Part shown: positions 1 to 64,000 of the stretch, one piece after another
Layout of the letters: every line of letters starts with the position of its first letter
How positions within the stretch are numbered: position 1 is the stretch's first letter
Assembly (NCBI GenBank): GCA_026692845.1
Contig: JAPLNM010000034.1
Location: forward strand, 62,001-126,000
Source of the DNA: Planctomycetota bacterium
Lineage (GTDB): Bacteria > Planctomycetota > Planctomycetia > Pirellulales > Pirellulaceae
Reading direction: 5' to 3'
Length of the DNA stretch: 64,000 nucleotides
Notes under the pieces: model-generated
Databases searched by the model: none
What the model saw: only the letters and a program-made list of their open reading frames with translations
Told to the model about the DNA's origin: nothing
Program-made: the position numbers and the translations under genes

Positions 1-516
1 TCCGAATTGCTGTGAGCCACTGTTCATCATGATCTGCGCTGGTGCGTGATTGACCGCATCGGTCTGCATCGATCGAATCAAAACCATCTCGTCGGCGATT
101 CCGCCGATCTGCGGCAAAACCTCGCTCAGTTCCATGCCGCACTTCCCCTGAGGGGCAAATCCAAACTTGCCCCCCAACAACGCAGAGTTCGGATTGATAA
201 ATGCCGCCCGATACCCTTGGAGCAATTCCGGTGGGGGCAACTGACCGTTGCGCTTGGCCAACTCGGGCTTCGGATCATAAAGCTCCAATTGGCTCGGTGC
301 TCCAGCTTGGAACATATACACGATACGCTTAATCTTCGCAGGAAAGTGGGGAGCCCTGACCGCAAGCGGCCCGGCGGCCTCCTGAGCCGACGAATCCCCA
401 GCGAGCAACTCCAGGGCGGCCAAGCTTCCAAGACCCACCGAGCAATCTTTGAGGAACCAGCGACGTCGGAGCAAGCGTGCTCGTGCCTCGTTAAGTTCCT
501 GAGCTAAGTTCTTCAT
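1..516 (-). CDS. DUF1501 family protein, N-terminal part (runs off the window)
   Basis: The reading frame is open from an ATG at 516 down to base 1 without a stop (172 codons). It is therefore the N-terminal part of a longer gene; DUF1501 proteins are usually well over 400 residues. Near the N-terminus there is a twin-arginine-like stretch (RRRWFLKDCS) followed by a hydrophobic segment, as expected for Tat export. After it comes the typical family text 'KRIVYMFQAGAPSQLELYDPK', here at about residues 70-90, and later 'IRSMQTDAVNHAPAQ'. DUF1501 proteins are abundant in planctomycetes, often beside DUF1553/PSCyt1 cytochrome genes, and have a sulfatase/phosphatase-like fold. Their substrate is generally unknown. 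The upstream DNA carries 14-bp tandem repeats that reach almost to the start codon. Family call is confident; function is not. Confidence 0.88.
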   Translation of the reverse strand, partial: MKNLAQELNEARARLLRRRWFLKDCSVGLGSLAALELLAGDSSAQEAAGPLAVRAPHFPAKIKRIVYMFQAGAPSQLELYDPKPELAKRNGQLPPPELLQGYRAAFINPNSALLGGKFGFAPQGKCGMELSEVLPQIGGIADEMVLIRSMQTDAVNHAPAQIMMNSGSQQFG

Positions 517-520
517 GTTC

Positions 521-585
521 GATCCGTTCTGTCCGATCCGTTCTGTCCGATCCGTTCCATTCGATCCGTTCCATTCGATCCGTTC
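521..585. repeat. 14-bp tandem repeat at the DUF1501 start
   Basis: Two copies of GATCCGTTCTGTCC are followed by two copies of GATCCGTTCCATTC and a partial fifth unit. The array ends 5 bp before the ATG at 516, so it occupies the place of the ribosome binding site of the minus-strand DUF1501 gene. On that strand each unit contains a GGATCG or GGATCGAA core. Confidence 0.9.
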
Positions 586-960
586 AACCTGCCAACCTGC
601 GCAGATTCAACCTGTGCAAGGGGTGGGCTTGGGACTGGTGCTCTAACCTGAACCTTCCGAATCCCCAGTGCCCTGATTTTACCAACAAAGTTGGCTTTCG
701 AAATGACTTTGCAGAATTCGCTTCGGTGTTATTTGCCCCCCGAGTCGCCTTGGCGGCCAAGTCCTGCTTTTATGAACGCTGTCCGAGTTCCTGGATTCGT
801 TCAAGACGCACACGCGGCGCGGCACGATGGAGTCTACCTCCAAGTGTTAAACGACTAGACGCCGACTCGATGTTTGTTGGTGCATCGAATCGGCGCCCGT
901 CATTTTTTGGGTCGGTTCGCAATCGAACCTGCTTGTTTCCTAGCCAGGCGAGCTACCGAG
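586..960. other. Intergenic stretch between csrA 3' end and DUF1501
   Basis: No gene is supported here. The plus-strand open frame over 726-1226 overlaps csrA and has no recognisable protein features. The stretch holds a strong hairpin at 860-895 and a shorter dyad near 914-929 (GGTTCG/CGAACC arms) just after the csrA stop. Confidence 0.6.
860..895 (-). terminator. Hairpin downstream of csrA
   Basis: Arms GCCGACTCGATG and CATCGAATCGGC enclose a 10-nt loop and pair over 12-13 bp. Read on the minus strand the only irregular pair is a G-U, so the structure is more stable in the csrA direction. There is no U-run after it on that strand. It may be a Rho-dependent end, an mRNA 3' stabiliser or an uncharacterised structure. 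Confidence 0.4.
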
Positions 961-1224
961 CTAAGCTGCCCGTCGGCGAGGCTCTTGCCGGCTTTGGGAG
1001 TGACGTCCGTTGGAATAACGAACTTGGGGTTGTCGGATGCGATCGAGATCGCCGTCGACTGGGCCTTGCAAGTCCGGTTCGCTCAACTCCAAGCGTAAGA
1101 CCCTCACGTCCGAAGGGGCCTCGATTCCGATGCGAACCTTGTCGCCTCCGATTCGAACGACCGTCAGGACGATATCGTCTCCCAAGTAAATTCTTTCGGA
1201 TTCTTTTCTTGTCAAAATCAACAT
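961..1224 (-). CDS. csrA: Carbon storage regulator CsrA (RsmA family)
   Basis: CsrA homologues are small dimeric RNA-binding proteins that bind GGA motifs in 5' leaders and alter translation or mRNA decay. The first 47 residues match the family closely: MLILTRKESERIYLGDDI, then VRIGIEAP, and the key RNA-binding Arg falls at residue 44 with Leu4 and Arg6 also present. The usual HREE context is changed to LRLE. At 87 residues it is longer than the roughly 60-75 of most homologues; the extra C-terminal tail is Arg/Gln-rich and looks poorly ordered. It lies 78 bp downstream of a small hypothetical gene on the same strand and may be cotranscribed with it. No fliW or flagellar gene is in the window. 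Confidence 0.93.
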   Translation of the reverse strand: MLILTRKESERIYLGDDIVLTVVRIGGDKVRIGIEAPSDVRVLRLELSEPDLQGPVDGDLDRIRQPQVRYSNGRHSQSRQEPRRRAA

Positions 1225-1302
1225 GATCTCAATGATTCCTTTTGTTTCCGTACATTGATCCTCAAGGCCCGATTCAAGAAGGCCCGATTCAAGGAGCCTT
1301 CG

Positions 1303-1638
1303 TTAGGCTGCCGGGATCAGATCCTTGACGCATCGCATCCCTGATCGTTGACCCGTCGAGTCATAAAACAAGACGCGTGCCGATGCGTAATCGAGCACCG
1401 CGGTAAGTCGCACGCTCCGTGGACCGTGCAAACAATAAAAAACTCCACACGGACTTCCTTGCCGGACCAAACACTCCTCGGTCATCGGAAAGGCATTCGG
1501 AAGCAATTGATGCATCCGGCAGAGCTCTTCCAAAACCACATCCCGAATACTGCTCAAGTTTGGCAATTTCTCAACCCCTTGCTGCTGTGAAATGATGCGC
1601 CTGGTTAGGCAAGCTTTACTATCGGCTTGTAGCGTCAA
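1303..1638 (-). CDS. Small hypothetical protein upstream of csrA
   Basis: A 111-residue soluble protein with no family I recognise. It contains evenly spread hydrophobic residues and a plausible beta-rich core (GVFYCLHGPRSVRLTAVLDY, then ARVLFYDSTGQR). There is no signal peptide or membrane segment. It precedes csrA by 78 bp on the same strand, so a shared transcript is likely. The N-terminal part (before residue 28 or so) looks less protein-like and the true start could be further in. The combination of same strand, short gap and folded-looking C-terminus makes it more likely real than a shadow frame. Confidence 0.55.
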   Translation of the reverse strand: MTLQADSKACLTRRIISQQQGVEKLPNLSSIRDVVLEELCRMHQLLPNAFPMTEECLVRQGSPCGVFYCLHGPRSVRLTAVLDYASARVLFYDSTGQRSGMRCVKDLIPAA

Positions 1639-1789
1639 AAATTTAGCCCGAACGCAGATTTCCAGGGGGCTGTTTTCTTTACCTCGTCGGCAAGCTTCGC
1701 ACGCTCAAACTAAGCGTTCCAGATGGAAGGCTGCGAGCTTTTCTAGGACTTTCAAACCAGATCCTATGGATTGGCTCAAGCCGATCGAT

Positions 1790-3178
1790 TCACTTGAGAA
1801 GCTTCGGTTGCCGCACCAATGCGCGGGTCCCAAGGTGCAATGGGCTTTTGCTACCGAGCACCAATTTGATCTTCTTCTCTTGGACGATCCCAACTTCCAG
1901 GTCGAGCCCTTTCTGGTCGGCTCCGATTTCCTTTTTGAAGGCCACTTGATCGTCGACCCATAGCTCGATCTGGATCGCTGAGCGCGATTCGGACTCCTCG
2001 GATCGTTCGATGCGAGCCTGGAACTTCGTCATCCCAGCGGGTGCTCGAAATTGGTACTGACCTGGTCCAGGGAACAAGAGATCTTCGCTGGTCCCGAGTT
2101 CACTACGAACCCATCTGGGCTTGGTGGTTTTGGCCAGTATTTCGTCGAATTCGCCGAAGCCACCTCGGCTCGCCGGACGCGCATCGAGGATTGCCAAGCT
2201 CGAAACCCAAGCGATCTTGTCCAATCCGCAATCGATCGATTGCAACCAATCCATCGGCACTCGCAACGCAGTGCTCCAATTGCCGCCGAGTTCCAATTCA
2301 CTCCCATCGACCCTGGCGCGATCTGCTATGATCGAACTGCCATCGAGCAGTTGGACCACAAACCCCGCGGTGTTGGGCCCCTGCCCTTTGGGTTCCAGAG
2401 GTTTTCTATACCATAGAACGCCAGCGAGACGGTCGATCGATGCATCGACGATTTGTCCGTCGACATCGAATTGGATCTTGCCGTCTCGGATCTCCTTGAC
2501 GAGTCCATCGACGCGGTCCAAAGCTCCCCCCGGACGCACGACGATCAAGGCATCGGATTTGAGTTCCTCACGCTCGAAGGCTTCCCAAGCTTCTTCGGCT
2601 TTGGCGTCGAGCTTCTTGAACTTCAGGTATTTGAGCTCACCGTCGAATTCGTTTCGGACGACTTGATCGGCCAAGCGAATCGCCCAGCGTTTCTCTTTAC
2701 CCTCGATCTGCTGGAGAGCCAAAACCGAGCCATCGCTAAGACCGGCTTTCCAAACTGCCGATGCGAGTTCCGCACCGATGAAAGGTGTTTTTCCCGAGCG
2801 TTCGAGTCGTAGAAGCTCGGAGGTCCTCAGCGAGCTCGGCTCGCCGGAGGCTGCCGTTGCCGGTAGGTAGACCATTTGGTCCTTATCGATCGACTCAAGA
2901 GACCCGCTCCAATTTTGGCCGTGGACATCGGTGATTCGCAAGACAGGCAACGTCTGAGCCATCGCGATTGTCGAAGCGACCATCACTAAGCCGAGGATAG
3001 CGACGTGCATGAACCATGGGCGATGCGAACATAGGTATCTAGCAAACCACCAAAAGGCCGACGTTTCTTTGCCCCCCGTCTGACCGGTAACTGCCTTGGG
3101 GATGCAGTTCGAATTCCTACGGGACTGTCTTCTGCGGGTCATCGTATGGATTGAGATCTTGGGGGTGGAAATATGCAT
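1790..3178 (-). CDS. Secreted protein with C-terminal NPCBM-like domain
   Basis: A hydrophobic export segment (MHVAILGLVMVASTIAMAQ) ends in a signal-peptidase-like AMAQ site, followed by about 370 residues of beta-rich extracytoplasmic protein. The C-terminal third (from about 'PRWVRSELGTSEDLLFPGPG') resembles the NPCBM carbohydrate-binding fold seen in many planctomycete secreted proteins: a beta-sandwich with 'QIELWVDDQVAFKKEIG' and 'LVLGSKSPLHLGTRALVRQP'. The start is uncertain. The frame is open up to a TTG at 3199; ATG at 3178 has a GGA eight bases upstream; ATG at 3010 would begin directly at the hydrophobic core but has no visible ribosome binding site. No enzyme domain is seen, so a binding role is inferred only. 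Confidence 0.75.
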   Translation of the reverse strand: MHISTPKISIHTMTRRRQSRRNSNCIPKAVTGQTGGKETSAFWWFARYLCSHRPWFMHVAILGLVMVASTIAMAQTLPVLRITDVHGQNWSGSLESIDKDQMVYLPATAASGEPSSLRTSELLRLERSGKTPFIGAELASAVWKAGLSDGSVLALQQIEGKEKRWAIRLADQVVRNEFDGELKYLKFKKLDAKAEEAWEAFEREELKSDALIVVRPGGALDRVDGLVKEIRDGKIQFDVDGQIVDASIDRLAGVLWYRKPLEPKGQGPNTAGFVVQLLDGSSIIADRARVDGSELELGGNWSTALRVPMDWLQSIDCGLDKIAWVSSLAILDARPASRGGFGEFDEILAKTTKPRWVRSELGTSEDLLFPGPGQYQFRAPAGMTKFQARIERSEESESRSAIQIELWVDDQVAFKKEIGADQKGLDLEVGIVQEKKIKLVLGSKSPLHLGTRALVRQPKLLK

Positions 3179-3355
3179 GATTCGTTCCGCAGCCTTCAAA
3201 ACACTTCGGTGGCAAAAACCCGGTTGGTTTATCCTACACGTTCCGAGGATTCATGCCTACGGAGTAGACTTTGCGTCGATGTCGGCCAAACCGGGACTGG
3301 GCCCTCGCGTGGAAACGGAGGATTGTATTAGAATTGCAGAAGCAGAAGGCAACGT

Positions 3356-3985
3356 TTAGTCCTGCAAGCCCAGGCCGTTGAAGATACGAGTTCGATGTTT
3401 TTCGATCCGATCGGCCCGCGTTTTGGCTTGCTTTGCCCCCGAGAAGTGAAGCAGGTAACCCCGTTGTCGACCAGGCGTGAGGGCTTCGAAGGCGCGTTGG
3501 AAGTCGGGTTCTTTGAGGAAAGCGTCTAGCAATTCCTTGGGCTTCTCCATCGTATCGGGGGTTTGCTTGGGAGGTTCGAACCCGGTGCCTTGAAGTTCGA
3601 TGGCTTGGGAGATCAGGGCCACAAGGGCAGGTCGGAGTGTTTTGATTTGGGAACAAGAGGTTATCTTCACCAGGCGAGCGGCTTGGGAGTTGGGTCCAGG
3701 CTTTTCGAGGATCCCCTGAGGGTCATTCAATCCGGCCCCTTGGAAGAAGTTCAGCGAGCAGCAATCTTTCAAGGCGGCGACGACAGCGATGTTTTTGCCG
3801 CCCAGGCAATAGCAGGGAACGCCCCACTTGATTTCTTCGACCAAACCCGATTCGAGCATCAGTTGGCGGAGTTGATCAAGTTCTTTGCGCCAGGGGTGGA
3901 CTTTGCATTCAGGAGTTCCACCGAGCCGGCAGCGCCCGCACCCTTGGTTGAGATAATCATCGACCGACTGAGGCTTGATCGTCAT
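3356..3985 (-). CDS. YdeI/DUF1801-type protein (OmdA-like C-terminus)
   Basis: 209 residues. The N-terminal half carries the DUF1801 pattern: 'EEIKWGVPCYCLGGKNIAVV' followed by 'CCSLNFFQGAGLNDP'. The C-terminal part 'FQRAFEALTPGRQRGYLLHFSGA' then 'ADRIEKHRTRIFNGLGL' is the YdeI/OmdA signature, a domain linked to bacteriocin resistance in some bacteria but mostly of unknown function. An unusual Cys-rich start (CGRCRLGGTPEC) precedes it. The ATG at 3985 was chosen because the frame stays open far upstream, to 4555, but there it overlaps the divergent oxidoreductase gene and reads as non-protein. It is divergent from the Gfo/Idh gene, with 336 bp between. Confidence 0.85.
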   Translation of the reverse strand: MTIKPQSVDDYLNQGCGRCRLGGTPECKVHPWRKELDQLRQLMLESGLVEEIKWGVPCYCLGGKNIAVVAALKDCCSLNFFQGAGLNDPQGILEKPGPNSQAARLVKITSCSQIKTLRPALVALISQAIELQGTGFEPPKQTPDTMEKPKELLDAFLKEPDFQRAFEALTPGRQRGYLLHFSGAKQAKTRADRIEKHRTRIFNGLGLQD

Positions 3986-4321
3986 GGAGTCACGGGAGCA
4001 ACGGGGGTCACGCTTCGGATTTACAAATCGTGTTATACTCTCGACCACGGGTTTCTGCACCGACGCTTTTCTGCACCGACGCTTTGAATCCCTAAGATGA
4101 GCCTTCCGAATGCCCAAGTCGATAATCGCTAGTACGAGAAACCGCAGGGAAAAAAGCTTAGTTTTTTTGCGCAATTTTCCATAGCCGAACCGTCGGGATT
4201 TTGAGACGATGAAAGACTGACATTGCACGCGATGTAGGGCGGTGTAGGACAGTGACGCGGTCCTAAGACCAGTGTTCCAATGCGGTTTGCTCCAATTCCT
4301 TTTCATTAGAGATTTGTTCGT
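3986..4321. promoter_or_regulatory. Divergent intergenic region with a 16-bp-period duplication
   Basis: The region separates the YdeI-like gene (minus) from the Gfo/Idh gene (plus). CTGCACCGACGCTTT occurs twice, at 4055-4069 and 4071-4085, next to a TATACT (4034-4039) that could serve as a -10 box. No gene or terminator is evident. Confidence 0.4.
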
Positions 4322-5434
4322 ATGGCCAACAAGAAACGAGTGGCGATGATCGGTTTGGGCTTCGGAGCGGAGTTTATTCCCATCTACCAACGCCATCCCA
4401 ACGCCGAAGTCGTCGCAGTATGCCGCAGAAACGAGAAGGAACTTCACGAAGTCGCTGACAAATTCGGGATCGCCAAGCGATTTACCTCCTACGAACAGGT
4501 TCTCGAAGACCCCACCGTCGACTTTGTCCACATCAACTCCCCAATCCCCGACCATGCTTGGATGAGCCTCAAAGCCCTACGCGCCGGTAAGCACGTCATG
4601 TGCACGGTCCCAATGGCCACGACCATCGAAGAGTGCGACCAAATCTGCGAGGCCGTGGCCGAAACGGGATTGAAGTACATGATGGCCGAAACCGTGGTCT
4701 ACAGCCGCGAATTTCTGTTCCTCAAAGAACTTTATCTTCAAGGGGAACTGGGCAAAATCCAATACATGGCCGCCTCACACCCCCAAGACATGGCCGGTTG
4801 GCCTGAATATTGGGAACGGATGATCCCCATGCACTATGCGACCCACGTCGTCTCGCCTGTCCTAGGACTCGTCGACGGCCGTGCCGAATACGTCTCATGT
4901 TTCGGCTCCGGCGCAATTGCCCCGGAACTGGCAAGAAAATCCGGCAACTCATTTGCCGTCGAATCCTGCCATATCAAAATCAAAGACAGCGATGTCTCGG
5001 CACACATCTGGCGATTCCTCTTCGATACGGCCCGTCAGTACCGAGAAAGCTTTGACGTCTACGGCACAAAGAAAAGTTTCGAGTGGTCGCTGGTCGAAGG
5101 CAAACCGCATATTCTGCACACGGCCAAAAAACCCGAACATGAAATCCCCTCGGAAATCGAAATCCCCGATTACGCGCACCTCCTGCCTGAACCCATCCGA
5201 CCCTTCACCCAATCGATCCAAGATGCCGACCACCTGTCGTTCATCCAAGGTGGTGGGCACGGCGGTTCCCACCCCCACTTGGTCAACGAATTTGTAAGCT
5301 CCCTGGTTGAAAACCGAGACCCATGGCCCAACGCCGTGACCTCGGCAAACTGGACCTGCGTCGGCCTGTGCGCCCACCAAAGCACCCAACAAGGTGGAAA
5401 AATCGTCCAACTTCCAGAATTTACCCTGCGATAA
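4322..5434 (+). CDS. Gfo/Idh/MocA-family protein lacking the EKP lysine
   Basis: The N-terminus carries a Rossmann dinucleotide-binding motif GLGFG (residues 11-15), and the following region follows the family order, with 'VLEDPTVDFVHINSPIPDH' and 'ALRAGKHVMC'. The C-terminal half is the alpha/beta substrate domain. Members oxidise or reduce sugars and related compounds with NAD(P). In the usual family motif C-E-K-P the Lys is catalytic; here the sequence is CTVP at residues 94-97, so Val replaces Lys. A classical hydride-transfer mechanism may therefore be lost or changed. There is no signal peptide, so the protein is cytoplasmic. It lies 92 bp before a ThuA/dehydrogenase giant gene on the same strand; both fit carbohydrate catabolism and may be cotranscribed. 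Confidence 0.88.
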   Translation: MANKKRVAMIGLGFGAEFIPIYQRHPNAEVVAVCRRNEKELHEVADKFGIAKRFTSYEQVLEDPTVDFVHINSPIPDHAWMSLKALRAGKHVMCTVPMATTIEECDQICEAVAETGLKYMMAETVVYSREFLFLKELYLQGELGKIQYMAASHPQDMAGWPEYWERMIPMHYATHVVSPVLGLVDGRAEYVSCFGSGAIAPELARKSGNSFAVESCHIKIKDSDVSAHIWRFLFDTARQYRESFDVYGTKKSFEWSLVEGKPHILHTAKKPEHEIPSEIEIPDYAHLLPEPIRPFTQSIQDADHLSFIQGGGHGGSHPHLVNEFVSSLVENRDPWPNAVTSANWTCVGLCAHQSTQQGGKIVQLPEFTLR

Positions 5435-5526
5435 ATCTCCAGGTGATCCTACTTTGCGGAAGCTTCCTTGGAGCATCCCAAAACCCCTTCCTTGGCTATC
5501 CTCCCTGATCCCTAATAGGTACGACG

Positions 5527-8500
5527 ATGTTGAAGGCGAATTTGTTTCCTGCTTGGTTCTCGCAGCGATCGGCAACGATCGCTTGCGTCGCTTGGCTTCT
5601 AGCCGCCCTTCTGGGTTTCCGCTTGGAAAATCAGGGGCTGGCTCAAGACGCGGCGCCGAGCAAACAGCCGATCAAAGTGCTGTTCCTCGGTGACCAAGGT
5701 CACCATCGCCCGGCTGACTTGTACCGCGTTCTTGGACCTGCGATGGGGCCTTACGGAATCGAGGTGACTTACAGCGAAGATGTCGCGACTTCTCTATCGG
5801 CCAAACGTCTCGGGGAATTCGACACGCTTTTGATCTATGCGAACATCGATCAACTCGGGGCCGAGCAAGAGCAGGCGATGCTCGAGTACGTGGCCTCCGG
5901 ACACGGGATTGTGCCGCTTCACTGCGCATCGTTTTGTTTCCGCAACTCGAAGGCTTATGTCGAACTCGTCGGCGCTCAGTTCAAAGAACACGGCGGGGAG
6001 CGATTCATGACGCACATCCTGGAACCTCAGCACCCGATCATGCGAGGTTTCGGCGGCTTTGAAAGCTGGGACGAAACTTATGTTCACCAAATGCACAACA
6101 CCAAGGACCGAACGGTCTTGGAAGAACGCCGTCAAGGGAAGCTTGCTGCCGACACCAAGGCCGAGCCTTGGACATGGGTCCGTACACATGGCAAGGGCCG
6201 CGTCTTCTACACCGCTTGGGGACACAACATGGATACCTGGAGCAATCCAGGTTTCCAAAACCTAGTCGCGCGCGGGATCACTTGGGCGGCCCAAAAAGAT
6301 CCCGCGAAACTCCCTGCATTCCAAGACTCCCGTCGCTTCGATGTCCCTAAGATGACTGCGCCTCGTAAAGACGTCGCACCCTTTACGTTTACCGAAGTGG
6401 GCAAGGAGATTCCAAACTACAAACCGGGGGCTCGCAACGGCCAAGCCGAACCGATGAGCCGCATGCAAATGCCCCTGACGGCCGCCGAATCGCAAAAGCA
6501 TTACGTCACCCCAGAAGGTTTTGAAACCAAACTATGGGCGAGCGAAAAAGATACCCTTGAAGGGGAAGCCGATTTGGGTATGGCCGGCTTGGGAGGCAAA
6601 CCCATCGCGATGAACTGGGATAGCAAAGGCCGACTGTGGGTCTGTGAGACCGTCGATTATCCCAACGAACTCCAAGGGCTGGGAGCAGGACGCGACCGAA
6701 TCCGCATCTGCGAAGACACCAACGGAGACGGCAAGGCCGATAAGTTCACCGTCTTTGCGCAACGCATGAGTATCCCCACGGCGATCGTCCCGGTTCGCGG
6801 CGGAGCATTGATCCAAGACGGGACCAAGACCCTCTTTTTGAAAGATGTCGATGGAGATGATGTCGCCGATTTCAAACAGGAACTCATCACCGGTTGGGGG
6901 ATGGGTGACACCCACGGTGGCGTCAGCAATTTCCAGTTGGGACTCGACAACTGGATCTGGGGGATGCAAGGTTACAACGATTCACGGCCGATGATCAACG
7001 GCGAGCGACAGCAAGGATTCCGCCAAGGCTTTTGGCGATTCGCCATCGATGCGGCACCATCGAATCTCAATGCACCAGTCTTCAAACTCGATAAGGACGG
7101 AGAAGTATCCAAAGAGCCAACGGATGCTTTCGACAAGCATTCCTTGACGGTCACCAAGCTCGAATTTGTACGCTCGACGAACAACAACACCTGGGGACTG
7201 GGAATCGGCGAAGACGGCTTGATCTTTGGATCGACCGCCAATGGCAACCCAAGCATTTTCATGCCGATCCCCAATCGCTACTACGAAAAGGTCTCGGGAT
7301 GGTCGCCTCAGGTCCTGAGCAACATCGCTGATGGCTACAAGTTCAATGCTGCGACCGAAAACGTCCGACAAGTCGACTGGCACGGAGGCTATACCGCAGC
7401 TGCCGGACACGCGTTGTACACGGCTAGAAACTATCCCAAAGAGTGGTGGAACCGAACGGCTTTTGTGTGCGAACCGACAGGACATATCGTCGGCACCTTT
7501 GTGCTCAACAACGACGGAGCAGGGTACCGATCGACCAACCCGTTCAACTTGGTAGCAAGCGATGACGAATGGAGTTCACCGATCATGGCCGAGGTGGGCC
7601 CGGATGGAAATGTCTGGTACCTGGACTGGTACAACTTCATCGTTCAGCACAACCCGACCCCTCAAGGTTTCCAAACCGGAAAGGGGAATGCTTATGAGAC
7701 CAAACTCCGAGACAAGCGATTTGGCCGGGTCTATCGCGTGGTGTATCAGGGGCAAGAAGGACTCTCGGCCGATGCGTTGAGCAAGGCCGACAGAATGGTC
7801 GGCGGTGGTCTCGGCTTGGGCGACGAGGCCAAACTCGTCGCAGCACTTGGGCATCCGAACATGTTTTGGAGGAAATCAGCCCAATGGTTGCTCAACGAAA
7901 AAGCGAGTCTATCCGATGGGACCATCAAGAGTCTCGAAGCCATGGTCAAGGATCCTAGTGTGGATGCTACCGGTCTCAACGCCGCAGCAGTGCATGCGAT
8001 TTGGGTCCTGAGCGCACATGACAAATGGCAAGGCGCACCGCTGCTCGATGCCTTGAAGCATCCGAGCGATGCGGTGGTTCGCAATGCCATCCAAGCAGCC
8101 GAGCCCAACGCAGAGACCCTTCAAGCGATCCTCGATAGTCGCGCATTGGACTCGAAGGATCCGCAATTGAAATTGGCCGCATTGCTTAAATTGGCCGATT
8201 GCCCAAGCCAAGCCGTATCGACCGGATCGAAATCCCTAGGCGAGAAACTTGGACAAGGAGCACTCGATACGAATGCAACCGGCGCCGAAGATCGATGGAT
8301 GATGGACGCTTGGACCAGTGCGGCCAGCGCGCATTCCGGGCAAGTCCTGCCGCGAATGATTCGGGATTTACAAGCAACACCTTCTGCGGATCGACTCCAG
8401 CGAATCGCGATCGTCGCCGAGCATGCGGCCAGGAACAAGATCAGCGCCGAGACCTTCGCGTCGTTGATCGTCCAGAAAGGGAATCCCCAAGTCACCGGAG

Positions 8501-10149
8501 CGGTGATCCAGGGGCTAGCCAGGGGTTGGCCCAAAGACTATCGCTTAACCCTCCCGGAGAACGCCACGCAAGGACTCGTCGAGCATTGGCTCTCGGGCGA
8601 TCTGCCTTTGGATTCCAAGGGGCAAGTCATCCAGTTGGCCGACGCATTGGGCGTAGCCAAAATCGACGAAGCCATCGCGTCGCTTCGCAATGAGTTGGTA
8701 AGCATTCTCAACAACGACACGCTCGCGATCGATCGGCGGTTGTTAGCGGCCAAGCAGATGGTCACCCTTGAGGTCGGCAGTCCCAAGGTCGTCGATTCGC
8801 TTTTGGAGCGGATCACACCGCAGTCGGTACCGGAATTTTCTGCGGGGATTGTGGGCGCATTGGGTGTTTCGAAAGCCCCAGGGCTGGCCAAGGCACTGAT
8901 TGAAAAGGCCAAGATGTTGCCCCCGGAATTTCTGCGAGGAAGTTTGCGAGTGATGCTCGCACGTCCCGAGTCGACCCAGGATTTGATCGCAGCGATTCAA
9001 GCCGGGGAGCTGAGTATCAACGATTTGCAACTCGATCAGCGTCAGTTGCTCCGCGACCATCCCGACGCCAAGATACGCGAGAAGGCCATAGCGATGATGA
9101 CCAGCAGCGGGGGAGTTCTCAACGCCGACCGCCAACGTGTCGTGGAAGCATGGCAAGACGCCGCTTCTTCCAAGGGTGACGGCGCCAATGGCAAATTGGT
9201 CTACCAAAAGCATTGCGCTTTGTGCCACAAGCATGGCGATATGGGAAACCTGATCGGACCTGAATTGACCGGCATGGCCGTGCATCCAAAGCATGAGCTG
9301 TTGATCCATATCCTCGATCCGAACCGAAGTGTCGAAGGAAACTTTAGGACCTACAACGTCCAGACAACCGACGGGACGGTCGTGACCGGAATGATGGCCA
9401 GTGAGAGCAAAACGTCGATCGAATTGATCAACGTGCAAGGCAAGCGGGAGGTTGTGCTTCGAGAGGACATCGAGCGCCTGAGCGGATCTCAAAAGTCCCT
9501 AATGCCTGAGGGATTTGAGAGTCAGATGAACCGCGACGAGATGAAAGATCTGCTGGAGTTCTTGACCACCAAGGGCAAGTACGTACCGCTATCGATCGCC
9601 ACGGTTGCCAATTCGGTGACCGATCGAGGGATGTTCTTCGATCCAGACGGGCTCGTCGAGCGATTGGTATTCCCGGATTGGAAGCCAAAGATGTTCAAGG
9701 GAATACCGTTTGTATTGCTCGATCCCCAAGAGGGTCGCGTCCCGAATGCGGTGATGCTTTTTGGGCCTAATGGGACCATGGCGCCGAAGATGCCCAAGAG
9801 CGTCGACGTCGTTTGCAATGCGCCGGCCGTGGCTATTCACTTCCTCAGTGGCGTCGGAGGCTGGTCGTTCCCAGCGACGCGCGAGGGGAGTGTCAGTATG
9901 ATCGTCAGGATCACTTACGAGGACGGCAGCACCGAGGATCATCCGTTGGTCAATGGCGAGCATTTTGCCGACTACGTTCGACGGGTGGATGTTCCGAAAA
10001 GCGAGTTTGCGTTCGACCTCGCCGGTCGGCAGATCCGATACTTGAGCGTCGAGCCCAAGGAGCGTAAGCCGATGCAAAAGATAAGTTTGATCAAGGGTCG
10101 CGACGCATCGGCGCCGGTGGTCATGGCGATCACGCTTCAGACCCAGTAG
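5527..10149 (+). CDS. ThuA / PVC-type dehydrogenase / HEAT / c-type cytochrome fusion protein
   Basis: A secreted 1540-residue multidomain protein. Residues 1-40 form a signal peptide (ACVAWLLAALLGF core, then GLAQDAAP). About 48-260 is a ThuA domain ('VLFLGDQGHHRP', 'GIVPLHCASFCF', 'MHNTKDRTVLEERR'). About 340-760 is the planctomycete membrane-bound dehydrogenase-type propeller, with calcium-loop-like DTNGDGKADKF and DVDGDDVADF. About 770-1190 is helical and repeat-like (HEAT-like). CALCH at about residues 1230-1234 is a CxxCH haem-binding site of the PVC-type cytochrome domain. The last 180 residues look like a beta-sandwich. ThuA proteins act in trehalose/disaccharide use. The likely role is periplasmic sugar oxidation with electron transfer through haem; the substrate is unknown. 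Confidence 0.92.
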   Translation: MLKANLFPAWFSQRSATIACVAWLLAALLGFRLENQGLAQDAAPSKQPIKVLFLGDQGHHRPADLYRVLGPAMGPYGIEVTYSEDVATSLSAKRLGEFDTLLIYANIDQLGAEQEQAMLEYVASGHGIVPLHCASFCFRNSKAYVELVGAQFKEHGGERFMTHILEPQHPIMRGFGGFESWDETYVHQMHNTKDRTVLEERRQGKLAADTKAEPWTWVRTHGKGRVFYTAWGHNMDTWSNPGFQNLVARGITWAAQKDPAKLPAFQDSRRFDVPKMTAPRKDVAPFTFTEVGKEIPNYKPGARNGQAEPMSRMQMPLTAAESQKHYVTPEGFETKLWASEKDTLEGEADLGMAGLGGKPIAMNWDSKGRLWVCETVDYPNELQGLGAGRDRIRICEDTNGDGKADKFTVFAQRMSIPTAIVPVRGGALIQDGTKTLFLKDVDGDDVADFKQELITGWGMGDTHGGVSNFQLGLDNWIWGMQGYNDSRPMINGERQQGFRQGFWRFAIDAAPSNLNAPVFKLDKDGEVSKEPTDAFDKHSLTVTKLEFVRSTNNNTWGLGIGEDGLIFGSTANGNPSIFMPIPNRYYEKVSGWSPQVLSNIADGYKFNAATENVRQVDWHGGYTAAAGHALYTARNYPKEWWNRTAFVCEPTGHIVGTFVLNNDGAGYRSTNPFNLVASDDEWSSPIMAEVGPDGNVWYLDWYNFIVQHNPTPQGFQTGKGNAYETKLRDKRFGRVYRVVYQGQEGLSADALSKADRMVGGGLGLGDEAKLVAALGHPNMFWRKSAQWLLNEKASLSDGTIKSLEAMVKDPSVDATGLNAAAVHAIWVLSAHDKWQGAPLLDALKHPSDAVVRNAIQAAEPNAETLQAILDSRALDSKDPQLKLAALLKLADCPSQAVSTGSKSLGEKLGQGALDTNATGAEDRWMMDAWTSAASAHSGQVLPRMIRDLQATPSADRLQRIAIVAEHAARNKISAETFASLIVQKGNPQVTGAVIQGLARGWPKDYRLTLPENATQGLVEHWLSGDLPLDSKGQVIQLADALGVAKIDEAIASLRNELVSILNNDTLAIDRRLLAAKQMVTLEVGSPKVVDSLLERITPQSVPEFSAGIVGALGVSKAPGLAKALIEKAKMLPPEFLRGSLRVMLARPESTQDLIAAIQAGELSINDLQLDQRQLLRDHPDAKIREKAIAMMTSSGGVLNADRQRVVEAWQDAASSKGDGANGKLVYQKHCALCHKHGDMGNLIGPELTGMAVHPKHELLIHILDPNRSVEGNFRTYNVQTTDGTVVTGMMASESKTSIELINVQGKREVVLREDIERLSGSQKSLMPEGFESQMNRDEMKDLLEFLTTKGKYVPLSIATVANSVTDRGMFFDPDGLVERLVFPDWKPKMFKGIPFVLLDPQEGRVPNAVMLFGPNGTMAPKMPKSVDVVCNAPAVAIHFLSGVGGWSFPATREGSVSMIVRITYEDGSTEDHPLVNGEHFADYVRRVDVPKSEFAFDLAGRQIRYLSVEPKERKPMQKISLIKGRDASAPVVMAITLQTQ

Positions 10150-10188
10150 TCAGACCCAGTAGTCAGACACATTAGCGTAGCAGGCTTA

Positions 10189-10605
10189 TTACCAAGGCCG
10201 GATAGGCTGGACGAAAAACACACGGCGTTTGGGCCGATAGGGGTTCAATGCCATGCCATCGTAGGTTGGGTGCGCGTAGTCAAACCCGATGGCTTGGTAG
10301 TGACGCAAAAGATCCTCACGGGCCTGGGATTCCCTCCGGGCTCGCTCGACTCGGTACTCCTTGGACGCGGAGGGTTCGAAGCGGTACTTGCCGGTGACGG
10401 TTCTGTCGGATTTTGAAAAAGGCGAACTAGCCGTTGGGGAATCGCTAAGTTCTCCGGGGCTGGCAGGATTCGAAAGGGGTTCGTTTTGAGCTTGTTGGCA
10501 AAAGCCGCGTGTCGGTTCAGTCAACCACAGGCAGATCGCCAGAAGCGCGAGTCTAAGAGTTCCGTTGTGGTTGGCAAGTCGCAGTGTCAGTCGGTTCATG
10601 ATCAA
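10189..10605 (-). CDS. Small secreted hypothetical protein
   Basis: 138 residues. The N-terminus has positive residues followed by a hydrophobic core LRLALLAICLWLTEP and a GFCQQAQ region consistent with signal peptidase cleavage. The mature part is polar, with a Ser/Pro-rich linker and an Arg/Glu-rich helix (KEYRVERARRESQAREDLLRHY cannot be assigned to a family). The C-terminus is YRPKRRVFFVQPIRPW. Two adjacent ATGs (10605 and 10599) could both start it. It is convergent with the ThuA fusion gene, with only 39 bp between the stops. Confidence 0.6.
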   Translation of the reverse strand: MIMNRLTLRLANHNGTLRLALLAICLWLTEPTRGFCQQAQNEPLSNPASPGELSDSPTASSPFSKSDRTVTGKYRFEPSASKEYRVERARRESQAREDLLRHYQAIGFDYAHPTYDGMALNPYRPKRRVFFVQPIRPW

Positions 10606-10880
10606 AGCCCTCAGGGCAGGGGGGGTAAGCCAGAATCCATAAGCCAGAATCCAATCGGGGCAAATCGGATCGGACCGTCACTGGATGGTTCAGGTCTCCA
10701 TGGAGGATCGACCCTCAAGCAGCATCCAATCCGGCTTATTCGACCTCGGGGCGTACCTCGGAGATCAAGCTATCCTCAAAATCCAGAAATGCGTTAAACT
10801 TCGAAGGCCTTTTCCGTGGCCTTGTTCGAATCGCAGCAAGGCGTCACCTGTGCGAATCCTTTCACCGGACCAACCATCCT

Positions 10881-12155
10881 ATGCTCGACCGAAAATATGT
10901 GGTAGAGAACGCCGAAGCGGTCAAATTGAATTGCGTCCATCGCGGGGTCCAAGCAGATGTCGATCGAATCATCGCATTGGAAATGGAGCGACGGGCCAAG
11001 TTGGCCGAGGGTGAGGATTGGAATCGACAGGCCAATGAGGTCAGTGCTCAGATCGGCAAGGTACCAGCCGAGCAACGCGAAGAGTACAAGGAGCGAGGCA
11101 GGGCGCTTCGGGCCTCTAAAGAGCAGTCCCAGAAGGACCACGACGCTTTAGAACGCCAGATCGAAGGCCTTATGGCGCGCGTGCCGAACATGACCCATCC
11201 GTCGGCCCCGATCGGCAACGACGACGATGCGAATCTCGAGATTGCAAGGGGAGCCACACCGATCCCGCAGTTCGATTTCAAGGCCAAGGATCACTTGGAG
11301 CTCGGGCAGCAACACGACATGATCGACTTCGAGGCCGGCGCGAGGGTCGCTGGCGCAGGGTTTTACTTTCTGAAACGAGATGCGGTCCTGCTGGAATTGG
11401 CTTTGCAACAGTTTGTGGTAAGCCATTTGGCCAAAAAAGGGTTTATCCCAGTCTCGACGCCTGACGTAGCCAACACCGACATTCTCCATGGAATCGGATT
11501 CAACCCCAGGGGTCCTGAGACCCAGATTTACAGCATCGAAAACACCGAACTGAACTTGGTGGCCACCGCCGAGATCACCCTCGGGGGCATGTATCAGAAT
11601 CAGGTTTTAGAAGCCGAGCAACTGCCGTTGAAATTGGTCGGAATCAGCCATTGTTTTCGGACCGAGGCAGGGGCCGCGGGCCGAGCATCTCGTGGGCTCT
11701 ATCGCGTGCATCAATTCACCAAGGTCGAGATGTTCGCCTTCACGCTTCCGGACCAAAGCAGCGCGATCCACGAAGAGCTCCGAGCCATCGAGTGCGAGAT
11801 CTTCGATGCCTTGGAGATCCCCTTCCGCGTCGTGGATACTGCAACGGGCGATTTGGGCGGGCCGGCTTACCGAAAATACGACTTGGAAGCCTGGATGCCC
11901 GGCCGAGGCGACGCAGGCCAATGGGGCGAGGTCACGAGCACCTCGAACTGCACCGATTACCAAGCGAGAAGATTAAATATCCGTTATCGCACTAAAGGCG
12001 AAAAAGGAACCCACTTTGCGCATACACTCAACGGGACGGCTGTGGCTATCAGCCGCGCATTAATTGCATTGATGGAAAACCATCAACTGTCCAACGGCTC
12101 GATTAAAATTCCGAAAGTTTTAATTCCTTGGATTGGCAAAGATCGAATTCAATAA
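10881..12155 (+). CDS. serS: Serine--tRNA ligase
   Basis: 424 residues, the normal length for SerRS. The N-terminal coiled-coil arm occupies about residues 28-105 (Glu/Lys/Arg-rich: 'ALEMERRAKLAEGEDWNRQ', 'LEGLMARVPN'-like end). The class II core shows motif 2 with 'HCFRTEAGAAGRASRGLYR' then 'HQFTKVEMF', and motif 3 around 'NGTAVAISRALIALMENHQ'. 'GEVTSTSNCTDYQARR' is the conserved serine-pocket segment. It charges tRNA-Ser (and tRNA-Sec) in the cytoplasm. The last roughly 190 bp of the gene are clearly more AT-rich, with TTA, AAA and ATT codons, than the first 1080 bp; the protein itself stays well conserved across the change. A terminator-like dyad follows the stop at once. Confidence 0.97.
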   Translation: MLDRKYVVENAEAVKLNCVHRGVQADVDRIIALEMERRAKLAEGEDWNRQANEVSAQIGKVPAEQREEYKERGRALRASKEQSQKDHDALERQIEGLMARVPNMTHPSAPIGNDDDANLEIARGATPIPQFDFKAKDHLELGQQHDMIDFEAGARVAGAGFYFLKRDAVLLELALQQFVVSHLAKKGFIPVSTPDVANTDILHGIGFNPRGPETQIYSIENTELNLVATAEITLGGMYQNQVLEAEQLPLKLVGISHCFRTEAGAAGRASRGLYRVHQFTKVEMFAFTLPDQSSAIHEELRAIECEIFDALEIPFRVVDTATGDLGGPAYRKYDLEAWMPGRGDAGQWGEVTSTSNCTDYQARRLNIRYRTKGEKGTHFAHTLNGTAVAISRALIALMENHQLSNGSIKIPKVLIPWIGKDRIQ

Positions 12156-12183
12156 CGGTTTTGGATCCAAAAAAGACCGTTTT
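12154..12183 (+). terminator. Probable serS terminator
   Basis: Directly after the serS stop, AACGGTTTTGG and CCAAAAAAGACCGTT can fold around a GATC centre, followed by TTTT. The stem has a small bulge, so strength is uncertain. Confidence 0.45.
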
Positions 12184-12273
12184 ACCCAGCGTTTTGATGG
12201 GTGACGCAAAAATATAAAAAAGCGAACAGGCTAGTTTCAAAAAAACACCAGAAAAAGTTTGGCCATTTATAGC

Positions 12274-12442
12274 AACGCGTCGAAAGATGCGTTACACTCT
12301 AGTGAAGTCGCATCGGCCGGACGTTCAAGAGTGATTTTGAACTGCGAAGACACGAAGCGATAAAAAGAAAAATTAAACTTGCCTCACCTAGCAGTGGTTG
12401 GATTTCGGGCGTGACCAACTGTTGTTAGGTGGGGTTTTTTTT
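12274..12442 (+). ncRNA. Candidate structured small RNA with its own terminator
   Basis: Between the serS terminator-like dyad and the convergent gene at 12454 lies an AT-rich stretch with no ORF but ordered structure on the plus strand. First comes an 8-bp stem AACGCGTC/GATGCGTT closed by a GAAA tetraloop (12274-12293). A smaller stem GTTCAA/TTGAAC follows near 12323-12342. Last is a 20-bp hairpin (12382-12434) with five G-U pairs, a 13-nt loop and then eight T. This suggests an independent transcript of roughly 150-170 nt. No good promoter was identified; the 5' end is a guess from the first hairpin. It does not show the conserved boxes of SRP RNA, tmRNA or RNase P. The loop sequence TTTCGGGCGTGACC recurs at 30266-30279. 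Confidence 0.45.
12382..12442 (+). terminator. Long hairpin plus T8 terminator
   Basis: Arms 12382-12401 and 12415-12434 pair over 20 bp, several being G-U that are stable only in a plus-strand RNA, and TTTTTTTT follows at once. Directional evidence therefore points to a plus-strand transcript ending here. Confidence 0.75.
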
Positions 12443-12453
12443 ATTTTTATTTT

Positions 12454-12933
12454 CTAGTCGGGTTCTCCGGCGAGGTCATCTTGGGTGACCTGAAGCGACT
12501 GGCAGATCGTCAGGAGCATCGCAGCATAGACGCGTTCGAGCGAGCGGTACTCGGAGTCCTCGGCCTGGAATTGCACCAAGATGGTTTGGTTCGGGAGCCC
12601 CATGGCGATCAGTTCGGCGTGGACGAGCATGTCGAGGTAGTAGAAGTACATTTCCCGGCCGCGCGTTTCGACCAAAGGGCCAGGGTGGGAGATCAGTTCG
12701 GGCGAGAAATTTTCGCTTTCGACGTTTTCGTAATCGGCAGCGATCAGTTGGGTAACTTGCTCGATGGCTTGTTCGGGTGTGCTGGACGAGTCGAAACCGA
12801 TTATTGAGAGAAACGCGGTCGCCGGGCTTTGGATTTGAAATCCGACGACTTGGTCGTCTTGGACGTCTTCGCTTAGGGTCCAGTTGTCTGGGTAGGTCAC
12901 GCAGAGACCTAAGGCGCGATGGATTTTTGGCAT
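12454..12933 (-). CDS. Hypothetical cytoplasmic protein (PsbP/Mog1-like pattern possible)
   Basis: 159 residues with no signal peptide. The opening 'GLCVTYPDNWTLSEDVQDD' followed by 'VVGFQIQSPATAFLSIIGF' and 'TPEQAIEQVTQLIAADY' resembles the alternating beta/helix order of PsbP/Mog1-like small domains, where 'YP.nW' opens the fold. This is a weak, by-eye similarity. It is the last gene of a probable minus-strand run after the acyltransferase (63 bp gap), the gap holding two copies of GGGTTGGCTAGGACT. Its 3' end approaches the RNA candidate terminator on the opposite strand. Function unknown. Confidence 0.7.
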   Translation of the reverse strand: MPKIHRALGLCVTYPDNWTLSEDVQDDQVVGFQIQSPATAFLSIIGFDSSSTPEQAIEQVTQLIAADYENVESENFSPELISHPGPLVETRGREMYFYYLDMLVHAELIAMGLPNQTILVQFQAEDSEYRSLERVYAAMLLTICQSLQVTQDDLAGEPD

Positions 12934-12996
12934 GGTGTGCTTCTGGCCTGGAGTGATCTGGGGGTCTAGTGATCGGGTTGGCTAGGACTGGGTTGG

Positions 12997-13941
12997 CTAG
13001 GACTGGGACTTCTGGGCGGCTTTGATGGCACCCGCAGGCGGGGTGCCTTTCCAGCGATGGTGGACCCACCAGTATTGGTTGGGTCGGACCCGGATGGCTT
13101 TTTCGAGGCATTGATTGTACCATTGGGTCATCGAAACGATCGAGTCGGGGCAGTTTTCGGATGTCGGATCGGCGGTCCCGAGGATCGTCATTTCGAAGTG
13201 CAGGGGTTTGTTTTTACGGATATTCGAGCAGACCATCATGGGCGCGCCGCTCGAGAGTGTAAAGAGAGCCAGGGCTTTGTGGCACGAAGCCATTTGGCCA
13301 AGGAATTCGACCCAGCAGCCTTTTGGACCGCCGTACTGGTCAGCCAGCAACGACAAAGCCCCGCCCTTGGCTAGCAGTGCCTCGACTTGGCTCGACGTGC
13401 CGGACTTGGCGAGCATGTATTGTCCGCCGGAGGATCGGAATCGATCGATGTAATCGTGAACAAAGCCGTTATCGAGGGGTCTGGCGATGGTCGTCGTTGA
13501 GATCCCGATGAGTCCTGTGACAAAGCCGGCGAGTTCAAAATTTCCGAAGTGGCCCGAGACCATGACTTTGGGGCGTGGATCCAAGGCGAGCTTGAGCATT
13601 TCCCGGCGGTCGGGCAAGTCGAAATGCTCGTACCAATTCTCTCGGTGTATTTTTCTCGGCGCATGGGCGACCTCGCAGACCATCAAAATCAGATGTTCCC
13701 ACATCTGTTGTTCGGTCTGATCGGTTTCGGATACGGTCCACTCGGGAAAGACGCGTTGGAGATTGCTTTGAACCAATCCGTGGCGGACTCGGATCACGCG
13801 GGTCAAGAGCCATCCGAGCAGTTGCGCAAGCCGCTCGCAGCGATCGAGCGACAGAGACTGGATCAGAGCCACGAGCAGTCGAAAGACCCAGTAGGCGAGC
13901 CGATCCTTCCACGAGTACGATTGATGGCCGGCGGCCTCCAT
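12997..13941 (-). CDS. LpxL/HtrB-type lysophospholipid acyltransferase
   Basis: 314 residues. An N-terminal amphipathic/hydrophobic segment (YWVFRLLVALIQSLSL) fits membrane attachment. The catalytic HX4E motif is HFGNFE at residues 131-136, preceded by 'PKVMVSGHFGN'. Later family text is 'GGALSLLADQYGGPKGCWVEFLGQMASCHKALALF' in separated pieces, and 'NQYWWVHHRWKGTPP' near the end, which matches the usual 'P..W.W.H.RWK' close. The family transfers acyl chains to lipid A precursors or other lysolipids at the inner membrane face. A lipid A role fits the outer-membrane proteins in this genome but cannot be proven from sequence. It sits between a DinB-like gene and a hypothetical gene on the same strand. 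Confidence 0.88.
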   Translation of the reverse strand: MEAAGHQSYSWKDRLAYWVFRLLVALIQSLSLDRCERLAQLLGWLLTRVIRVRHGLVQSNLQRVFPEWTVSETDQTEQQMWEHLILMVCEVAHAPRKIHRENWYEHFDLPDRREMLKLALDPRPKVMVSGHFGNFELAGFVTGLIGISTTTIARPLDNGFVHDYIDRFRSSGGQYMLAKSGTSSQVEALLAKGGALSLLADQYGGPKGCWVEFLGQMASCHKALALFTLSSGAPMMVCSNIRKNKPLHFEMTILGTADPTSENCPDSIVSMTQWYNQCLEKAIRVRPNQYWWVHHRWKGTPPAGAIKAAQKSQS

Positions 13942-14032
13942 GCTCAGGTCGCCTTTCTTGGTAAGAGGCTTGGGATCCGTTGCTCGGATCCGTTGATCCG
14001 TTCGTGCGACTCTGCAGGCCCACTTAAGCGGC

Positions 14033-14572
14033 TCATCGAACCGGGCTTAAGCCAAAGGCTCGGCGCAGCAGGCCGATTTGGCCCGAGTGGGTCGACTCGT
14101 GCAAGGGACAAAACAGAAACGCGCCGAGTTTGACCGGGTAGGCAGCATAGGGCATTTCCGTCGGTTCAAGGAGCAATTCGGCGGGAGCTTGGCACATAAA
14201 GCCCATCGAGGCAAGGTGGATGCGTTCGAGCATGCCGAGCATCGTTTGGCGGTCGGGGTGAGGGCTCGGATCGGCTGAGGGGCTAGTCCCTCGCGAGTAG
14301 CGTTTGCGAAACCATCCGGGCATGAGCTCGACGTCCCCTTCGGCTCGCCCGCGCTGACGAAAGAGCATCAGGCCGTATTGGGCCACGGCAAGGTGCCCGA
14401 TTTGCCAAGCAAAATGGGTCGGGATTCCTTGGGGCGCTTGTTGCCAAAGATCCTCTGGGACGTCGGCAAGAAGCCCCAGGGTGTATTTTCTTGCGAATTC
14501 CATCTGGCCCAGGGTCGAATCCCGCATTCCGATGGCAGCGTCGGGACTGGGAATGGCAACGGGAATTTCCAT
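14033..14572 (-). CDS. DinB-like four-helix protein
   Basis: About 179 residues. The order 'MRDSTLGQMEFARKYTLGLL', 'GIPTHFAWQIGHLAVAQYGLM' and C-terminal 'CPLHESTHSGQIGLLRRAFG' matches the DinB/YfiT superfamily: a four-helix bundle with metal-binding His in helix 2 (GHLA) and near the end (HESTHSGQ). Relatives include thiol transferases and unclassified metal proteins; none implies a fixed substrate. The start was set at ATG 14572 (MEIPVAI); the frame also has an in-phase ATG at 14614 and neither has a clear ribosome binding site. The gene heads a minus-strand run with the acyltransferase 91 bp downstream. Confidence 0.82.
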   Translation of the reverse strand: MEIPVAIPSPDAAIGMRDSTLGQMEFARKYTLGLLADVPEDLWQQAPQGIPTHFAWQIGHLAVAQYGLMLFRQRGRAEGDVELMPGWFRKRYSRGTSPSADPSPHPDRQTMLGMLERIHLASMGFMCQAPAELLLEPTEMPYAAYPVKLGAFLFCPLHESTHSGQIGLLRRAFGLSPVR

Positions 14573-14724
14573 AAGAAATATTTTGACTGTTAGCGAAACG
14601 ACATCGAAATCCATGGGTTACAATGCTCACAGGTCGAGCGGGCACCCCGAAAAAGTGCATGCATCGAGCTTCGGAAATCCCATAATCGCTTGTGTTACCA
14701 TTTTTCTCAATCGGGGTTAAGGCC

Positions 14725-15543
14725 ATGCCAATGAAGAAACTTATGTCGAGAATCGCTCTTTCTGTCGGCTTGGTCAGTGCCCTGACCGCCGGTGCGATGG
14801 CCCAAGGTCCTGCGGGGCAGGGGGGTGGTCGAGGTCAGGCTGGCGGCCGCATGATGGGCGGCATGGGCGGCGGCATGGGCGGCAACCTGACTGGCCTGCT
14901 GATGATGAAAGAAGTCCGCGAAGAGCTTAAGCTTGACGAGGACCAAGTTGCCGAACTCGAGGAGTTGGGCAAGGCGATGATGGAATCGATGAGAAGCATG
15001 CGTCCGCAGGGCGGTGGTGGAGCAGGTGGTGGAGGTGGCGGTGGCCAACCTCCGAATCCTCAAGACCGCCAAGCGATGATGGAGAAGATGCAAAAGGCCA
15101 ACGAAGAGAACGAGGCCAAGGTCGAGGAGATCCTCGATCCAAAGCAATTCGACCGACTCGTCGGCTTGTTCATCCAAAGCGCCAATCTTCAATCGCTGAA
15201 TTCCAAGTTGGTTGCGACTCGGCTTGGAATCACCGAAGAGCAAAAGACCAAAATGGCTGAGATCGTGAAAGCTAATGGCGAGAAGATGCGAGAGCTTTTC
15301 CAAGGTGGGTTCGGTCCGGACGCCCGCGAAAAGATGACCAAGATGCGAGACGAATCCGAAGCGAAGATCAAGGAAATCTTGACCGCCAAGCAGAAGGAAG
15401 ACATGGAGACTCTCAAGGGAGCTGAGTTCAAATTCCCAGAGCCTCAGTGGCGTGGCGGTGGCCAAGGCGGTCCAGGCGCCGGTGGGCCTGGTGGAGCTGG
15501 TGGCGGACGCGGAAACCGACGTCCTGGTGGCGACGGCAACTAG
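14725..15543 (+). CDS. Gly/Met-rich secreted protein with repeated helical LxxEQ units
   Basis: A signal peptide (KKLMSRIALSVGLVSALTAG, then AMAQ) is followed by a Gly/Met-rich stretch (GGRMMGGMGGGMGG). A helical region then repeats an 'L.L...Q...' pattern: LKLDEDQVAELEELG, LDPKQFDRLVGLF, LGITEEQKTKMAEI, LTAKQKEDMETLKG. This is like the LTXXQ/Spy-type periplasmic chaperone and metal-sensing fold. A second glycine-rich block interrupts the helices at about residues 95-110 and the protein ends in a Gly/Arg-rich tail. The start is ATG 14725 or 14731. Probable role is a periplasmic or envelope protein, perhaps chaperone- or metal-related; this is inference. It is divergent from the DinB-like gene. 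Confidence 0.8.
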   Translation: MPMKKLMSRIALSVGLVSALTAGAMAQGPAGQGGGRGQAGGRMMGGMGGGMGGNLTGLLMMKEVREELKLDEDQVAELEELGKAMMESMRSMRPQGGGGAGGGGGGGQPPNPQDRQAMMEKMQKANEENEAKVEEILDPKQFDRLVGLFIQSANLQSLNSKLVATRLGITEEQKTKMAEIVKANGEKMRELFQGGFGPDAREKMTKMRDESEAKIKEILTAKQKEDMETLKGAEFKFPEPQWRGGGQGGPGAGGPGGAGGGRGNRRPGGDGN

Positions 15544-15558
15544 TTCCGGACCAACAAA

Positions 15559-16902
15559 CTACGAACTCGGACGAAGCCTCGACGATTTCTCGAGCGCTTC
15601 GTCGATCGATGTGACCTCCACATAGTTCTTACGCAGCGACGGGTTTTTCTGGAACCATGTCGCTACGAGTCCAAGCGACTCGTGAGGCAAAGCGTACTTA
15701 AACTCCACTTGTTGGTCGGCTCGTAGCCATGTCTCAAGGGCCTCCTTCTTCGCGTCGAGGAGCTTCGAATTTTTTGCCGATGTCGTCTTTGCCGATGTCG
15801 TCTTTGCCGATACCGTCTTTGCCGATACCGTTTTTGAAACGGTTCGCTGCGCGATCGCGTACTGAACACCCCCGGATCGCATCAGGTACAAAATACCTTC
15901 TTTGGGAAACCTAGTCCCACCGGCGGTCTGAACCCAGTACACGCTTGGCGGATTGCTCGAAGCCTTCTGCAACTGCTTGAGCTTGCCGTAGAGCCATTTG
16001 AGGATCGCCGAGTCCTCGTGCAAGCGAGCAGCCCGTTCGAATTGAGTCCGCTGGATCGCCAAGTCCATCTGCTGAAGCATCTGAAGATGGATCGTGGAAG
16101 ACTCTCCTCGCATCCAGGCACGTGCCAAGTCCTCTTGAGACTGGTAATCGGTTCGAAGCGAATCGGTCAGGCACGGTGCAAGGCACGTTCCTAATTCTGC
16201 ACGGAGGCAACCGGCTCTTTCCGGAAGGTCAAACAGCGGGAGTTGGTTTGAAAAGAGCATCGGAGTTTTGCTCGAACAATCCCGCAGCAGGAAGTAACGA
16301 TTCAGAATTTCGGCGGCCCGGTAGAGTTTCGTCGATCCGTAAAACGGACCGCGACAGATCGAGGCGCGGGTGTCCCATTGGCGAGTGACGTAGAACGACT
16401 CGGCCGGACCGCGGCCGAGACTCAGGTAAGCCGGTTGGCTGCGATTGGGCATTCCGACGACGTTGAGTGTCGGTTGCCAAGTGCGAATCAAGGCTTGTTC
16501 GCGAAGCAGGGCCGCGAACTCACTGGGCTGAGTTTCCCAAACAATCGCCCGAGCCTGTTTGAGAATATGCCCTGCCTTTTCATCTTTGGCACCTGGCAAG
16601 AAGTAGCTCAAGAGTCGCGAGCGAAGGGCTTTGGATTTGCCGACGTACACCAAGCGCAAGAGGGGATCGAGGATCCCATAGACACCGGGCGTGTACGGAA
16701 CGAATTGCTGGACGAGTCCTTTAAGTTCCTTTTGAATCGAAGCGGAGCTTTTCAAGTCCGTCGCATCGATGCGTGCAAGGCCCGCGGCGCAGGATTGCAG
16801 CGACGGATCGCTCAGCAGGGGATCCGGTCCGAAGTCGACGAACGAATCGGTCCATTTAGCGATCGCTTTGCTATCGGTTTTGCAAGGTTCCAGCGTTTCC
16901 AT
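15559..16902 (-). CDS. GIY-YIG nuclease / UvrC N-terminal-like protein
   Basis: 447 residues. About 65-150 is a GIY-YIG domain of the UvrC type: 'PYTPGVYGILDPLLRLVYVG' then 'KSKALRSRLLSYF' and 'SEFAALLREQALIRTWQPTLN' with the catalytic-type Glu. It continues with 'ICRGPFYGSTKLYRAAEILN' and a Cys cluster (CLRAELGTCLAPC) as in UvrC, then a UVR-like helical segment. It lacks the C-terminal RNase H-like and HhH domains of UvrC, so it cannot make both incisions by itself. It resembles stand-alone Cho/UvrC-N proteins. A low-complexity linker of repeated TVSAK/TTSAK units lies near residue 350. Confidence 0.85.
   Translation of the reverse strand: METLEPCKTDSKAIAKWTDSFVDFGPDPLLSDPSLQSCAAGLARIDATDLKSSASIQKELKGLVQQFVPYTPGVYGILDPLLRLVYVGKSKALRSRLLSYFLPGAKDEKAGHILKQARAIVWETQPSEFAALLREQALIRTWQPTLNVVGMPNRSQPAYLSLGRGPAESFYVTRQWDTRASICRGPFYGSTKLYRAAEILNRYFLLRDCSSKTPMLFSNQLPLFDLPERAGCLRAELGTCLAPCLTDSLRTDYQSQEDLARAWMRGESSTIHLQMLQQMDLAIQRTQFERAARLHEDSAILKWLYGKLKQLQKASSNPPSVYWVQTAGGTRFPKEGILYLMRSGGVQYAIAQRTVSKTVSAKTVSAKTTSAKTTSAKNSKLLDAKKEALETWLRADQQVEFKYALPHESLGLVATWFQKNPSLRKNYVEVTSIDEALEKSSRLRPSS
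15775..15835. repeat. 15-bp in-frame tandem repeat inside the GIY-YIG gene
   Basis: Four units close to TTTGCCGATGTCGTC encode (T/V)SAKT in the minus-strand protein. Period 15 keeps the frame, so copy number could vary without breaking the gene. Confidence 0.85.
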
Positions 16903-17199
16903 GCCTACCTTTCGATGCGAATCTGGGAAAGTCCGAGCGCTCTTAAAATGAAAGGATTGCGAACGAAGAACACCGATCTGAAATCGGGCAACGCGTCGCA
17001 GCCTTCGATGGCTCCATTTCGATTAAAAGTCAGTTATTCTCGCATAGGCATAGGAACCAAGGAGAGCCAACTGGGTTGTAAAGGTCGGCCCGGGCGAGGA
17101 ACGTTCGGCTCGGGACCCTCCATATCAGTCTAGGGATTCTAAGGGATTCTCTAGGTTCAGTGTAAAGGGTAGTGTAAATGGTCTCGTGCACGGCTTGCA

Positions 17200-18030
17200 A
17201 TGACAGGCGATGCAAGAACGTTGGAAGAGCGGTTTGGATGGAAAGCGATTGGGTTTGAAAACCACATGGAGTATTTTGTAACGGAAAGAAATTGCACAGA
17301 AAAACCGCGTCTCTTACCGTTTGCTTTTTTGATGGCCATCGCATGCTTGAGCAGTCTAGGAGTATCGGCTCGATTTTGGTTTGCCGATGGAAGATCGATG
17401 CAGCGCTTGGTGGACTACCAGAGCGTTAAGCACTTGCCTCCGCCAAGCGTCCAGCAGAGTCTCCGTTGCCTGACGGCTTATGTGCATCGGCTCACCGAGC
17501 ATAGCTCGGGTCGGGATTTGGCGATTTGGGAGAATTGGACGCAATGGCTCGTAGGTCAATTCTATTCGCCGATGTTGCGAACGCAGAATCCGCGTTGGAT
17601 CGTATCGGGCGGCAAGGGGGATTGTTCGGAGAGGGCTGCGGTTCTGCAAGACCTTCTTGGGTGCCACGGGATTGAATCGCGTTTTGTGGGGTTAGGAGGG
17701 CACGTGGTGCTCGAAGCCCAGACCGAAACGGGGACTTGGGTATTGGATCCCGATTATGGGATTACGATGGATTTAGGGATTGAGCAACTGCAGCGTCAGG
17801 CACCTGGTCATGTGGCTGCAAAGCTGGTCGGTCATGGAATGACAGGCGCAAGCACGATTGAGTATGAGCGGTTGATACGGACCGAGCAAGACAACATTCA
17901 ATTGGATTGGAATGCGCCGCTGAGTCCGAGGCTAAAGAGGTTGGAGGAATTCTGCGAAATCGCTTTTTGGCTGGTGCCTGCGGTTTCCTGGCTTTTTGTG
18001 GCTTGGAATATTCGTCCATCGCGGGACTAG
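17200..18030 (+). CDS. Membrane-anchored transglutaminase-like protein
   Basis: 276 residues. A transmembrane segment lies at about 38-58 and another at about 250-270 (FWLVPAVSWLFVAW). Between them is a transglutaminase-like core with the triad in order: GDCSE (Cys142), GGHVVLE (His168) and LDPDYG (Asp183). Such proteins are cysteine proteases, amidases or transamidases, usually outside the cytoplasm; the substrate is unknown. The start is uncertain, as ATG 17266 (residue 23) is an alternative that would shorten the cytoplasmic tail. The next gene, an M13 peptidase, starts 160 bp downstream on the same strand. Confidence 0.82.
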   Translation: MTGDARTLEERFGWKAIGFENHMEYFVTERNCTEKPRLLPFAFLMAIACLSSLGVSARFWFADGRSMQRLVDYQSVKHLPPPSVQQSLRCLTAYVHRLTEHSSGRDLAIWENWTQWLVGQFYSPMLRTQNPRWIVSGGKGDCSERAAVLQDLLGCHGIESRFVGLGGHVVLEAQTETGTWVLDPDYGITMDLGIEQLQRQAPGHVAAKLVGHGMTGASTIEYERLIRTEQDNIQLDWNAPLSPRLKRLEEFCEIAFWLVPAVSWLFVAWNIRPSRD

Positions 18031-18189
18031 ACGCGTTGTGCAAGACGATCTGCGATTGGCATCGATTGCAGGGGGCCTTTATTGGGGGGCATCCTGTCGG
18101 TACCATGCAGGCACCTTGGGTTGGTAGCCCGAGGTTATTTGCCCAGCGGTAAAGGCCTGGGGGTAGATGCCTGCAATATTTCCTTGAGG

Positions 18190-20301
18190 ATGGCTATGAG
18201 AAGAACAATCAGATCAAAGCGTACTAGGATTGGGGATTGGATCGCAACAGGCTTGGCCACTACGACAGTGTTGCTCGCTGCGGGCGGTTTGGATGCTTGG
18301 ACATCCCGAGGAATGGCCCAAGACACTGCCGCGGCCGGGGTTGACAAAGCCGGGGTGGTTTCGGGGGTGGAAAAGGAGAATTTCAGCAAAACGCTCAAGG
18401 CTTCCGAGGACTTCTTTCGGTTCGTCAACGAAAACTGGCTAGAGACGACCGACATCCCAGCCGACCAATCCAATTACGGAGCCTTCACCGCATTGGATAT
18501 CGAGACCAAGGGTTCGATTCGCGCGATCATCGAGCAGGCGAGTCGATCGGCAGATGCTTCGGCGGAAGCCAAGCAGGTCGGGAATTTTTACAAGTCGTAC
18601 ATCGACATTGAGGCAAGAAACAAAGCCGGGATAGCCCCGCTGAAGCCTTGGCTCGAGTCCATCGGCACCGTACGAACCCACGAGGATCTCATGCGCGTCG
18701 CAGGAGAGTTGTCGGTCTTGGGTATCCCCAGCTTTTTTGCAGCCGGAGTGGATGTAGACGATCGCCGATCCGACCAGTATGCGGTCTATGTTTACCAAGA
18801 CGGCACGACGTTGCCCGACCGCGACTACTACCTTGAATCGGATCCTGAGTGGATCGCTCGCCGAGAAAAATACGAGAGCTTCATCAAGGACATGCTCGGC
18901 AAAATCGGCTGGGAGAACCCCGAATCCCAAGCCGCAAAGATCCTGCAATTGGAAACCGCTTTTGCGAAAGTTCAGTGGGACAAGGTTTCGCTTAGGGATC
19001 CGATCAAACGCTACAACAAGACCAGCGTTGCAGATTTCGTTTCGAAAACCCAAGGCCTCCAGTGGAGCACGTACGCCCAAGCCGTCGGTTTGGGTCAGAT
19101 CCAAGAACTCATCGTCGGCCAGCCGAGTTTCTTCGAGCAGGCTCAAGAAATCATCGCCCAAACACCACTCGAGGTCCTCAAAGCTTATTTGGCTTTCCAG
19201 ACCATCGATACCTTTGCGCCGGTCATGACCCAAGAACTCGAGAAGTTGCACTTTGATTTCCACAAGACCGTCCTGAGCGGCGTTGAAGAGCAAGAGCCCC
19301 TTTGGCGTCGAGGGGTCGATGCCTGCAATGCGCTTCTAGGCATGCCGGTGGGCAAACTCTACGTCGAGAAGCATTTCTCGCCAAAGGCCAAGGAAAAGAT
19401 GAATGAGCTTGTCGGGAACTTGCTCAAAGCCTTCGAAAAGCGGATCGACTCCTTGGAATGGATGGGCAATGGCACCAAGGCGCAGGCCAAAGAGAAGCTC
19501 AAGCTATTTACCCCCAAGATCGGTTATCCAGACAAGTGGAAGGACTATTCCTCGGTCCGGATCGATCCGACGGATGTCGTAAGCAACATCGCTCGTTTGG
19601 CCAAATTTGAGCATTTCTATGCGCTCAATAAGCTTGGTAAACCCATCGACAAGACCGAGTGGTTTATGCCCCCTCAGACCGTCAATGCGTACTACAACCC
19701 CTCGATGAACGAGATCGTATTCCCGGCGGCGATTCTCCAACCGCCATTCTTCAACCTCCAAGCCGACGATGCGATCAACTACGGCGGAATCGGCGCGGTC
19801 ATCGGCCACGAGATCAGCCACGGCTTTGATGATTCGGGAAGCAAATACGATGGGCGAGGAAACCTCAGAAACTGGTGGACCCAGAACGATGAGACCGAGT
19901 TTGTCAAACGATCCGAACAACTCATCAAGCAATACGATCTGTACCAACCTTTGCCCGGGGTCAACCTCAATGGAAAATTCACACTCGGTGAAAACATCGG
20001 AGATCTAGGAGGTCTGAGCGTGGCTTATACGGCCTACAAGCTGTCGCTGGGCGATCAGAAATCGCCTCTGATGGATGGTTTTACCGGCGAGCAGCGGTTC
20101 TTCATCGGATGGGGGCAAGTCTGGCGTCGCAAGTATCGCGAGGCCGAGATGCGAAAACGGATCAAAACCGACCCGCACTCGCCGAGCCAGTACCGATGCA
20201 ATGGAATCGTTTCGAACCTCGATGCTTATTACGAGGCATTCGGCGTCGAGCCCGGTAGCCCGATGTTTATCGAGCCTAGCAAGCGTGTTCGGATTTGGTA
20301 G
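18190..20301 (+). CDS. M13 family (neprilysin/PepO-type) zinc metallopeptidase
   Basis: About 703 residues from ATG 18190. The frame is open upstream, but this ATG follows TTGAGG and begins a Lys/Arg-rich signal peptide with a hydrophobic ATGLATTTVLLAAGG core and a GMAQD cleavage region. The zinc site is HEISH (residues 540-544) with ENIGD at 601-605 giving the third ligand Glu601 and the Asp. Substrate-binding NAYYNPSMNEIVFPA precedes it, and the chain ends in VRIW in place of the usual CRxW. Mature M13 enzymes cleave peptides outside the cytoplasm. Length and domain order are normal. It is convergent with the desaturase (33 bp gap). Confidence 0.94.
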   Translation: MAMRRTIRSKRTRIGDWIATGLATTTVLLAAGGLDAWTSRGMAQDTAAAGVDKAGVVSGVEKENFSKTLKASEDFFRFVNENWLETTDIPADQSNYGAFTALDIETKGSIRAIIEQASRSADASAEAKQVGNFYKSYIDIEARNKAGIAPLKPWLESIGTVRTHEDLMRVAGELSVLGIPSFFAAGVDVDDRRSDQYAVYVYQDGTTLPDRDYYLESDPEWIARREKYESFIKDMLGKIGWENPESQAAKILQLETAFAKVQWDKVSLRDPIKRYNKTSVADFVSKTQGLQWSTYAQAVGLGQIQELIVGQPSFFEQAQEIIAQTPLEVLKAYLAFQTIDTFAPVMTQELEKLHFDFHKTVLSGVEEQEPLWRRGVDACNALLGMPVGKLYVEKHFSPKAKEKMNELVGNLLKAFEKRIDSLEWMGNGTKAQAKEKLKLFTPKIGYPDKWKDYSSVRIDPTDVVSNIARLAKFEHFYALNKLGKPIDKTEWFMPPQTVNAYYNPSMNEIVFPAAILQPPFFNLQADDAINYGGIGAVIGHEISHGFDDSGSKYDGRGNLRNWWTQNDETEFVKRSEQLIKQYDLYQPLPGVNLNGKFTLGENIGDLGGLSVAYTAYKLSLGDQKSPLMDGFTGEQRFFIGWGQVWRRKYREAEMRKRIKTDPHSPSQYRCNGIVSNLDAYYEAFGVEPGSPMFIEPSKRVRIW

Positions 20302-20334
20302 TCGACTAAGGCCCGTTAACCAAGGACCGTCGTA

Positions 20335-21534
20335 TTAAGCTGCCTCGGCCGAGTCGCTAGATCTTTGGTCAAGCTTGCCCGAATGGGAGCTTGGCCAACT
20401 ACGGCTCGCAGCGGGGGAATAAGGGTCGATTCGGCCAGCGACTTTCGATTTGCGAGCCACTTCGGCACTTCGCTGCCAGAGTTCAGTGATCTCTCCGAGG
20501 AGACTCCGTTTGGCGGTCTCGCGGAAAATGCTGTTTGGAGGGAGCTCGGCCATGAGCCGTCGATGAGCGATCCCTAGATTGTGGTAGGGCAGGGAAGGGA
20601 ACAGGTGATGCGTCGCATGGTATCGCGTTCCGGTCGGTCCCCATAGCTCGGTGATCCACCGGCGGTACGGGTAGTCGCACGAGTCGAGCAGTTGCTCCTC
20701 GAAGGTCAGTTCCGAGCCCGGTCCGGTCCATCGATGGGCCCCGAGGGTTCGGAGGTTGTTCATGAAAATCATTCCGATGCTCACTCCGTAGGCATGAATC
20801 CAGAGAGGGTCGAGCCAAGTTTTGGCAACAAGCGGAGCGTGCGCGATGAGTCCCAAGCAGACCAGAAAACAAGCGATTTCCTGAAGGATCATGATCCTGT
20901 AGACCCGTCGGCTCGCTTCGGGTCTTTCGTACAAGACGTCCATAACCATCGTCGAGGCATGCGTAAAAGTCCATTTCCTCACCGACGGAAACAGCCAGCA
21001 AATCGGCGATAGGATTCCGAAACGAACGACCCCTGCCAGTGGGGTGACCAACACTCCGAGCATATATAGAACGATCGCTCTTGGGGGTTGGTGGCTGAGA
21101 CTCAGGTATTCGCCGTCTTGGTCGGTACCGTAGGATTTTCGGCGATGGTGATCGATATGAGGGTAGTAGGTAAAGGATGGGATCAAAAACGGGATACCGC
21201 ACAGGAGGTTCCACGCCACGCGGAAGGCGACCCAGCCATCGCGGGGTAGGTGGACCAATTCGTGCGTGAACATCGCCGATCGCAGAAACAGCAAGATCGT
21301 CGATGTAAAAAGCAGGGCTTTGAGCCCCAACCACAACGCCACCGATTCGCCAGCCAAGCGGCTCGGAGCAAAAATCATGGCCGAAAAGCACAGGTGCCCG
21401 GCCAGGACCGAAATAAGGAAATCCGTCCAGTAAATTTTTGGATTCGGTGAGTGCAGATGATCTCCGACAATCTGCCGGGCCTGCTTCATCGAAAAACGTT
21501 TGGATTCAATCGATATTTCGTCCATGGTAAGCAC
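20335..21534 (-). CDS. Fatty acid desaturase, membrane di-iron type
   Basis: 399 residues with several hydrophobic spans. The three histidine boxes that bind the di-iron centre are present: HELVH (91-95), HIDHH (126-130) and HATHH near residue 310. The family inserts double bonds into, or hydroxylates, acyl chains in the inner membrane using oxygen and an electron donor. The C-terminal 60 residues are polar and Ser/Ala-rich. Closest function may be acyl-lipid desaturation, but related carotenoid and hydrocarbon enzymes share the boxes. No electron-transfer partner is adjacent. Confidence 0.9.
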   Translation of the reverse strand: MLTMDEISIESKRFSMKQARQIVGDHLHSPNPKIYWTDFLISVLAGHLCFSAMIFAPSRLAGESVALWLGLKALLFTSTILLFLRSAMFTHELVHLPRDGWVAFRVAWNLLCGIPFLIPSFTYYPHIDHHRRKSYGTDQDGEYLSLSHQPPRAIVLYMLGVLVTPLAGVVRFGILSPICWLFPSVRKWTFTHASTMVMDVLYERPEASRRVYRIMILQEIACFLVCLGLIAHAPLVAKTWLDPLWIHAYGVSIGMIFMNNLRTLGAHRWTGPGSELTFEEQLLDSCDYPYRRWITELWGPTGTRYHATHHLFPSLPYHNLGIAHRRLMAELPPNSIFRETAKRSLLGEITELWQRSAEVARKSKVAGRIDPYSPAASRSWPSSHSGKLDQRSSDSAEAA

Positions 21535-22179
21535 TCGCGAAATGCGTTTTGAAGCTTGTGAAACCGTTAGATTCGTTTTTCGGTCCTACAAATACGATTC
21601 TTGATTGCAGTCGGTCAACAGGCACAAACACCGCATAGCACCCAAAGGTAAAAACGCTACCGTTTACCTAAATTAACGACAAAACCCCTCTCTTTTCTGG
21701 ACGATTGGTTTTCTGGCCCATTGGACAAATAGGCCATTGGACAAATAGGCCATTGGACAAATAGGGGAATCGGCCAGTTGGCCCCGTGTCGATCCTTTCA
21801 TCCAAAGAGCCATTCCAGACGAGACGCCCCAAAAGAGACAATGACAATAATGAACATAATGACAATAGAGAGCAAAAACCGCATCGCGAACTCGCGGATC
21901 GCCCCTGGAGATGGACTCAAAGCAGCCGAGTCATAGACCGATAGGCTAAAAACGACCGATTTAGGGGACTTCGAGTAAGAAAAAACCGTGCCAAAGGGCC
22001 GATTAACCCTTGCAGGAACCCCAAGGTCTTCGTTAAACTTCCAGGCCCGAAGGATCCATTGGTGTGGATCGCACCGGCTGGTATTGCAGGGCACTAAAAA
22101 TCCAGGGCACTGAAAAGACCAGCACGGGGATAGTTTTCGTTGAAAACCTTTCCAGGCTATGGTTTAGGAGTAGGCAAGT
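21535..22179. other. Long leader region before the ribosomal protein cluster
   Basis: No convincing gene lies here. The region must hold the promoter(s) for rpsM and, on the other strand, the desaturase. It includes a 16-bp tandem repeat (21715-21763). A 28-codon hydrophobic minus-strand frame (21798-21884) has no ribosome binding site. Confidence 0.5.
21715..21763. repeat. 16-bp tandem repeat, three units
   Basis: GGCCATTGGACAAATA occurs at 21732-21747 and 21748-21763, preceded by a copy with one extra C at 21715-21731. Confidence 0.92.
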
Positions 22180-22563
22180 ATGCCGCGTCTTCTTGGTGTT
22201 GACATTCCAAACGACAAACAAGTCATCTACTCGCTTCAGTATCTTTATGGAGTTGGTCCATCGATAGCAAGGGAAGCGTGCGTTAAGACCAAGATTGATC
22301 CGGCCAAAAAGGCGCGTGAGTTGGACGAGGATGAGCTGAGCCGTTTGGCAAGCTTGCTCGAACGCGACTACACCGTCGAGGGTCCGCTTCGAAGACAAGT
22401 AGGTCAGTCGATCCATCGATTGCGAGAAATCAAGTGCTACCGCGGGATGAGGCACAAGCTTGGTCTGCCCGTGCGAGGTCAGCGAACACGGACCAATGCT
22501 CGGACTCGAAAGGGTCCTCGCAAGACGGTTGCAGGAAAGAAGGGGGTCAAGGACCTTCGCTAG
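22180..22563 (+). CDS. rpsM: 30S ribosomal protein S13
   Basis: 127 residues of unmistakable S13: 'MPRLLGVDIPNDKQVIYSL' start, helix-two-turn-helix with 'YGVGPSIARE', 'LRREIK'-type segment here as 'IHRLREIKCYRGMRHKLGLP', and the 'RGQRTRTNARTRKGP' basic tail that reaches tRNA. It binds 16S rRNA in the 30S head and contacts S19 and the P-site tRNA. It opens the alpha-operon-type cluster rpsM-rpsK-rpoA-rplQ. A 139-bp gap before rpsK is longer than usual. No rpmJ or infA stands directly upstream in the given sequence. Confidence 0.98.
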   Translation: MPRLLGVDIPNDKQVIYSLQYLYGVGPSIAREACVKTKIDPAKKARELDEDELSRLASLLERDYTVEGPLRRQVGQSIHRLREIKCYRGMRHKLGLPVRGQRTRTNARTRKGPRKTVAGKKGVKDLR

Positions 22564-22702
22564 TTTGGACTCTTCAGAGCGAGTCTTAAGAGTCGCTTCG
22601 AAGTCGGCTTCAGTGCATGGATTGTCAAACGGGCCGCCGCAGGCAAGGCCCGTTGCCTCCTAGAAATTCCAGATCGAGATTTTGGTTTAATTTTTTGAGA
22701 TT

Positions 22703-23107
22703 ATGGCAAAGCAACAAGCAAATAAAGATTCAGCGAACAAGCGTCGCAAGGTTCGCCGCAACGTCACCTCGGCGATCGCTTTCATCAAAGCCACCTTCAA
22801 CAATACCCATGTGACGATCACCGATACACGTGGCGACACGTTGTGCTGGGCCAGCGCAGGGACCTGCAATTTCAAGGGATCTCGCAAGAGCACCCCGTTT
22901 GCCGGACAGATGGCTGCCCAACAAGCGGCTGAAAAGGCTGCCAAGTTTGGAGTCAAGGAGATCGAGGTCAGGGTCAAAGGTCCTGGATCCGGTCGAGAGT
23001 CGGCCATCACCGCTTTGCAAGCTGCCGGTATCACCGTCAAGCAGATTGAAGACACGACACCAATCCCCCACAACGGATGCCGCCCTCGCAAGCGAAGGCG
23101 AGTCTAG
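22703..23107 (+). CDS. rpsK: 30S ribosomal protein S11
   Basis: 134 residues. A Lys/Arg-rich N-terminus leads into the S11 core '[20 protein letters not shown]' and '[20 protein letters not shown]', then '[20 protein letters not shown]' and the conserved end '[18 protein letters not shown]'. S11 lies on the 30S platform near the E site and mRNA exit. The downstream gene is rpoA, without rpsD (S4) in between, in contrast to the order in many bacteria. Confidence 0.98.
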
Positions 23108-23158
23108 TTCATTTCGTTGGATCGGGGTTTAGAACAATTCATTTTCGGAGAATCAATC

Positions 23159-24145
23159 ATGCACGTTAGATGGCGAGGTCTGGAACTTCCTAGCCAAGTC
23201 AATGTTGAGCGTTCTACGCTCAGCTCGACTTACGGCAAGTTCACCGCAGAACCGTTTGAACGGGGCTTCGGCGCAACAATCGGTAACAGCTTACGACGTG
23301 TGCTCTTGTCGAGCCTTGAAGGCAGTGCGATCACGCAGATCAAGATCCGCGGTGCTCAACACGAATTCAGTTCGATACCCAACATTCTCGAAGATGTCAC
23401 GGAGATCGTTCTGAACGTAAAATCGCTTGTGGTCAAAAACCACAGCGACAATACCCGTGTTTTGACGGTCGTTCGGTCCAAAGCCGGTCCGATTACCGGT
23501 GCCGATGTCCAAACAGACTCGGACGTTGAGATCATCAATCATGACCACGTGATCGCAACCCTCACGGGCGATACCGAATTCATGATGGAAATGGTCGTCG
23601 AGAACGGACGTGGGTACCTACCGGCTTCCGAACAAAACACCGGGGAACACGAAATCGGTATCATCCCTGTCGATGCAGCGTTCAGCCCTGTGGTACGTGT
23701 GCGTTACACCGTCGAGGAAACCCGCGTCGGCCAAAAAACCAACTACGACCGCTTGGTCATCGAAATCTGGACCGATGGCTCGCTCCAACCGGAACTTGCC
23801 ATGGTCGAAGGTGCGAAAATCCTCCGTAAACACCTCAATCCCTTCGTTCAATCCGGCGAACTTGGGCGACAGGTCCATGCAGTCGCCCGCGGTGGTCCCG
23901 GCAGTGCCGAAGCTCAACTCGAATCCAAGCTCAACACCCTGGTTTCGGATCTTAAACTCTCGGTGCGAGCCAATAATTGTCTCGAGAGCGAAGGAATTCG
24001 CTACGTGCGTGACCTCGTTCAGCGTACCGAGGATCAATTGCTCGAAGTTAGAAATTTCGGTGAAACGACCCTCACCGAAGTCCGAGAAAAGCTTACGATT
24101 CTAGGTCTCCATCTGGGAATGCGAGTTCCCTCGTCGATGCGATAG
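23159..24145 (+). CDS. rpoA: DNA-directed RNA polymerase subunit alpha
   Basis: 328 residues. The start is ATG 23159 ([11 protein letters not shown]), preceded by a CGGAG ribosome binding site; an upstream ATG in the same frame lacks family similarity. The N-terminal domain has '[20 protein letters not shown]' and '[16 protein letters not shown]', needed for dimerisation and beta/beta' assembly. The C-terminal domain, about 255-320, has '[12 protein letters not shown]'-like text as '[20 protein letters not shown]' and '[14 protein letters not shown]', which contacts UP elements and activators. Length and domain order are normal. Confidence 0.98.
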
Positions 24146-24232
24146 TCCTGTTCCTATTCCCAGCTTGCCCCTCGAGGCGAGCTCCAGACATTCAACACCA
24201 ACCGCAACCTCCGAGCAAGCTGAGATCCGATC

Positions 24233-24799
24233 ATGAGGCACTTAAGGAAAGGCCGAGTTTTAGGCCGCAGCCCTTCGCACCGAAAAGCGCTGTTTAGCAA
24301 CCTAGCATCCGCTATCTTTTTGACTGAACGCGAATACGGCGAACTAGAAGCTAACAAGCCCAAGGTTCCTGGACGAATCATCACGACGATCGAAAAGGCC
24401 AAGGAAATTCGCCCGATCGTTGAGAAGTGCATCACGATCGCCAAGAAGGGCTTGGCCGCAGAGGCAGCCTCGCTAGAGTTCGCTACCACCGCAGAACGCG
24501 GTTCGGACGCTTGGAAAGCTTGGCGAAAAAGCGAAGCTTGGCAAAAGTGGTGCGATGCCAGATCCCCTGGAGTCACCGCCCGCCGACGTGTCTTGTCGAT
24601 GATCAAGGACAAGACAGCCGTACGCGTGCTTTTCGAAAAGGTCGCTCCAAAGTTTACTGATCGAAATGGGGGTTACACGAGAATCCTTCGTCTCGCTAAG
24701 CCACGCGTCGGAGATGCCGGAACCCGTGCTATCCTCGAATTCGTAGGCAAGAACGATCGCATCAAAGAAAAGGCTCAAAAGCCATCTTTCGGAGAATAA
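24233..24799 (+). CDS. rplQ: 50S ribosomal protein L17
   Basis: 188 residues, longer than the 115-130 typical of L17. The N-terminus is canonical: 'MRHLRKGRVLGRSPSHRKAL' then 'NLASAIFLTEREYGELEANK' and 'GRIITTIEKAKEIRP'. The C-terminal half has 'FEKVAPKFTDRNGGYTRILR' and 'RVGDAGTRAILEFVG'. An insert of about 60 residues in the middle (around 'AAEAASLEFATTAERGSDAW') accounts for the extra length. L17 sits near the exit tunnel. It ends the cluster, with a good terminator 45 bp after the stop. Confidence 0.96.
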   Translation: MRHLRKGRVLGRSPSHRKALFSNLASAIFLTEREYGELEANKPKVPGRIITTIEKAKEIRPIVEKCITIAKKGLAAEAASLEFATTAERGSDAWKAWRKSEAWQKWCDARSPGVTARRRVLSMIKDKTAVRVLFEKVAPKFTDRNGGYTRILRLAKPRVGDAGTRAILEFVGKNDRIKEKAQKPSFGE

Positions 24800-24844
24800 A
24801 CCCGGGCTTCTGCGGTTTTCGATGTAACGATAAACAAGTCACAC

Positions 24845-24875
24845 GGCTGGCGGTTATTTTCCGTCAGCCTTTTTT
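24845..24875 (+). terminator. Rho-independent terminator after rplQ
   Basis: GGCTGGCGG pairs with CCGTCAGCC (9 bp, one G-U) around a 7-nt loop, followed by six T. It separates the ribosomal cluster from metH. Confidence 0.85.
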
Positions 24876-24901
24876 CTTAGAATAATTTGGCCACTGCGAA
24901 A

Positions 24902-27900
24902 ATGAGCAACGACCTTTTTCAACTGGTACGACAACGCATCCACATCCTCGATGGAGCAATGGGAACGATGATCCAGCGGCTCAATCTTGATGAAGCCGCC
25001 GTGCGAGGTCAGAGATTTGCCGATCACCACAAGGACCTGGTTCGCTTCAGTGACCTACTGTGCATCACCCGCCCTGATGCAATCTCCGATATCCATTATG
25101 CCTACCTTGAATCGGGGGCCGATATCGTTGAAACCAATTCCTTCGGCGCCTCGCCGATTGGAATGGCCGAAATGGAACTTCCGGAAGAACTCACCCGCGA
25201 CTTGAACTACGCGGCCGTCGATTGCGCACGCAAAGCCGTCGATCGAATGAGGAGAAAAGACCCAAGCCGACGTTGCTATGTGGCCGGATCGATCGGACCA
25301 ACAACCAAACAACTTGCGATCAGCACCAAGGTAGAGGACGCAGCCAATAGGGACGTCGACTTCCTCGAGATGGTCGCCAGCTATAAAGTTCAAGTCGCAC
25401 ACTTGGTCGAAGCCGGAGCGGATCTTCTTCTTCCGGAAACCGCGATCGATACGCTTAACCTCAAGTCCTGCTTGTACGCGATTGCCGAATATTTCAGCGA
25501 GTCGCGACGCCGCATCCCTGTCATGGTCAGCGCTACGTTCGGAACCGGTGGACGGACTTTCGTCAGCGCCCAGACCGTCGAGGCCTTTTGGAACTCGGTA
25601 AGCCATTTCCCGATGCTCAGTGTAGGAATGAACTGCGCGATGGGACCCGACATCATGCGCCCCCATATCGAGGAGTTAGCCAAGGTCACCGATATACCGA
25701 TCTCCTGCCATCCGAACGCCGGGCTTCCGAATTCGTTCGGAGAATACGATCTGACCCCTTCCCGGATGGCCGATTACATCGAGGATTTCGCTCGAAACGG
25801 CTGGTTGAACATCGTCGGAGGGTGCTGCGGATCGACACCCGATCACATACGAGCAATCTCCGAGAGAATCCGAAATATCCCGCCGCGCATGCCCCCAGAG
25901 CCGATCGTCTGGACACGCTTGAGTGGTCAGCAAGCCACCACGTTGAGGCCAGAAACCCGATTTACAATGGTCGGCGAACGGACCAACGTCACCGGTTCAA
26001 AGGCGTTTGCGAAACTCATTCGCAATGATAAGTTCGAAGAGGCCGTCGAAGTCGCACGCCAACAAGTCCAGAACGGTGCGACGATCATCGACATCAACAT
26101 GGACGACGCGCTTCTCGACGGCGTCGAAGCCATGACAAAATACCTGCGGCTTATTGCGGGCGATTCGATCGTCGCAGCAGTTCCCATCATGATCGATTCA
26201 TCGAAATGGGAAGTCTTGCTCGCCGGCTTGCAAAATGTGCAAGGCAAAGCGATCGTCAACAGCATCAGTCTCAAGGACGGCCAAGACGAGTTTCTCCGAA
26301 AAGCCTCGATCATCCGGCGTTACGGCGCTGCGGTCGTCGTAATGGCATTTGATGAGAAAGGCCAAGCGACCGAGACACTTGAAAAAGCTAGGATTTGCAA
26401 ACGAGCCTACGACCTGTTGGTCAACGACGTTGCGTTTCCTCCCCAGGACATCATCTTCGATCCGAACATCCTAACGGTTGCAACGGGTATCGAAGAGCAC
26501 GACAACTATGCGGTCAACTTCATCGACGCGTGCAGACTGATCAAATCGCAGTGTCCGGGTGTTAGGATCTCTGGTGGTGTCAGCAACATCAGCTTTTCTT
26601 TCCGAGGCAACGAAGTTGTCCGCGAAGCGATGCACTCGGCTTTTCTTTACCATGCGATCCAAGCTGGGATGGATATGGGGATTGTCAATGCCGGACAACT
26701 CACCGTCTACGAAGACATTCCAAAGGTACTCCTCGAACACGTTGAAGACGTGTTGCTCAACCGACGTTCAGATTCGACAGAACGAATGTTGACCCTGGCC
26801 GAAACCTTCAAAGGCTCAGAAACCAAAAAGGCCTCTGGAGAGAATCTCGAATGGCGTGAAAAGCCCGTCTATGATCGGCTCAAGCACGCGCTGATCCATG
26901 GCATCGACAAGTTTATTGAGTCGGATACCGAAGAGGCCCGCGTCGGTTGCACCCGTTGCTTGGAAGTCATCGAAGGTCCGTTGATGTCTGCCATGGGCGT
27001 AGTGGGCGATCTTTTCGGCGCTGGAAAAATGTTCTTGCCCCAGGTCGTCAAAAGCGCGCGAGTCATGAAAAAAGCTGTCAATTACCTGCAGCCATTCATG
27101 GAGAAAGAGAAACAAGACGCGGGGCTCGAGGGTCAATCGTTCCGTGGCAAGGTGCTCATGGCGACGGTCAAAGGGGACGTTCACGACATCGGAAAGAATA
27201 TCGTCGGCGTCGTGCTCGGTTGCAACAATTACGAAGTGATCGATCTAGGGGTCATGTGCCCATGCGAGAAGATCCTTGAGGCGGCCGTCAAGCACAGTGT
27301 CGATGTGATCGGACTTTCGGGGTTGATCACTCCAAGCTTGGACGAGATGACCTACGTGGCTAAAGAAATGCAGCGACTTGGGATGAAGACACCGCTACTG
27401 ATCGGTGGTGCGACGACATCGGCCAAACACACTGCCGTGCGAATTGCCCCTCACTACAAGGAACCGACGGTCCACGTGACCGATGCGTCTCGATGCGTCG
27501 GTGTTGTCGAATCGCTTTGTAGCAAGGAGCTCAAACCCAAATACGTCCAAGACAACGTCAAACTGCAGGACGAACTGCGCTCGAGCTACGAAGCTCGACA
27601 GGTCAAACTTGTCCCTTACCAGGAAGCTTGTACCAAGTCCTTTGCTACCGACTGGTCTAGCGTTCGAATCGACAAACCAAGCTTCTTGGGGACCAAAACC
27701 CTCAAGAACTACTCGATTGAAAAAATCGCAAAATACATCGATTGGTCTCCGTTCTTCATGGCCTGGGAACTCAAGGGCAAGTATCCGAAGATTTTCCAAG
27801 ATCCCTATGTAGGGGTCGAGGCGAAAAAACTCTTTGACGACGCAAGCACAATGCTCTTCGACTGCATCGCTTCGGGGTACCTGACGGCCCAAGCTGTCTA

Positions 27901-28588
27901 CGGTTTTTGGCCGGCAGCTTCTCAAGGGGACGATGTTGTCATGTACACCGATGAAAGCCGGTCGAAGGAACGCGTGCGGTTCCACTTCCTCAGGCAGCAG
28001 TGGGAACGCAAGGGTCAAAATGAATTCCGAAGCCTCGCCGATTACATCGCTCCGATCGATTCCGGACGCCAAGACTACCTCGGTGCGTTTGTTGTGACGG
28101 CTGGACATGGTGCCGATGAAATGGCCAAGCAGTTCGAAAGCAAACTCGACGACTATTCGGCAATCATGGTCAAGGCGATTGCGGACCGACTCGCCGAAGC
28201 CTTTGCGGAAATGCTTCATGAACAAGCTCGACTCGATTGGGGATATGGAGTCGAGGAACAGCTAGGCAGCGAGCAGTTGATCAACGAAGAGTACCGTGGT
28301 ATCCGTCCGGCCCCAGGCTATCCAGCTTGCCCCGACCACACCGAAAAGCGAATTCTCTTTGACTTGCTCGATGCTCCTGGACAAATCGGTGTATCATTGA
28401 CCGAATCGTACGCCATGTGGCCAGCGGCGAGCGTCAGCGGATTTTACTTCGCGCACCCGCAATCGCGTTACTTTGCCGTGGATCGCATTACAGCCGACCA
28501 AGTCGAATCGTATGCAAAACGCAAAGGGATGCCGATTCGCGACATCGAGAGGTGGCTATCGCCGAATTTGGGTTACGATCCGAGCTAG
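24902..28588 (+). CDS. metH: Cobalamin-dependent methionine synthase
   Basis: 1228 residues with all modules in order: homocysteine-binding barrel (start '[16 protein letters not shown]', zinc cysteines in MNCAMGP and VGGCCGST); pterin-binding barrel ([16 protein letters not shown]); cobalamin cap and Rossmann domain with DVHDIGKN, whose His is the cobalt ligand; and a C-terminal AdoMet reactivation domain ([17 protein letters not shown]). It transfers methyl from 5-methyltetrahydrofolate to homocysteine. ATG 24902 is chosen over an in-frame TTG at 24887. No cobalamin riboswitch fits in the short space after the rplQ terminator. Confidence 0.98.
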
Positions 28589-28617
28589 GTTTGAGCGTTT
28601 TGTAAGCGGAGCGATCC

Positions 28618-29193
28618 ATGACATTCCTTGCAATCGCCTTGCTGCTGTTTCTCGCGGCTCTGGTCGTTTTTACCATCGACCTGTTGATCCCAACCGGAGG
28701 GGTCCTCGTAGCAGTCACCGGTATGCTCGGAGCCGCATCGATTTATTTTGCGTTCCGACATTCACCCACCAGCGGTTGGTGGATGCTCGCAGCAGCGCTT
28801 GGGATGATCCCTTTGATGCTCATCGTCCTGGTGTATGTTTGGCCTAGGACCCCGTTTGGAAAGATGCTTATCGCTATTCCGGATCGGGCCAAAGATTTCG
28901 CTTGGTCCGATGCTTCCGAACTCGACGACCCAAAGAGCTTGATAGGAAAGATTGGAAATGCCCAGACAGAGTTCCTTCCCCACGGAACGGCCCTGATCGA
29001 CGGTCGGGAATTCCAGGCCGTCAGCGAAGCTGGACCGATCGAAAAGGGGGCCAGCGTGCGTGTGACGAAACTCGATGTCGGAAGACTTGTAGTGATCCCT
29101 CAGAAGGCCAAATCGGCAGCGGATCTTCCTATGTCCAACGAATCTGCGTTGGATCGCCCCAGCGACGAACTAGGACTCGACTGGCTCTCGTGA
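28618..29193 (+). CDS. NfeD-like membrane protein
   Basis: 191 residues. Two or three transmembrane helices (about 3-25, 28-46, 52-75) are followed by a soluble domain of about 60 residues: 'LIGKIGNAQTEFLPHGTALI', 'DGREFQAVSEAGPIEKGASV', then 'VTKLDVGRLVVIP'. This is the NfeD OB-fold pattern. NfeD proteins pair with stomatin-like SPFH proteins or ClpP-class proteases in membrane quality control; no such partner is in the window. It follows metH by 29 bp on the same strand and may share its transcript. Its stop is 3 bp from the stop of the convergent rhodanese gene. Confidence 0.86.
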   Translation: MTFLAIALLLFLAALVVFTIDLLIPTGGVLVAVTGMLGAASIYFAFRHSPTSGWWMLAAALGMIPLMLIVLVYVWPRTPFGKMLIAIPDRAKDFAWSDASELDDPKSLIGKIGNAQTEFLPHGTALIDGREFQAVSEAGPIEKGASVRVTKLDVGRLVVIPQKAKSAADLPMSNESALDRPSDELGLDWLS

Positions 29194-29196
29194 AGC

Positions 29197-29685
29197 CTAT
29201 TTTTCTAGAGAGGCTTTCTTTTCGCTGGTAAAACCGGCTTTCACCAACTCGTCGTACCCGGGCTTGAGCGCTCGAACCTCGTAGCCGTACTTCTTGAGAA
29301 TTTTTGCCGCTCGCAACGATCGATATCCGACGGCACAGTGGGTGTAGATGATTTTTTCCTTAGGCAGCTTCTCCTTGACCTGAGCCTCAGTGAGCTTGTC
29401 CTGCAGGTCGCGCCATGGGAGCAAAATGGCTCCTTGCACATGCCCAGCGTTCCATTCGACCAAGTCGCGTACATCGACCAGGACCGCTTTTTTATCGGCG
29501 ATCTTTTCCTTGACCGATGCGAGCGAGTCTTTCGTGTGCTCTTTGGGTTCCAAGTCTCGATCGTCGGCTTGGGCGAACCGTTCGGCTGCGGTATTCAAAA
29601 AACCCAGGCCAACAAGCCCAAGAGCGGTACCGAAAACAGCGAGCGAGAAAAGAACGCGTCGGGATGCTGAGTTAGCAAAAATCAT
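29197..29685 (-). CDS. Secreted rhodanese-domain protein
   Basis: 162 residues. An N-terminal export or anchor segment (VLFSLAVFGTALGLVGLGFL) is followed by a rhodanese fold: 'AVLVDVRDLVEWNAGHVQGA' and the active-site loop HCAVGYRS with Cys117. That loop (CxxGxR) fits a sulfurtransferase-type site, accepting or handing on a persulfide sulfur. Signal-bearing rhodaneses work in the periplasm or at the membrane; the partner is unknown. It is convergent with the NfeD-like gene and followed upstream by a small zinc-ribbon gene on the same strand. Confidence 0.9.
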   Translation of the reverse strand: MIFANSASRRVLFSLAVFGTALGLVGLGFLNTAAERFAQADDRDLEPKEHTKDSLASVKEKIADKKAVLVDVRDLVEWNAGHVQGAILLPWRDLQDKLTEAQVKEKLPKEKIIYTHCAVGYRSLRAAKILKKYGYEVRALKPGYDELVKAGFTSEKKASLEK

Positions 29686-29784
29686 CGAATCCTCCTGGGG
29701 AAGCCAGTGTTGGGGATACCAATGTTGGGGATGCCGGATTGTCGGCGGTTTGGATCACAGATTTCCACAGAGTAATCCCATGGC

Positions 29785-30114
29785 TCAGGATCGCCAAGTC
29801 CCCTGCCTAGTCGCCGGGCTGGCCAATTGCTCGTCGGCGGCTTGGAGAAGGAATTCGACCCGTTGATCCAGGCTCGATAAAGGCGGATGAAGGATCGGTG
29901 TCTGGGCTGTTGGCCGAGGCTCCGAGGGGATCACCCAAGTGACCCCACAGCCATAGCACTTGACGGTGCTTGTCCCCGGGCCAGTACCGGATTGAGGGCC
30001 AGTACCGGATTGAGAGCTGTCTTGATGCATCGGTTCGCACCCCGGAACGATGGCGACGAACATCGCCCGCGAACAGTTTGGACAAGCCCCAGCATAGCGG
30101 ATTGATTGCCCCAT
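29785..30114 (-). CDS. Small zinc-ribbon protein
   Basis: 109 residues. Two CxxC knuckles, CPNC at 11-14 and CYGC at 53-56, can form one zinc ribbon; beta-like text surrounds each ('MFVAIVPGC', 'STVKCYGCGVTWVIP'). Between them is a Ser/Gly linker containing a duplicated SGTGPQ unit. The remainder is a polar helix. AAAAGGA lies about 10 bases before the ATG. It lies 27 bp downstream of a 38-codon ORF on the same strand. Such ribbons often bind nucleic acid or other proteins, but no specific function is visible. Confidence 0.65.
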   Translation of the reverse strand: MGQSIRYAGACPNCSRAMFVAIVPGCEPMHQDSSQSGTGPQSGTGPGTSTVKCYGCGVTWVIPSEPRPTAQTPILHPPLSSLDQRVEFLLQAADEQLASPATRQGTWRS

Positions 30115-30141
30115 AGAATCCGGTCCTTTTGATTTTCCGCG

Positions 30142-30258
30142 TTAGGTAAAACCATCGGTTTGGGTTGAGCCAAAAACCATCAAAAGGCCATCTTCGGGAA
30201 ACCATACCCCTTTGTCAAGCTTTAAAGCGACTTTAAATTCCTCTAAGTCTTTTTCCAT
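30142..30258 (-). CDS. Possible 38-residue small protein
   Basis: ATG at 30258 opens a short frame, MEKDLEEFKVALKLDKGV and onward, with a plausible amphipathic helix and then GVWFPEDGLLMVFGST. Its codons are AT-rich compared with neighbours. No ribosome binding site is evident; instead, a 9-bp hairpin (30270-30294) ends 11 bases before the ATG. It lies 27 bp ahead of the zinc-ribbon gene. Evidence is composition and context only; it may instead be leader RNA. Confidence 0.35.
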   Translation of the reverse strand: MEKDLEEFKVALKLDKGVWFPEDGLLMVFGSTQTDGFT

Positions 30259-30265
30259 TTTTGTT

Positions 30266-30294
30266 TTTCGGGCGTGACCTAAGGTGTCACGCCC
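30266..30294 (-). promoter_or_regulatory. Hairpin in the leader of the 38-codon ORF
   Basis: GGGCGTGAC (30270-30278) and GTCACGCCC (30286-30294) form a perfect 9-bp stem with a 7-nt loop. No T-run follows on either strand, so it is unlikely to be a terminator. On the minus strand its 3' arm and flank read GGTCACGCCCGAAA, complementary over 14 nt to the loop of the RNA candidate at 12403-12416. Confidence 0.55.
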
Positions 30295-30484
30295 CGGTGC
30301 TCTACTTGGAAATCCCGGAGAGAAAATCATGGACCCTAGGCCGATTGAATGCTAGCATTTCAAGCCGGTTGGATTTCGGACGGTTCGATCGACCGTTGTC
30401 CCTAGAGAGTGTTTCAGAACGAATCTTTCGGCGCACAAAACGCACAACACAACAGGCACCGACCAAGCCGATAAGACCAGACCG
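30295..30484. promoter_or_regulatory. imuA upstream region with palindromic site
   Basis: The stretch separates the divergent small-ORF leader and imuA. It carries ACGGTTCGATCGACCGT at 30380-30396, a near-palindrome with perfect ACGGT/ACCGT arms. Its place about 90 bp before an SOS-type operon makes it a candidate LexA-like operator, but the LexA motif of this lineage is not known to me. Confidence 0.3.
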
Positions 30485-31285
30485 ATGATCGACTCCGAAT
30501 TGCTAAACCGAAATGGGATTCTCAGGGAACTGGCCCAAGAGATTCGCTCCCTGGAGACAGCCCAGCGTCCGCAGGGACTCTACGTATCGAGCGGATCGGA
30601 ATCGATGGACCGTTGCTTGCCCAACTGCGGTTATGCAGCCGGAAGCCTCGTGGAGTTGACCTGCGAACGTCCTTTGCATTTCTCGGGCTGGGGGGGCTTG
30701 AGCTTGGCACTCAGGATCGCTCGGCCTTGGCTAGACGACGGCAAATACTTAGTGATCGTCGATTCCCAGCGTCGGCTTTGTGCACCGAGCCTGGCGGCCC
30801 TGAAAATCCCTCTTGAACGGATCATCGTGATCCGAACAGACAATGCATCCGATTGGGTATGGGGGCTAGACCAAGCCTTGAGAAGCCGAGCCGTCGGGGC
30901 GCTGATCACTCCGGTCAAGGAGCTCGAGGACCGTTCCGCTCGGCGTTTGCAATTGGCAGTCGAGCAGGGTGGGGGACTGGGTATACTTCTTAGGGATCGA
31001 GTATCGGCCAGCCGCTACCCGAGCTGGGCAGAGGTTCAATGGCAAGTCCGAGCAGCCTCCAACAAAGACCAAGCCGCCAGTCCCTCGGTGATGATGCAGC
31101 GGTGGTTTGACCTGGAGCTGCTTCGAGCCCCGGGCCGCCAAACCAACCGTCGTATTCGCTTAGGAATCGATTCTCAGGGACAGTGGATAGGATGCGATGA
31201 GCGCAAGTACCCGCAGAGTGCTGAGCATTTGGCTACCCAATTGGCCTTGGCAACGCCTCGCCGCAGAGACATGGCGGCAGGCTGA
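30485..31285 (+). CDS. imuA: ImuA-like mutasome protein (RecA/SulA-related fold)
   Basis: 266 residues. The text 'RCLPNCGYAAGSLVELTCER' sits where ImuA/RecA-like proteins have the entry to a nucleotide-binding fold, followed by 'LIVDSQRRLCAPSLAAL'-type strand/helix (here YLVIVDSQRRLCAPSLAALK) and 'GALITPVKELEDRSARRLQL'. There is no intact Walker A. ImuA helps the ImuB-DnaE2 error-prone repair machinery and is usually damage-induced. The identification rests largely on the overlapping downstream imuB (89-bp overlap), the standard arrangement. No dnaE2 follows here, as purL is next on the opposite strand. Confidence 0.85.
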   Translation: MIDSELLNRNGILRELAQEIRSLETAQRPQGLYVSSGSESMDRCLPNCGYAAGSLVELTCERPLHFSGWGGLSLALRIARPWLDDGKYLVIVDSQRRLCAPSLAALKIPLERIIVIRTDNASDWVWGLDQALRSRAVGALITPVKELEDRSARRLQLAVEQGGGLGILLRDRVSASRYPSWAEVQWQVRAASNKDQAASPSVMMQRWFDLELLRAPGRQTNRRIRLGIDSQGQWIGCDERKYPQSAEHLATQLALATPRRRDMAAG

Positions 31286-33029
31286 GCCCACAGCGCCCAA
31301 ACCCATCGCTCCGGCCGTCTTGCTCTGCCAAGACGCACGCCGTGGCCGTTTGGTCTCGGCCGCGAACGCCAAGGCTCGCGCCCTAGGGGTATTGCCAGGC
31401 ATGACGGCAACCCAAGCCAAATCGATCGCCGGAAGTCTCCAAAAATCCAACATCAATACAGCCGGGACCAATACAGGCGATTGGACCTGGATCGAACACG
31501 ACACCCAAGAAGACCTCGAAGAAATCTACTCGCTGGCCGAACGATTGATGCAATTCAGTCCCCTCGTCGGGGTCGAATCGATCGACAAGACGCTCTGGGC
31601 CGGACGTTCGATCCTCCAGCCCCAATCGATCCTTATCGACATCACCGGACTGGAACGTTGGTACGGAGGGGAATTGGCAATGGCCCAGGAACTCCAAGGC
31701 TGGCTCACTAGCGAGGGTCGATTCGCTTGCATCGGAATCGCAGACAGCCTCGGCCAAGCTTGGGCGGTTTCCAATTACGCCTTCCGCAAACAAGTCACTT
31801 TGTGGATGCTTCAAATCGAACGCGCCGAGTCCTCTTTGCCCGAGAGCCTGAAACAAAACCCTCGCGTCGAACGGATCGCATCGGGCGCAACTTGGGAAGC
31901 TTTCCGACATTTGCCTATCGAATCGCTTCGCCTCGATATCGAAACGGTGGCCAAACTCCATCGCTTGGGGATTCGATCCATCGAGTCGCTTCGGAACTTG
32001 CCAAGGCAGTCTCTGACCTCGCGATTCGGGAGTCGATTGCTAGAGCGTATCGATCAATGCTTGAACGCCCACCCCGAATCGATTTCGGTTCGCAACTCGG
32101 GCGAAGCCTTAGAGGTCTGCATCGATTTCGAACATCCTGTCTTTCATACCGATGAACTCCGCGAAGCGCTCCAAGACGCAATCCAACAATTGTGCCAAAA
32201 GCTCGATTCGATCGGACATGGGGCTTGGCGGTTGCTCGTGCGACTGGGACTCGAAGTCAGCACCATGCAGCTCGAGCAAGGCGCACCAAGAGCCGTCCCG
32301 AGCCACGTGATTCAATTGGGCTTGTTCCAAACCAGCAACGACGCGAAACACTTGCTCTGGCTCATCGATGGCTGCTTGGAACGCAATCCGCCACACCTAG
32401 GGAAAAACCTGGGGATCAAACAAATCCTGATCCAAGCACCATGGACATCCCCTATTCGATGGAAACAAAATGCTCTGTTCGATAGCCAATCGCTTCGCTA
32501 CCGCGACGAAGCGGCCAAACTGATCGATGGACTCGCAGCACGATTCGGCCGAAATCAAGTCGTCGGTCTATCGTTGGTCCAAGACCCGATCCCGGAGCGA
32601 CAAACCAAATCGAAACCCCTGACAGGCCTGCGCAATGACGGCACCGAGCAATCGACCCAGCGAAAGTTGCGCAAAGCCCCGATCGAAGATTTCCAAAAGA
32701 ATCGATCGATGGTCCCAGGAACCGAAAGCCACTGGACAAGGCCCTTGCAATTGCTCCCAACACCGATCCGACTCGATATCCAAGTCGATGCCAACGGAAC
32801 ACCCACAAACGGACGCTTGGCCAGCGCTGCGAACAAAACATCAACGGCCTCGGGCGAGTTGCACGCTATCGTCGAAGCAATCGGTCCCGAAAGGATCGAA
32901 AGCAGTTGGTGGTCCGGACCTACCATCCGACGCAGTTACTACCGCGTCGCCTTGGACTCCGGACTTTGGTGGTGGATCTATCAGGACCTCGTGACCCTAC
33001 AATGGTACTTGCACGGCATGTTCCACTGA
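31197..33029 (+). CDS. imuB: ImuB-type Y-family DNA polymerase-like protein
   Basis: 610 residues. The start 'RRVLSIWLPNWPWQRLAAE' is the ImuB version of the Y-family palm opening, with the metal-binding Asp residues missing. Fold features are 'ALGVLPGMTATQAKSI', 'PLVGVESIDKTLWAG', 'SILIDITGLERWYGG' and 'GIADSLGQAWAVSNYAF', then a helix-hairpin region 'LHRLGIRSIESLRNLPRQSL'. The end 'YYRVALDSGLWWWIYQDLVT' is the ImuB tail. ImuB is not an active polymerase; it links the sliding clamp to DnaE2. A beta-clamp-binding peptide was not clearly located. The frame starts inside imuA (89-bp overlap), implying coupled translation. Confidence 0.9.
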   Translation: MSASTRRVLSIWLPNWPWQRLAAETWRQAEPTAPKPIAPAVLLCQDARRGRLVSAANAKARALGVLPGMTATQAKSIAGSLQKSNINTAGTNTGDWTWIEHDTQEDLEEIYSLAERLMQFSPLVGVESIDKTLWAGRSILQPQSILIDITGLERWYGGELAMAQELQGWLTSEGRFACIGIADSLGQAWAVSNYAFRKQVTLWMLQIERAESSLPESLKQNPRVERIASGATWEAFRHLPIESLRLDIETVAKLHRLGIRSIESLRNLPRQSLTSRFGSRLLERIDQCLNAHPESISVRNSGEALEVCIDFEHPVFHTDELREALQDAIQQLCQKLDSIGHGAWRLLVRLGLEVSTMQLEQGAPRAVPSHVIQLGLFQTSNDAKHLLWLIDGCLERNPPHLGKNLGIKQILIQAPWTSPIRWKQNALFDSQSLRYRDEAAKLIDGLAARFGRNQVVGLSLVQDPIPERQTKSKPLTGLRNDGTEQSTQRKLRKAPIEDFQKNRSMVPGTESHWTRPLQLLPTPIRLDIQVDANGTPTNGRLASAANKTSTASGELHAIVEAIGPERIESSWWSGPTIRRSYYRVALDSGLWWWIYQDLVTLQWYLHGMFH

Positions 33030-33052
33030 ATTTGCTATTCAGGCAGACTCGA

Positions 33053-35986
33053 TCAAGCGAAATCCAGCGGCGATCGCCAAAGATCCCGCAGATGCGTCCA
33101 AGCAAGATCGATCAGCTTTTGGCCATCGGATTGAATGCAGACCATGGGACCTGAATCGACCGCGCCGATGCGCTCGACGGGCAACTCGCTCATGAGACTC
33201 TCAAAGGCTTGGACCTGCGCCGAGGGGACCTCGACGAGCAAGCGGCTGTTGGACTCAGAAAACAACGCCACGCTCGGATCGACAAAGTTCGATGCTCGGT
33301 ACAAGGTAAGATCGACCTCGACCCCCAGTTCCCCTGCAAAGGCCATCTCGCTGAGCGCCACGGCAAGGCCTCCTTCGCTCAGGTCATGGCAAGAGACTAT
33401 GTGCCGCTTGACGATCGCTTGATGAACCCTCTGGTAACACCGCATCGCAAGGGACGCATCGACAATGGGAACCGCTCCGCCGTCTTTGCCTAAAAGCATC
33501 GCCGCGTGGGAACCACCCAGTTCGTTGCGAGTCACCCCGATCAAATAAAGGGAATTGCCCGCTTGCTTCAAATCCATCGTCACGGCTTGACTCGCATCAT
33601 CGATCTGCCCGATGGCGCTGATGAGCAACGAACAAGGAATCGCAAGCGACTTTTTCTTGCCCTGCGAGTCGAACCAAGTGAACTCATTGTTGAGGCTGTC
33701 CTTGCCGCTAATGAATGGCGTTTTCCACTCGATCGCTAGGTCATAGCACGCGATCGCGGCGCGGACCAAAGAACCGAGCGTCTCGGGTCGATCGGTGTTG
33801 CCCCAGCAAAAATTATCCAGAATCGCAAGCCGATCGGGCTTGGCTCCCACGCAAATGGCATTGCGGACCGCTTCATCAATCGCACTCGTGGCCATGTGAT
33901 AAGGATCCAGATCACCAAAGCGAGGGTTCATCCCGCAGGCAAGCACGAGGGCTCGTCGCGACTCAAGCTTGGGTCGAACAACCGACGCGTCGCTTGGCCC
34001 CATACAGGACGGACCCACCAAAGGCTTGACCACCGAGCCACCTTGCACCTCGTGATCGTACTGGCGGATGATCCAGTGCTTGCTGGCTATCGTTGGGTGC
34101 GACAAGATTTTCTCGAGCAAGCTTTCGATCGCAGTGCGATCCATCGGCCCGAGCTCGCAGGGCTTGGGTGCCTTTGGCTCATAGACGGCTTGCCGAACCA
34201 CCGGCGGTCTGCCCGAATGCAAAAATTCCATCGACAACGAACCGACCTCGGTCTGCTGGTACATCAAGCGAAGGTTACCCGTCGGCACGAACTTGCCGAT
34301 GACGGCAAGCTCGACGTCTTCCTTGCGGCAAAGCTGCTCGAAGCGTTCGAGATGGACCGGCGGGACGGCCAAGACCATCCGCTCCTGCGCTTCGCTAATC
34401 CAAATTTCGGTGTAGCTGAGTCCCTGGTATTTCACAGGAGCCCGATCGAGCCACACCTCGGCGCCGAGCTCCTCACCCATCTCGCCGACGGCGCTGCTAA
34501 AGCCCCCTGCCCCGCAGTCGGTCACCGCGTTGTACAAACCTTCATCCCGAGCCTGTAGCAGCACATCGAGAACCATCTTCTCGGTAATCGCATTTCCGAT
34601 TTGAACCGATCCGCCAGAGATCGATTCGCTCTGGCTTGTCAACTCCACCGAACTGAATGTCGCCCCGTGGATCCCGTCGCGGCCGGTGCGCCCACCGATA
34701 GCCACGATCCAATCGCCCGATTTGGGCTCCTTGTCGACCTTGTCGACCGGTAACAACCCTGCGTTGCCGCAATAAACCAATGGATTCCCCAAATACCGGT
34801 CGTCAAAATAAACCGCACCATTGACCGTCGGAATCCCCATGCGATTGCCGTAATCTCGAACCCCCGCTACGACTCCATTGATCACGCGCCGAGGGTGCAA
34901 CACTCCAGGGGGGAGTTCGTCGGGCGGGAAATTCGGAGATGCAAAACAAAATACGTCGGTACTGCAAATCGGCTTGGCTCCCAATCCGGTACCCAACGGA
35001 TCTCGGATCACTCCTCCAAGACCCGTGTTGGCCCCTCCATAAGGTTCGATCGCCGAGGGATGGTTATGTGTCTCGACTTTAAAAACAACATGGTGCTGAT
35101 CATCGAAAGCGACGACCCCTGCGTTGTCCTTGAAGACGCTGATGCACCAATCGTCGGCTCCGAGATCCTGACGAATCTGCTTGGTCGCAGCGAATATCGT
35201 CTCTTTAAGCATGCTGGTGAATTGACGTGTCCCATGCTCGTCTCGGTATTGGATCCGGCCACCAAGTGTCTTGTGACTGCAGTGCTCACTCCAGGTTTGC
35301 GCGATCGTCTCGAGCTCGATGTCCGTCGGATCTTTTCCCAAACCTCGGTAGTAGTTCTGGATCGTCTGCATCTCAGGCAACGAAAAGTACAGTTGCCCGG
35401 ATTTGCTTAACTCCATAAGCTCAATGTCGCTGAGCCGATCGATCGGAACCTTGGTCAATTGCAAGCTGTAAGGGGATCCTATCGAGAGCTTGTCGAGCCT
35501 CAGCGGACCCTGGATTACCTGCTCGATCGAATCGTTCGATAGTACCCGGTTGGCCAACCGGGTGATCACTTGAGGGTCCGCGGCCCCCTCCCCTCGAATC
35601 CAGTACTTTCGAAACGTGCGAACTTCCTCGACCGAGAAATCAAGCCCCTTGAGCATCGCCAAGGTGCTCTGCGCCACCGGATCCATCACGCCGGGTTTGA
35701 GCAAGACATGCACGCAATGGAACGGTCCGCCGGAAGGCTCCGAAGCAAGCGCCGCCGATCCGACGAGTCCGGTTTCGATACGCTGGGCAATCGGATCGGC
35801 CAGGTAGTCTCGGGCCATGCGAGCTACGCTCAAGGCATCGAGCGAGCCTTGAACCAAGAACCCATGAATTCCCTGGACCTGCAGTCGATGCAAGATGCCC
35901 AGCTCGCGGGCCGCCGATTCGGCTCCATTGCCCAAAGAGTCCGGCTGACCGTCAGCCGGACGAATGTCGACTTGCCACAGATTCAC
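33053..35986 (-). CDS. purL: Phosphoribosylformylglycinamidine synthase, PurL (with PurS-like N-terminus)
   Basis: About 977 residues from a GTG at 35986 (VNLWQVDIRP). The core is PurL: 'LETIAQTWSEHCSHKTLGGR', 'VFKVETHNHPSAIEPYGGAN', 'CGAGGFSSAVGEMGEELGAE', 'AYDLAIEWKTPFISGKDSLN' as pieces, and 'SCHDLSEGGLAVALSEMAFA'. It converts FGAR to FGAM in purine synthesis using ATP and glutamine-derived ammonia. It is longer than the roughly 740 residues of small PurL; the first 200 residues look like two PurS-like units ('FLVQGSLDALSVARMARDYL', 'VLLKPGVMDPVAQSTLAMLK'). It lacks the C-terminal glutaminase of the 1300-residue type, so a separate PurQ is expected. The ORF overlaps tyrA by 35 bp. Confidence 0.95.
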   Translation of the reverse strand: MNLWQVDIRPADGQPDSLGNGAESAARELGILHRLQVQGIHGFLVQGSLDALSVARMARDYLADPIAQRIETGLVGSAALASEPSGGPFHCVHVLLKPGVMDPVAQSTLAMLKGLDFSVEEVRTFRKYWIRGEGAADPQVITRLANRVLSNDSIEQVIQGPLRLDKLSIGSPYSLQLTKVPIDRLSDIELMELSKSGQLYFSLPEMQTIQNYYRGLGKDPTDIELETIAQTWSEHCSHKTLGGRIQYRDEHGTRQFTSMLKETIFAATKQIRQDLGADDWCISVFKDNAGVVAFDDQHHVVFKVETHNHPSAIEPYGGANTGLGGVIRDPLGTGLGAKPICSTDVFCFASPNFPPDELPPGVLHPRRVINGVVAGVRDYGNRMGIPTVNGAVYFDDRYLGNPLVYCGNAGLLPVDKVDKEPKSGDWIVAIGGRTGRDGIHGATFSSVELTSQSESISGGSVQIGNAITEKMVLDVLLQARDEGLYNAVTDCGAGGFSSAVGEMGEELGAEVWLDRAPVKYQGLSYTEIWISEAQERMVLAVPPVHLERFEQLCRKEDVELAVIGKFVPTGNLRLMYQQTEVGSLSMEFLHSGRPPVVRQAVYEPKAPKPCELGPMDRTAIESLLEKILSHPTIASKHWIIRQYDHEVQGGSVVKPLVGPSCMGPSDASVVRPKLESRRALVLACGMNPRFGDLDPYHMATSAIDEAVRNAICVGAKPDRLAILDNFCWGNTDRPETLGSLVRAAIACYDLAIEWKTPFISGKDSLNNEFTWFDSQGKKKSLAIPCSLLISAIGQIDDASQAVTMDLKQAGNSLYLIGVTRNELGGSHAAMLLGKDGGAVPIVDASLAMRCYQRVHQAIVKRHIVSCHDLSEGGLAVALSEMAFAGELGVEVDLTLYRASNFVDPSVALFSESNSRLLVEVPSAQVQAFESLMSELPVERIGAVDSGPMVCIQSDGQKLIDLAWTHLRDLWRSPLDFA

Positions 35987-36806
35987 GTGTCGTTTTTCCC
36001 GATTGCAGAAGTTCCTCGATTCGGTCGAAATCCGATCCCTCGAGCGCCTCGATCCAAGTTTCACAGATTGTGGCAAACTTCTTCAATGCGTGTAGGGCTG
36101 GTGCTTGGTTTTCCTCAAGGATCTGTCGCCACAATTGAGGATTACTTCCGGCGATACGGGTCGAATCCAACCAGCCTTTCCCCACAAAAGGCAGGATTTC
36201 ATGCGGGGTCGAAAACGCCAATGCCGAGGCCACGACGTGAGGCAAGTGGCTGGAAATTGCTAAAGCTTGATCGTGCGACGCAGCATCGAGCAAAGTAATC
36301 TTAGAACCCATCGCTTCCCAAAACCGAGACATACGCGTCACAAGCTCCGGGCAGGTCGCCTCCGTCGGGGTCAAAACCACCAGAGCACTGTCCAAAAGCG
36401 TCCCGGTTGCGTGCTCGACCCCGCTGTGGTGACCACCAGCTATCGGATGACTTCCCAAGAACTGACGATCCGAAAGCCTCCCGCAGGCAGCCTTGATGAT
36501 CGTATGCTTGGTGCTCCCAACATCAGTCAACATCGCATCGGGCAATGCGACCTTCGAGGCAATGTCCAACGAATCGACAATCGACTGGATCGGGACGCAC
36601 GCAATCACCAAATCGGCATCCTTGGCACCGACCAAAATATCGTCCGTGGCCTCATCGATCGCCCCACGCCGTATCGCAGCATCCAATCGGCTCGTCGTGC
36701 GACCAACCCCCACGACATGCTTGGCCAAGCGTTTGCGATGGAGTGCCAACCCAATCGAGCCACCCAGGAGTCCTACCCCAATGATGCATACGCGTTGAAG
36801 AATCAT
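35952..36806 (-). CDS. tyrA: Prephenate/arogenate dehydrogenase
   Basis: About 284 residues from ATG 36806 (MILQRVCIIGVGLLGGS), choosing ATG over an upstream TTG. The NAD motif is GVGLLGGSIG. Family blocks follow: 'ADLVIACVPIQSIVDSL', 'LTDVGSTKHTII', 'FLGSHPIAGGHHSGVEHATG' with the catalytic-type His, 'SHLPHVVASALAF', and 'GKGWLDSTRIAGSNPQLWRQI'. It oxidatively decarboxylates prephenate (or arogenate) in tyrosine synthesis. There is no ACT or chorismate mutase domain, so feedback control must be elsewhere. Its 3' end overlaps purL by 35 bp. proC lies 75 bp upstream on the same strand. Confidence 0.93.
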   Translation of the reverse strand: MILQRVCIIGVGLLGGSIGLALHRKRLAKHVVGVGRTTSRLDAAIRRGAIDEATDDILVGAKDADLVIACVPIQSIVDSLDIASKVALPDAMLTDVGSTKHTIIKAACGRLSDRQFLGSHPIAGGHHSGVEHATGTLLDSALVVLTPTEATCPELVTRMSRFWEAMGSKITLLDAASHDQALAISSHLPHVVASALAFSTPHEILPFVGKGWLDSTRIAGSNPQLWRQILEENQAPALHALKKFATICETWIEALEGSDFDRIEELLQSGKTTRESVASRHSSG

Positions 36807-36881
36807 GACAATCGGCAATCGTCGGGGTGAAGCGTTTGGAGGGTTGATCCGAAATCGGCTCCGGATTCAATACCCAGTTTA

Positions 36882-37715
36882 CTAAGAATTTTCCGTTTTG
36901 CGTACCGGACTAGCCAATTCTCTCGATCGCCGTGTGGCCGCTAATACCGCCGCAATCACCTTCCCGCGAAACGCTCCGTCTTCAAGCGTCTTCAAAGCCT
37001 CAATCGTCGTACCGGCCGGACTCGTGACCTGCTCGCGAAGAATCGCCGGGTGAATCTTCGTCTGCTGGACCATCGCCGCTGCGCCCAGGACTGTCTGCGT
37101 GGCCAACTCCAATGCGACCTCTCGACTCAATCCGCTGGCAACTCCCCCGTCACTCATCGCTTCGATCATCATCAACACATAAGCCGGTCCGGATCCCGAT
37201 ACCCCCGTGACCCCATGCAACTGATCGTCCGTGACGTGAACCACCGTACCTACCGACCGAAAGACTCGGTCGGTCCAGTCTCGATCCTCCTGTCCTATGC
37301 CTCCACCATGCGCAATTCCACTAGCGCCCTGAAGGCACTGACACGGAGTGTTGGGCATGACTCGGGTGATCCGCTCGGTGCGAAACCACAGTGTCAGTTT
37401 TGCTAATGGAATCCCGGCTGCGATCGAAATCAAGTGATGGTGCGGCGTGGTATGCGGCGCCAAACCCATAGCGATCCCCTCGAGCACCTGCGGCTTGACG
37501 GCCAAGATCAGACGGTGGCAGCGATCGAACAACTCGCTTGCCGACGCGGCTAGAAAGGCCTCGGGATAAAGCTGCCGGAGCTTGGCTGCCTGCTGGGCAT
37601 TCGGCTCGTAAAATGCAATCGTTTCGCAGGAGGCAGCCTTGGAGTGTAGGACTCCCTTGGCGATGGCGGTGGCCATCTGACCACCCCCCAAAAAACCGAA
37701 TTCAAATTCGTTCAC
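36882..37715 (-). CDS. proC: Pyrroline-5-carboxylate reductase
   Basis: 277 residues, starting at a GTG (37715). The Rossmann entry is GFLGGGQMATAIAKG, followed by 'ILAVKPQVLEGIAMGL', 'ISIAAGIPLAKL', 'ITRVMPNTPCQCLQGASGIA', and the C-terminal signature 'HGVTGVSGSGPAYVLMMIEA' with 'LREQVTSPAGTTIEALKTLE'. It reduces pyrroline-5-carboxylate to proline with NAD(P)H. Length and motif order are normal. It heads a proC-tyrA-purL run on the minus strand. Confidence 0.96.
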   Translation of the reverse strand: MNEFEFGFLGGGQMATAIAKGVLHSKAASCETIAFYEPNAQQAAKLRQLYPEAFLAASASELFDRCHRLILAVKPQVLEGIAMGLAPHTTPHHHLISIAAGIPLAKLTLWFRTERITRVMPNTPCQCLQGASGIAHGGGIGQEDRDWTDRVFRSVGTVVHVTDDQLHGVTGVSGSGPAYVLMMIEAMSDGGVASGLSREVALELATQTVLGAAAMVQQTKIHPAILREQVTSPAGTTIEALKTLEDGAFRGKVIAAVLAATRRSRELASPVRKTENS

Positions 37716-37777
37716 AATTGGCTCGCCGGTGGGATTTGAAAAACCGCGCCAAACCCATCGGGCGCATCAAAGCCCTC

Positions 37778-39646
37778 CTAGTATCGGTACTGAAGACCGT
37801 AGTTCAAGCTGTGCAAGGAAAAATTGCTCTCTTGCAACGTAAATCGCGGTCGCGTCGGATTGGCACTATCAAGGTCCGCCACCGTGTCGATTTGTTCCCC
37901 AGCCCTGGCCACCTTAGGCAATCCGAGGTAAGTATACCCGAGGGTGGCTTCCAAATTTTGTGTCAATCGGTACCCAAGCGTCACGTTGGCCTCTGGAGAA
38001 AACCCAAACGTATTTGACGAATAAACTCCGCTCGCAGGACCTCTGGCTAGGAGTCCATTGTTGGTCGCCACTGCGCTGCCCACCTTTTGAAACCCTGCAA
38101 TCGTCACATCGCGCTGCATGTCCCCAAGTCCGAGCTTGAACAGACTCCCAAGACTCCAGCGCGGAGAGTAAACCATCCTCGATAGGCCCAGCGTCGCTCC
38201 CTGGAACTGATTGACGGTCCTGAATTGATCGCGCAATTCCAAGAGGGTCGTCGAACCGGTAGGAAGGGTCGTCGAATGCACATCGATCGAATCGGTAAGC
38301 CTCGCGTTTTGATATCCGACGAGCCAATCGGTGGTCGAATCGCCGTTCCTCAACCATTGCCTCTTGAAAAGGATGTCGCCACCCTGGACCTCCGAAAATG
38401 CATGCGCCAAAACCGAGCCGTTCGAGATCCCGGGCTCTTTGATCGACAAGGAATCCTGGACAATCGGATTGACCGATCCGTCTTGATAAGGTCTTACGAT
38501 CGACGTGGCCGAAGAGGTCGGACTATCGAAGGTCAACGATTGGGAACCGGCATCAAAGAACCGAAATTGCAATGTATTGCAATGGGCGATCCCGAATAAC
38601 CAACCGAACTCCCCGCGGACCCCTTGGACGCTCTGGTCGAGATTCTTCGTTCCGCCAAACAGATCGGTCGAACCGGGCACACCAATCTCTGCGGTGCGAA
38701 CCAACGATGGAATGCTTTGACCACTTGGAAAAAACGTGGCTGCCTCAAGCCTCGCTGTGATTCGATCGCATCGAAACAAAGGCGGAATGCCGATGCGGAT
38801 GTTCAATGTGGGATAGCCCGGGCCGCATTCGGAACAAGCCGGATCGCCGCAAGTCGAGTGGAGGTTTGGGTATCCCATGGGTTCCTCCACGACATAACCT
38901 TCCGAGTAGGAGTTACCTTCCGAGTAGGATTCCATCTCAGGCGGATCGATCACCGTGCTGCTTGTAGGTGGTTGGATAGCAATGGTCTGATCGGAAACAA
39001 TCTGATCGGAAATAACACGTGCAGGAGTCACACGTTTGATCACATTCCCGGCGTTGGCAGGCACTTGTCTGGTTGCAACAGGATGCGACGCAAGTGCGAT
39101 CGGCGGTTGGGGCAATCCAGTATCCAACCTGCTTTCGACTTGCGATTGTGTTTCAAATTTTGCTTGGGCAACCTCGGTCACAACGGGTCGATTGACTGCG
39201 GGTCGATTGACTGCGGGTCGATTGACTGCGGGTCGATTGACTGCGGGTCGATTGACTGCGGGTCGATTGGATGTTGCGTTGGCGGCCAAAACCTTCGGAT
39301 GCGATTCGGGTTGTACGTTGCTTGATAGCCGCGTTAGATCTTGCGAGGCTTGGTCGTCAGATATCGATTCCAGACTACGTTGGGCTTTGGGCGCCGACGG
39401 AGAGGCTTCCCATTGCCTTTTTTCACGGAGCGCGTTGTTCGATGATCGGGGAACTTTGGCCGAGGTGGCTTGTGGATAGTAATCCCGGGGGGCTTGGCGA
39501 CCGGTGCGGAGCTGCGCATGGGCAGCGGAGTCCAGGCACAGTGGAGATACGCAAGCCACAGCCAGGAGAGCTTGGATCCCGCGTCGGATGGTTTTGTAAA
39601 CTTGTTTTTTGGGAGTGTTATTCGAAAAAACGATCGAGCGACCCAT
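37778..39646 (-). CDS. BBP7-like outer membrane beta-barrel protein
   Basis: About 622 residues from ATG 39646 (MGRSIVFSNN). A signal peptide follows (IQALLAVACVSPLCL, then AHAQL). The first half is low-complexity: six near-identical NRPAV pentads, then Ser/Thr/Val-rich text and a Cys cluster (CGDPACSECGPGYPTLN). The second half, from about 300, has alternating aromatic strands ending in 'QESNFSLHSLNYGLQYRY', with a C-terminal Tyr-Arg-Tyr as in barrel proteins. This matches the planctomycete BBP7 beta-barrel family. The function is unknown beyond envelope localisation. It is the last minus-strand gene before a long intergenic region. Confidence 0.82.
   Translation of the reverse strand: MGRSIVFSNNTPKKQVYKTIRRGIQALLAVACVSPLCLDSAAHAQLRTGRQAPRDYYPQATSAKVPRSSNNALREKRQWEASPSAPKAQRSLESISDDQASQDLTRLSSNVQPESHPKVLAANATSNRPAVNRPAVNRPAVNRPAVNRPAVNRPVVTEVAQAKFETQSQVESRLDTGLPQPPIALASHPVATRQVPANAGNVIKRVTPARVISDQIVSDQTIAIQPPTSSTVIDPPEMESYSEGNSYSEGYVVEEPMGYPNLHSTCGDPACSECGPGYPTLNIRIGIPPLFRCDRITARLEAATFFPSGQSIPSLVRTAEIGVPGSTDLFGGTKNLDQSVQGVRGEFGWLFGIAHCNTLQFRFFDAGSQSLTFDSPTSSATSIVRPYQDGSVNPIVQDSLSIKEPGISNGSVLAHAFSEVQGGDILFKRQWLRNGDSTTDWLVGYQNARLTDSIDVHSTTLPTGSTTLLELRDQFRTVNQFQGATLGLSRMVYSPRWSLGSLFKLGLGDMQRDVTIAGFQKVGSAVATNNGLLARGPASGVYSSNTFGFSPEANVTLGYRLTQNLEATLGYTYLGLPKVARAGEQIDTVADLDSANPTRPRFTLQESNFSLHSLNYGLQYRY
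39186..39270. repeat. 15-bp tandem repeat encoding NRPAV pentads
   Basis: GGGTCGATTGACTGC recurs without change five to six times inside the BBP7-like gene. The near-perfect identity shows recent expansion or ongoing homogenisation, and the period of 15 preserves the frame. Confidence 0.95.
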
Positions 39647-40470
39647 CGCGATAATCCTTTGATAGCATTCCAATCGATCCAATAAGACCGAGACTTACGT
39701 AGATCTAGGGATCGGAAGGGTGCGGTTGTAGGGATTAGGCAAACTTGGCCGATTTTTTCGGTTAAGTGGGATTTTCAGCGCTGGCGCGATCGAATCTGTT
39801 GCAAATCGCTCACAGTTTCCCGTTTATCGATCGATTCACGGCTCCGTTTTTTCCGAGCCAAACAAGTCGCTCAAGGTAACCTGTTTGGTCACGAGTTGTT
39901 CGGAGTATCGATTGGCTGTGACTCCGTAGGGGGTGATCATGGTTAGAAAGAGCGTTTGGTGTCGGCCTGAACATTCGCGGAAGACACGGATTTTTCGAGC
40001 TAGCGACTCGACTGACAGCGATTTGCTCCCCTGGCTGTTTCCTTTGCGTCCTTTGCGCCTTTGCGAGAGACTCTTCAGCCCTGTCGCCAACCAACACCGC
40101 CAAGAAGAGGTTTCTCGCCAAGGCGCCAAGCTCGCAAAGGATCGGACCCTGTCGGTAGTGGATCTTGCCGTAGCGTCGGTGAAGCGACTTTGCCGCGCAA
40201 CCCCCTGTTTCCATTGAGAAAACAACGCTGTTTTGCAGTGAATAGGGCACGATTCGAACTATCTGTGTGATGTTTTGAATCGCGGGAACTGCGAGAATAG
40301 CGCAAGAGCGCCAATCGCCCAACCTAAAAGTTGCCACGCCCTTCGGCATCCGGTATCGTTATGGAAATACGACGGACGGCTCGATTGATAAGCTGCATAG
40401 TGGAAATGCCTACAAGTTTTAGATCGTTCCGCCTTGGTCTAGGTTCTGCTTCAAAAACGTGAGTAACGCC
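39647..40470. other. Long intergenic region with repeat element R2
   Basis: No gene is supported. The only long frame, 39810-40349 on the minus strand, is read through a dispersed repeat and has no protein character. Apart from R2 copy 1 nothing else was recognised. Confidence 0.6.
40013..40146. repeat. Dispersed repeat R2, copy 1
   Basis: The core CTGGCTGTTTCCTTTGCG, then TCCTTTGCGCCTTTGCG, is shared with 46711-46826 and 51124-51192. Here an inverted counterpart (GGCGCCAAGCTCGCAAAGGA at 40122-40141) follows the core, so the copy can fold on itself. Confidence 0.85.
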
Positions 40471-43395
40471 ATGGATTCCTTGATCTCTCCAAGACTACTC
40501 TTTCGGTCGATTGGGATTTTTCTAATCATCATAGCGGTCATAGCGGTCTGGGTTGCTGTGGCGGCAGCACAGGGGCTTCCAGCAGAAGACGTGCCTGATT
40601 AGATACGAGGGCACGGTGAAGAACTTGAACTTCGACTCTCAGGGGAAGTCACCCGCAATGACGGTGAAAATGTCGATGGGGCTCAACTCCAGGTTAAGAT
40701 CAACTACGACAATCGAAGCTTCGAATCATTCGATCTCAAACTCGATAGCCAGAGATTCCAGGTATGGCTACCAGTCAATAAGTACCCTTGGTACAGCATC
40801 ACCGTGAGTGCAACGTGCCGCGATGGGGCACGTTGCACAAAAGCGATTGTTCGGCACGAACTCAGAGAACTCGTTGTTAATGGCATGAATCTGACAGTCC
40901 AACTCCCAAATCGACCGGTGACAGTTCGTGTAGAACATGATGGGAACGAAGTTGCCAATGCGACTGTCCAGGCCGTACTCTCCAATGCTCAAACGCTGAA
41001 ATTCAAGACCAACGAAAATGGACTTGCAAGGTTGAATCTGCTTGATGAAGAGAAACTATCGCAATTTACCGCATGGTCGCAAAATCAACTTATCGGGGGA
41101 TATCAATTTTTCCAAACACCAGTTCGCGATCCGCGAGCCAATTCGCATGTCATCTCGATGTACCAGTGCCGACCGTTTGAAGTCCACTTGAAAGACGCAA
41201 AAGGTCAGCCGATCGCTGGAGTCGAACTCGATTTGTTTGTTGCGACACCCAGCCCTGATTACAACTACCTTGGTTGGCCCGAGGATTTCAAAGTCGCAAC
41301 AAATCAAGAAGGCGTCGCCACCGTCGCTTGGTACCCGGACATGCAGGCTGCCCATTGCTATGCTGAAATATCGGACAAGCTTTGGATCATAGAATCCAGC
41401 CAGCTTGGTAGAGACAAGCTCGATGTGATTGCCAGACGTGCTGTCGAACGGAAAAAGATATCTGGCCACGTAATTGGAGATAGCAAATTCGCAGGTGGGT
41501 TCAGTGTCAAGTTGGGGAGCTTTCAGGCTGAACAGGAGGACAAAATCGATTATGTCTACAGCTTTTCCGATGCGGATGGAAACTTTTCCGCAGACGTACT
41601 TCCGGACGCAACGTATGCCGTTTTTTTGGAAGACAACAAGTGGGTAGCCAATGCGATCGACTCCATTCCCTTTGAGTCGAAGACTCAGCAGGGAAATCCT
41701 CTAGAGCTGTTTCTATCACCTGGTATCCCGGTCCGCATTACCTTGACCCAAGGAAGCAATCGCAATCCAATTTCACACGCCTGGGTCAACATTCAATCCC
41801 GCCACGAAATCAATTGGCATGAGGATGGTCGAGCGCAATCCGGATCGCTCGGCCGAGATACGAACGCCTATTCTAATTACACAGGGGTCATTGAGATACT
41901 GGTACCGGAAGGAGAGCTTCAAGCCAGTGTGTACCTACCTGACTGGCAAGCAAACCAAAAGATCGACGTGCGACGCGGGGGAAGCAACGAGATTCAATTT
42001 CACCGGAAAGTAGATCAGCGGGTCGAAGTCACCGGTAAGATCGTTCCGTGGAAAAAAGATCAGCAGCAAATCGCAGGTGCAACTTTGCACATCCGAGCGA
42101 TTGATGGTGAATCTGCCGATGAATTCCGATTCGTGGCAGACGAAGAAGGAAGCTTCCGAATCGAGACGAATGCAGCGAAACTTGGTGCCATTGCATACTC
42201 AGCAGATAAACGCTTCGGCGGCGCTTTGGTGATCAAGGAGTTCGCCAAACCCGCGCGTATTGAACTCCATCCCACGAAAAGCTTTTCCGGAAAAATCATC
42301 GACCAAGATGGCAATCCGGTTGCTAATCATTTGGTATGGGCCTCAATCTCAATTGAAGACGAACAGAAATCTGAAACCACTTTTCCGACGACCTTTTACC
42401 TACCGCGAATTGAGAGTCAAACCGACTCAGAGGGAAACTACCGATTCGATGGCTTACCCTGCCAGACCAGAATTCGGCTTGATACGAACACGTTGGAAAA
42501 TGATTCAAATCGCTCTGGATCCATCGACGAGGTTTACTATTTGCCTAATGACGAGCCTCGCAGTCAAGTCACGAAGATCGGTAAATCCACCAGCCGCAAC
42601 AAATCGCTTCTCCTGGCTGAGAGATTTGCATCGATGCTTCGTGACGCTCGTCTTGGCAGCTACCATTTAATGGTAATCAACTATGACAAATCAGAGGAGC
42701 CAAGCCGCGAGTTTGTCAATAAGTATCTGCTCGATTACTCGGAGCACATGGCAGTCGCTAGCTACATGCAACTTCCGGTCGACATCAAAGAATTATCAGA
42801 GGGGGAAAACAAGGCCTTAATCGATAGACTCGATTGGTCGAAGACAACCCAAGGCGTGTTCGTTTGTGCTTATGACATGGAGGGAACGGAGTTGGGGCGA
42901 ATCCGCATCGATCCACAGGCTCCCGATGCCGCAGTTGCCGCTTACCAATTCATCGAACGACATGGGCCAGCCCAACAGGACGCAGAAGCGAAATGGAACA
43001 ACGCTTTTCAGCAAGCGAAAGAGCAGAGCAAACACGTTTGGGTCAGAATAGGTGGACGATACTGTGGCCCTTGCTTTAAGCTAAGCAGGTGGATCGACGA
43101 TCATCGCGAGATTCTCGAGAAGGATTTTATTCTTCTTAAGATCGACAATGTCCGTGACTTGCATGGCAAGGCCATCGCCGAGCGATTGACGAAGGGGCGA
43201 TCGGTTGGAATCCCATTTCACGCAATTTTCGATGCGAATGAAAAACTGGTTGCCGACAGCTATGGTCCATTAGGCAACATCGGCTCTATTTCTGGACTAG
43301 AAGGAAAGCGGCATTTCAAGACGATGCTCGACGCGGGATGTTCCAAAATGACTCCGCAGGAGATTCAAATGTTGCTCGATTCCCTGAAAGACTAG
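40471..43395 (+). pseudogene. Secreted carboxypeptidase-regulatory/thioredoxin protein with in-frame TAG
   Basis: ATG 40471 starts a good signal or anchor peptide (RSIGIFLIIIAVIAVWVAVA, then AAAQGLPAEDVPD), interrupted by TAG at 40600-40602. The same frame then continues as clear protein (EELELRLSGEVTRNDGENVD) through to 43395, so the gene is one unit of about 974 codons with a single nonsense codon. The body has several carboxypeptidase-regulatory-like beta-sandwiches ('HLKDAKGQPIAGVELDLF', 'FSGKIIDQDGNPVANHLVWA'). The C-terminus, from about 42985, is a thioredoxin fold with CGPC encoded at 43063-43074. As drawn, the mature part could only be made from an internal start such as ATG 40888, without export. 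The TAG could be a real mutation or a sequencing error. Confidence 0.82.
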
Positions 43396-43542
43396 AAGTC
43401 AAAACCAAATCGGCCCCCTACGACGCTGCGTTTAGACTCCAGTAAGTAAAGAATCCCGGCCCGAAAAAAAACGACTTAGCCTGTGTACAATGCCTGTCTT
43501 GGTTGTTCACTTATTCCAATCCTCTTTCTAACCCAAATCCGC

Positions 43543-43899
43543 ATGGCCGATATCACCCGTCACGGTACGACACCCCGCTGGTCAGACCTCGTCATGCATC
43601 GTGGGATCGCTTACTTTGTTGAAGTCCCAGAGGACCCGCAACTCGAACCACGGGCGCAATTTGAGCAACTCTTTCGTCAGGTCGACGAGCGTCTCGCCTT
43701 GGCAAAGAGTTCGCGCAAGGCACTCTTGCAAGTCTTGATCTACCTTCCATTCCCAGAAGACCTCACGGTCTTCAACGAACTATGGGATGCGTGGATCCCA
43801 AGCGGTCATGCGCCGAGTCGCGCATGTATTCATACTCAACTAGCAGCACCAGGATACCGAGCCGAACTGATCATTACGGCCGCATGCGATGCGCCTTAG
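43543..43899 (+). CDS. RidA/YjgF-family protein
   Basis: About 118 residues from ATG 43543 (MADITRHGTTPRWSDLVMHR). Family text includes 'RWSDLVMHRGIAYFVEVPED', 'QFEQLFRQVDERLALAKSSR', 'LLQVLIYLPF' and the closing 'RACIHTQLAAPGYRAELIIT', which holds the conserved Arg that binds the substrate carboxylate. RidA members deaminate reactive imine/enamine intermediates; several related groups have other roles. The frame is open 20 codons further upstream, to 43483, but without similarity. A 16-bp duplication (GCGCCTTAGATGCAAC) spans the stop codon. The next gene is convergent. Confidence 0.86.
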   Translation: MADITRHGTTPRWSDLVMHRGIAYFVEVPEDPQLEPRAQFEQLFRQVDERLALAKSSRKALLQVLIYLPFPEDLTVFNELWDAWIPSGHAPSRACIHTQLAAPGYRAELIITAACDAP

Positions 43900-44042
43900 A
43901 TGCAACGCGCCTTAGATGCAACACCATTCGGCTTCACAACGCGAACTAGCGTCGTGGTGCTTGCCGCCGATCCGGGCTCCCCATCAAGTTTAGCAACTTC
44001 GACTACCATCGTTGAGGGGCATCGGACCCAGACGCTAAAGAG

Positions 44043-45284
44043 CTATGGATCGACAGCAGACGCCCGCTCCAGGTGCTCGGTACTCACAACACAGTCCCGA
44101 TCGTCGAACAAGTTGAAGTACCAGACCGTGGCATCCGGGGGGATTTCTGCAGAAACTTTGTCGTCTTGAATTTTGGCAGCAAGAGATTCCCACTTGCGGT
44201 CCTGCCATTTCCCCAAATCCTTGGTGAAGCACAACTCGGCCTTCGCGATTTTCACTTCGCTTCGATAGCGTGCTGATGCGTTGCGTTCATCGAGATGGAC
44301 ATCTTCGAATGCAGGAAATGGTGCGCCACCGGCAAGGATCGAATTCATAAAGACATGAATCTCCTCCGGGTTCTCACCAGCCACCCCATGTCCATGTGGC
44401 ATGCGAATCCTTAAACTCAGCGTCGATGGATTGTGGAGCCGCGCCGATCGTTGCCATGAATCCATAGGATACGCGAAATCATTCGTCCCGTTGACCCAAA
44501 GCATCGGGATCTTCGTCTTTGGAAGGTAAACCGAGGGATCCCAACGATTGAGCCACTTCTCGGCGCGCTGCTTTCCGATCGATTCGAGGGTTGGCGTCCA
44601 TACCGAGTTTTTTCCGAGAAACCCGCATCCATAAACGGGAACAGCGCACCGAAATCGATCATCGACCCCAGCGACAAGGCAGGTCAAATAACCTCCCCAG
44701 GAAATCCCGGTCACTCCGACGCGATCGGCGTCGACTTCGGGTAGCGATCGCAACAGGGAATGCGCAAGCACTACCGCAGAGACTGCATGGGTTTGCCATT
44801 GGTCTTCGACCGGTTCATCGATTTGCGCAAAACTCGCATCCCAACCCGGTGGGCCACCCTCGGGATGCCGCTGCCAGTTGCCATAAGTTCCCACCGGGAC
44901 ACAACCGCAGACATCCATGGCGATGGCTGCGTAGCCGCGGTCGTTCCATAGCTTGACCCAATTTGCGAACGCCGTGCCACCACCTCCGTGGATCAAAACA
45001 ACTCCCGGAACCTTTTCGGCCCGTTGCGCTTGTGAATTACGACTTGGAAGTCCGTAGTACGCGAAGACCTTCGTCGGCTTGCCTCGATAAGGGACCCCCT
45101 CAAAGAATATCGCATGGACACCTTCCGATGGGATGTCGACTGCAGGCAAAGCCGCTGGTGGTTTCGATAATCGTTGGAGATCGAAGATCGCCTCACGAGA
45201 GTCGCTGGCGATTTGGGCCACCAAGGGAAACGAAGTCACAATCCATAACGCGCACGCAACGAGGAAACGCACTAGGGTGCACAT
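44043..45284 (-). CDS. Secreted alpha/beta hydrolase (acetylxylan-esterase-like)
   Basis: About 413 residues from ATG 45284, which has a GGAGG ribosome binding site 11 bases before it; an earlier ATG at 45344 lacks one. A signal peptide (LVRFLVACALWIVTSFPLVA) is followed by an alpha/beta-hydrolase fold with 'PGVVLIHGGGGTAF' (oxyanion region), nucleophile elbow GISWGG, acid in 'NGTNDFAYP' and His in 'MPHGHGVAG'. The closest look is to the acetylxylan esterase/S9-like group used on plant or algal polysaccharide. The last 90 residues form a separate, beta-rich part. The substrate is inferred only. Confidence 0.86.
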   Translation of the reverse strand: MCTLVRFLVACALWIVTSFPLVAQIASDSREAIFDLQRLSKPPAALPAVDIPSEGVHAIFFEGVPYRGKPTKVFAYYGLPSRNSQAQRAEKVPGVVLIHGGGGTAFANWVKLWNDRGYAAIAMDVCGCVPVGTYGNWQRHPEGGPPGWDASFAQIDEPVEDQWQTHAVSAVVLAHSLLRSLPEVDADRVGVTGISWGGYLTCLVAGVDDRFRCAVPVYGCGFLGKNSVWTPTLESIGKQRAEKWLNRWDPSVYLPKTKIPMLWVNGTNDFAYPMDSWQRSARLHNPSTLSLRIRMPHGHGVAGENPEEIHVFMNSILAGGAPFPAFEDVHLDERNASARYRSEVKIAKAELCFTKDLGKWQDRKWESLAAKIQDDKVSAEIPPDATVWYFNLFDDRDCVVSTEHLERASAVDP

Positions 45285-45584
45285 GGAAACGAGCCTCCGA
45301 ACTTGGACTACGGGAAGGATGCTAGGGGACTGATTGCTCGGCATCGGTTAGCTACGAATTGCACGAATGGTTGCACGTATGGTTGAACCATTTCTATTGT
45401 ACTATAGATAGAGCAGGTATTTCGTCTCTCTTGATGCCTACCGTCGGAATTGTCCGGCCGAGGTATTCTTCCACCCCATGGCCGCGACGCGAACGTATAT
45501 CAGTTCGGTCTAGACAGAGACCTACACGTGAAATCACATTTCGAATTAATTGGGAGTAGCTGCTAGGTAAATTGCCGCATGCCA

Positions 45585-46163
45585 TCAACGGATTTCGTCG
45601 GATCCGCTCAGGACCTCATCAAGCAATTCATTCAGCTGGATCTTTTCAGCTTGGGCGCGAATGTCAGCTTGCTGTCGTTCGGAGGCATTCCGAAAGATGC
45701 TGCGAAAGTCGCGACGGCTGCGATGGCTTCCTTTTTCGATCCAGATGAGTTTCGAGATTGCGGCATCGGTGCGAGATACGACCGGCAGGAAAATCCCAGC
45801 AAACAATTCCATGATCTGAGACCGCTGCAACTCACCAGGTATCAATTCCCTGGGGTAGATGTCCAGTTTTAAGCTTTCCGTCTTGTCCAATAGCTGGAAC
45901 AGACTGCCGGACTGAATCGCCTGCCGTAGGACCCGCTCAGTGAATAAAAAGTCGGAGCTAGCTAGTTGGTCAATCAGGTCTTCGATGCGAATCCTTGCCA
46001 CATCGGGAGATACAACGATATCGATGTCTTGCGTCAAGCGAGGCTCGCCATAGGCCGAACTGATCGAGCCCCCAGTAATGTGAAAAGGAAGACCAATCGC
46101 CTCGGCTATTGCCACAAACTTGCCGATCGTCTTTTGAAAAGCTTCAACGGGAAACATTGGCAA
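45585..46163 (-). CDS. Nucleotidyltransferase-fold protein (AbiEii/DUF6036-like)
   Basis: 192 residues. Residues 25-50 read 'GLPFHITGGSISSAYGEPRL' then 'TQDIDIVV': the GG/GS and DxD signature of polymerase-beta-fold nucleotidyltransferases. The rest ('ESLKLDIYPRELIP', 'VVSRTDAAISKLIWIEKG') follows the AbiEii/DUF6036 pattern, with a conserved Lys/Leu helix ahead of a polar C-terminal helix. Relatives act as toxins that modify tRNA or other targets, or are uncharacterised. Its start codon overlaps the 3' end of a small upstream gene by 20 bp, the arrangement of two-gene toxin-antitoxin-like units. Confidence 0.82.
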   Translation of the reverse strand: MPMFPVEAFQKTIGKFVAIAEAIGLPFHITGGSISSAYGEPRLTQDIDIVVSPDVARIRIEDLIDQLASSDFLFTERVLRQAIQSGSLFQLLDKTESLKLDIYPRELIPGELQRSQIMELFAGIFLPVVSRTDAAISKLIWIEKGSHRSRRDFRSIFRNASERQQADIRAQAEKIQLNELLDEVLSGSDEIR

Positions 46164-46389
46164 GCTGTTCCTGGATCAGTCTGACCACTTCTGGGTCGCG
46201 CTCGTAAAGCTGCAAAGCTACATGCAACCTCACCTCTTCGTCCGACAGACTAGGCTGAGTGTTTCGAATCCGAATGGCGATTTGCTGACGAGTCCAGGCA
46301 AACATCGCGGCGCTTCGAGCTAACTTCTCTGCCGGAGACATCGCTTTCCAGCGACGTTCGTATTCAAGTTCGATTTCGGACTGTTCCAC
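46144..46389 (-). CDS. Small partner of the nucleotidyltransferase (antitoxin-like)
   Basis: 81 residues, highly charged and helical: 'RRWKAMSPAEKLARSAAMFA', 'WTRQQIAIRIRNTQPSLSDE', 'VRLHVALQLYERDPEVVRL'. The 'MSPAEKL...W......IR...P.LSDEEVR' pattern is one I associate with short proteins encoded directly before AbiEii-like nucleotidyltransferases. It overlaps that gene by 20 bp, so translation is probably coupled. It carries no DNA-binding motif that I can see. Antitoxin function is inferred from context. Confidence 0.75.
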   Translation of the reverse strand: MEQSEIELEYERRWKAMSPAEKLARSAAMFAWTRQQIAIRIRNTQPSLSDEEVRLHVALQLYERDPEVVRLIQEQLANVSR

Positions 46390-46612
46390 CCCGGTCTCCT
46401 CAATGCAATTATCTATTGGTCAGTATACGGCAACGCGCTAAAAGGACAAAGTACCGATGTTTTGCGCAATCGATGACTGCTTTCGAACTCTTTAAAATCA
46501 TTGGGAAAATATGCAAAAAGTTCGGTTCCTGTCCTCTCCGCTAAAAAACCCTGGTTTTCCCAAGGTTTTTCGCATATTGGGCCAATTGCTTTGGCCGATC
46601 CGCTGCCAAGTC

Positions 46613-46681
46613 GTAGCCATCCGCTGCCAAGCGGTGGTGCGGCGGGAGTAAAGCCTCCACCGTCTGGCGACAGGTGGCTAC
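46613..46681. repeat. Dispersed inverted repeat R1, copy 1
   Basis: GTAGCCATCCGCTGCCAAGC at one end and GGCGACAGGTGGCTAC at the other pair imperfectly, with internal GCGGTGG/CCACCGTC arms. The same unit occurs twice at 50836-51010. A truncated piece (CGCTGCCAAGTC) precedes it. Confidence 0.85.
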
Positions 46682-46710
46682 GTGCGTACGTGTTTGTCCT
46701 TACCTATGAG

Positions 46711-46826
46711 CGACCGCAAAAGGCGCCAAGCTCGCCGAAGGATCGGAACCAGAGCCTATCGATCACTGGCAGCGATTTTCTCCCTTGGCTGTTTCCTTTG
46801 CGTCCTTTGCGCCTTTGCGGTGAGAC
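46711..46826. repeat. Dispersed repeat R2, copy 2
   Basis: It carries GCGCCAAGCTCGCCGAAGGA followed by GATCACTGGCAGCG and the TCCTTTGCG core, ending in GCCTTTGCGGTGAGAC. The inverted counterpart stands before the core here, the reverse of copy 1. Confidence 0.85.
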
Positions 46827-46948
46827 CCACCGGCCCTGACCCCATGTGTCGCCCTTCGGGTTAGGTTTGACCTCCGAAGCCGATTCATTACCCCGCACCC
46901 GCTCCAAAGTTCACAATTTGCCATAGACAGAGGATCCGCAACGCGGGG

Positions 46949-48571
46949 TCAGTTTGACGGCCATCGGGTATTGACCAAGCATCCGCCGAGCGGTCCGCGA
47001 TCGATTTGCACCGATCCCCCGTGCTGTTGTAGGATTCGATTGACAATCGCTAGACCCAACCCTAGCCCCGAGTGGGACGACGCTTGCTCCTCGTCTTGCG
47101 ATCCAGGATCGATTCGTACGAACGGTTTCATCACCTCGCTACGAAAATTCCCCGGGATACCCGGTCCATCATCCTCAACATCGACGCAAACGAATCGATG
47201 GCTCTCTCCATGCGAATCCAACTCCTTGCTCTCGGAAACATGGATTCGCACCGTCGACTCCTCGTAACGCGCCGCATTGGAGGTTAGATTGACAAAGACT
47301 CGCTGAAAGGATCGACGATCTGCAAGTACTTTTATGCTCGGATCTCTACCCGCAAAAACCATCTCAACTTGCAACTGTGGATAGTCGATTCGCAACGCTC
47401 TTAGGATGCCTTCCAAGGCAAGGTTAATCGTGATGACTTCTTTGGACTGGAGTGGTTCAGCTTGCTCGATTCGAACATAGAAAAGAATCTCCTGCACAAT
47501 CGCTTCGATGTCATCGATGGACTGGCGCATCACCAATCCTGGAGAATCAAGCCCGTGATCGATCTGCGATCGAGGAACAAGAGCCGCAGCGAATTTTAAC
47601 CGTGATAACGGAGTTCGAAGCTCGTGGGAGACGACCTGCAAGAGCTCTTTTTGCGTTCGAATGACGCTCTCGGTCTTCGATGCCATCGTATTGAACGCCA
47701 CGGCCAGTTTGGTAGCTTCTCCGAGTTTCGTCGCATCGACCCTGGCGCTGAAATTCCCGTCTGCAATCTCCACGGCCGCATTCTCGATCTTCCGAAACCT
47801 CAACGAGACTTTAATGATCATCCAGGCAAGAACAGCCAAAGCCACCAATAACCAGCCGAGAATCCCATACCCTGCAGCGACCTGAGCATAATTGGTAACC
47901 TCCAGCAGCGGCCCCAAGCAAAGCACTTGACTTGAATCCCTGAGTTCAAGGGCAACAAAACTACCAACATCCGTCTGATAGAAGACACTCTCGTGGTAAT
48001 CCGTGAGCTTTTCGGAGACTTTACCGGGTAAGCTCTCTCGCTGTTCTATGCGAATCGGGACTCGTAACAGACTTGAGTATTTACTGATGGTTGCCTGGGC
48101 ATCTCCGGAGGATTCCAACGCGTCACGAACGCCCTTGAGCCTGCTATCGACCTGAAGCTCGATGAATCGATTGGTCAACCGACCAATCGGACCGCAAAGC
48201 AGGTAGTGGTCATCGCTAAGCGGTACGCCTAGAAAGTCGATCATGCCGTCGGCATAACGAACGATAAATCCATCAGATTTTCTTAGACGCGACTGCTCGG
48301 ACTCAGCAAGCTCACTGATGGGGAGAATCGCAAGGGGACCGACGCTCTGTTTACCCAGCTCAGCAAGTTTGTTTCCTTGCTCTTGCGGTGGGCAAGCAAC
48401 AAGTTGATCCGCAAGGAAATGAAGCTCATCGAGGTGAACTTGCAATAAACCTGCGATCACCCGATTGCGGTCCGAATAGACTTCACGAAATAGTATTACT
48501 TCAACAGTCCACTTGATCGATAAAACAACACACAAAAAAACGATAACAACCTGAATATAGAATCGAATCAT
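46949..48571 (-). CDS. Sensor histidine kinase
   Basis: 540 residues. TM1 lies at about 5-27 and TM2 near 240-262, enclosing a sensor region of about 210 residues with no family I recognise. HAMP follows ('FRKIENAAVEIADGNFSARV'), then the H-box 'VSHELRTPLSRLKFAAALV' with the phospho-accepting His, an N-box ('FVNLTSNAARYEE', Asn replaced by a close variant of the usual NLLxNA), and G-boxes VEDDGPGIPG and GLGLGLAIVNRI. It phosphorylates the response regulator upstream, overlapping it by 4 bp (ATGA). The layout recalls RstB. The signal is unknown. Confidence 0.94.
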   Translation of the reverse strand: MIRFYIQVVIVFLCVVLSIKWTVEVILFREVYSDRNRVIAGLLQVHLDELHFLADQLVACPPQEQGNKLAELGKQSVGPLAILPISELAESEQSRLRKSDGFIVRYADGMIDFLGVPLSDDHYLLCGPIGRLTNRFIELQVDSRLKGVRDALESSGDAQATISKYSSLLRVPIRIEQRESLPGKVSEKLTDYHESVFYQTDVGSFVALELRDSSQVLCLGPLLEVTNYAQVAAGYGILGWLLVALAVLAWMIIKVSLRFRKIENAAVEIADGNFSARVDATKLGEATKLAVAFNTMASKTESVIRTQKELLQVVSHELRTPLSRLKFAAALVPRSQIDHGLDSPGLVMRQSIDDIEAIVQEILFYVRIEQAEPLQSKEVITINLALEGILRALRIDYPQLQVEMVFAGRDPSIKVLADRRSFQRVFVNLTSNAARYEESTVRIHVSESKELDSHGESHRFVCVDVEDDGPGIPGNFRSEVMKPFVRIDPGSQDEEQASSHSGLGLGLAIVNRILQQHGGSVQIDRGPLGGCLVNTRWPSN

Positions 48572-49257
48572 AGGTTATCCGACAGCATATAGCCATCTCC
48601 ATAGACCGACATGAGCCTCACAGGATTTTTAGCATCCGCCTCGATCTTTCGTCTAAGTCGCAACACATGCATATCGACAGAACGATCCCCGAAATCGTAC
48701 GATTCGCTCGTATGCAATCGGTTGAACAGTTTCTCGCGACTCGTCAGCTTGTTTTTGTTTCTAGCCAGAATCACCAGGATATCAAACTCCGCATTCGTGA
48801 GCTTGATCGGCTTACCGTGCAACTCCAGCAACCTACTTTCAAGGTGAATGACCAAATCGCCTACTTCGAGGACCTCTTGCGTGCCCTGTGCATTGTTGCC
48901 GTAGCGGCGCAGATGAAGTTTCAACCGAGTGACCAGCGCCATCGGCCGCACAGGCTTGGATAAAAAATCGTCGGCCCCAACCTCCAAACCGAGCACTTCG
49001 TCGAGTTCTTCATTGCGGGCGGTCAAGATGAGGATCGCACCCTGATAATAGGGCCGTACCTGCCGACAGATGGTAAAACCGTTCGATCCTGGCAAATTGA
49101 TATCAAGCACCACCGCATCGGGTTGGATACCAAGGATTCGATCGACCGCTCGATCGCCATGCCCTTCGATTTCAACGCGGAAGTCGTTCTCCTGCAGACA
49201 CGCCCGCATGATCTTGGCAAGCTTCAAATCATCTTCGACCAATAGTACCGTCTGCAT
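48568..49257 (-). CDS. OmpR-family response regulator (RstA-like)
   Basis: About 229 residues from ATG 49257 (MQTVLLVEDDLKLAKIM), not the longer frame to 49335. The receiver domain has the acidic pair EDD, phospho-acceptor Asp in 'DAVVLDINLPGSNG', Thr in 'LILTARNEELDEVLGLEVGA' and Lys in 'DDFLSKPVRP'. The winged-helix output follows from about 130 ('LTNAEFDILVILARNKNKLT', 'GDRSVDMHVLRLRRKIE', 'VYGDGYML'). OmpR-type outputs bind direct repeats one helical turn apart; exactly such repeats lie 186-370 bp upstream. It is cotranscribed with the sensor (4-bp overlap) and divergent from the PEP-CTERM gene. Confidence 0.95.
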   Translation of the reverse strand: MQTVLLVEDDLKLAKIMRACLQENDFRVEIEGHGDRAVDRILGIQPDAVVLDINLPGSNGFTICRQVRPYYQGAILILTARNEELDEVLGLEVGADDFLSKPVRPMALVTRLKLHLRRYGNNAQGTQEVLEVGDLVIHLESRLLELHGKPIKLTNAEFDILVILARNKNKLTSREKLFNRLHTSESYDFGDRSVDMHVLRLRRKIEADAKNPVRLMSVYGDGYMLSDNL

Positions 49258-49809
49258 TTCGATAGGTTGAGTGTCGGAGGCCTGTGAACTGGAGGGACGA
49301 GATCCAATGATACAACGAAACTCGTTACCGAACAAACAGGTGGCAACCGCCGCACGGGTGCCTGGGGTTTGCCTTCGAAGGAAAAATCTTTTGAAAATTC
49401 CTGTATTCGCTAAACTACATAATTAGCCATATAAGATTTTTAGTGACAATTCAGTGACAATTGCTTTGGCTAATAGGCAAACCTGCAAAACCCAATGATT
49501 TCGACAGTTTAGGCTTGTGACAATTCAGTGACAATTGCATTGGCTTATGCACCAGAGGCGGTTGCTCATTCTGCAAGCTCCCGATTCCTGCTTGCCAGGA
49601 TGCAATTGTCACAAACTTGTGACAATTGTTTTCTTGCAATACGCGTAACGATCGTTTTAATGGCGACGCGGTAAGGTACTCCTCGAAAAACCCGGTTCTC
49701 GAGGAGCACCGAACCGACGTGTAGACTGAGCTATGTTGCTCGGTTTTTCCCTTTTGTGTTGCGTACCGATGATTTGTTCTCTTTTGGCTAATTGCCACGG
49801 AGTAAAAGG
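49258..49809. promoter_or_regulatory. Divergent control region between response regulator and PEP-CTERM gene
   Basis: The 552-bp region has no ORF. It carries six GTGACAATT half-sites. At its right end CGGAG/AAAAGG precedes the ATG at 49810. Confidence 0.75.
49443..49627. promoter_or_regulatory. Array of six GTGACAATT half-sites
   Basis: Direct pairs start at 49443/49454 and 49517/49528, each 11 bp apart, lying within a 32-bp direct repeat (30 of 32 identical). A third pair is inverted: AATTGTCAC at 49604-49612 and GTGACAATT at 49619-49627. Pair spacing of 11 bp fits OmpR-type regulators; the inverted pair also resembles a CRP/FNR-type site. Confidence 0.75.
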
Positions 49810-50789
49810 ATGAGACTTTTTTCACACGAGTTGCACTGGCACTCATGGTCGCCGGAACGGCTTACGCACCGAGCTACGCAGCGGTCGTTTCGTTCGGCTC
49901 TGGTGGTAACCAGTTCAACATGGAGTTTGTTACGATCGGCAATCCAAATAATGCTGCCGATACCACGGGTACACCGAATCCTGCAGGTGCCGTGGGTTAC
50001 GAGTATGGGATTGGCAAGTTCGAAGTCAGCGAGGACATGATTACGAAGTTCAACGCTTCGCAATCACTGCAGATCACCCAGGACAACCGTGGCTCGGCCA
50101 AGCCCGCGACGAGTGTTTCTTGGAACAAAGCGGCGCGGTTCGTCAACTGGCTCAATACGAGCACTGGGAACCAAGCGGCCTATAAATTCACCACCAGCGG
50201 CGTCAATGACAACATCGCTTTGTGGGTATCTGGCGATGCCGGTTACGACGCATCGAATCCTTACCGCAACAGTTTGGCGAAGTACGTGTTGCCGAGCTAC
50301 AACGAGTGGTACAAGGCGGCTTATTACAACCCCACTGACAGCACCTACTACAACTTCGCAAACGGAAGTGACACGGCACCGACGGCGGTAACAAGCGGGA
50401 CGACCGCAGGCACGGCAGTTTACAAACAAAACTTTGACCAAGGCCCTGCGGACGTTACGCAAGCCGGTGGCTTGAGTCCTTATGGGGTGATGGGCCTAGG
50501 TGGCAACGTTTATGAATGGGAAGAGAGTTCTTTTGACCTTCTTAATAGTAGCGGTTCTTCTTCTCGGGGGTTCCGCGGCGGCAGCTGGCTCAACAACTCC
50601 AGCTTCCTGTCGTCGTCGGCTCGCTACGAACTACTCTACGGCCCTAGCCTCGAGTTCAACATCATAGGTTTTCGTGTCGCAAGTCTGTCTTCAGACGCCC
50701 CACCTGCAGTGCCTGAGCCGAGCATGATGGTGATAGGGACGCTGTTTGGTTTAGGGGGGCTTATGGCGAAGAGGCGGATGAAGAAGTAA
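49810..50789 (+). CDS. PEP-CTERM protein with formylglycine-enzyme-like domain (apparent frameshift in signal peptide)
   Basis: The clean frame begins only at 49845 (MVAGTAYAPSYA), mid-way through a signal peptide. ATG 49810 has a ribosome binding site. If the T6 run at 49817-49822 had one more T, the frame would read MRLFFTRVALALMVAGTAYA, a perfect signal peptide fused to the rest. The body is an FGE-sulfatase-type domain: 'YGIGKFEVSEDMITKFNA', 'WNKAARFVNWLNTSTG', 'LPSYNEWYKAAYYNP', 'GLGGNVYEWEES', 'RGFRGGSWLNN', 'GFRVAS'. The catalytic Cys of true FGE was not seen. The tail VPEPSMMVIGTLFGLGGLMA plus KRRMKK is a PEP-CTERM sorting signal for the exosortase system. It is divergent from the two-component system. 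Confidence 0.85.
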
Positions 50790-50835
50790 CCCTTTTTCCT
50801 TTTGGCTCTTTTCCCGTAGCCATCTGCTGCCAAGT

Positions 50836-51010
50836 GTAGCCATCGGCTGCCAAGCGGTGGACAGCGGCGCAAGTAACGCTTCCACCGTCTGGCGACAGGT
50901 GGCTACGTGCCGGAAACACGAATCATCTGCTGCGACCCGTAGCCATCGGCTGCCAAGCGGTGGACAAGCGGCGCAAGTAACGCTTCCACCGTTTGGCGAC
51001 AGGTGGCTAG
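50836..51010. repeat. Dispersed inverted repeat R1, copies 2 and 3 in tandem
   Basis: Two near-identical units lie at 50836-50906 and 50939-51010, each running from GTAGCCATCGGCTGCC to GGCGACAGGTGGCTA. A truncated start of a further unit precedes them at 50816. The arms of each can fold into a long imperfect hairpin. Confidence 0.88.
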
Positions 51011-51123
51011 TGCGACTTGAGTTCGCCGAAGGCGCCATTTCGTTTAACCCGCAGCCAACGGCGAGGGAACTTAAATAAGCCCCCCAGGATGCTGCGTATG
51101 GGGCCGAAAGGGAGGCGAGCCTA

Positions 51124-51192
51124 ACGATCACTGGCAGCGATGTGCTCCCTTGGCTGTTTCCTTTGCGACCTTTGCGCCTTTGCGGTGAGACT
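51124..51192. repeat. Dispersed repeat R2, copy 3
   Basis: It begins ACGATCACTGGCAGCG and carries the core GGCTGTTTCCTTTGCGACC followed by TTTGCGCCTTTGCGGTGAGAC, as in copy 2. Confidence 0.85.
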
Positions 51193-51276
51193 CACCCCCC
51201 CTCCCCCCCAGCCAAAGCCCTGGAGGCGCGGGGGGGCCAAGCGGTTTTGGGGGAGTTCGCTTGCAATCCAAACGAA

Positions 51277-51308
51277 AAAACGGCCGGTGAAGAATCACCG
51301 GCCGTTTT
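51277..51308. terminator. Bidirectional terminator downstream of the YTV gene
   Basis: A perfect CGGCCGGTGA/TCACCGGCCG stem (51281-51304, 4-nt loop) is flanked by AAAAAA and TTTT, giving a T-run on either strand. It lies 33 bp past the YTV gene stop. Confidence 0.88.
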
Positions 51309-51340
51309 AGAGATTTTTTGACTATCGCGTCGGAGTCGGA

Positions 51341-52965
51341 CTAGCAACCGCAGCTAGGAGCTGCATCGCATCCGCCAGCGGCACAGCCACCAGCAGCATC
51401 GCTACCAGCACCGCAACCGTTGCCAAGCAGGTGGCAACCACCATGGCATCGCAAGCCTCGGAGCCAGTTGATCAGTCGTCCGTTGAACAGACCACGACCA
51501 CCCATGATGCCGTTGCCAGCGTTACCGGCTCCAGCACCTGCATTTGCACATGGATCGCAGCTTACGGTCACTGGAACTTCTTCGCAGACAACCTTGGCTA
51601 CACATCGGGTGTAGGTGTAAGGAACGCAGCTCTTGACACACTTGGCCACTTTGATGGTATCGCAGTAAGTAACCGGCTTGCAAACCGTGTACGGAACGGT
51701 CTTGGTGCGGCACTCTTTGACGATCTTGCACGTGGTGTAGGTGTAAGGAACGCTCTTCTGTTCGCAAACCCAGTTGCATACGGTGTAGCAAACGTCTTTG
51801 ACGCGTTGCTCGCAAACCGTGCGGCAAGTGGTGTAGTTGACCGTCTTTTGGCGGCACTCAGGAACCAGGATCGGCACTCTGGAACCATCTTGCAGGTGGT
51901 GTAAGTCACCGTCTTTTGACGGCACTCAGGAACCAGCTTGCAGACGTTGTAAGTCACGACCTTTTGACGGCACTCAGGAACACACTTGGTCACGGTGTAA
52001 GGTACAACCTTGGTCAAGCATTCCTTTTCGTAACGCACGCAATCGACGATCTTTTCTTCGCAGGTTGGAACCCAAACCTTCTTGCATACGGTCTTCGGTG
52101 GGCATTGAACGGTTTCAACGCGGCACTCACCTGGGCAGTATACATTTTTGCAAGTCGACGGATCGAAGGTCCAGGTACCTGGTTCGCGAACGGTTCGGCG
52201 AATGACAGGGCTAGCGACTTCTTCCTCGACGGTTGTCCAGCTTCCACCGCGGACCGTAACGGTCTTGGTGTAGTTGACAGGCTTGGTCACCGAGTAGTTG
52301 ACCGTTCGCTCGCGGGTTTCGGTAACCGGAACCATGACCGTGTAATTGATCACTTGCTCGCGGGTTTCCATGACCTTGTTCATCACGGTGTAGTTGACAA
52401 CCTTTTCGTGGGTTTCACGAACTGGATTCATCACCGTGTAGTTGATGGTCTTGGTTCGGGTCTCTTGTACAGGTCGACGAACCGTGTAGTTGATCACCTT
52501 CTCGTGGGTTTCACGATGAGGAACCATAACGGTGTAGTTGACTACCTTGCTGTGATTCTCATACACAGGGCGAGAGACGTTGTACGTCACTTGCTTGGTG
52601 CGAGTCTCATAGACCGGGCGTCGGACCGTGTAGTTACGAACCCCGGTGTGGGTTTCCCGAACCGGTACATTGACCGTGTAGGAAACTTCTCGTTGGTGCG
52701 TTTCACGCTCGTATCGAACGCGTTGGACTTGTTGGTCCTCGTAAACGATCTGATTGACCACCTTGGTTCCGGTGACTGTCTCAGGCTCGTAAACGACTTT
52801 TCTGACTGTCTTCATCACGGTATGAGTCGATGGACCACAAGGATCCACAACATTACATCCGCAATTTTCGTAGCTGATCGCGCCGCCAAACGCAGCTTGA
52901 GCAGCTCCAGCGCTCAATGCGGTCACAAGACCCATCAGTGCTGGAAGAGCAAATAGCTTCTTCAT
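51341..52965 (-). pseudogene. YTV-repeat Cys-rich envelope protein, frame broken by a 20-bp insertion
   Basis: ATG 52965 starts a signal peptide (KKLFALPALMGLVTALSAG, then AAQAA). The body is a long array of YTV repeats: VNYTVMVPHRETHEKV, INYTVRRPVQETRTKT, VNYTVMNPVRETHEKV and others, then a Cys-rich array (VPECRQKTVTYTTCKM-like units of 16 residues) and a Gly/Cys tail. YTV repeats are known from Rhodopirellula envelope proteins. The frame breaks in the Cys array: a 20-bp segment (51868-51887) duplicates its neighbour imperfectly. Removing it joins the two halves into 534 residues. Either the gene is damaged, or the repeat array was misassembled. Confidence 0.85.
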
Positions 52966-53492
52966 TGTTCCATTCTCCCTAAGAACGTTTTGCAGTACCA
53001 CGCAGGACACTAGTATCAACCGAGGCGACGCTCTGCTATTTCGTCACTCCGTTGTGCGGTTTTAAGGTTCTTGACGACCGAGTTTCGAGGCACTCCTGTT
53101 CAATGCCAACAAATTTGCCCAGGCAGGGTCTCGTCCCTGAACGATCTCGTCCTCCCAGAAAGACAACTCAGTTGCGGCTGATGTCTTCCCCGAAGGTGAA
53201 AAGAGCATTCTTGACGAGACCGGAGCAAACACCGCATGGGGATGTCTCTGGCACTCGACGCGTCTGGGAACCTAATCCCAACAGGCGATTTAGATCGACT
53301 GGTAAAGAAGGATGGGCCACAAAAACTAGGTAGGTCAGGTAATTTGAGAGGTTTCGGTAGATTAGTTGCAAAGGCTTTGCCGTGCATGACGGTTGTAACG
53401 TCTAGCCAATCGCAAAAAAACTAAGTTCCAGAAACCCGGCGACAAATGCACCGACTGGAAAAAGAAAGGGTGAAACACCCAAACGCGGACCG
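52966..53492. other. Intergenic region upstream of the YTV gene
   Basis: The stretch must contain the YTV gene promoter and the end of miaB. Short frames on both strands overlap each other and show no protein features. Nothing else was recognised. Confidence 0.5.
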
Positions 53493-54977
53493 CTAAATCG
53501 CCCCTTGGACAGGCTTAGACCTCAGATGGTCCAATCCAAAAACAATCTCCGGTTCACCGGGGCTTTCGTCGCTTGTCCGTACGCGCCCGAGCATCGTAAA
53601 AGCGTACACGTCGGTCACCTCGACAGGCAGTATTTCGCCGACTTGACGCATATGACCATCCCACACGACGATCCGATCGCAAGGCGTCCGGCCGGTCATC
53701 TGACGCAAATCCCCGGTCTGGCCCTTGCGCACCGACCACTTGCTCGGACCCTCGACCAAGATCGATACTTCCTTACCCAAAAACGTCAGATTGTCCTCAA
53801 GCGATATCTGATTTTGAACCGCAAGCAAATCCAAATTCCGCCGATGCTTGACCTCTTCGGTGATGTCGTCGGACAACAGCTCGGCACCCTTGGTCCCAGG
53901 CCGTACACTGTACTGATAAATAAAACAATTCTTGAACCGACAACGCTTGACCATCTCGACGGTCTGCTGAAAATCCTCCTCGGTCTCGCCACAAAAACCC
54001 ACGATGAAGTCGCTCGATACGGCCGCCCCAGGCAACACATCTCGAATCCGATCCATCATCGCATAGTAGTCGCTCGTGGTGTAACCCCGCTTCATCCGCT
54101 TGAGTACCGCATCGCTGCCACTCTGCGCCGGCACATGCAAATAAGGCATGCACTTGGGCAAGTCCCTTACCGTCTCGAGCAACTCGCGCGTCATGTCCTT
54201 GGGGTAACTGGTCACAAACTTGATCCGCTCGATCCCCTCGATCGGATGGAGCATCTGCAACAAATCTGCCAACCGCGTCGTCCGCTGGCCATCGACCCAA
54301 CGGTACGAATTGACCGTCTGGCCAAGCAACGTGATCTCCTTGGCCCCCTGCTCGGCCAGTATCCTCGCCTCACGCACAATCTCCTCGGGCGACCTGCCCT
54401 GCTCGGGTCCTCGCGTCATCGGAACAATGCAGTAGGTACAAAACTTGTCACACCCTATCTGGATGCGCAAGTAAGCCTGAAACGGCGTCGGACGCATCTG
54501 CGGATCGCGCAGAGGATCAAACGTTTCATGCGATCGCTTGATCTCGTCGGCACTCCCCTCGCGACGCGATAAACTCACGGCCAACTGATGCCGCTGGCCT
54601 TGTCTGGCCCCCTCGATCAATTCGGGAATCCGATGCAATTGCCCCGGACCAACCACCAAATCCACAAACGGTACCCGATCGAAAACCTTCTGCTGATCTT
54701 TCTGCGCCATGCATCCCATGACCCCGATCACTAAATCAGGGTTAGCTAGCTTTAGTTGTTTGAGCCGAAATACGTTGTTGTAGGCCTTCTCCTCGGCATG
54801 CTCGCGGACCGAACAGGTGTTGAACAAAACCGCATGGGCTTCGGCAGGATCCTGGGTCAACGTATAGCCGTCTTTGCGCAAAGCGGCTACGACCATCTCG
54901 CTATCCAAAACGTTCATCTGGCAACCGACGGTCTCAATGTACAGTCGCTTGGGTTCTGGGCTTGTCGGCTCGCTCAT
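53493..54977 (-). CDS. miaB: tRNA-2-methylthio-N6-dimethylallyladenosine synthase
   Basis: 494 residues. The N-terminal methylthiotransferase domain starts 'RLYIETVGCQMNVLDSEMVV' with Cys19, then NTCSVREHAEEKAYNN and VMGCMAQ supply the auxiliary Fe-S cysteines. The radical-SAM site is CDKFCTYC inside 'QIGCDKFCTYCIVPMTRGPE', followed by 'EITLLGQTVNSYRW' and 'VPAQSGSDAVLKRMKRGYT'. A C-terminal TRAM domain closes the protein. It adds methylthio to i6A37 of tRNAs reading UNN codons. RimO is excluded by the Q-type NTC and VNSY text. Its start codon is 9 bp from the stop of the upstream PQQ-propeller gene, so cotranscription is likely. Confidence 0.95.
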   Translation of the reverse strand: MSEPTSPEPKRLYIETVGCQMNVLDSEMVVAALRKDGYTLTQDPAEAHAVLFNTCSVREHAEEKAYNNVFRLKQLKLANPDLVIGVMGCMAQKDQQKVFDRVPFVDLVVGPGQLHRIPELIEGARQGQRHQLAVSLSRREGSADEIKRSHETFDPLRDPQMRPTPFQAYLRIQIGCDKFCTYCIVPMTRGPEQGRSPEEIVREARILAEQGAKEITLLGQTVNSYRWVDGQRTTRLADLLQMLHPIEGIERIKFVTSYPKDMTRELLETVRDLPKCMPYLHVPAQSGSDAVLKRMKRGYTTSDYYAMMDRIRDVLPGAAVSSDFIVGFCGETEEDFQQTVEMVKRCRFKNCFIYQYSVRPGTKGAELLSDDITEEVKHRRNLDLLAVQNQISLEDNLTFLGKEVSILVEGPSKWSVRKGQTGDLRQMTGRTPCDRIVVWDGHMRQVGEILPVEVTDVYAFTMLGRVRTSDESPGEPEIVFGLDHLRSKPVQGAI

Positions 54978-54986
54978 CGAAACTCT

Positions 54987-57251
54987 CTACTTGCCTTCGT
55001 TGGCTGTCACTGTAACGTTATCGACGTAGAATTCCGCGTCGGTCGAATTGCCGAATAGCCCCGGACTGCCTTGCGAGTTCGGTGTCAAATCCTCTCCTTG
55101 GATGGTCCAAGCCTCCGGTTCGGCTTCGCCCTTCTTCCATACTTTCCCCTTCAAAATCGCCTTGCCCTCAGCCGTCTCGGCACGGAGCTTGATGACATAC
55201 CAAGTCTTCGGTTGCCATTCGTAAGGGATCGTCACGGCAAAGCGTTGCTCGAGGAGCGAAACCCACGATCGCAGTTGCAACCGCTGGGAGCCTTCGAGGG
55301 CCAGTGTGTATCGCTGAGCGACGACTCCCATGTCGGGCAACTTGGTCGTTGGCACCTTGTTCTTCGTGTCCATCGCGTAGAACTCACCTTGTACGGTGTA
55401 GTCGTGGAACTTGGGCAAACCGAGGAATCCTTGGCTGCGTGTCCCCTTGGGAATCGTACTGATCTTGACCAAGCCATTGCCTGCTCCGTCGGGCAACTCG
55501 GCAGGTTGATGCCGATAGGCCATGCCGATCCAATGCAGTGGAACCTTCTTGTCCTCGAAGTCAAAGACCCAGGGCAAGGGAGGAATCACGCGAGCCCGCG
55601 CTGCGCTCTTGAGCTCTCCGAAACTCGCTTCGAGCTTGACGCCCGAACCGGTCGGAGTTTCTCCAGCAACATAGATTTGGTCTTCGCCGACGGTGCCTGT
55701 TCCATCGACGGCGATGGTCGCCTCGGGAACCAAGCGAATGTATTGCCCAAGGGCGTTGTACCCGCGCACCTGCAACTTGGCTTTCGAGCCTGGTTGAACC
55801 AGCATTTCCACAGGACACAACTGGATATGGGCGATCTGGGTGTCGGTCACGGCAGGCTCGGAGGGTACCTCGGGCAACTTCAAATCCGCTGCAACCTCGG
55901 GCTTCGGAACCCCGATGCACATCAAGGCCTTGTTTGTCGGCAGATACAACCGTCCGTTGGAAATGGCAAACGAACCAAAGATCTCGCTGCCGTCGTTGAG
56001 CCTGGTCTGACCGACGACCTTGATCTCTGTCTCGGTGGGCTCCAAGCACCAGATGCGGCCGGTGTTTTCGGCGATGTAGAGCTTGCCCTCACTGACGACC
56101 GGCGAGCCGAACATGATCCGACCGAGCTTCTTTTCCACCTCGATCTGACCGGTCTTTGCGTTGACTCCAAAAAGCGCCGCACCGTCCTCGATGTAGTAAA
56201 TTCTCTCTCCGACTCGGACCGGAGACGATCGGCTGATGGTCCTCTTGGGGACCTTCCATAAAAGCTTCTCTTCGGGGATATCCCCAGAGGTGTTTCCATC
56301 GATGGCAAAGACCGCCCCGAGTACCGTCCGATCCGACTCGTTCTGTTCTCCGTGGCCCATGTAGACAATCCCGTTTTCCACCAGCGGCGCGATATTCATC
56401 CCCCGCGGTGAGGCTTGGTACTTCCATATCACCTTGCCCGTTCGAGGCTGCATCGCGTAAATCGCTCCGTCGGCAGCCCCGAGAACCATCGCCGCTTGGC
56501 CGTTTAGCACCGTAAAAATCGGGGTGCTATAAGTCGTATCTTCAGGCCGCGGACGTGTCGACATCGTCCAAATCGCCGCACCAGTGTTCTTGTCCAAGGC
56601 CATGAAACGATGCGTCGGGACCGCCGTTTGGTCCCAGCCGGTGTTGACGCCGCTGATGATGACCATGTCCTCATAAACCACAGGAAAATTCGTTCGCCCC
56701 CCGTACGTCGAGAGCATCCCATACTCCTCGAGCATCGAATGCTCCCAAATCAACTTGCCGGTCTTGCCATCGAGGCACTGAAACGTGCAACCCAATCCCA
56801 ACACATAAACCCGATCCGTCTCGGGATCCCCGACGACACTGGCCCATCCGACGCGCTCAGAAGGTGCATCGGAAAGAAAAATATTGTGGACGCTCTCCCA
56901 GAGCTTCTCGCCCGTCTCGGCGTTGATGCAGACGGTCTTTTCACCCTCCTTGTTCGTCTCGGCCTCATGCCTGCAGACCACATACACCCTGCCGTTCATC
57001 ACCACGGGGGTCGATCGCGTTGCGAACTCCTCTTTCCGCCAAAGCAAATTCTCACCCTCGAGAGAGAAGCTCGTCGGAAGCCCCGTTTCGAGCGATTGGC
57101 CGTTTTGCTGCGGACCTCGCCAATGGTACCAATCGGTCGCCTTGAGCTTCGGGGCCCCGTCCTGGGCCAGGACCAATCCCGGTCCTGCGAGAGTCCAAGC
57201 AACGGCGGAGGCCAAGCTTGCGCCGGCCAGGAATCGAATGGATTTTGTCAT
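54987..57251 (-). CDS. Secreted PQQ-type beta-propeller protein with C-terminal beta-sandwich
   Basis: 754 residues. A signal peptide (IRFLAGASLASAVAWTLAG, then VLAQDGAP) is followed by a propeller, about 40-440, whose blades end in DKNTGAAIW, QPRTGKVIWKY, NAKTGQIEVEK and similar 'D..TG..lW' tryptophan-docking motifs. The C-terminal 170 residues ('WVFDFEDKKVPLHWIGMAYR', 'GFLGLPKFHDYTVQGEF', 'GSPGLFGNSTDAEFYVDNVT') are a LamG-like/3-keto-disaccharide-hydrolase-like sandwich common in planctomycetes. No catalytic PQQ cysteine pair was identified, so a binding role like BamB's is as likely as an enzyme. It precedes miaB on the same strand. Confidence 0.88.
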   Translation of the reverse strand: MTKSIRFLAGASLASAVAWTLAGPGLVLAQDGAPKLKATDWYHWRGPQQNGQSLETGLPTSFSLEGENLLWRKEEFATRSTPVVMNGRVYVVCRHEAETNKEGEKTVCINAETGEKLWESVHNIFLSDAPSERVGWASVVGDPETDRVYVLGLGCTFQCLDGKTGKLIWEHSMLEEYGMLSTYGGRTNFPVVYEDMVIISGVNTGWDQTAVPTHRFMALDKNTGAAIWTMSTRPRPEDTTYSTPIFTVLNGQAAMVLGAADGAIYAMQPRTGKVIWKYQASPRGMNIAPLVENGIVYMGHGEQNESDRTVLGAVFAIDGNTSGDIPEEKLLWKVPKRTISRSSPVRVGERIYYIEDGAALFGVNAKTGQIEVEKKLGRIMFGSPVVSEGKLYIAENTGRIWCLEPTETEIKVVGQTRLNDGSEIFGSFAISNGRLYLPTNKALMCIGVPKPEVAADLKLPEVPSEPAVTDTQIAHIQLCPVEMLVQPGSKAKLQVRGYNALGQYIRLVPEATIAVDGTGTVGEDQIYVAGETPTGSGVKLEASFGELKSAARARVIPPLPWVFDFEDKKVPLHWIGMAYRHQPAELPDGAGNGLVKISTIPKGTRSQGFLGLPKFHDYTVQGEFYAMDTKNKVPTTKLPDMGVVAQRYTLALEGSQRLQLRSWVSLLEQRFAVTIPYEWQPKTWYVIKLRAETAEGKAILKGKVWKKGEAEPEAWTIQGEDLTPNSQGSPGLFGNSTDAEFYVDNVTVTANEGK

Positions 57252-57489
57252 TTGAGAAACTGTGGCTGAGAATCGTTAACAAAGGTTAGTAGGTCGGATT
57301 GCATCGGGCCATCCGACGCAAAGACCCATTGTAGCAAAGCCTAGGAACTCCAGTAGTCTTTGAGAAAAAGGATAAATTTCTAAAAATATTTTGCGTGATA
57401 CGTGGAACTGGTATTCCCACCGATCTGCCACGCCCTGTAACGTCCACAGCTTTGCGCGTCGAGCTTCTACCCTAGAGTCGTTGCCCTAT
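57252..57489. promoter_or_regulatory. Divergent region before parA
   Basis: The 238 bp between the PQQ gene and parA contain an AT-rich core (AAATTTCTAAAAATATTTTG near 57376). No parS-like TGTTTCACGTGAAACA was seen here. The parA frame is open further up to 57391, but without similarity. Confidence 0.45.
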
Positions 57490-58236
57490 ATGCCTAGAAT
57501 CTTTTGCGTTGCAAACCAAAAAGGAGGAGTCGGTAAGACCACCACGGCCGTCAACCTGGCTTGGGGGCTGGCTCTGGCAAACCAAAAAACTCTGCTGATC
57601 GATCTGGACCCTCAGTGCAACGCGACGACCGGCCTGGGACTCCAACCCGTCGATCGACACCCCCTGCTGGGCGATCTGCCCCTGCGAGATTCAATCCTCG
57701 CCTCGCGACTCGAAACCCTCCACATCCTGCCAGGATGCCGAAGTTTCCAAGACGTCGACCTACTCGAAAAAGGGACTCAAAGCCGTCGGCAATGGCTCCA
57801 ACAACACCTCGATGCCGAAACGGGCGTTTTCGATGCGGTGATCATCGATTCGCCTCCCTCCCTTGGGGAACTGACCCAAGCGGCCTTGGCCTCGAGCACC
57901 GAGGTTATCATGCCCATCCAATGCGAATACTACGCTATGGAAGGCCTGACTCAAATGATCCATGTCATCCGGGATATCATGAAAAATCAACCCGGCCGTC
58001 TGACCTTCGGCGGTATCCTCCTGACGATGTTCGACCCAAATTTTCAGCTGACCCACGAGGTAGATCGCGAAGTTCGGGATTTCTTTGGTGACATCGTTTT
58101 TGATACAAGGATCCCCAGGGACATCGTTTTCAGCGAATCCCCAAGCCACGGCCAGAGCGTGTTGACCTACGCTCCGAGGTCCCGCGGCGCTAGGGCTTAT
58201 ATCGAACTTTGCATGGAGGTACTCGATCGTGACTAA
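57490..58236 (+). CDS. parA: ParA-type partition ATPase
   Basis: 248 residues from ATG 57490 (MPRIFCVANQKGGVGKTTT). The deviant Walker A KGGVGKTTT (Lys11, Lys16) and 'LLIDLDPQCNATTGLG' define the ParA/Soj group. 'DAVIIDSPPSLGELTQAALA' is the Walker B region and 'PIQCEYYAMEGLTQMIHVI' follows the family. The C-terminal half ends 'VFDTRIPRDIVFSESPSHGQ'. It binds DNA non-specifically in its ATP form and moves ParB-parS complexes for chromosome segregation. It overlaps parB by 8 bp. No N-terminal HTH is present, as in chromosomal ParA. Confidence 0.95.
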   Translation: MPRIFCVANQKGGVGKTTTAVNLAWGLALANQKTLLIDLDPQCNATTGLGLQPVDRHPLLGDLPLRDSILASRLETLHILPGCRSFQDVDLLEKGTQSRRQWLQQHLDAETGVFDAVIIDSPPSLGELTQAALASSTEVIMPIQCEYYAMEGLTQMIHVIRDIMKNQPGRLTFGGILLTMFDPNFQLTHEVDREVRDFFGDIVFDTRIPRDIVFSESPSHGQSVLTYAPRSRGARAYIELCMEVLDRD

Positions 58237-59254
58237 AGACAGACGACTCGGACGCGGATTGGCCGCCCTCCTGGGCACTCCCCTAGACGATGTCTCCGCA
58301 TCGAATGCCGATGCTGCCGACATCCAACCCCAAATTCCCCATTCCACGGGGCACACTCCGGCCGTCCTATCTGTCCCGCTGGCAAGCACGCACCTGGAGA
58401 ACGAATCCCAGGGCCTGAAGTCTCTGGAAATCGATGTCCAATGCATCGACCCAAACCCATTCCAGCCCAGACGCCAATTCAGCGACCAAGAACTCGATTC
58501 CCTCGCCGAAAGCATTAAAGAACACCAACAACTCCAACCCATCCTGGTTCGACGTTCCGGAGATCGCTACCAAATCATCAGCGGTGAACGACGCCTACGC
58601 GCCACGCTCCGCGCCGGTCTGAAAACCATCCGCGCCGAACTCCGCGATGCCGACGATCGCCTCGTGGCCGAATTGGCCATCATCGAAAACCTACAACGCA
58701 AAGATCTTAACGCGATCGAAAAAGCGATGTCCTTCAAACGCTACCTGACGGAACATCGATGCACCCAAGAAGACCTCGCCAAACGACTCAAAATCGACCG
58801 CAGCACCATCGCCAATATGATGCGACTGCTCGAACTTCCCGAAGTCATCACCGACTCAATCCAACGCGAAGAAATCAGCGCAGGGCACGCAAAGGCACTC
58901 CTGAGCCTCGGTAGCCAACGCGAACAATTGGCCTTCGTCCAACGCATCCGACAAGAAGGCTGGAGCGTGCGTGAAACCGAAGCCAGGGTCGCTCAAGCCG
59001 TCGCCGAAGCCGCCCAGGACGAAGAATCAATCCTCAAAGCGATCCCCAGACGCAAGTCCTCCAAAACCGATCAAATCGCCTCGCTCGAACGGGAACTCAA
59101 ACTCGCCCTCGGGACACTCGTCGATATCACCCAATCAAGCCGCGGTCGTGGCCGTATCTCGATCCACTTTACGAGCATCGAGGAATTCGAACGCCTCCGT
59201 CGCGTCCTGGCCGATGTGACCGCACTGCCCTCGCAGCACCGCAAAGCCGCTTAA
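58229..59254 (+). CDS. parB: ParB/Spo0J-type partition protein
   Basis: 341 residues, starting at a GTG overlapping parA by 8 bp. The typical opening 'RRLGRGLAALLG' is present. The CTPase/ParB core has 'IDPNPFQPRRQFSDQELDSL', 'IKEHQQLQPILVRRS', 'GERRLRATLRAGL' (with GERR, the CTP-binding motif), then 'LAIIENLQRKDLNAIEKAMS' and the HTH 'CTQEDLAKRLKIDRSTIANM'. ParB loads at parS and spreads as a CTP-dependent clamp. A low-complexity linker (about 15-60) precedes the core. A perfect 18-bp hairpin lies about 100 bp after the stop. Confidence 0.96.
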   Translation: MTKDRRLGRGLAALLGTPLDDVSASNADAADIQPQIPHSTGHTPAVLSVPLASTHLENESQGLKSLEIDVQCIDPNPFQPRRQFSDQELDSLAESIKEHQQLQPILVRRSGDRYQIISGERRLRATLRAGLKTIRAELRDADDRLVAELAIIENLQRKDLNAIEKAMSFKRYLTEHRCTQEDLAKRLKIDRSTIANMMRLLELPEVITDSIQREEISAGHAKALLSLGSQREQLAFVQRIRQEGWSVRETEARVAQAVAEAAQDEESILKAIPRRKSSKTDQIASLERELKLALGTLVDITQSSRGRGRISIHFTSIEEFERLRRVLADVTALPSQHRKAA

Positions 59255-59352
59255 AGCGATCCATCGGGCCATTCCGCATTCGCCTGCCGTCGGGCTCGTC
59301 CCGGCGGAGGCGTAACTAAGCAGCTACCAAGCGGCTCCCCCCTTAGAGCGTC

Positions 59353-59392
59353 TCTTCTTTTTCTTCCGCCTCCCGGCGGAAGAAAAAGAAGA
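59353..59392. terminator. Perfect 18-bp hairpin, probable bidirectional terminator
   Basis: TCTTCTTTTTCTTCCGCC (59353-59370), loop TCCC, then GGCGGAAGAAAAAGAAGA (59375-59392). It lies between convergent parB and the FHA-cyclase gene. Two smaller GC-rich dyads flank it, near 59286-59312 and 59435-59465, related in sequence (CCGTCGG/CCGGCGG arms). Confidence 0.65.
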
Positions 59393-59483
59393 AAGAGCAG
59401 TGTGTCGCGAGGCCTTCGGTAGCGGCTAGTCTTGGCCCCGCCGGCATGAAGCCGACGGAGGCCCAAGTGAGTAGCCCCATGCG

Positions 59484-61358
59484 TTACTTCTCCGGCAAGC
59501 GAATCACGCCGTTCCAGTCCGGCGGCGCCACCCTGCCGTTCTGCGCGATAAATACCGTCAAGAAATCCTTGACCCGGTCTTCAGCCGGCACCTGATGCAA
59601 CAAACGAAACGCTTCGTTCCAATTGCCGTCCTGAAAACTATCCAAGGCCTTCTCGTAAAGCGCCACGTCCTGATCCGATAAGTCGCTCCCGGCGGCCATC
59701 GCCGGCGGCAACAACTCGCTGACCATCAAAGGCGTATTCATCCCGATCGGCAACACTTTAGCAACCCGACGGACCCTCGCGACACTCGGCGAGACCTCCC
59801 TGCGGATCCGATCGGCCGTCACCTCATCGACCAAAATCCTCGCATGCAGTTGCTTGGTCATGCTCTCCAATCGAGCCGCAAGATTGACCACCGGACCAAA
59901 GACGGTGACCTTCACCTGATCGACCGTCCCGATGCGACCCGCGACGGCCTTGCCCGTGGCTATCCCAAGCCCCGCACGAAAACCTGCCAAAGGGTGATGG
60001 GCGATGGCCGCCGACTGCTCAAACTCAGCTCGAATCGCCAAAGCCGCCGAAGCGGCTTGCTCAACCGAATCGGATTGCTCCAAGGGCCAGCCCCAAAAAC
60101 CCATCGCCGCATCTCCGTGAAAATCACCCACCACGCCGTTCCTTTGAAGGATCTGATGGGTCATGACTCCAAGCGCATCGCTGACGCGTCGCAATAGCTC
60201 TAGCAACTTGTCGGACGACTCCTCGCTCTGTCGGGAGAATCCACGCAAGTCACAAAACAGGACCGATACCCTGGCCTCGCGCGGCGCAAGTATCTCTTCG
60301 GGATCTCTTGCCAGCAACGCTTTTCGAACGATCGGTGCAAAGAACGGTCGAAGCGAATCCTGACGTCGCTGAAGCATCCGGGTCTGTCGCAAGGTCCCGA
60401 CGGTCGTGGCCGTCAACTCCGCAAACTTGATGTCGTCCTGGAGATCGTCCGAAATCATCAAGGTTGCATCGCGCGACGCCGAAGCGTTCATGCTCGAAAA
60501 ATCACCCGCCGCGTAGATCGCCCAGCCCGGGGTCGCTTCACTGGCGATCGGCGTGCAAAAGGCCCAATCGATGTTCTCCGATTGCGTGTACTGCAAAGGT
60601 GTGTTGCGGTCCAAACTGCGGCTCCAAACATGCAGCACGCTCTCGTTGGAACCGACGGCTTGATGGATCAACTGCGCACTAGGGGAAAAAGGACGAAGTG
60701 CCAATCCTCGCGAATCCCAGTGCAAAACCCGAATCCCAGTCTCGCTCCCGACAGGCCACTGGCTGGTCCATGGCGTCATCTCGATCGATGGAAGCTTCTC
60801 CTCTTCAGGCGCCTGGCCATGCTTCGTGACGATCGCAACAAACGTCGCTTGGGGGATCCCCTGCATGAGCAAATTCACCACGCGCACATACAACTCCTCA
60901 TCCCCAGAACTGCTCGAAATAATTTCAGGCAGTCGGCTCAGCACCTCGATCCTTCGGTCTGCATTCCGATACTGAACGCTCCGAAGTCTCCCGGGTGCAT
61001 AAGTCTGCTCGCTCAGCGCAGGCGGGATCTCCGACTTGGCAACCACCCGAACCCGCTGATCGACCAAACTAAAAGTCGTCTGGCCGATGACGAAATGGTC
61101 CCCCATGCCCACCTCAAACTCGTCCTTGCGCAGTCCACGATGAAAAATCGGGTTCCTCGAACCCCCGAATCGTGTGACGATCAGTCGGCTGGCGGTCCAC
61201 TTCAGCTCGGCATGCTGACGGGATATGCGGTCGTCCCAAGGGACCGCCCAAGGCTGAGAGGTCCTGCCCAAGATAAATACCGACGGCTCCCCGTCGGCCG
61301 GCAACGGGCGTCGCCAACGGTCGTTCGGCGTCGGGCCTTGGGCTATCAAATCCGGCAT
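59484..61358 (-). CDS. FHA-domain class III adenylate/guanylate cyclase
   Basis: About 624 residues from ATG 61358 (MPDLIAQGPTPNDRW). FHA domain at about 20-120: 'VFILGRTSQPWAV', 'DDRISRQHAELKW', then 'GDHFVIGQTTFSLVD'. The middle, about 150-360, is a GAF-like region. The cyclase domain begins 'VSVLFCDLRGFSRQSEESSD', with the metal Asp, and continues 'VGDFHGDAAMGFWGWP', 'RAGLGIATGKAVAGRIG', 'KVTVFGPVVNLAARLESMTK'. Such proteins make cAMP or cGMP; the FHA domain would bind phosphothreonine and couple it to Ser/Thr kinase signalling. A TPR-like tail ('LYEKALDSFQDGNWNEAFRL') ends it. It is convergent with parB. Confidence 0.92.
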   Translation of the reverse strand: MPDLIAQGPTPNDRWRRPLPADGEPSVFILGRTSQPWAVPWDDRISRQHAELKWTASRLIVTRFGGSRNPIFHRGLRKDEFEVGMGDHFVIGQTTFSLVDQRVRVVAKSEIPPALSEQTYAPGRLRSVQYRNADRRIEVLSRLPEIISSSSGDEELYVRVVNLLMQGIPQATFVAIVTKHGQAPEEEKLPSIEMTPWTSQWPVGSETGIRVLHWDSRGLALRPFSPSAQLIHQAVGSNESVLHVWSRSLDRNTPLQYTQSENIDWAFCTPIASEATPGWAIYAAGDFSSMNASASRDATLMISDDLQDDIKFAELTATTVGTLRQTRMLQRRQDSLRPFFAPIVRKALLARDPEEILAPREARVSVLFCDLRGFSRQSEESSDKLLELLRRVSDALGVMTHQILQRNGVVGDFHGDAAMGFWGWPLEQSDSVEQAASAALAIRAEFEQSAAIAHHPLAGFRAGLGIATGKAVAGRIGTVDQVKVTVFGPVVNLAARLESMTKQLHARILVDEVTADRIRREVSPSVARVRRVAKVLPIGMNTPLMVSELLPPAMAAGSDLSDQDVALYEKALDSFQDGNWNEAFRLLHQVPAEDRVKDFLTVFIAQNGRVAPPDWNGVIRLPEK

Positions 61359-61623
61359 GGGCTTCTCATCAATCCTGCGGGGAACTTTCAGTAGCGAATC
61401 ATTGTACTCCTTGAATCCAATCGATACCAAGGCGGTTTTGCACAAGAGGTTCTTGAGCGGGCAAACCCAGTACGCCTACGGCTGACTGTTAAACGAAATA
61501 AGGCTCAACCGTTTTTTTCCAACGATTCCATTCGTTTCGTGACTTACCCCAAGGCGATCGCGTACAATAAGCCCAAACTCTTCTGCCCGAAACTATTCTG
61601 CCAACACTCTCATAGGCGAATCC
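61359..61623. promoter_or_regulatory. Divergent region between FHA-cyclase and SHD1 genes
   Basis: The 265 bp have no ORF of note; the minus-strand frame at 61489-61773 overlaps the SHD1 gene and is not protein-like. Promoters for both genes are expected but no clear boxes were picked out. Confidence 0.4.
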
Positions 61624-63222
61624 ATGAAGAACCATTCCTCGATATTGTACAGCTTGCTGTGGGTACTCCATGTCATTTTCCTCCAAAGCTTTGCTCATGC
61701 CCAAGAGCCAACTCGGACATGGAAAGACGCTGTCGGAAAATACTCCATCGAAGCGAAGCTCATCGATTTGCAATCCGATTCGGTTCGCTTACAGATGACC
61801 AATGGGGATACGATCAGCGTTCCTCTTGCAAAGCTGAGTTCGGAAGATCAAGCCTACGTCAAATCGATCGTAGACTCGAAAACCACCAAAGCTACCGAGA
61901 CGGCCAATCCGTTTGAAACGTCCGATCGGATCAAAATAGAAGCCGTGCAAGCCACGTTTTCATTGCAAACGGTCAAACCCAGTCAAGACATCCAAGATCT
62001 GCCCGATAATGGAAACACACTTTTGCTTCCTAAATCGACCGTTTGCGAACCCTTGACCCCCGACCCGGCGACCGCGATACCCAATCTAAAAGCCGCACTT
62101 TCTATGCTCGCAGCTACGGACCCCTACGATGATTTGTCGGAGCTGGTGACCTTGAATTCCAAACAAGCTCTTGTTGCTATAAGCATCGGACGTATCTATC
62201 GAACAGATAAATCGCTCAAGGGAATATCGCAGGTGACCTTTAGCGCCAATGGCAAGTACTTGGCAGTACCCCAAAGTGGTGGATTTAGTTTGCTAGAAGC
62301 AGCCACCGGCGAAGATCTTGGCTTTGTCGATGCCGGTACGTCCTCAGGGGCGGCGTTATCTTTTCACCCTGACGGTAGACGTATTGGTTACTGCTCAGGG
62401 AACACTTGGGGTGTTTGGGACATTGTAGAAGCTAGGAAGATCTCTTCGGGAGTTGTTACCGAGTTTATTGGGGAAGAACTGCTCGGGTGGGTTGGCAATG
62501 ACTTGTTGTTAACTACAGCGGGCAATCTTCTCGATACAAAATCGGAGATGCTATTTTGGTTTTACTATGTGGGAGCTACCGAGTCTCGCATGCTTTGGAA
62601 TAACTGGCTGATTTGCGTGACCAAGAATCAAGGTCTGAAGCTAACCGTCTTACCTATACCCGACAAAAAGGCGCAAACGGCATTTGGGAAACTCGATCAA
62701 CAAAAGAGCTCTATGGTCACCGCACCAGGAACCGAGGTGCGAATCGAGATCGAGTCGAGCGAACCGGTCGACAAAGATGCACTCACGGACGCTTTGACAA
62801 CATCGATCGAACGCGCCGGTTGGATTGTCAAGCCGACATCGAAACTGGCCGTCGTCGCGAAGATCGGGCGAGGAAAACCTTACACTTTGCAGTACTCATC
62901 CTCCCCGATCGGAGGGACTGGAAAGGACAAGCAGCTTGAAAACGTCAACATCAATCCTTTCACTGCGGTGCTGGAGATACGCTCTGGGAAAAACGTCTTG
63001 TGGACCCGCAACACGGAGAATTTTGCTCCGCCGATGATCTTCCTACGGGGAGAAGAGACGGTCCAAGAGGCGGTAAAAAAGTACGAGCGGCCACAACCCG
63101 AGTTCTTCTCTTCGCTCCAAATCCCTCCCAGAATCCCCAAACCCGAAATCGCTAGAGGATTGGGGAGCAGTCGAGAAGACAACGGCGTTTGGGTCGATTT
63201 CCCACGGCAACCTCGACCATGA
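61624..63222 (+). CDS. Secreted SHD1-domain protein
   Basis: 532 residues. A signal peptide (ILYSLLWVLHVIFLQSF, then AHAQ) precedes an SHD1 domain at about 28-85: 'RTWKDAVGKYSIEAKLIDLQ' then 'VRLQMTNGDTISVPLAKLS' and 'EDQAYVKSI'. This domain is frequent in planctomycetes and takes its name from yeast Sla1. The remaining 400 residues include WD-like fragments ('VTFSANGKYLAVPQSGGF', 'ALSFHPDGRRIGYCSGNTWG') and a beta-rich end. A partner-binding periplasmic role is inferred; no enzyme motif was found. It is divergent from the FHA-cyclase gene. Confidence 0.85.
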   Translation: MKNHSSILYSLLWVLHVIFLQSFAHAQEPTRTWKDAVGKYSIEAKLIDLQSDSVRLQMTNGDTISVPLAKLSSEDQAYVKSIVDSKTTKATETANPFETSDRIKIEAVQATFSLQTVKPSQDIQDLPDNGNTLLLPKSTVCEPLTPDPATAIPNLKAALSMLAATDPYDDLSELVTLNSKQALVAISIGRIYRTDKSLKGISQVTFSANGKYLAVPQSGGFSLLEAATGEDLGFVDAGTSSGAALSFHPDGRRIGYCSGNTWGVWDIVEARKISSGVVTEFIGEELLGWVGNDLLLTTAGNLLDTKSEMLFWFYYVGATESRMLWNNWLICVTKNQGLKLTVLPIPDKKAQTAFGKLDQQKSSMVTAPGTEVRIEIESSEPVDKDALTDALTTSIERAGWIVKPTSKLAVVAKIGRGKPYTLQYSSSPIGGTGKDKQLENVNINPFTAVLEIRSGKNVLWTRNTENFAPPMIFLRGEETVQEAVKKYERPQPEFFSSLQIPPRIPKPEIARGLGSSREDNGVWVDFPRQPRP

Positions 63223-63319
63223 AAACCTAGCGATGACACTTTTGTGCCCGTGCCGAATAGCTAGGGTTCAACTCGCCGGGATGCGTCGATCGAGCGTTTG
63301 CTCCAGACCATTCGATCCA

Positions 63320-63790
63320 TCAAGACTTCCCATGGTTCTTGCCAAATCCAGCAAACAGGTCCCAACCAGAAAGCACGATAAGCAGACCTGAGGCAATTCC
63401 TAGCCAGATCCGCGCTCGACGCTCGGAGAGCGCTTTTTCCGATCTCCTGTTTTCTTCCAACGCTTGTCGCTCCTCTTGGCTTTTTTTCATGCGTTGGTTC
63501 AAGCTCTTTTGCTCTGCGACGAGCCGCTTCAATTCGTCTTGATCCGCACCCTCGATCGCCTGGGATAGGCTCGCGGTTTTATCGAGGTATTCCTTGATCT
63601 CCGCCATCGTTCCCTCCGAATCCCGTATCGCGTTTTGAACGGTATCCCTGTGCAACCATCCGGGACCGTCAGGCCGGATCGCGTCCCACCCAAAGAACAG
63701 TCCCAGGCCGAGCAAAGCAACGGCTGGCAACCATCGGGGCATAACGCGGTTTGCGTTGAGCGTTTTCTCTAGACTCATCAAATGACTCAC
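63320..63790 (-). CDS. Small membrane protein with coiled coil between two TM segments
   Basis: 156 residues. TM1 at about 18-36 (LPAVALLGLGLFFGWDAI) and TM2 at about 128-145 (IWLGIASGLLIVLSGWDLF) flank a periplasmic or cytoplasmic helix rich in Glu/Lys/Gln/Arg with heptad-like spacing ('LKRLVAEQKSLNQRMKKS', 'EERQALEENRRSEKALSE'). The family is unknown. Start ATG 63790; a second in-frame ATG lies four codons later. It may be an assembly or scaffold protein, by shape only. It is convergent with the SHD1 gene. Confidence 0.7.
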   Translation of the reverse strand: MSHLMSLEKTLNANRVMPRWLPAVALLGLGLFFGWDAIRPDGPGWLHRDTVQNAIRDSEGTMAEIKEYLDKTASLSQAIEGADQDELKRLVAEQKSLNQRMKKSQEERQALEENRRSEKALSERRARIWLGIASGLLIVLSGWDLFAGFGKNHGKS

Positions 63791-63841
63791 TTACTGGTAT
63801 GGTTGGATCGTTTTAGGAAAGATTGGATTTGAATGGTTTTC

Positions 63842-63921
63842 GGCGCAAGCCGAGGGTTCTTTGAAAGCGGTTGGGCGCAAGCCGAGGGTTCTTTGAAAGC
63901 GGTTGGGCGCAAGCCCTCCGG
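63842..63921. repeat. 32-bp tandem repeat, two full units and a partial third
   Basis: The unit begins GGCGCAAGCCGAGGGTTCTT and ends GAAAGCGGTTG, with copies at 63842-63873 and 63874-63905 and a third cut after about 12 bases. It lies upstream of the minus-strand small membrane protein gene. Confidence 0.93.
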
Positions 63922-64000
63922 TGAAGGGTCAAGTGCAGTGTACCACGCTCGAACACTCAGGAAAAGACTGGATATTAAGACTCACCGGGCAGCTTGCGCT

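Follow-up and report, generated by a model that had tools for sequence, protein, structure and literature searches.

The window (the whole stretch of 64,000 nucleotides of a Pirellulaceae contig that was analyzed) contains six exact copies of the sequence GTGACAATT at positions 49443–49627, in the intergenic region between two divergent genes, a response regulator gene on the left (strand minus) and a PEP-CTERM gene on the right. The question raised by this array is which protein would recognize it and which genes would be controlled from it. According to the comparison of related genomes, the array probably (about 70%) serves as an operator through which the adjacent two-component system regulates itself; the regulator of this system would have been duplicated, would have changed its recognition helix and half-site jointly and would belong to a module moving between species.

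Four of the copies form two direct pairs on the plus strand, namely, half-sites 1 (49443–49451) and 2 (49454–49462) and half-sites 3 (49517–49525) and 4 (49528–49536), with a start-to-start spacing of 11 bp in both pairs; half-site 1 reads AATTGTCAC on the regulator coding strand. Half-sites 5 (49604–49612, strand minus) and 6 (49619–49627, strand plus) are inverted relative to each other. The direct pairs lie within a 32-bp direct repeat, copy 1 of which (49443–49474) consists of the pair plus GCTTTGGCTAAT, while copy 2 (49517–49548) is 94% identical to it at an offset of 74 bp. A previous sequence-only reading had described this layout correctly in all its parts, and its remark that both direct pairs face the same side of the helix agrees with the 74-bp offset, which amounts to 7.05 turns if one turn is 10.5 bp. 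The offset between sites 4 and 6 is 91 bp, or 8.7 turns, and is out of phase. A scan for sigma-70 promoters gave two matches (0.7 expected), only on the minus strand, and the first hexamer in both is the TTGTCA of a half-site. In addition, a second short motif, approximately TTGGCTAAT, was noted partly by eye at positions 49421, 49466, 49540, and 49784, with three direct copies and one inverted.

Sites 5 and 6 are included in a 26-bp palindrome (49603–49628), the 12-bp arms of which match perfectly in the window around a centre of 2 bp. Matches to this palindrome with up to 3 mismatches were detected in 35 of 241 genomes, exact ones only in G000, G162, G170, G183, and G209. Sites 5 and 6 may form a hairpin in addition to, or in place of, a protein site. 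Were it a transcription terminator or RNA hairpin and not a protein site at all, the operators would be the two direct pairs only; this is rather unlikely, but its form as RNA speaks for it, i.e., a 12-bp stem with a loop of 4 followed by the T residues of TTTTCTT, at −25.4 kcal/mol (z −5.9). On the other hand, both arms are exact copies of a half-site that is used four more times directly, a base change between the half-sites in G162 breaks a stem pair and keeps both half-sites, only 4 pairs of the stem are G-C, and the element is located between divergent genes.

The gene to the left of the array (48568–49257, strand minus) encodes an OmpR/PhoB-type response regulator of 229 aa, counted from the ATG at 49257 (a longer TTG-started frame extends to 49335), with the recognition helix DRSVDMHVLRLRRK. 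Its stop overlaps by 4 bases with the gene of a sensor histidine kinase (46949–48571, strand minus) that has HAMP, HisKA, and HATPase_c domains. According to the Pfam analysis, the regulator has Response_reg (77 bits) and Trans_reg_C (69.9 bits) domains, both above the cut-offs and placing it in the OmpR/PhoB group, and the two 11-bp pairs would correspond to the direct-repeat operators of about one-turn spacing of this group. These two domains were the only Pfam matches at E up to 0.001, with nothing of a Fis-type, sigma-54-linked regulator such as PrsR. The PrsK/PrsR system resembles the locus in that a two-component system is proposed to control a PEP-CTERM gene, whereas the regulator there is of the Fis type and is tied to RpoN promoters (PMC9850573).

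The best match of the regulator among 88 NCBIfam families was RstA (NF007977; 176.7 bits, below the cut-off of 330), and the best match of the kinase likewise belonged to the RstA system. Similarity with the PhoB equivalog TIGR02154 was lower (147.1 bits, cut-off 296.2); the recognition helix of PhoB has a histidine, as does that of the regulator. As for solved structures, the DNA-binding domain was closest to the RstA domain 2naz and the whole protein to MtrA 2gwr. Thus, the name "RstA-like regulator" from the sequence-only reading holds as far as the best family model and the OmpR/PhoB domains are concerned, but the score is below the cut-off and the site resembles that of PhoB, not the RstA box.

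In the 5.24-Mb genome, GTGACAATT occurs 14 times on both strands, including the six copies in the array, against 20 to 42 copies expected (Markov order 1 to 3, window composition). The Poisson probability of six copies in a given 185-bp stretch is 2e-23 at the observed genome rate and 1e-16 after multiplication by the genome length. The tandem pair was not found anywhere else in the genome with up to 3 mismatches; therefore, the array is private to its locus rather than one site of many in a regulon with this pair. The previous reading had named the motif being equally common elsewhere as a refuting result; the scan did not refute its claim. None of the 8 remaining copies has a partner (up to 2 mismatches) 11 bp off, and a wider regulon for the tandem pair was ruled out by this restriction to the array. 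Seven of these solitary copies overlap stop-to-stop frames of 80 aa or more, and three of these frames exceed 400 aa; one copy (L166) is in no frame, and another (L164) is located just ahead of a likely start codon.

The tandem pair was searched for in 241 family genomes, including 27 from the same genus. Exact copies were found in five genomes (G000, G162, G170, G183, and G209) and in none of the other 236. Orthologues of the regulator, surveyed in 199 family genomes and in a different second collection, are present in all five genomes at an identity of at least 93%, although the gene of G183 is in two parts on separate contigs. As evidence to the contrary, pairs with one mismatch occur in two genomes without the orthologue: the pair of G020 is inside a long frame, that of G201 overlaps a frame end, and no regulator is among the frames listed nearby. 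Pairs with up to 2 mismatches were detected in 59 of 241 genomes. The operator of an 80%-identical regulator relative (L039, taken as G202 by its identical coordinates) was not found, the contig being cut inside the regulator. Separately, tandem pairs of the GTGACACTTCAGTGACA[CT]TT type are common to G190:C318, G178:C205, and G180:C2 from two genera and perhaps represent another tandem operator.

The kinase genes of the four relatives were compared with that of the window at fourfold sites. Identical sites comprised 225/253 in G170, 231/251 in G162, 228/250 in G183, and 170/229 in G209. For comparison genes (one or two per genome, taken from the window and not at random), the values were 313/477 for purL of G170, 88/184 for miaB and 132/331 for a PQQ-type protein of G162, 136/210 and, from a partial locus, 126/237 in G183, and 62/185 and 96/302 in G209. 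Since the kinase and regulator are far more alike between species than the comparison genes tested, horizontal exchange of both genes between species is suggested. Strong codon constraint instead of exchange is a minor possibility that draws on the choice of only one or two window genes per genome for comparison. However, the four relatives also share 82 to 94% identity with the window across the intergenic stretch 49260–49627, against 32 to 66% for fourfold sites of comparison genes, and the kinase of G202 is nearly as diverged (92/178) as the comparison genes (83/184 and 129/336), i.e., 0.52 vs. 0.45 and 0.38. The neighbourhoods of the module, which differ between genomes, also speak against codon constraint.

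Regarding these neighbourhoods, DNA homology ends no more than approximately 10 bases from the stop codon of the kinase gene in G162, G209, and G183 and approximately 200 bases past it in G170; towards the divergent gene, it extends to 49657 in G162 and to 49804 in G183, and the contigs of G209 and G170 end at 49629 and 50056, respectively. All genomes compared are metagenome assemblies, and some of these breaks may be artefacts. The purL side is common to the window and G170, whereas the module adjoins ompH-lpxC and an NhaD-like gene (Pfam citrate-transporter match) in G183 and a DUF1552 gene in G209. The ompH-lpxC place lacks the regulator in G000, G202, and G162 (frames were listed in three of seven genomes), but it is not a clean empty site, because NhaD was found there in none of the seven other genomes. 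A plasmid origin of the module was rejected, as a search of 72,556 plasmid records gave 0 matches (E 1e-5). The module is flanked by a dispersed repeat (40011–40089, 46598–46682, and 50817–51208) with one match in G170 (L175:3228-3534), which could aid rearrangement. In addition, an AbiEii-like nucleotidyltransferase match (45585–46163) is within approximately 6.7 kb (40010–46752) replaced by approximately 1.2 kb in G170.

In a phylogenetic tree of 46 regulators with the midpoint root, the window regulator and five relatives formed a clade nested inside the RstA-type regulators of Pirellulaceae at 100/99. The sister of this clade was L171, a paralogue from G183 with the canonical helix; both G162 and G183 carry the canonical and the window-clade regulators. 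The helix DRS[VI]DMHVLRLRRK is present in 6/6 window-clade proteins (the window regulator and L035–L039, with L038 supplying the helix of the cut G183 regulator), unlike the helix of their own Pirellulaceae relatives. Among the 60 distant matches in 199 genomes, one with an internal stop (G004) was left out; of the remaining 59 distant regulators, 57 have the helix DRS[IL]DLR[VI]SR[LV]R, with N as the first residue in one, and the helices of L020 and L242 were not read by the pattern. The two kinds of paralogues differ at three helix positions, L-R-x-S versus M-H-x-L. In Klebsiella RstA, the helix residues that contact bases are Arg199, Val203, and Arg207 (PMC4117788). Matched by spacing, with no alignment tool, Val203 would correspond to the L-to-M position, with both arginines retained; the changes from R to H and from S to L would adjoin these positions.

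The operators of the family were analyzed starting from the published RstA box TACANNNNNNTACA (PMC4117788). Among the 59 distant regulators, 11 are preceded by TACA/TGTA-N6 repeats at a distance of up to 300 bp, some of these 11 loci being close relatives of one another and not independent. Other spacers from 0 to 12 gave at most 2 loci, the reversed pattern gave 0 at the same spacing, and shuffled sequences gave 0.185 on average (maximum 2). The strict boxes read TGTA on the regulator strand in 9/11 loci, i.e., in the orientation of TGTCA in the window; at two mismatches, this was the case in 18/23. With the TGTAWC half-site at a 10-bp period and one mismatch, 15/59 loci were found (shuffles 0.3), a partly circular count, as some of these loci had contributed to the consensus. 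On the basis of the spacer, reversed-pattern, and shuffle controls, we propose a putative RstA-type box for Pirellulaceae. TGTA-type boxes have an 11-bp period in 6/59 loci (one mismatch); therefore, the letters of the half-site, and not its spacing, clearly differ between the family and the window.

TGTCA-N6-TGTCA was absent upstream of the distant RstA-type regulators, namely, in 0/59 (300 bp each), 0/26 loci, and 0/5 nearer ones. TGTCAC-N5-TGTCAC with two mismatches was found in 6/59 (shuffles: mean 1.0, maximum 2), three of which are alike and located by the start codon. In the window clade, two TGTCA-N6-TGTCA boxes are present on the regulator strand wherever the upstream DNA was assembled, and TACA-N6-TACA was not found upstream of the 5 window-clade genes scanned (600 bp at most, less at contig ends). 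Among the six canonical paralogues in the genus, L009, L010, L027, and L172 (from G162) have the strict TGTA box; no strict box was found upstream of L171 and L173, both from G183, which speaks against a joint switch, as does the presence of boxes at only a minority of the distant loci. The simplest interpretation is still that the helix and the operator changed jointly following a duplication.

Of the known systems, RstA of E. coli and Klebsiella is the best NCBIfam match and binds a direct-repeat operator head-to-tail, but its box is TACA-N6-TACA (PMC4117788) instead of TGTCA-N6-TGTCA. The Pho box is similar in letters and 11-bp period, and PhoB is also a winged-helix protein of the OmpR/PhoB type (PMC10294691); in contrast, the window regulator scores higher as RstA than as PhoB, and the window pair is restricted to one locus without a regulon. 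Operators of ArcA contain three to five direct repeats, mostly with 11-bp centre-to-centre spacing and one or two turns apart, in a global regulon (PMC3798270). More than two half-sites per operator are therefore not new in view of ArcA; the window differs in that its array, confined to one locus, combines two pairs offset by 74 bp with an inverted pair.

A different transcription factor, e.g., the PhoB of this genome, could bind the array, the adjacent regulator being merely a target. We regard this as improbable. The TGTCA-N6-TGTCA pattern is the core of the Pho box and resembles E. coli PhoB sites, including TGTCATAAAACTGTCATA and TGTCACATTCCTGTCAAT (PMC10294691). It occurs 7 times in the genome, 5 of them outside the array (3 for the reversed control). 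However, the exact pairs occur only alongside the regulator orthologue, no phosphate-uptake gene was recognized around the 5 other matches (frames read by eye), and the recognition helix is altered in the very same clade. As a separate observation, TGTCA-N6-TGTCA at G000:C95:16235-16250 and G241:C144:4944-4959 is located between seemingly the same divergent genes in two species and is possibly a conserved operator.

Conservation of the array was assessed in the alignment of five sequences, omitting 2 gapped columns. Only 1 of 54 half-site columns is variable, against 31/127 columns in the rest of the array (Fisher p 6e-5) and 74/181 in the regulator-side flank (p 1e-9). Half-site 1 is unchanged in 5/5 sequences; the variable column is in half-site 2, which reads ATGACAATT in G162/L036. 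No indels were found inside the array in this alignment. This conservation should weigh less than that of five independent lineages would, the copies in the relatives being young. A recent tandem duplication of unselected intergenic DNA, suggested by the 94% identity of the 32-bp repeats and the young copies, is very improbable, as the inverted pair is no full copy of the repeat (63%), the half-sites vary far less than the flank, and the spacing is free of indels.

The preferred reading, an autoregulatory operator, may then be described as follows. On both 11-bp pairs, which read TGTCA-N6-TGTCA on the regulator coding strand, the phosphorylated regulator would bind as a head-to-tail dimer, with a further dimer probably on the inverted pair; we infer that this binding would be cooperative. 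Once bound, the regulator would control the operon that encodes it as well as the promoter of the divergent gene for an exported protein. By origin, it would be a duplicated RstA-type protein of Pirellulaceae in which L-R-x-S of the helix was replaced with M-H-x-L, and the half-site would have changed in step from the family TGTAWC to TGTCAC. As a result, the duplicate would share no sites with its paralogues, and such insulation may have been the reason for the change. The kinase, regulator, and array would travel between Pirellula species as a single module.

To our knowledge, private DNA targets of duplicated regulators have been studied mostly through reconstruction and engineering. Extant paralogues in one genus that differ at three helix positions and, apparently, in the half-site are a likely natural example of a duplicate gaining a private target, and the recognition path from TGTATC to TGTCAC can be tested with few substitutions. 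In the partly covered literature, no description of a kinase–regulator–array module was found. Only tentatively, the system may be generalized as a duplicated, insulated RstA-type system with a new helix and operator that spreads as a kinase–regulator–operator cassette with a constant promoter and exchangeable outputs, namely, exported proteins of the PEP-CTERM or another type.

The outputs depend on the divergent gene (49845–50789, strand plus), which has an FGE-sulfatase-like body and a PEP-CTERM tail; its likely start codon, at 49810, is in a different frame from the body. A possible promoter, TTGCAA-N16-TTTAAT (49634–49661, strand plus), was noted by eye and is not among the sites of the sigma-70 scan. 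The start of a similar gene is present in G170 (84% over 437 bases of DNA), in frame, and the 114-aa fragment there has no Pfam match. In G183, the promoter region and the DNA of the PEP-CTERM tail are kept (90% over 130 bases), while the body between them is unlike and has no Pfam match. The sequence of G162 diverges just past the presumed promoter into another frame, by eye that of an exported protein.

The sequence-only reading had proposed both autoregulation and control of the PEP-CTERM gene by the two-component system. The former is the best reading of the array and would fit its head-to-tail layout, the locus-unique pair, the co-occurrence with the regulator, and the near-invariant half-sites. 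Control of the PEP-CTERM gene is the weaker part, with the array facing another gene in G183 and G162 and the start codon out of frame in the window. Because different genes follow the promoter in different species, autoregulation would be the conserved relation; output control is plausible but changes its partner.

The frame break at 49810–49845 is located at a T run and may represent an assembly error, decay, or slippage; the copy in G170 (L035) is in frame. The genus has multiple copies of FGE-sulfatase-like PEP-CTERM genes, with DNA matches in 10/27 genomes (window 49845–50789; G000:C89:70331-71292; L139–L162), including 12 in G183, some of them tail-only. The PEP-CTERM tail DNA is common to genes with different bodies.
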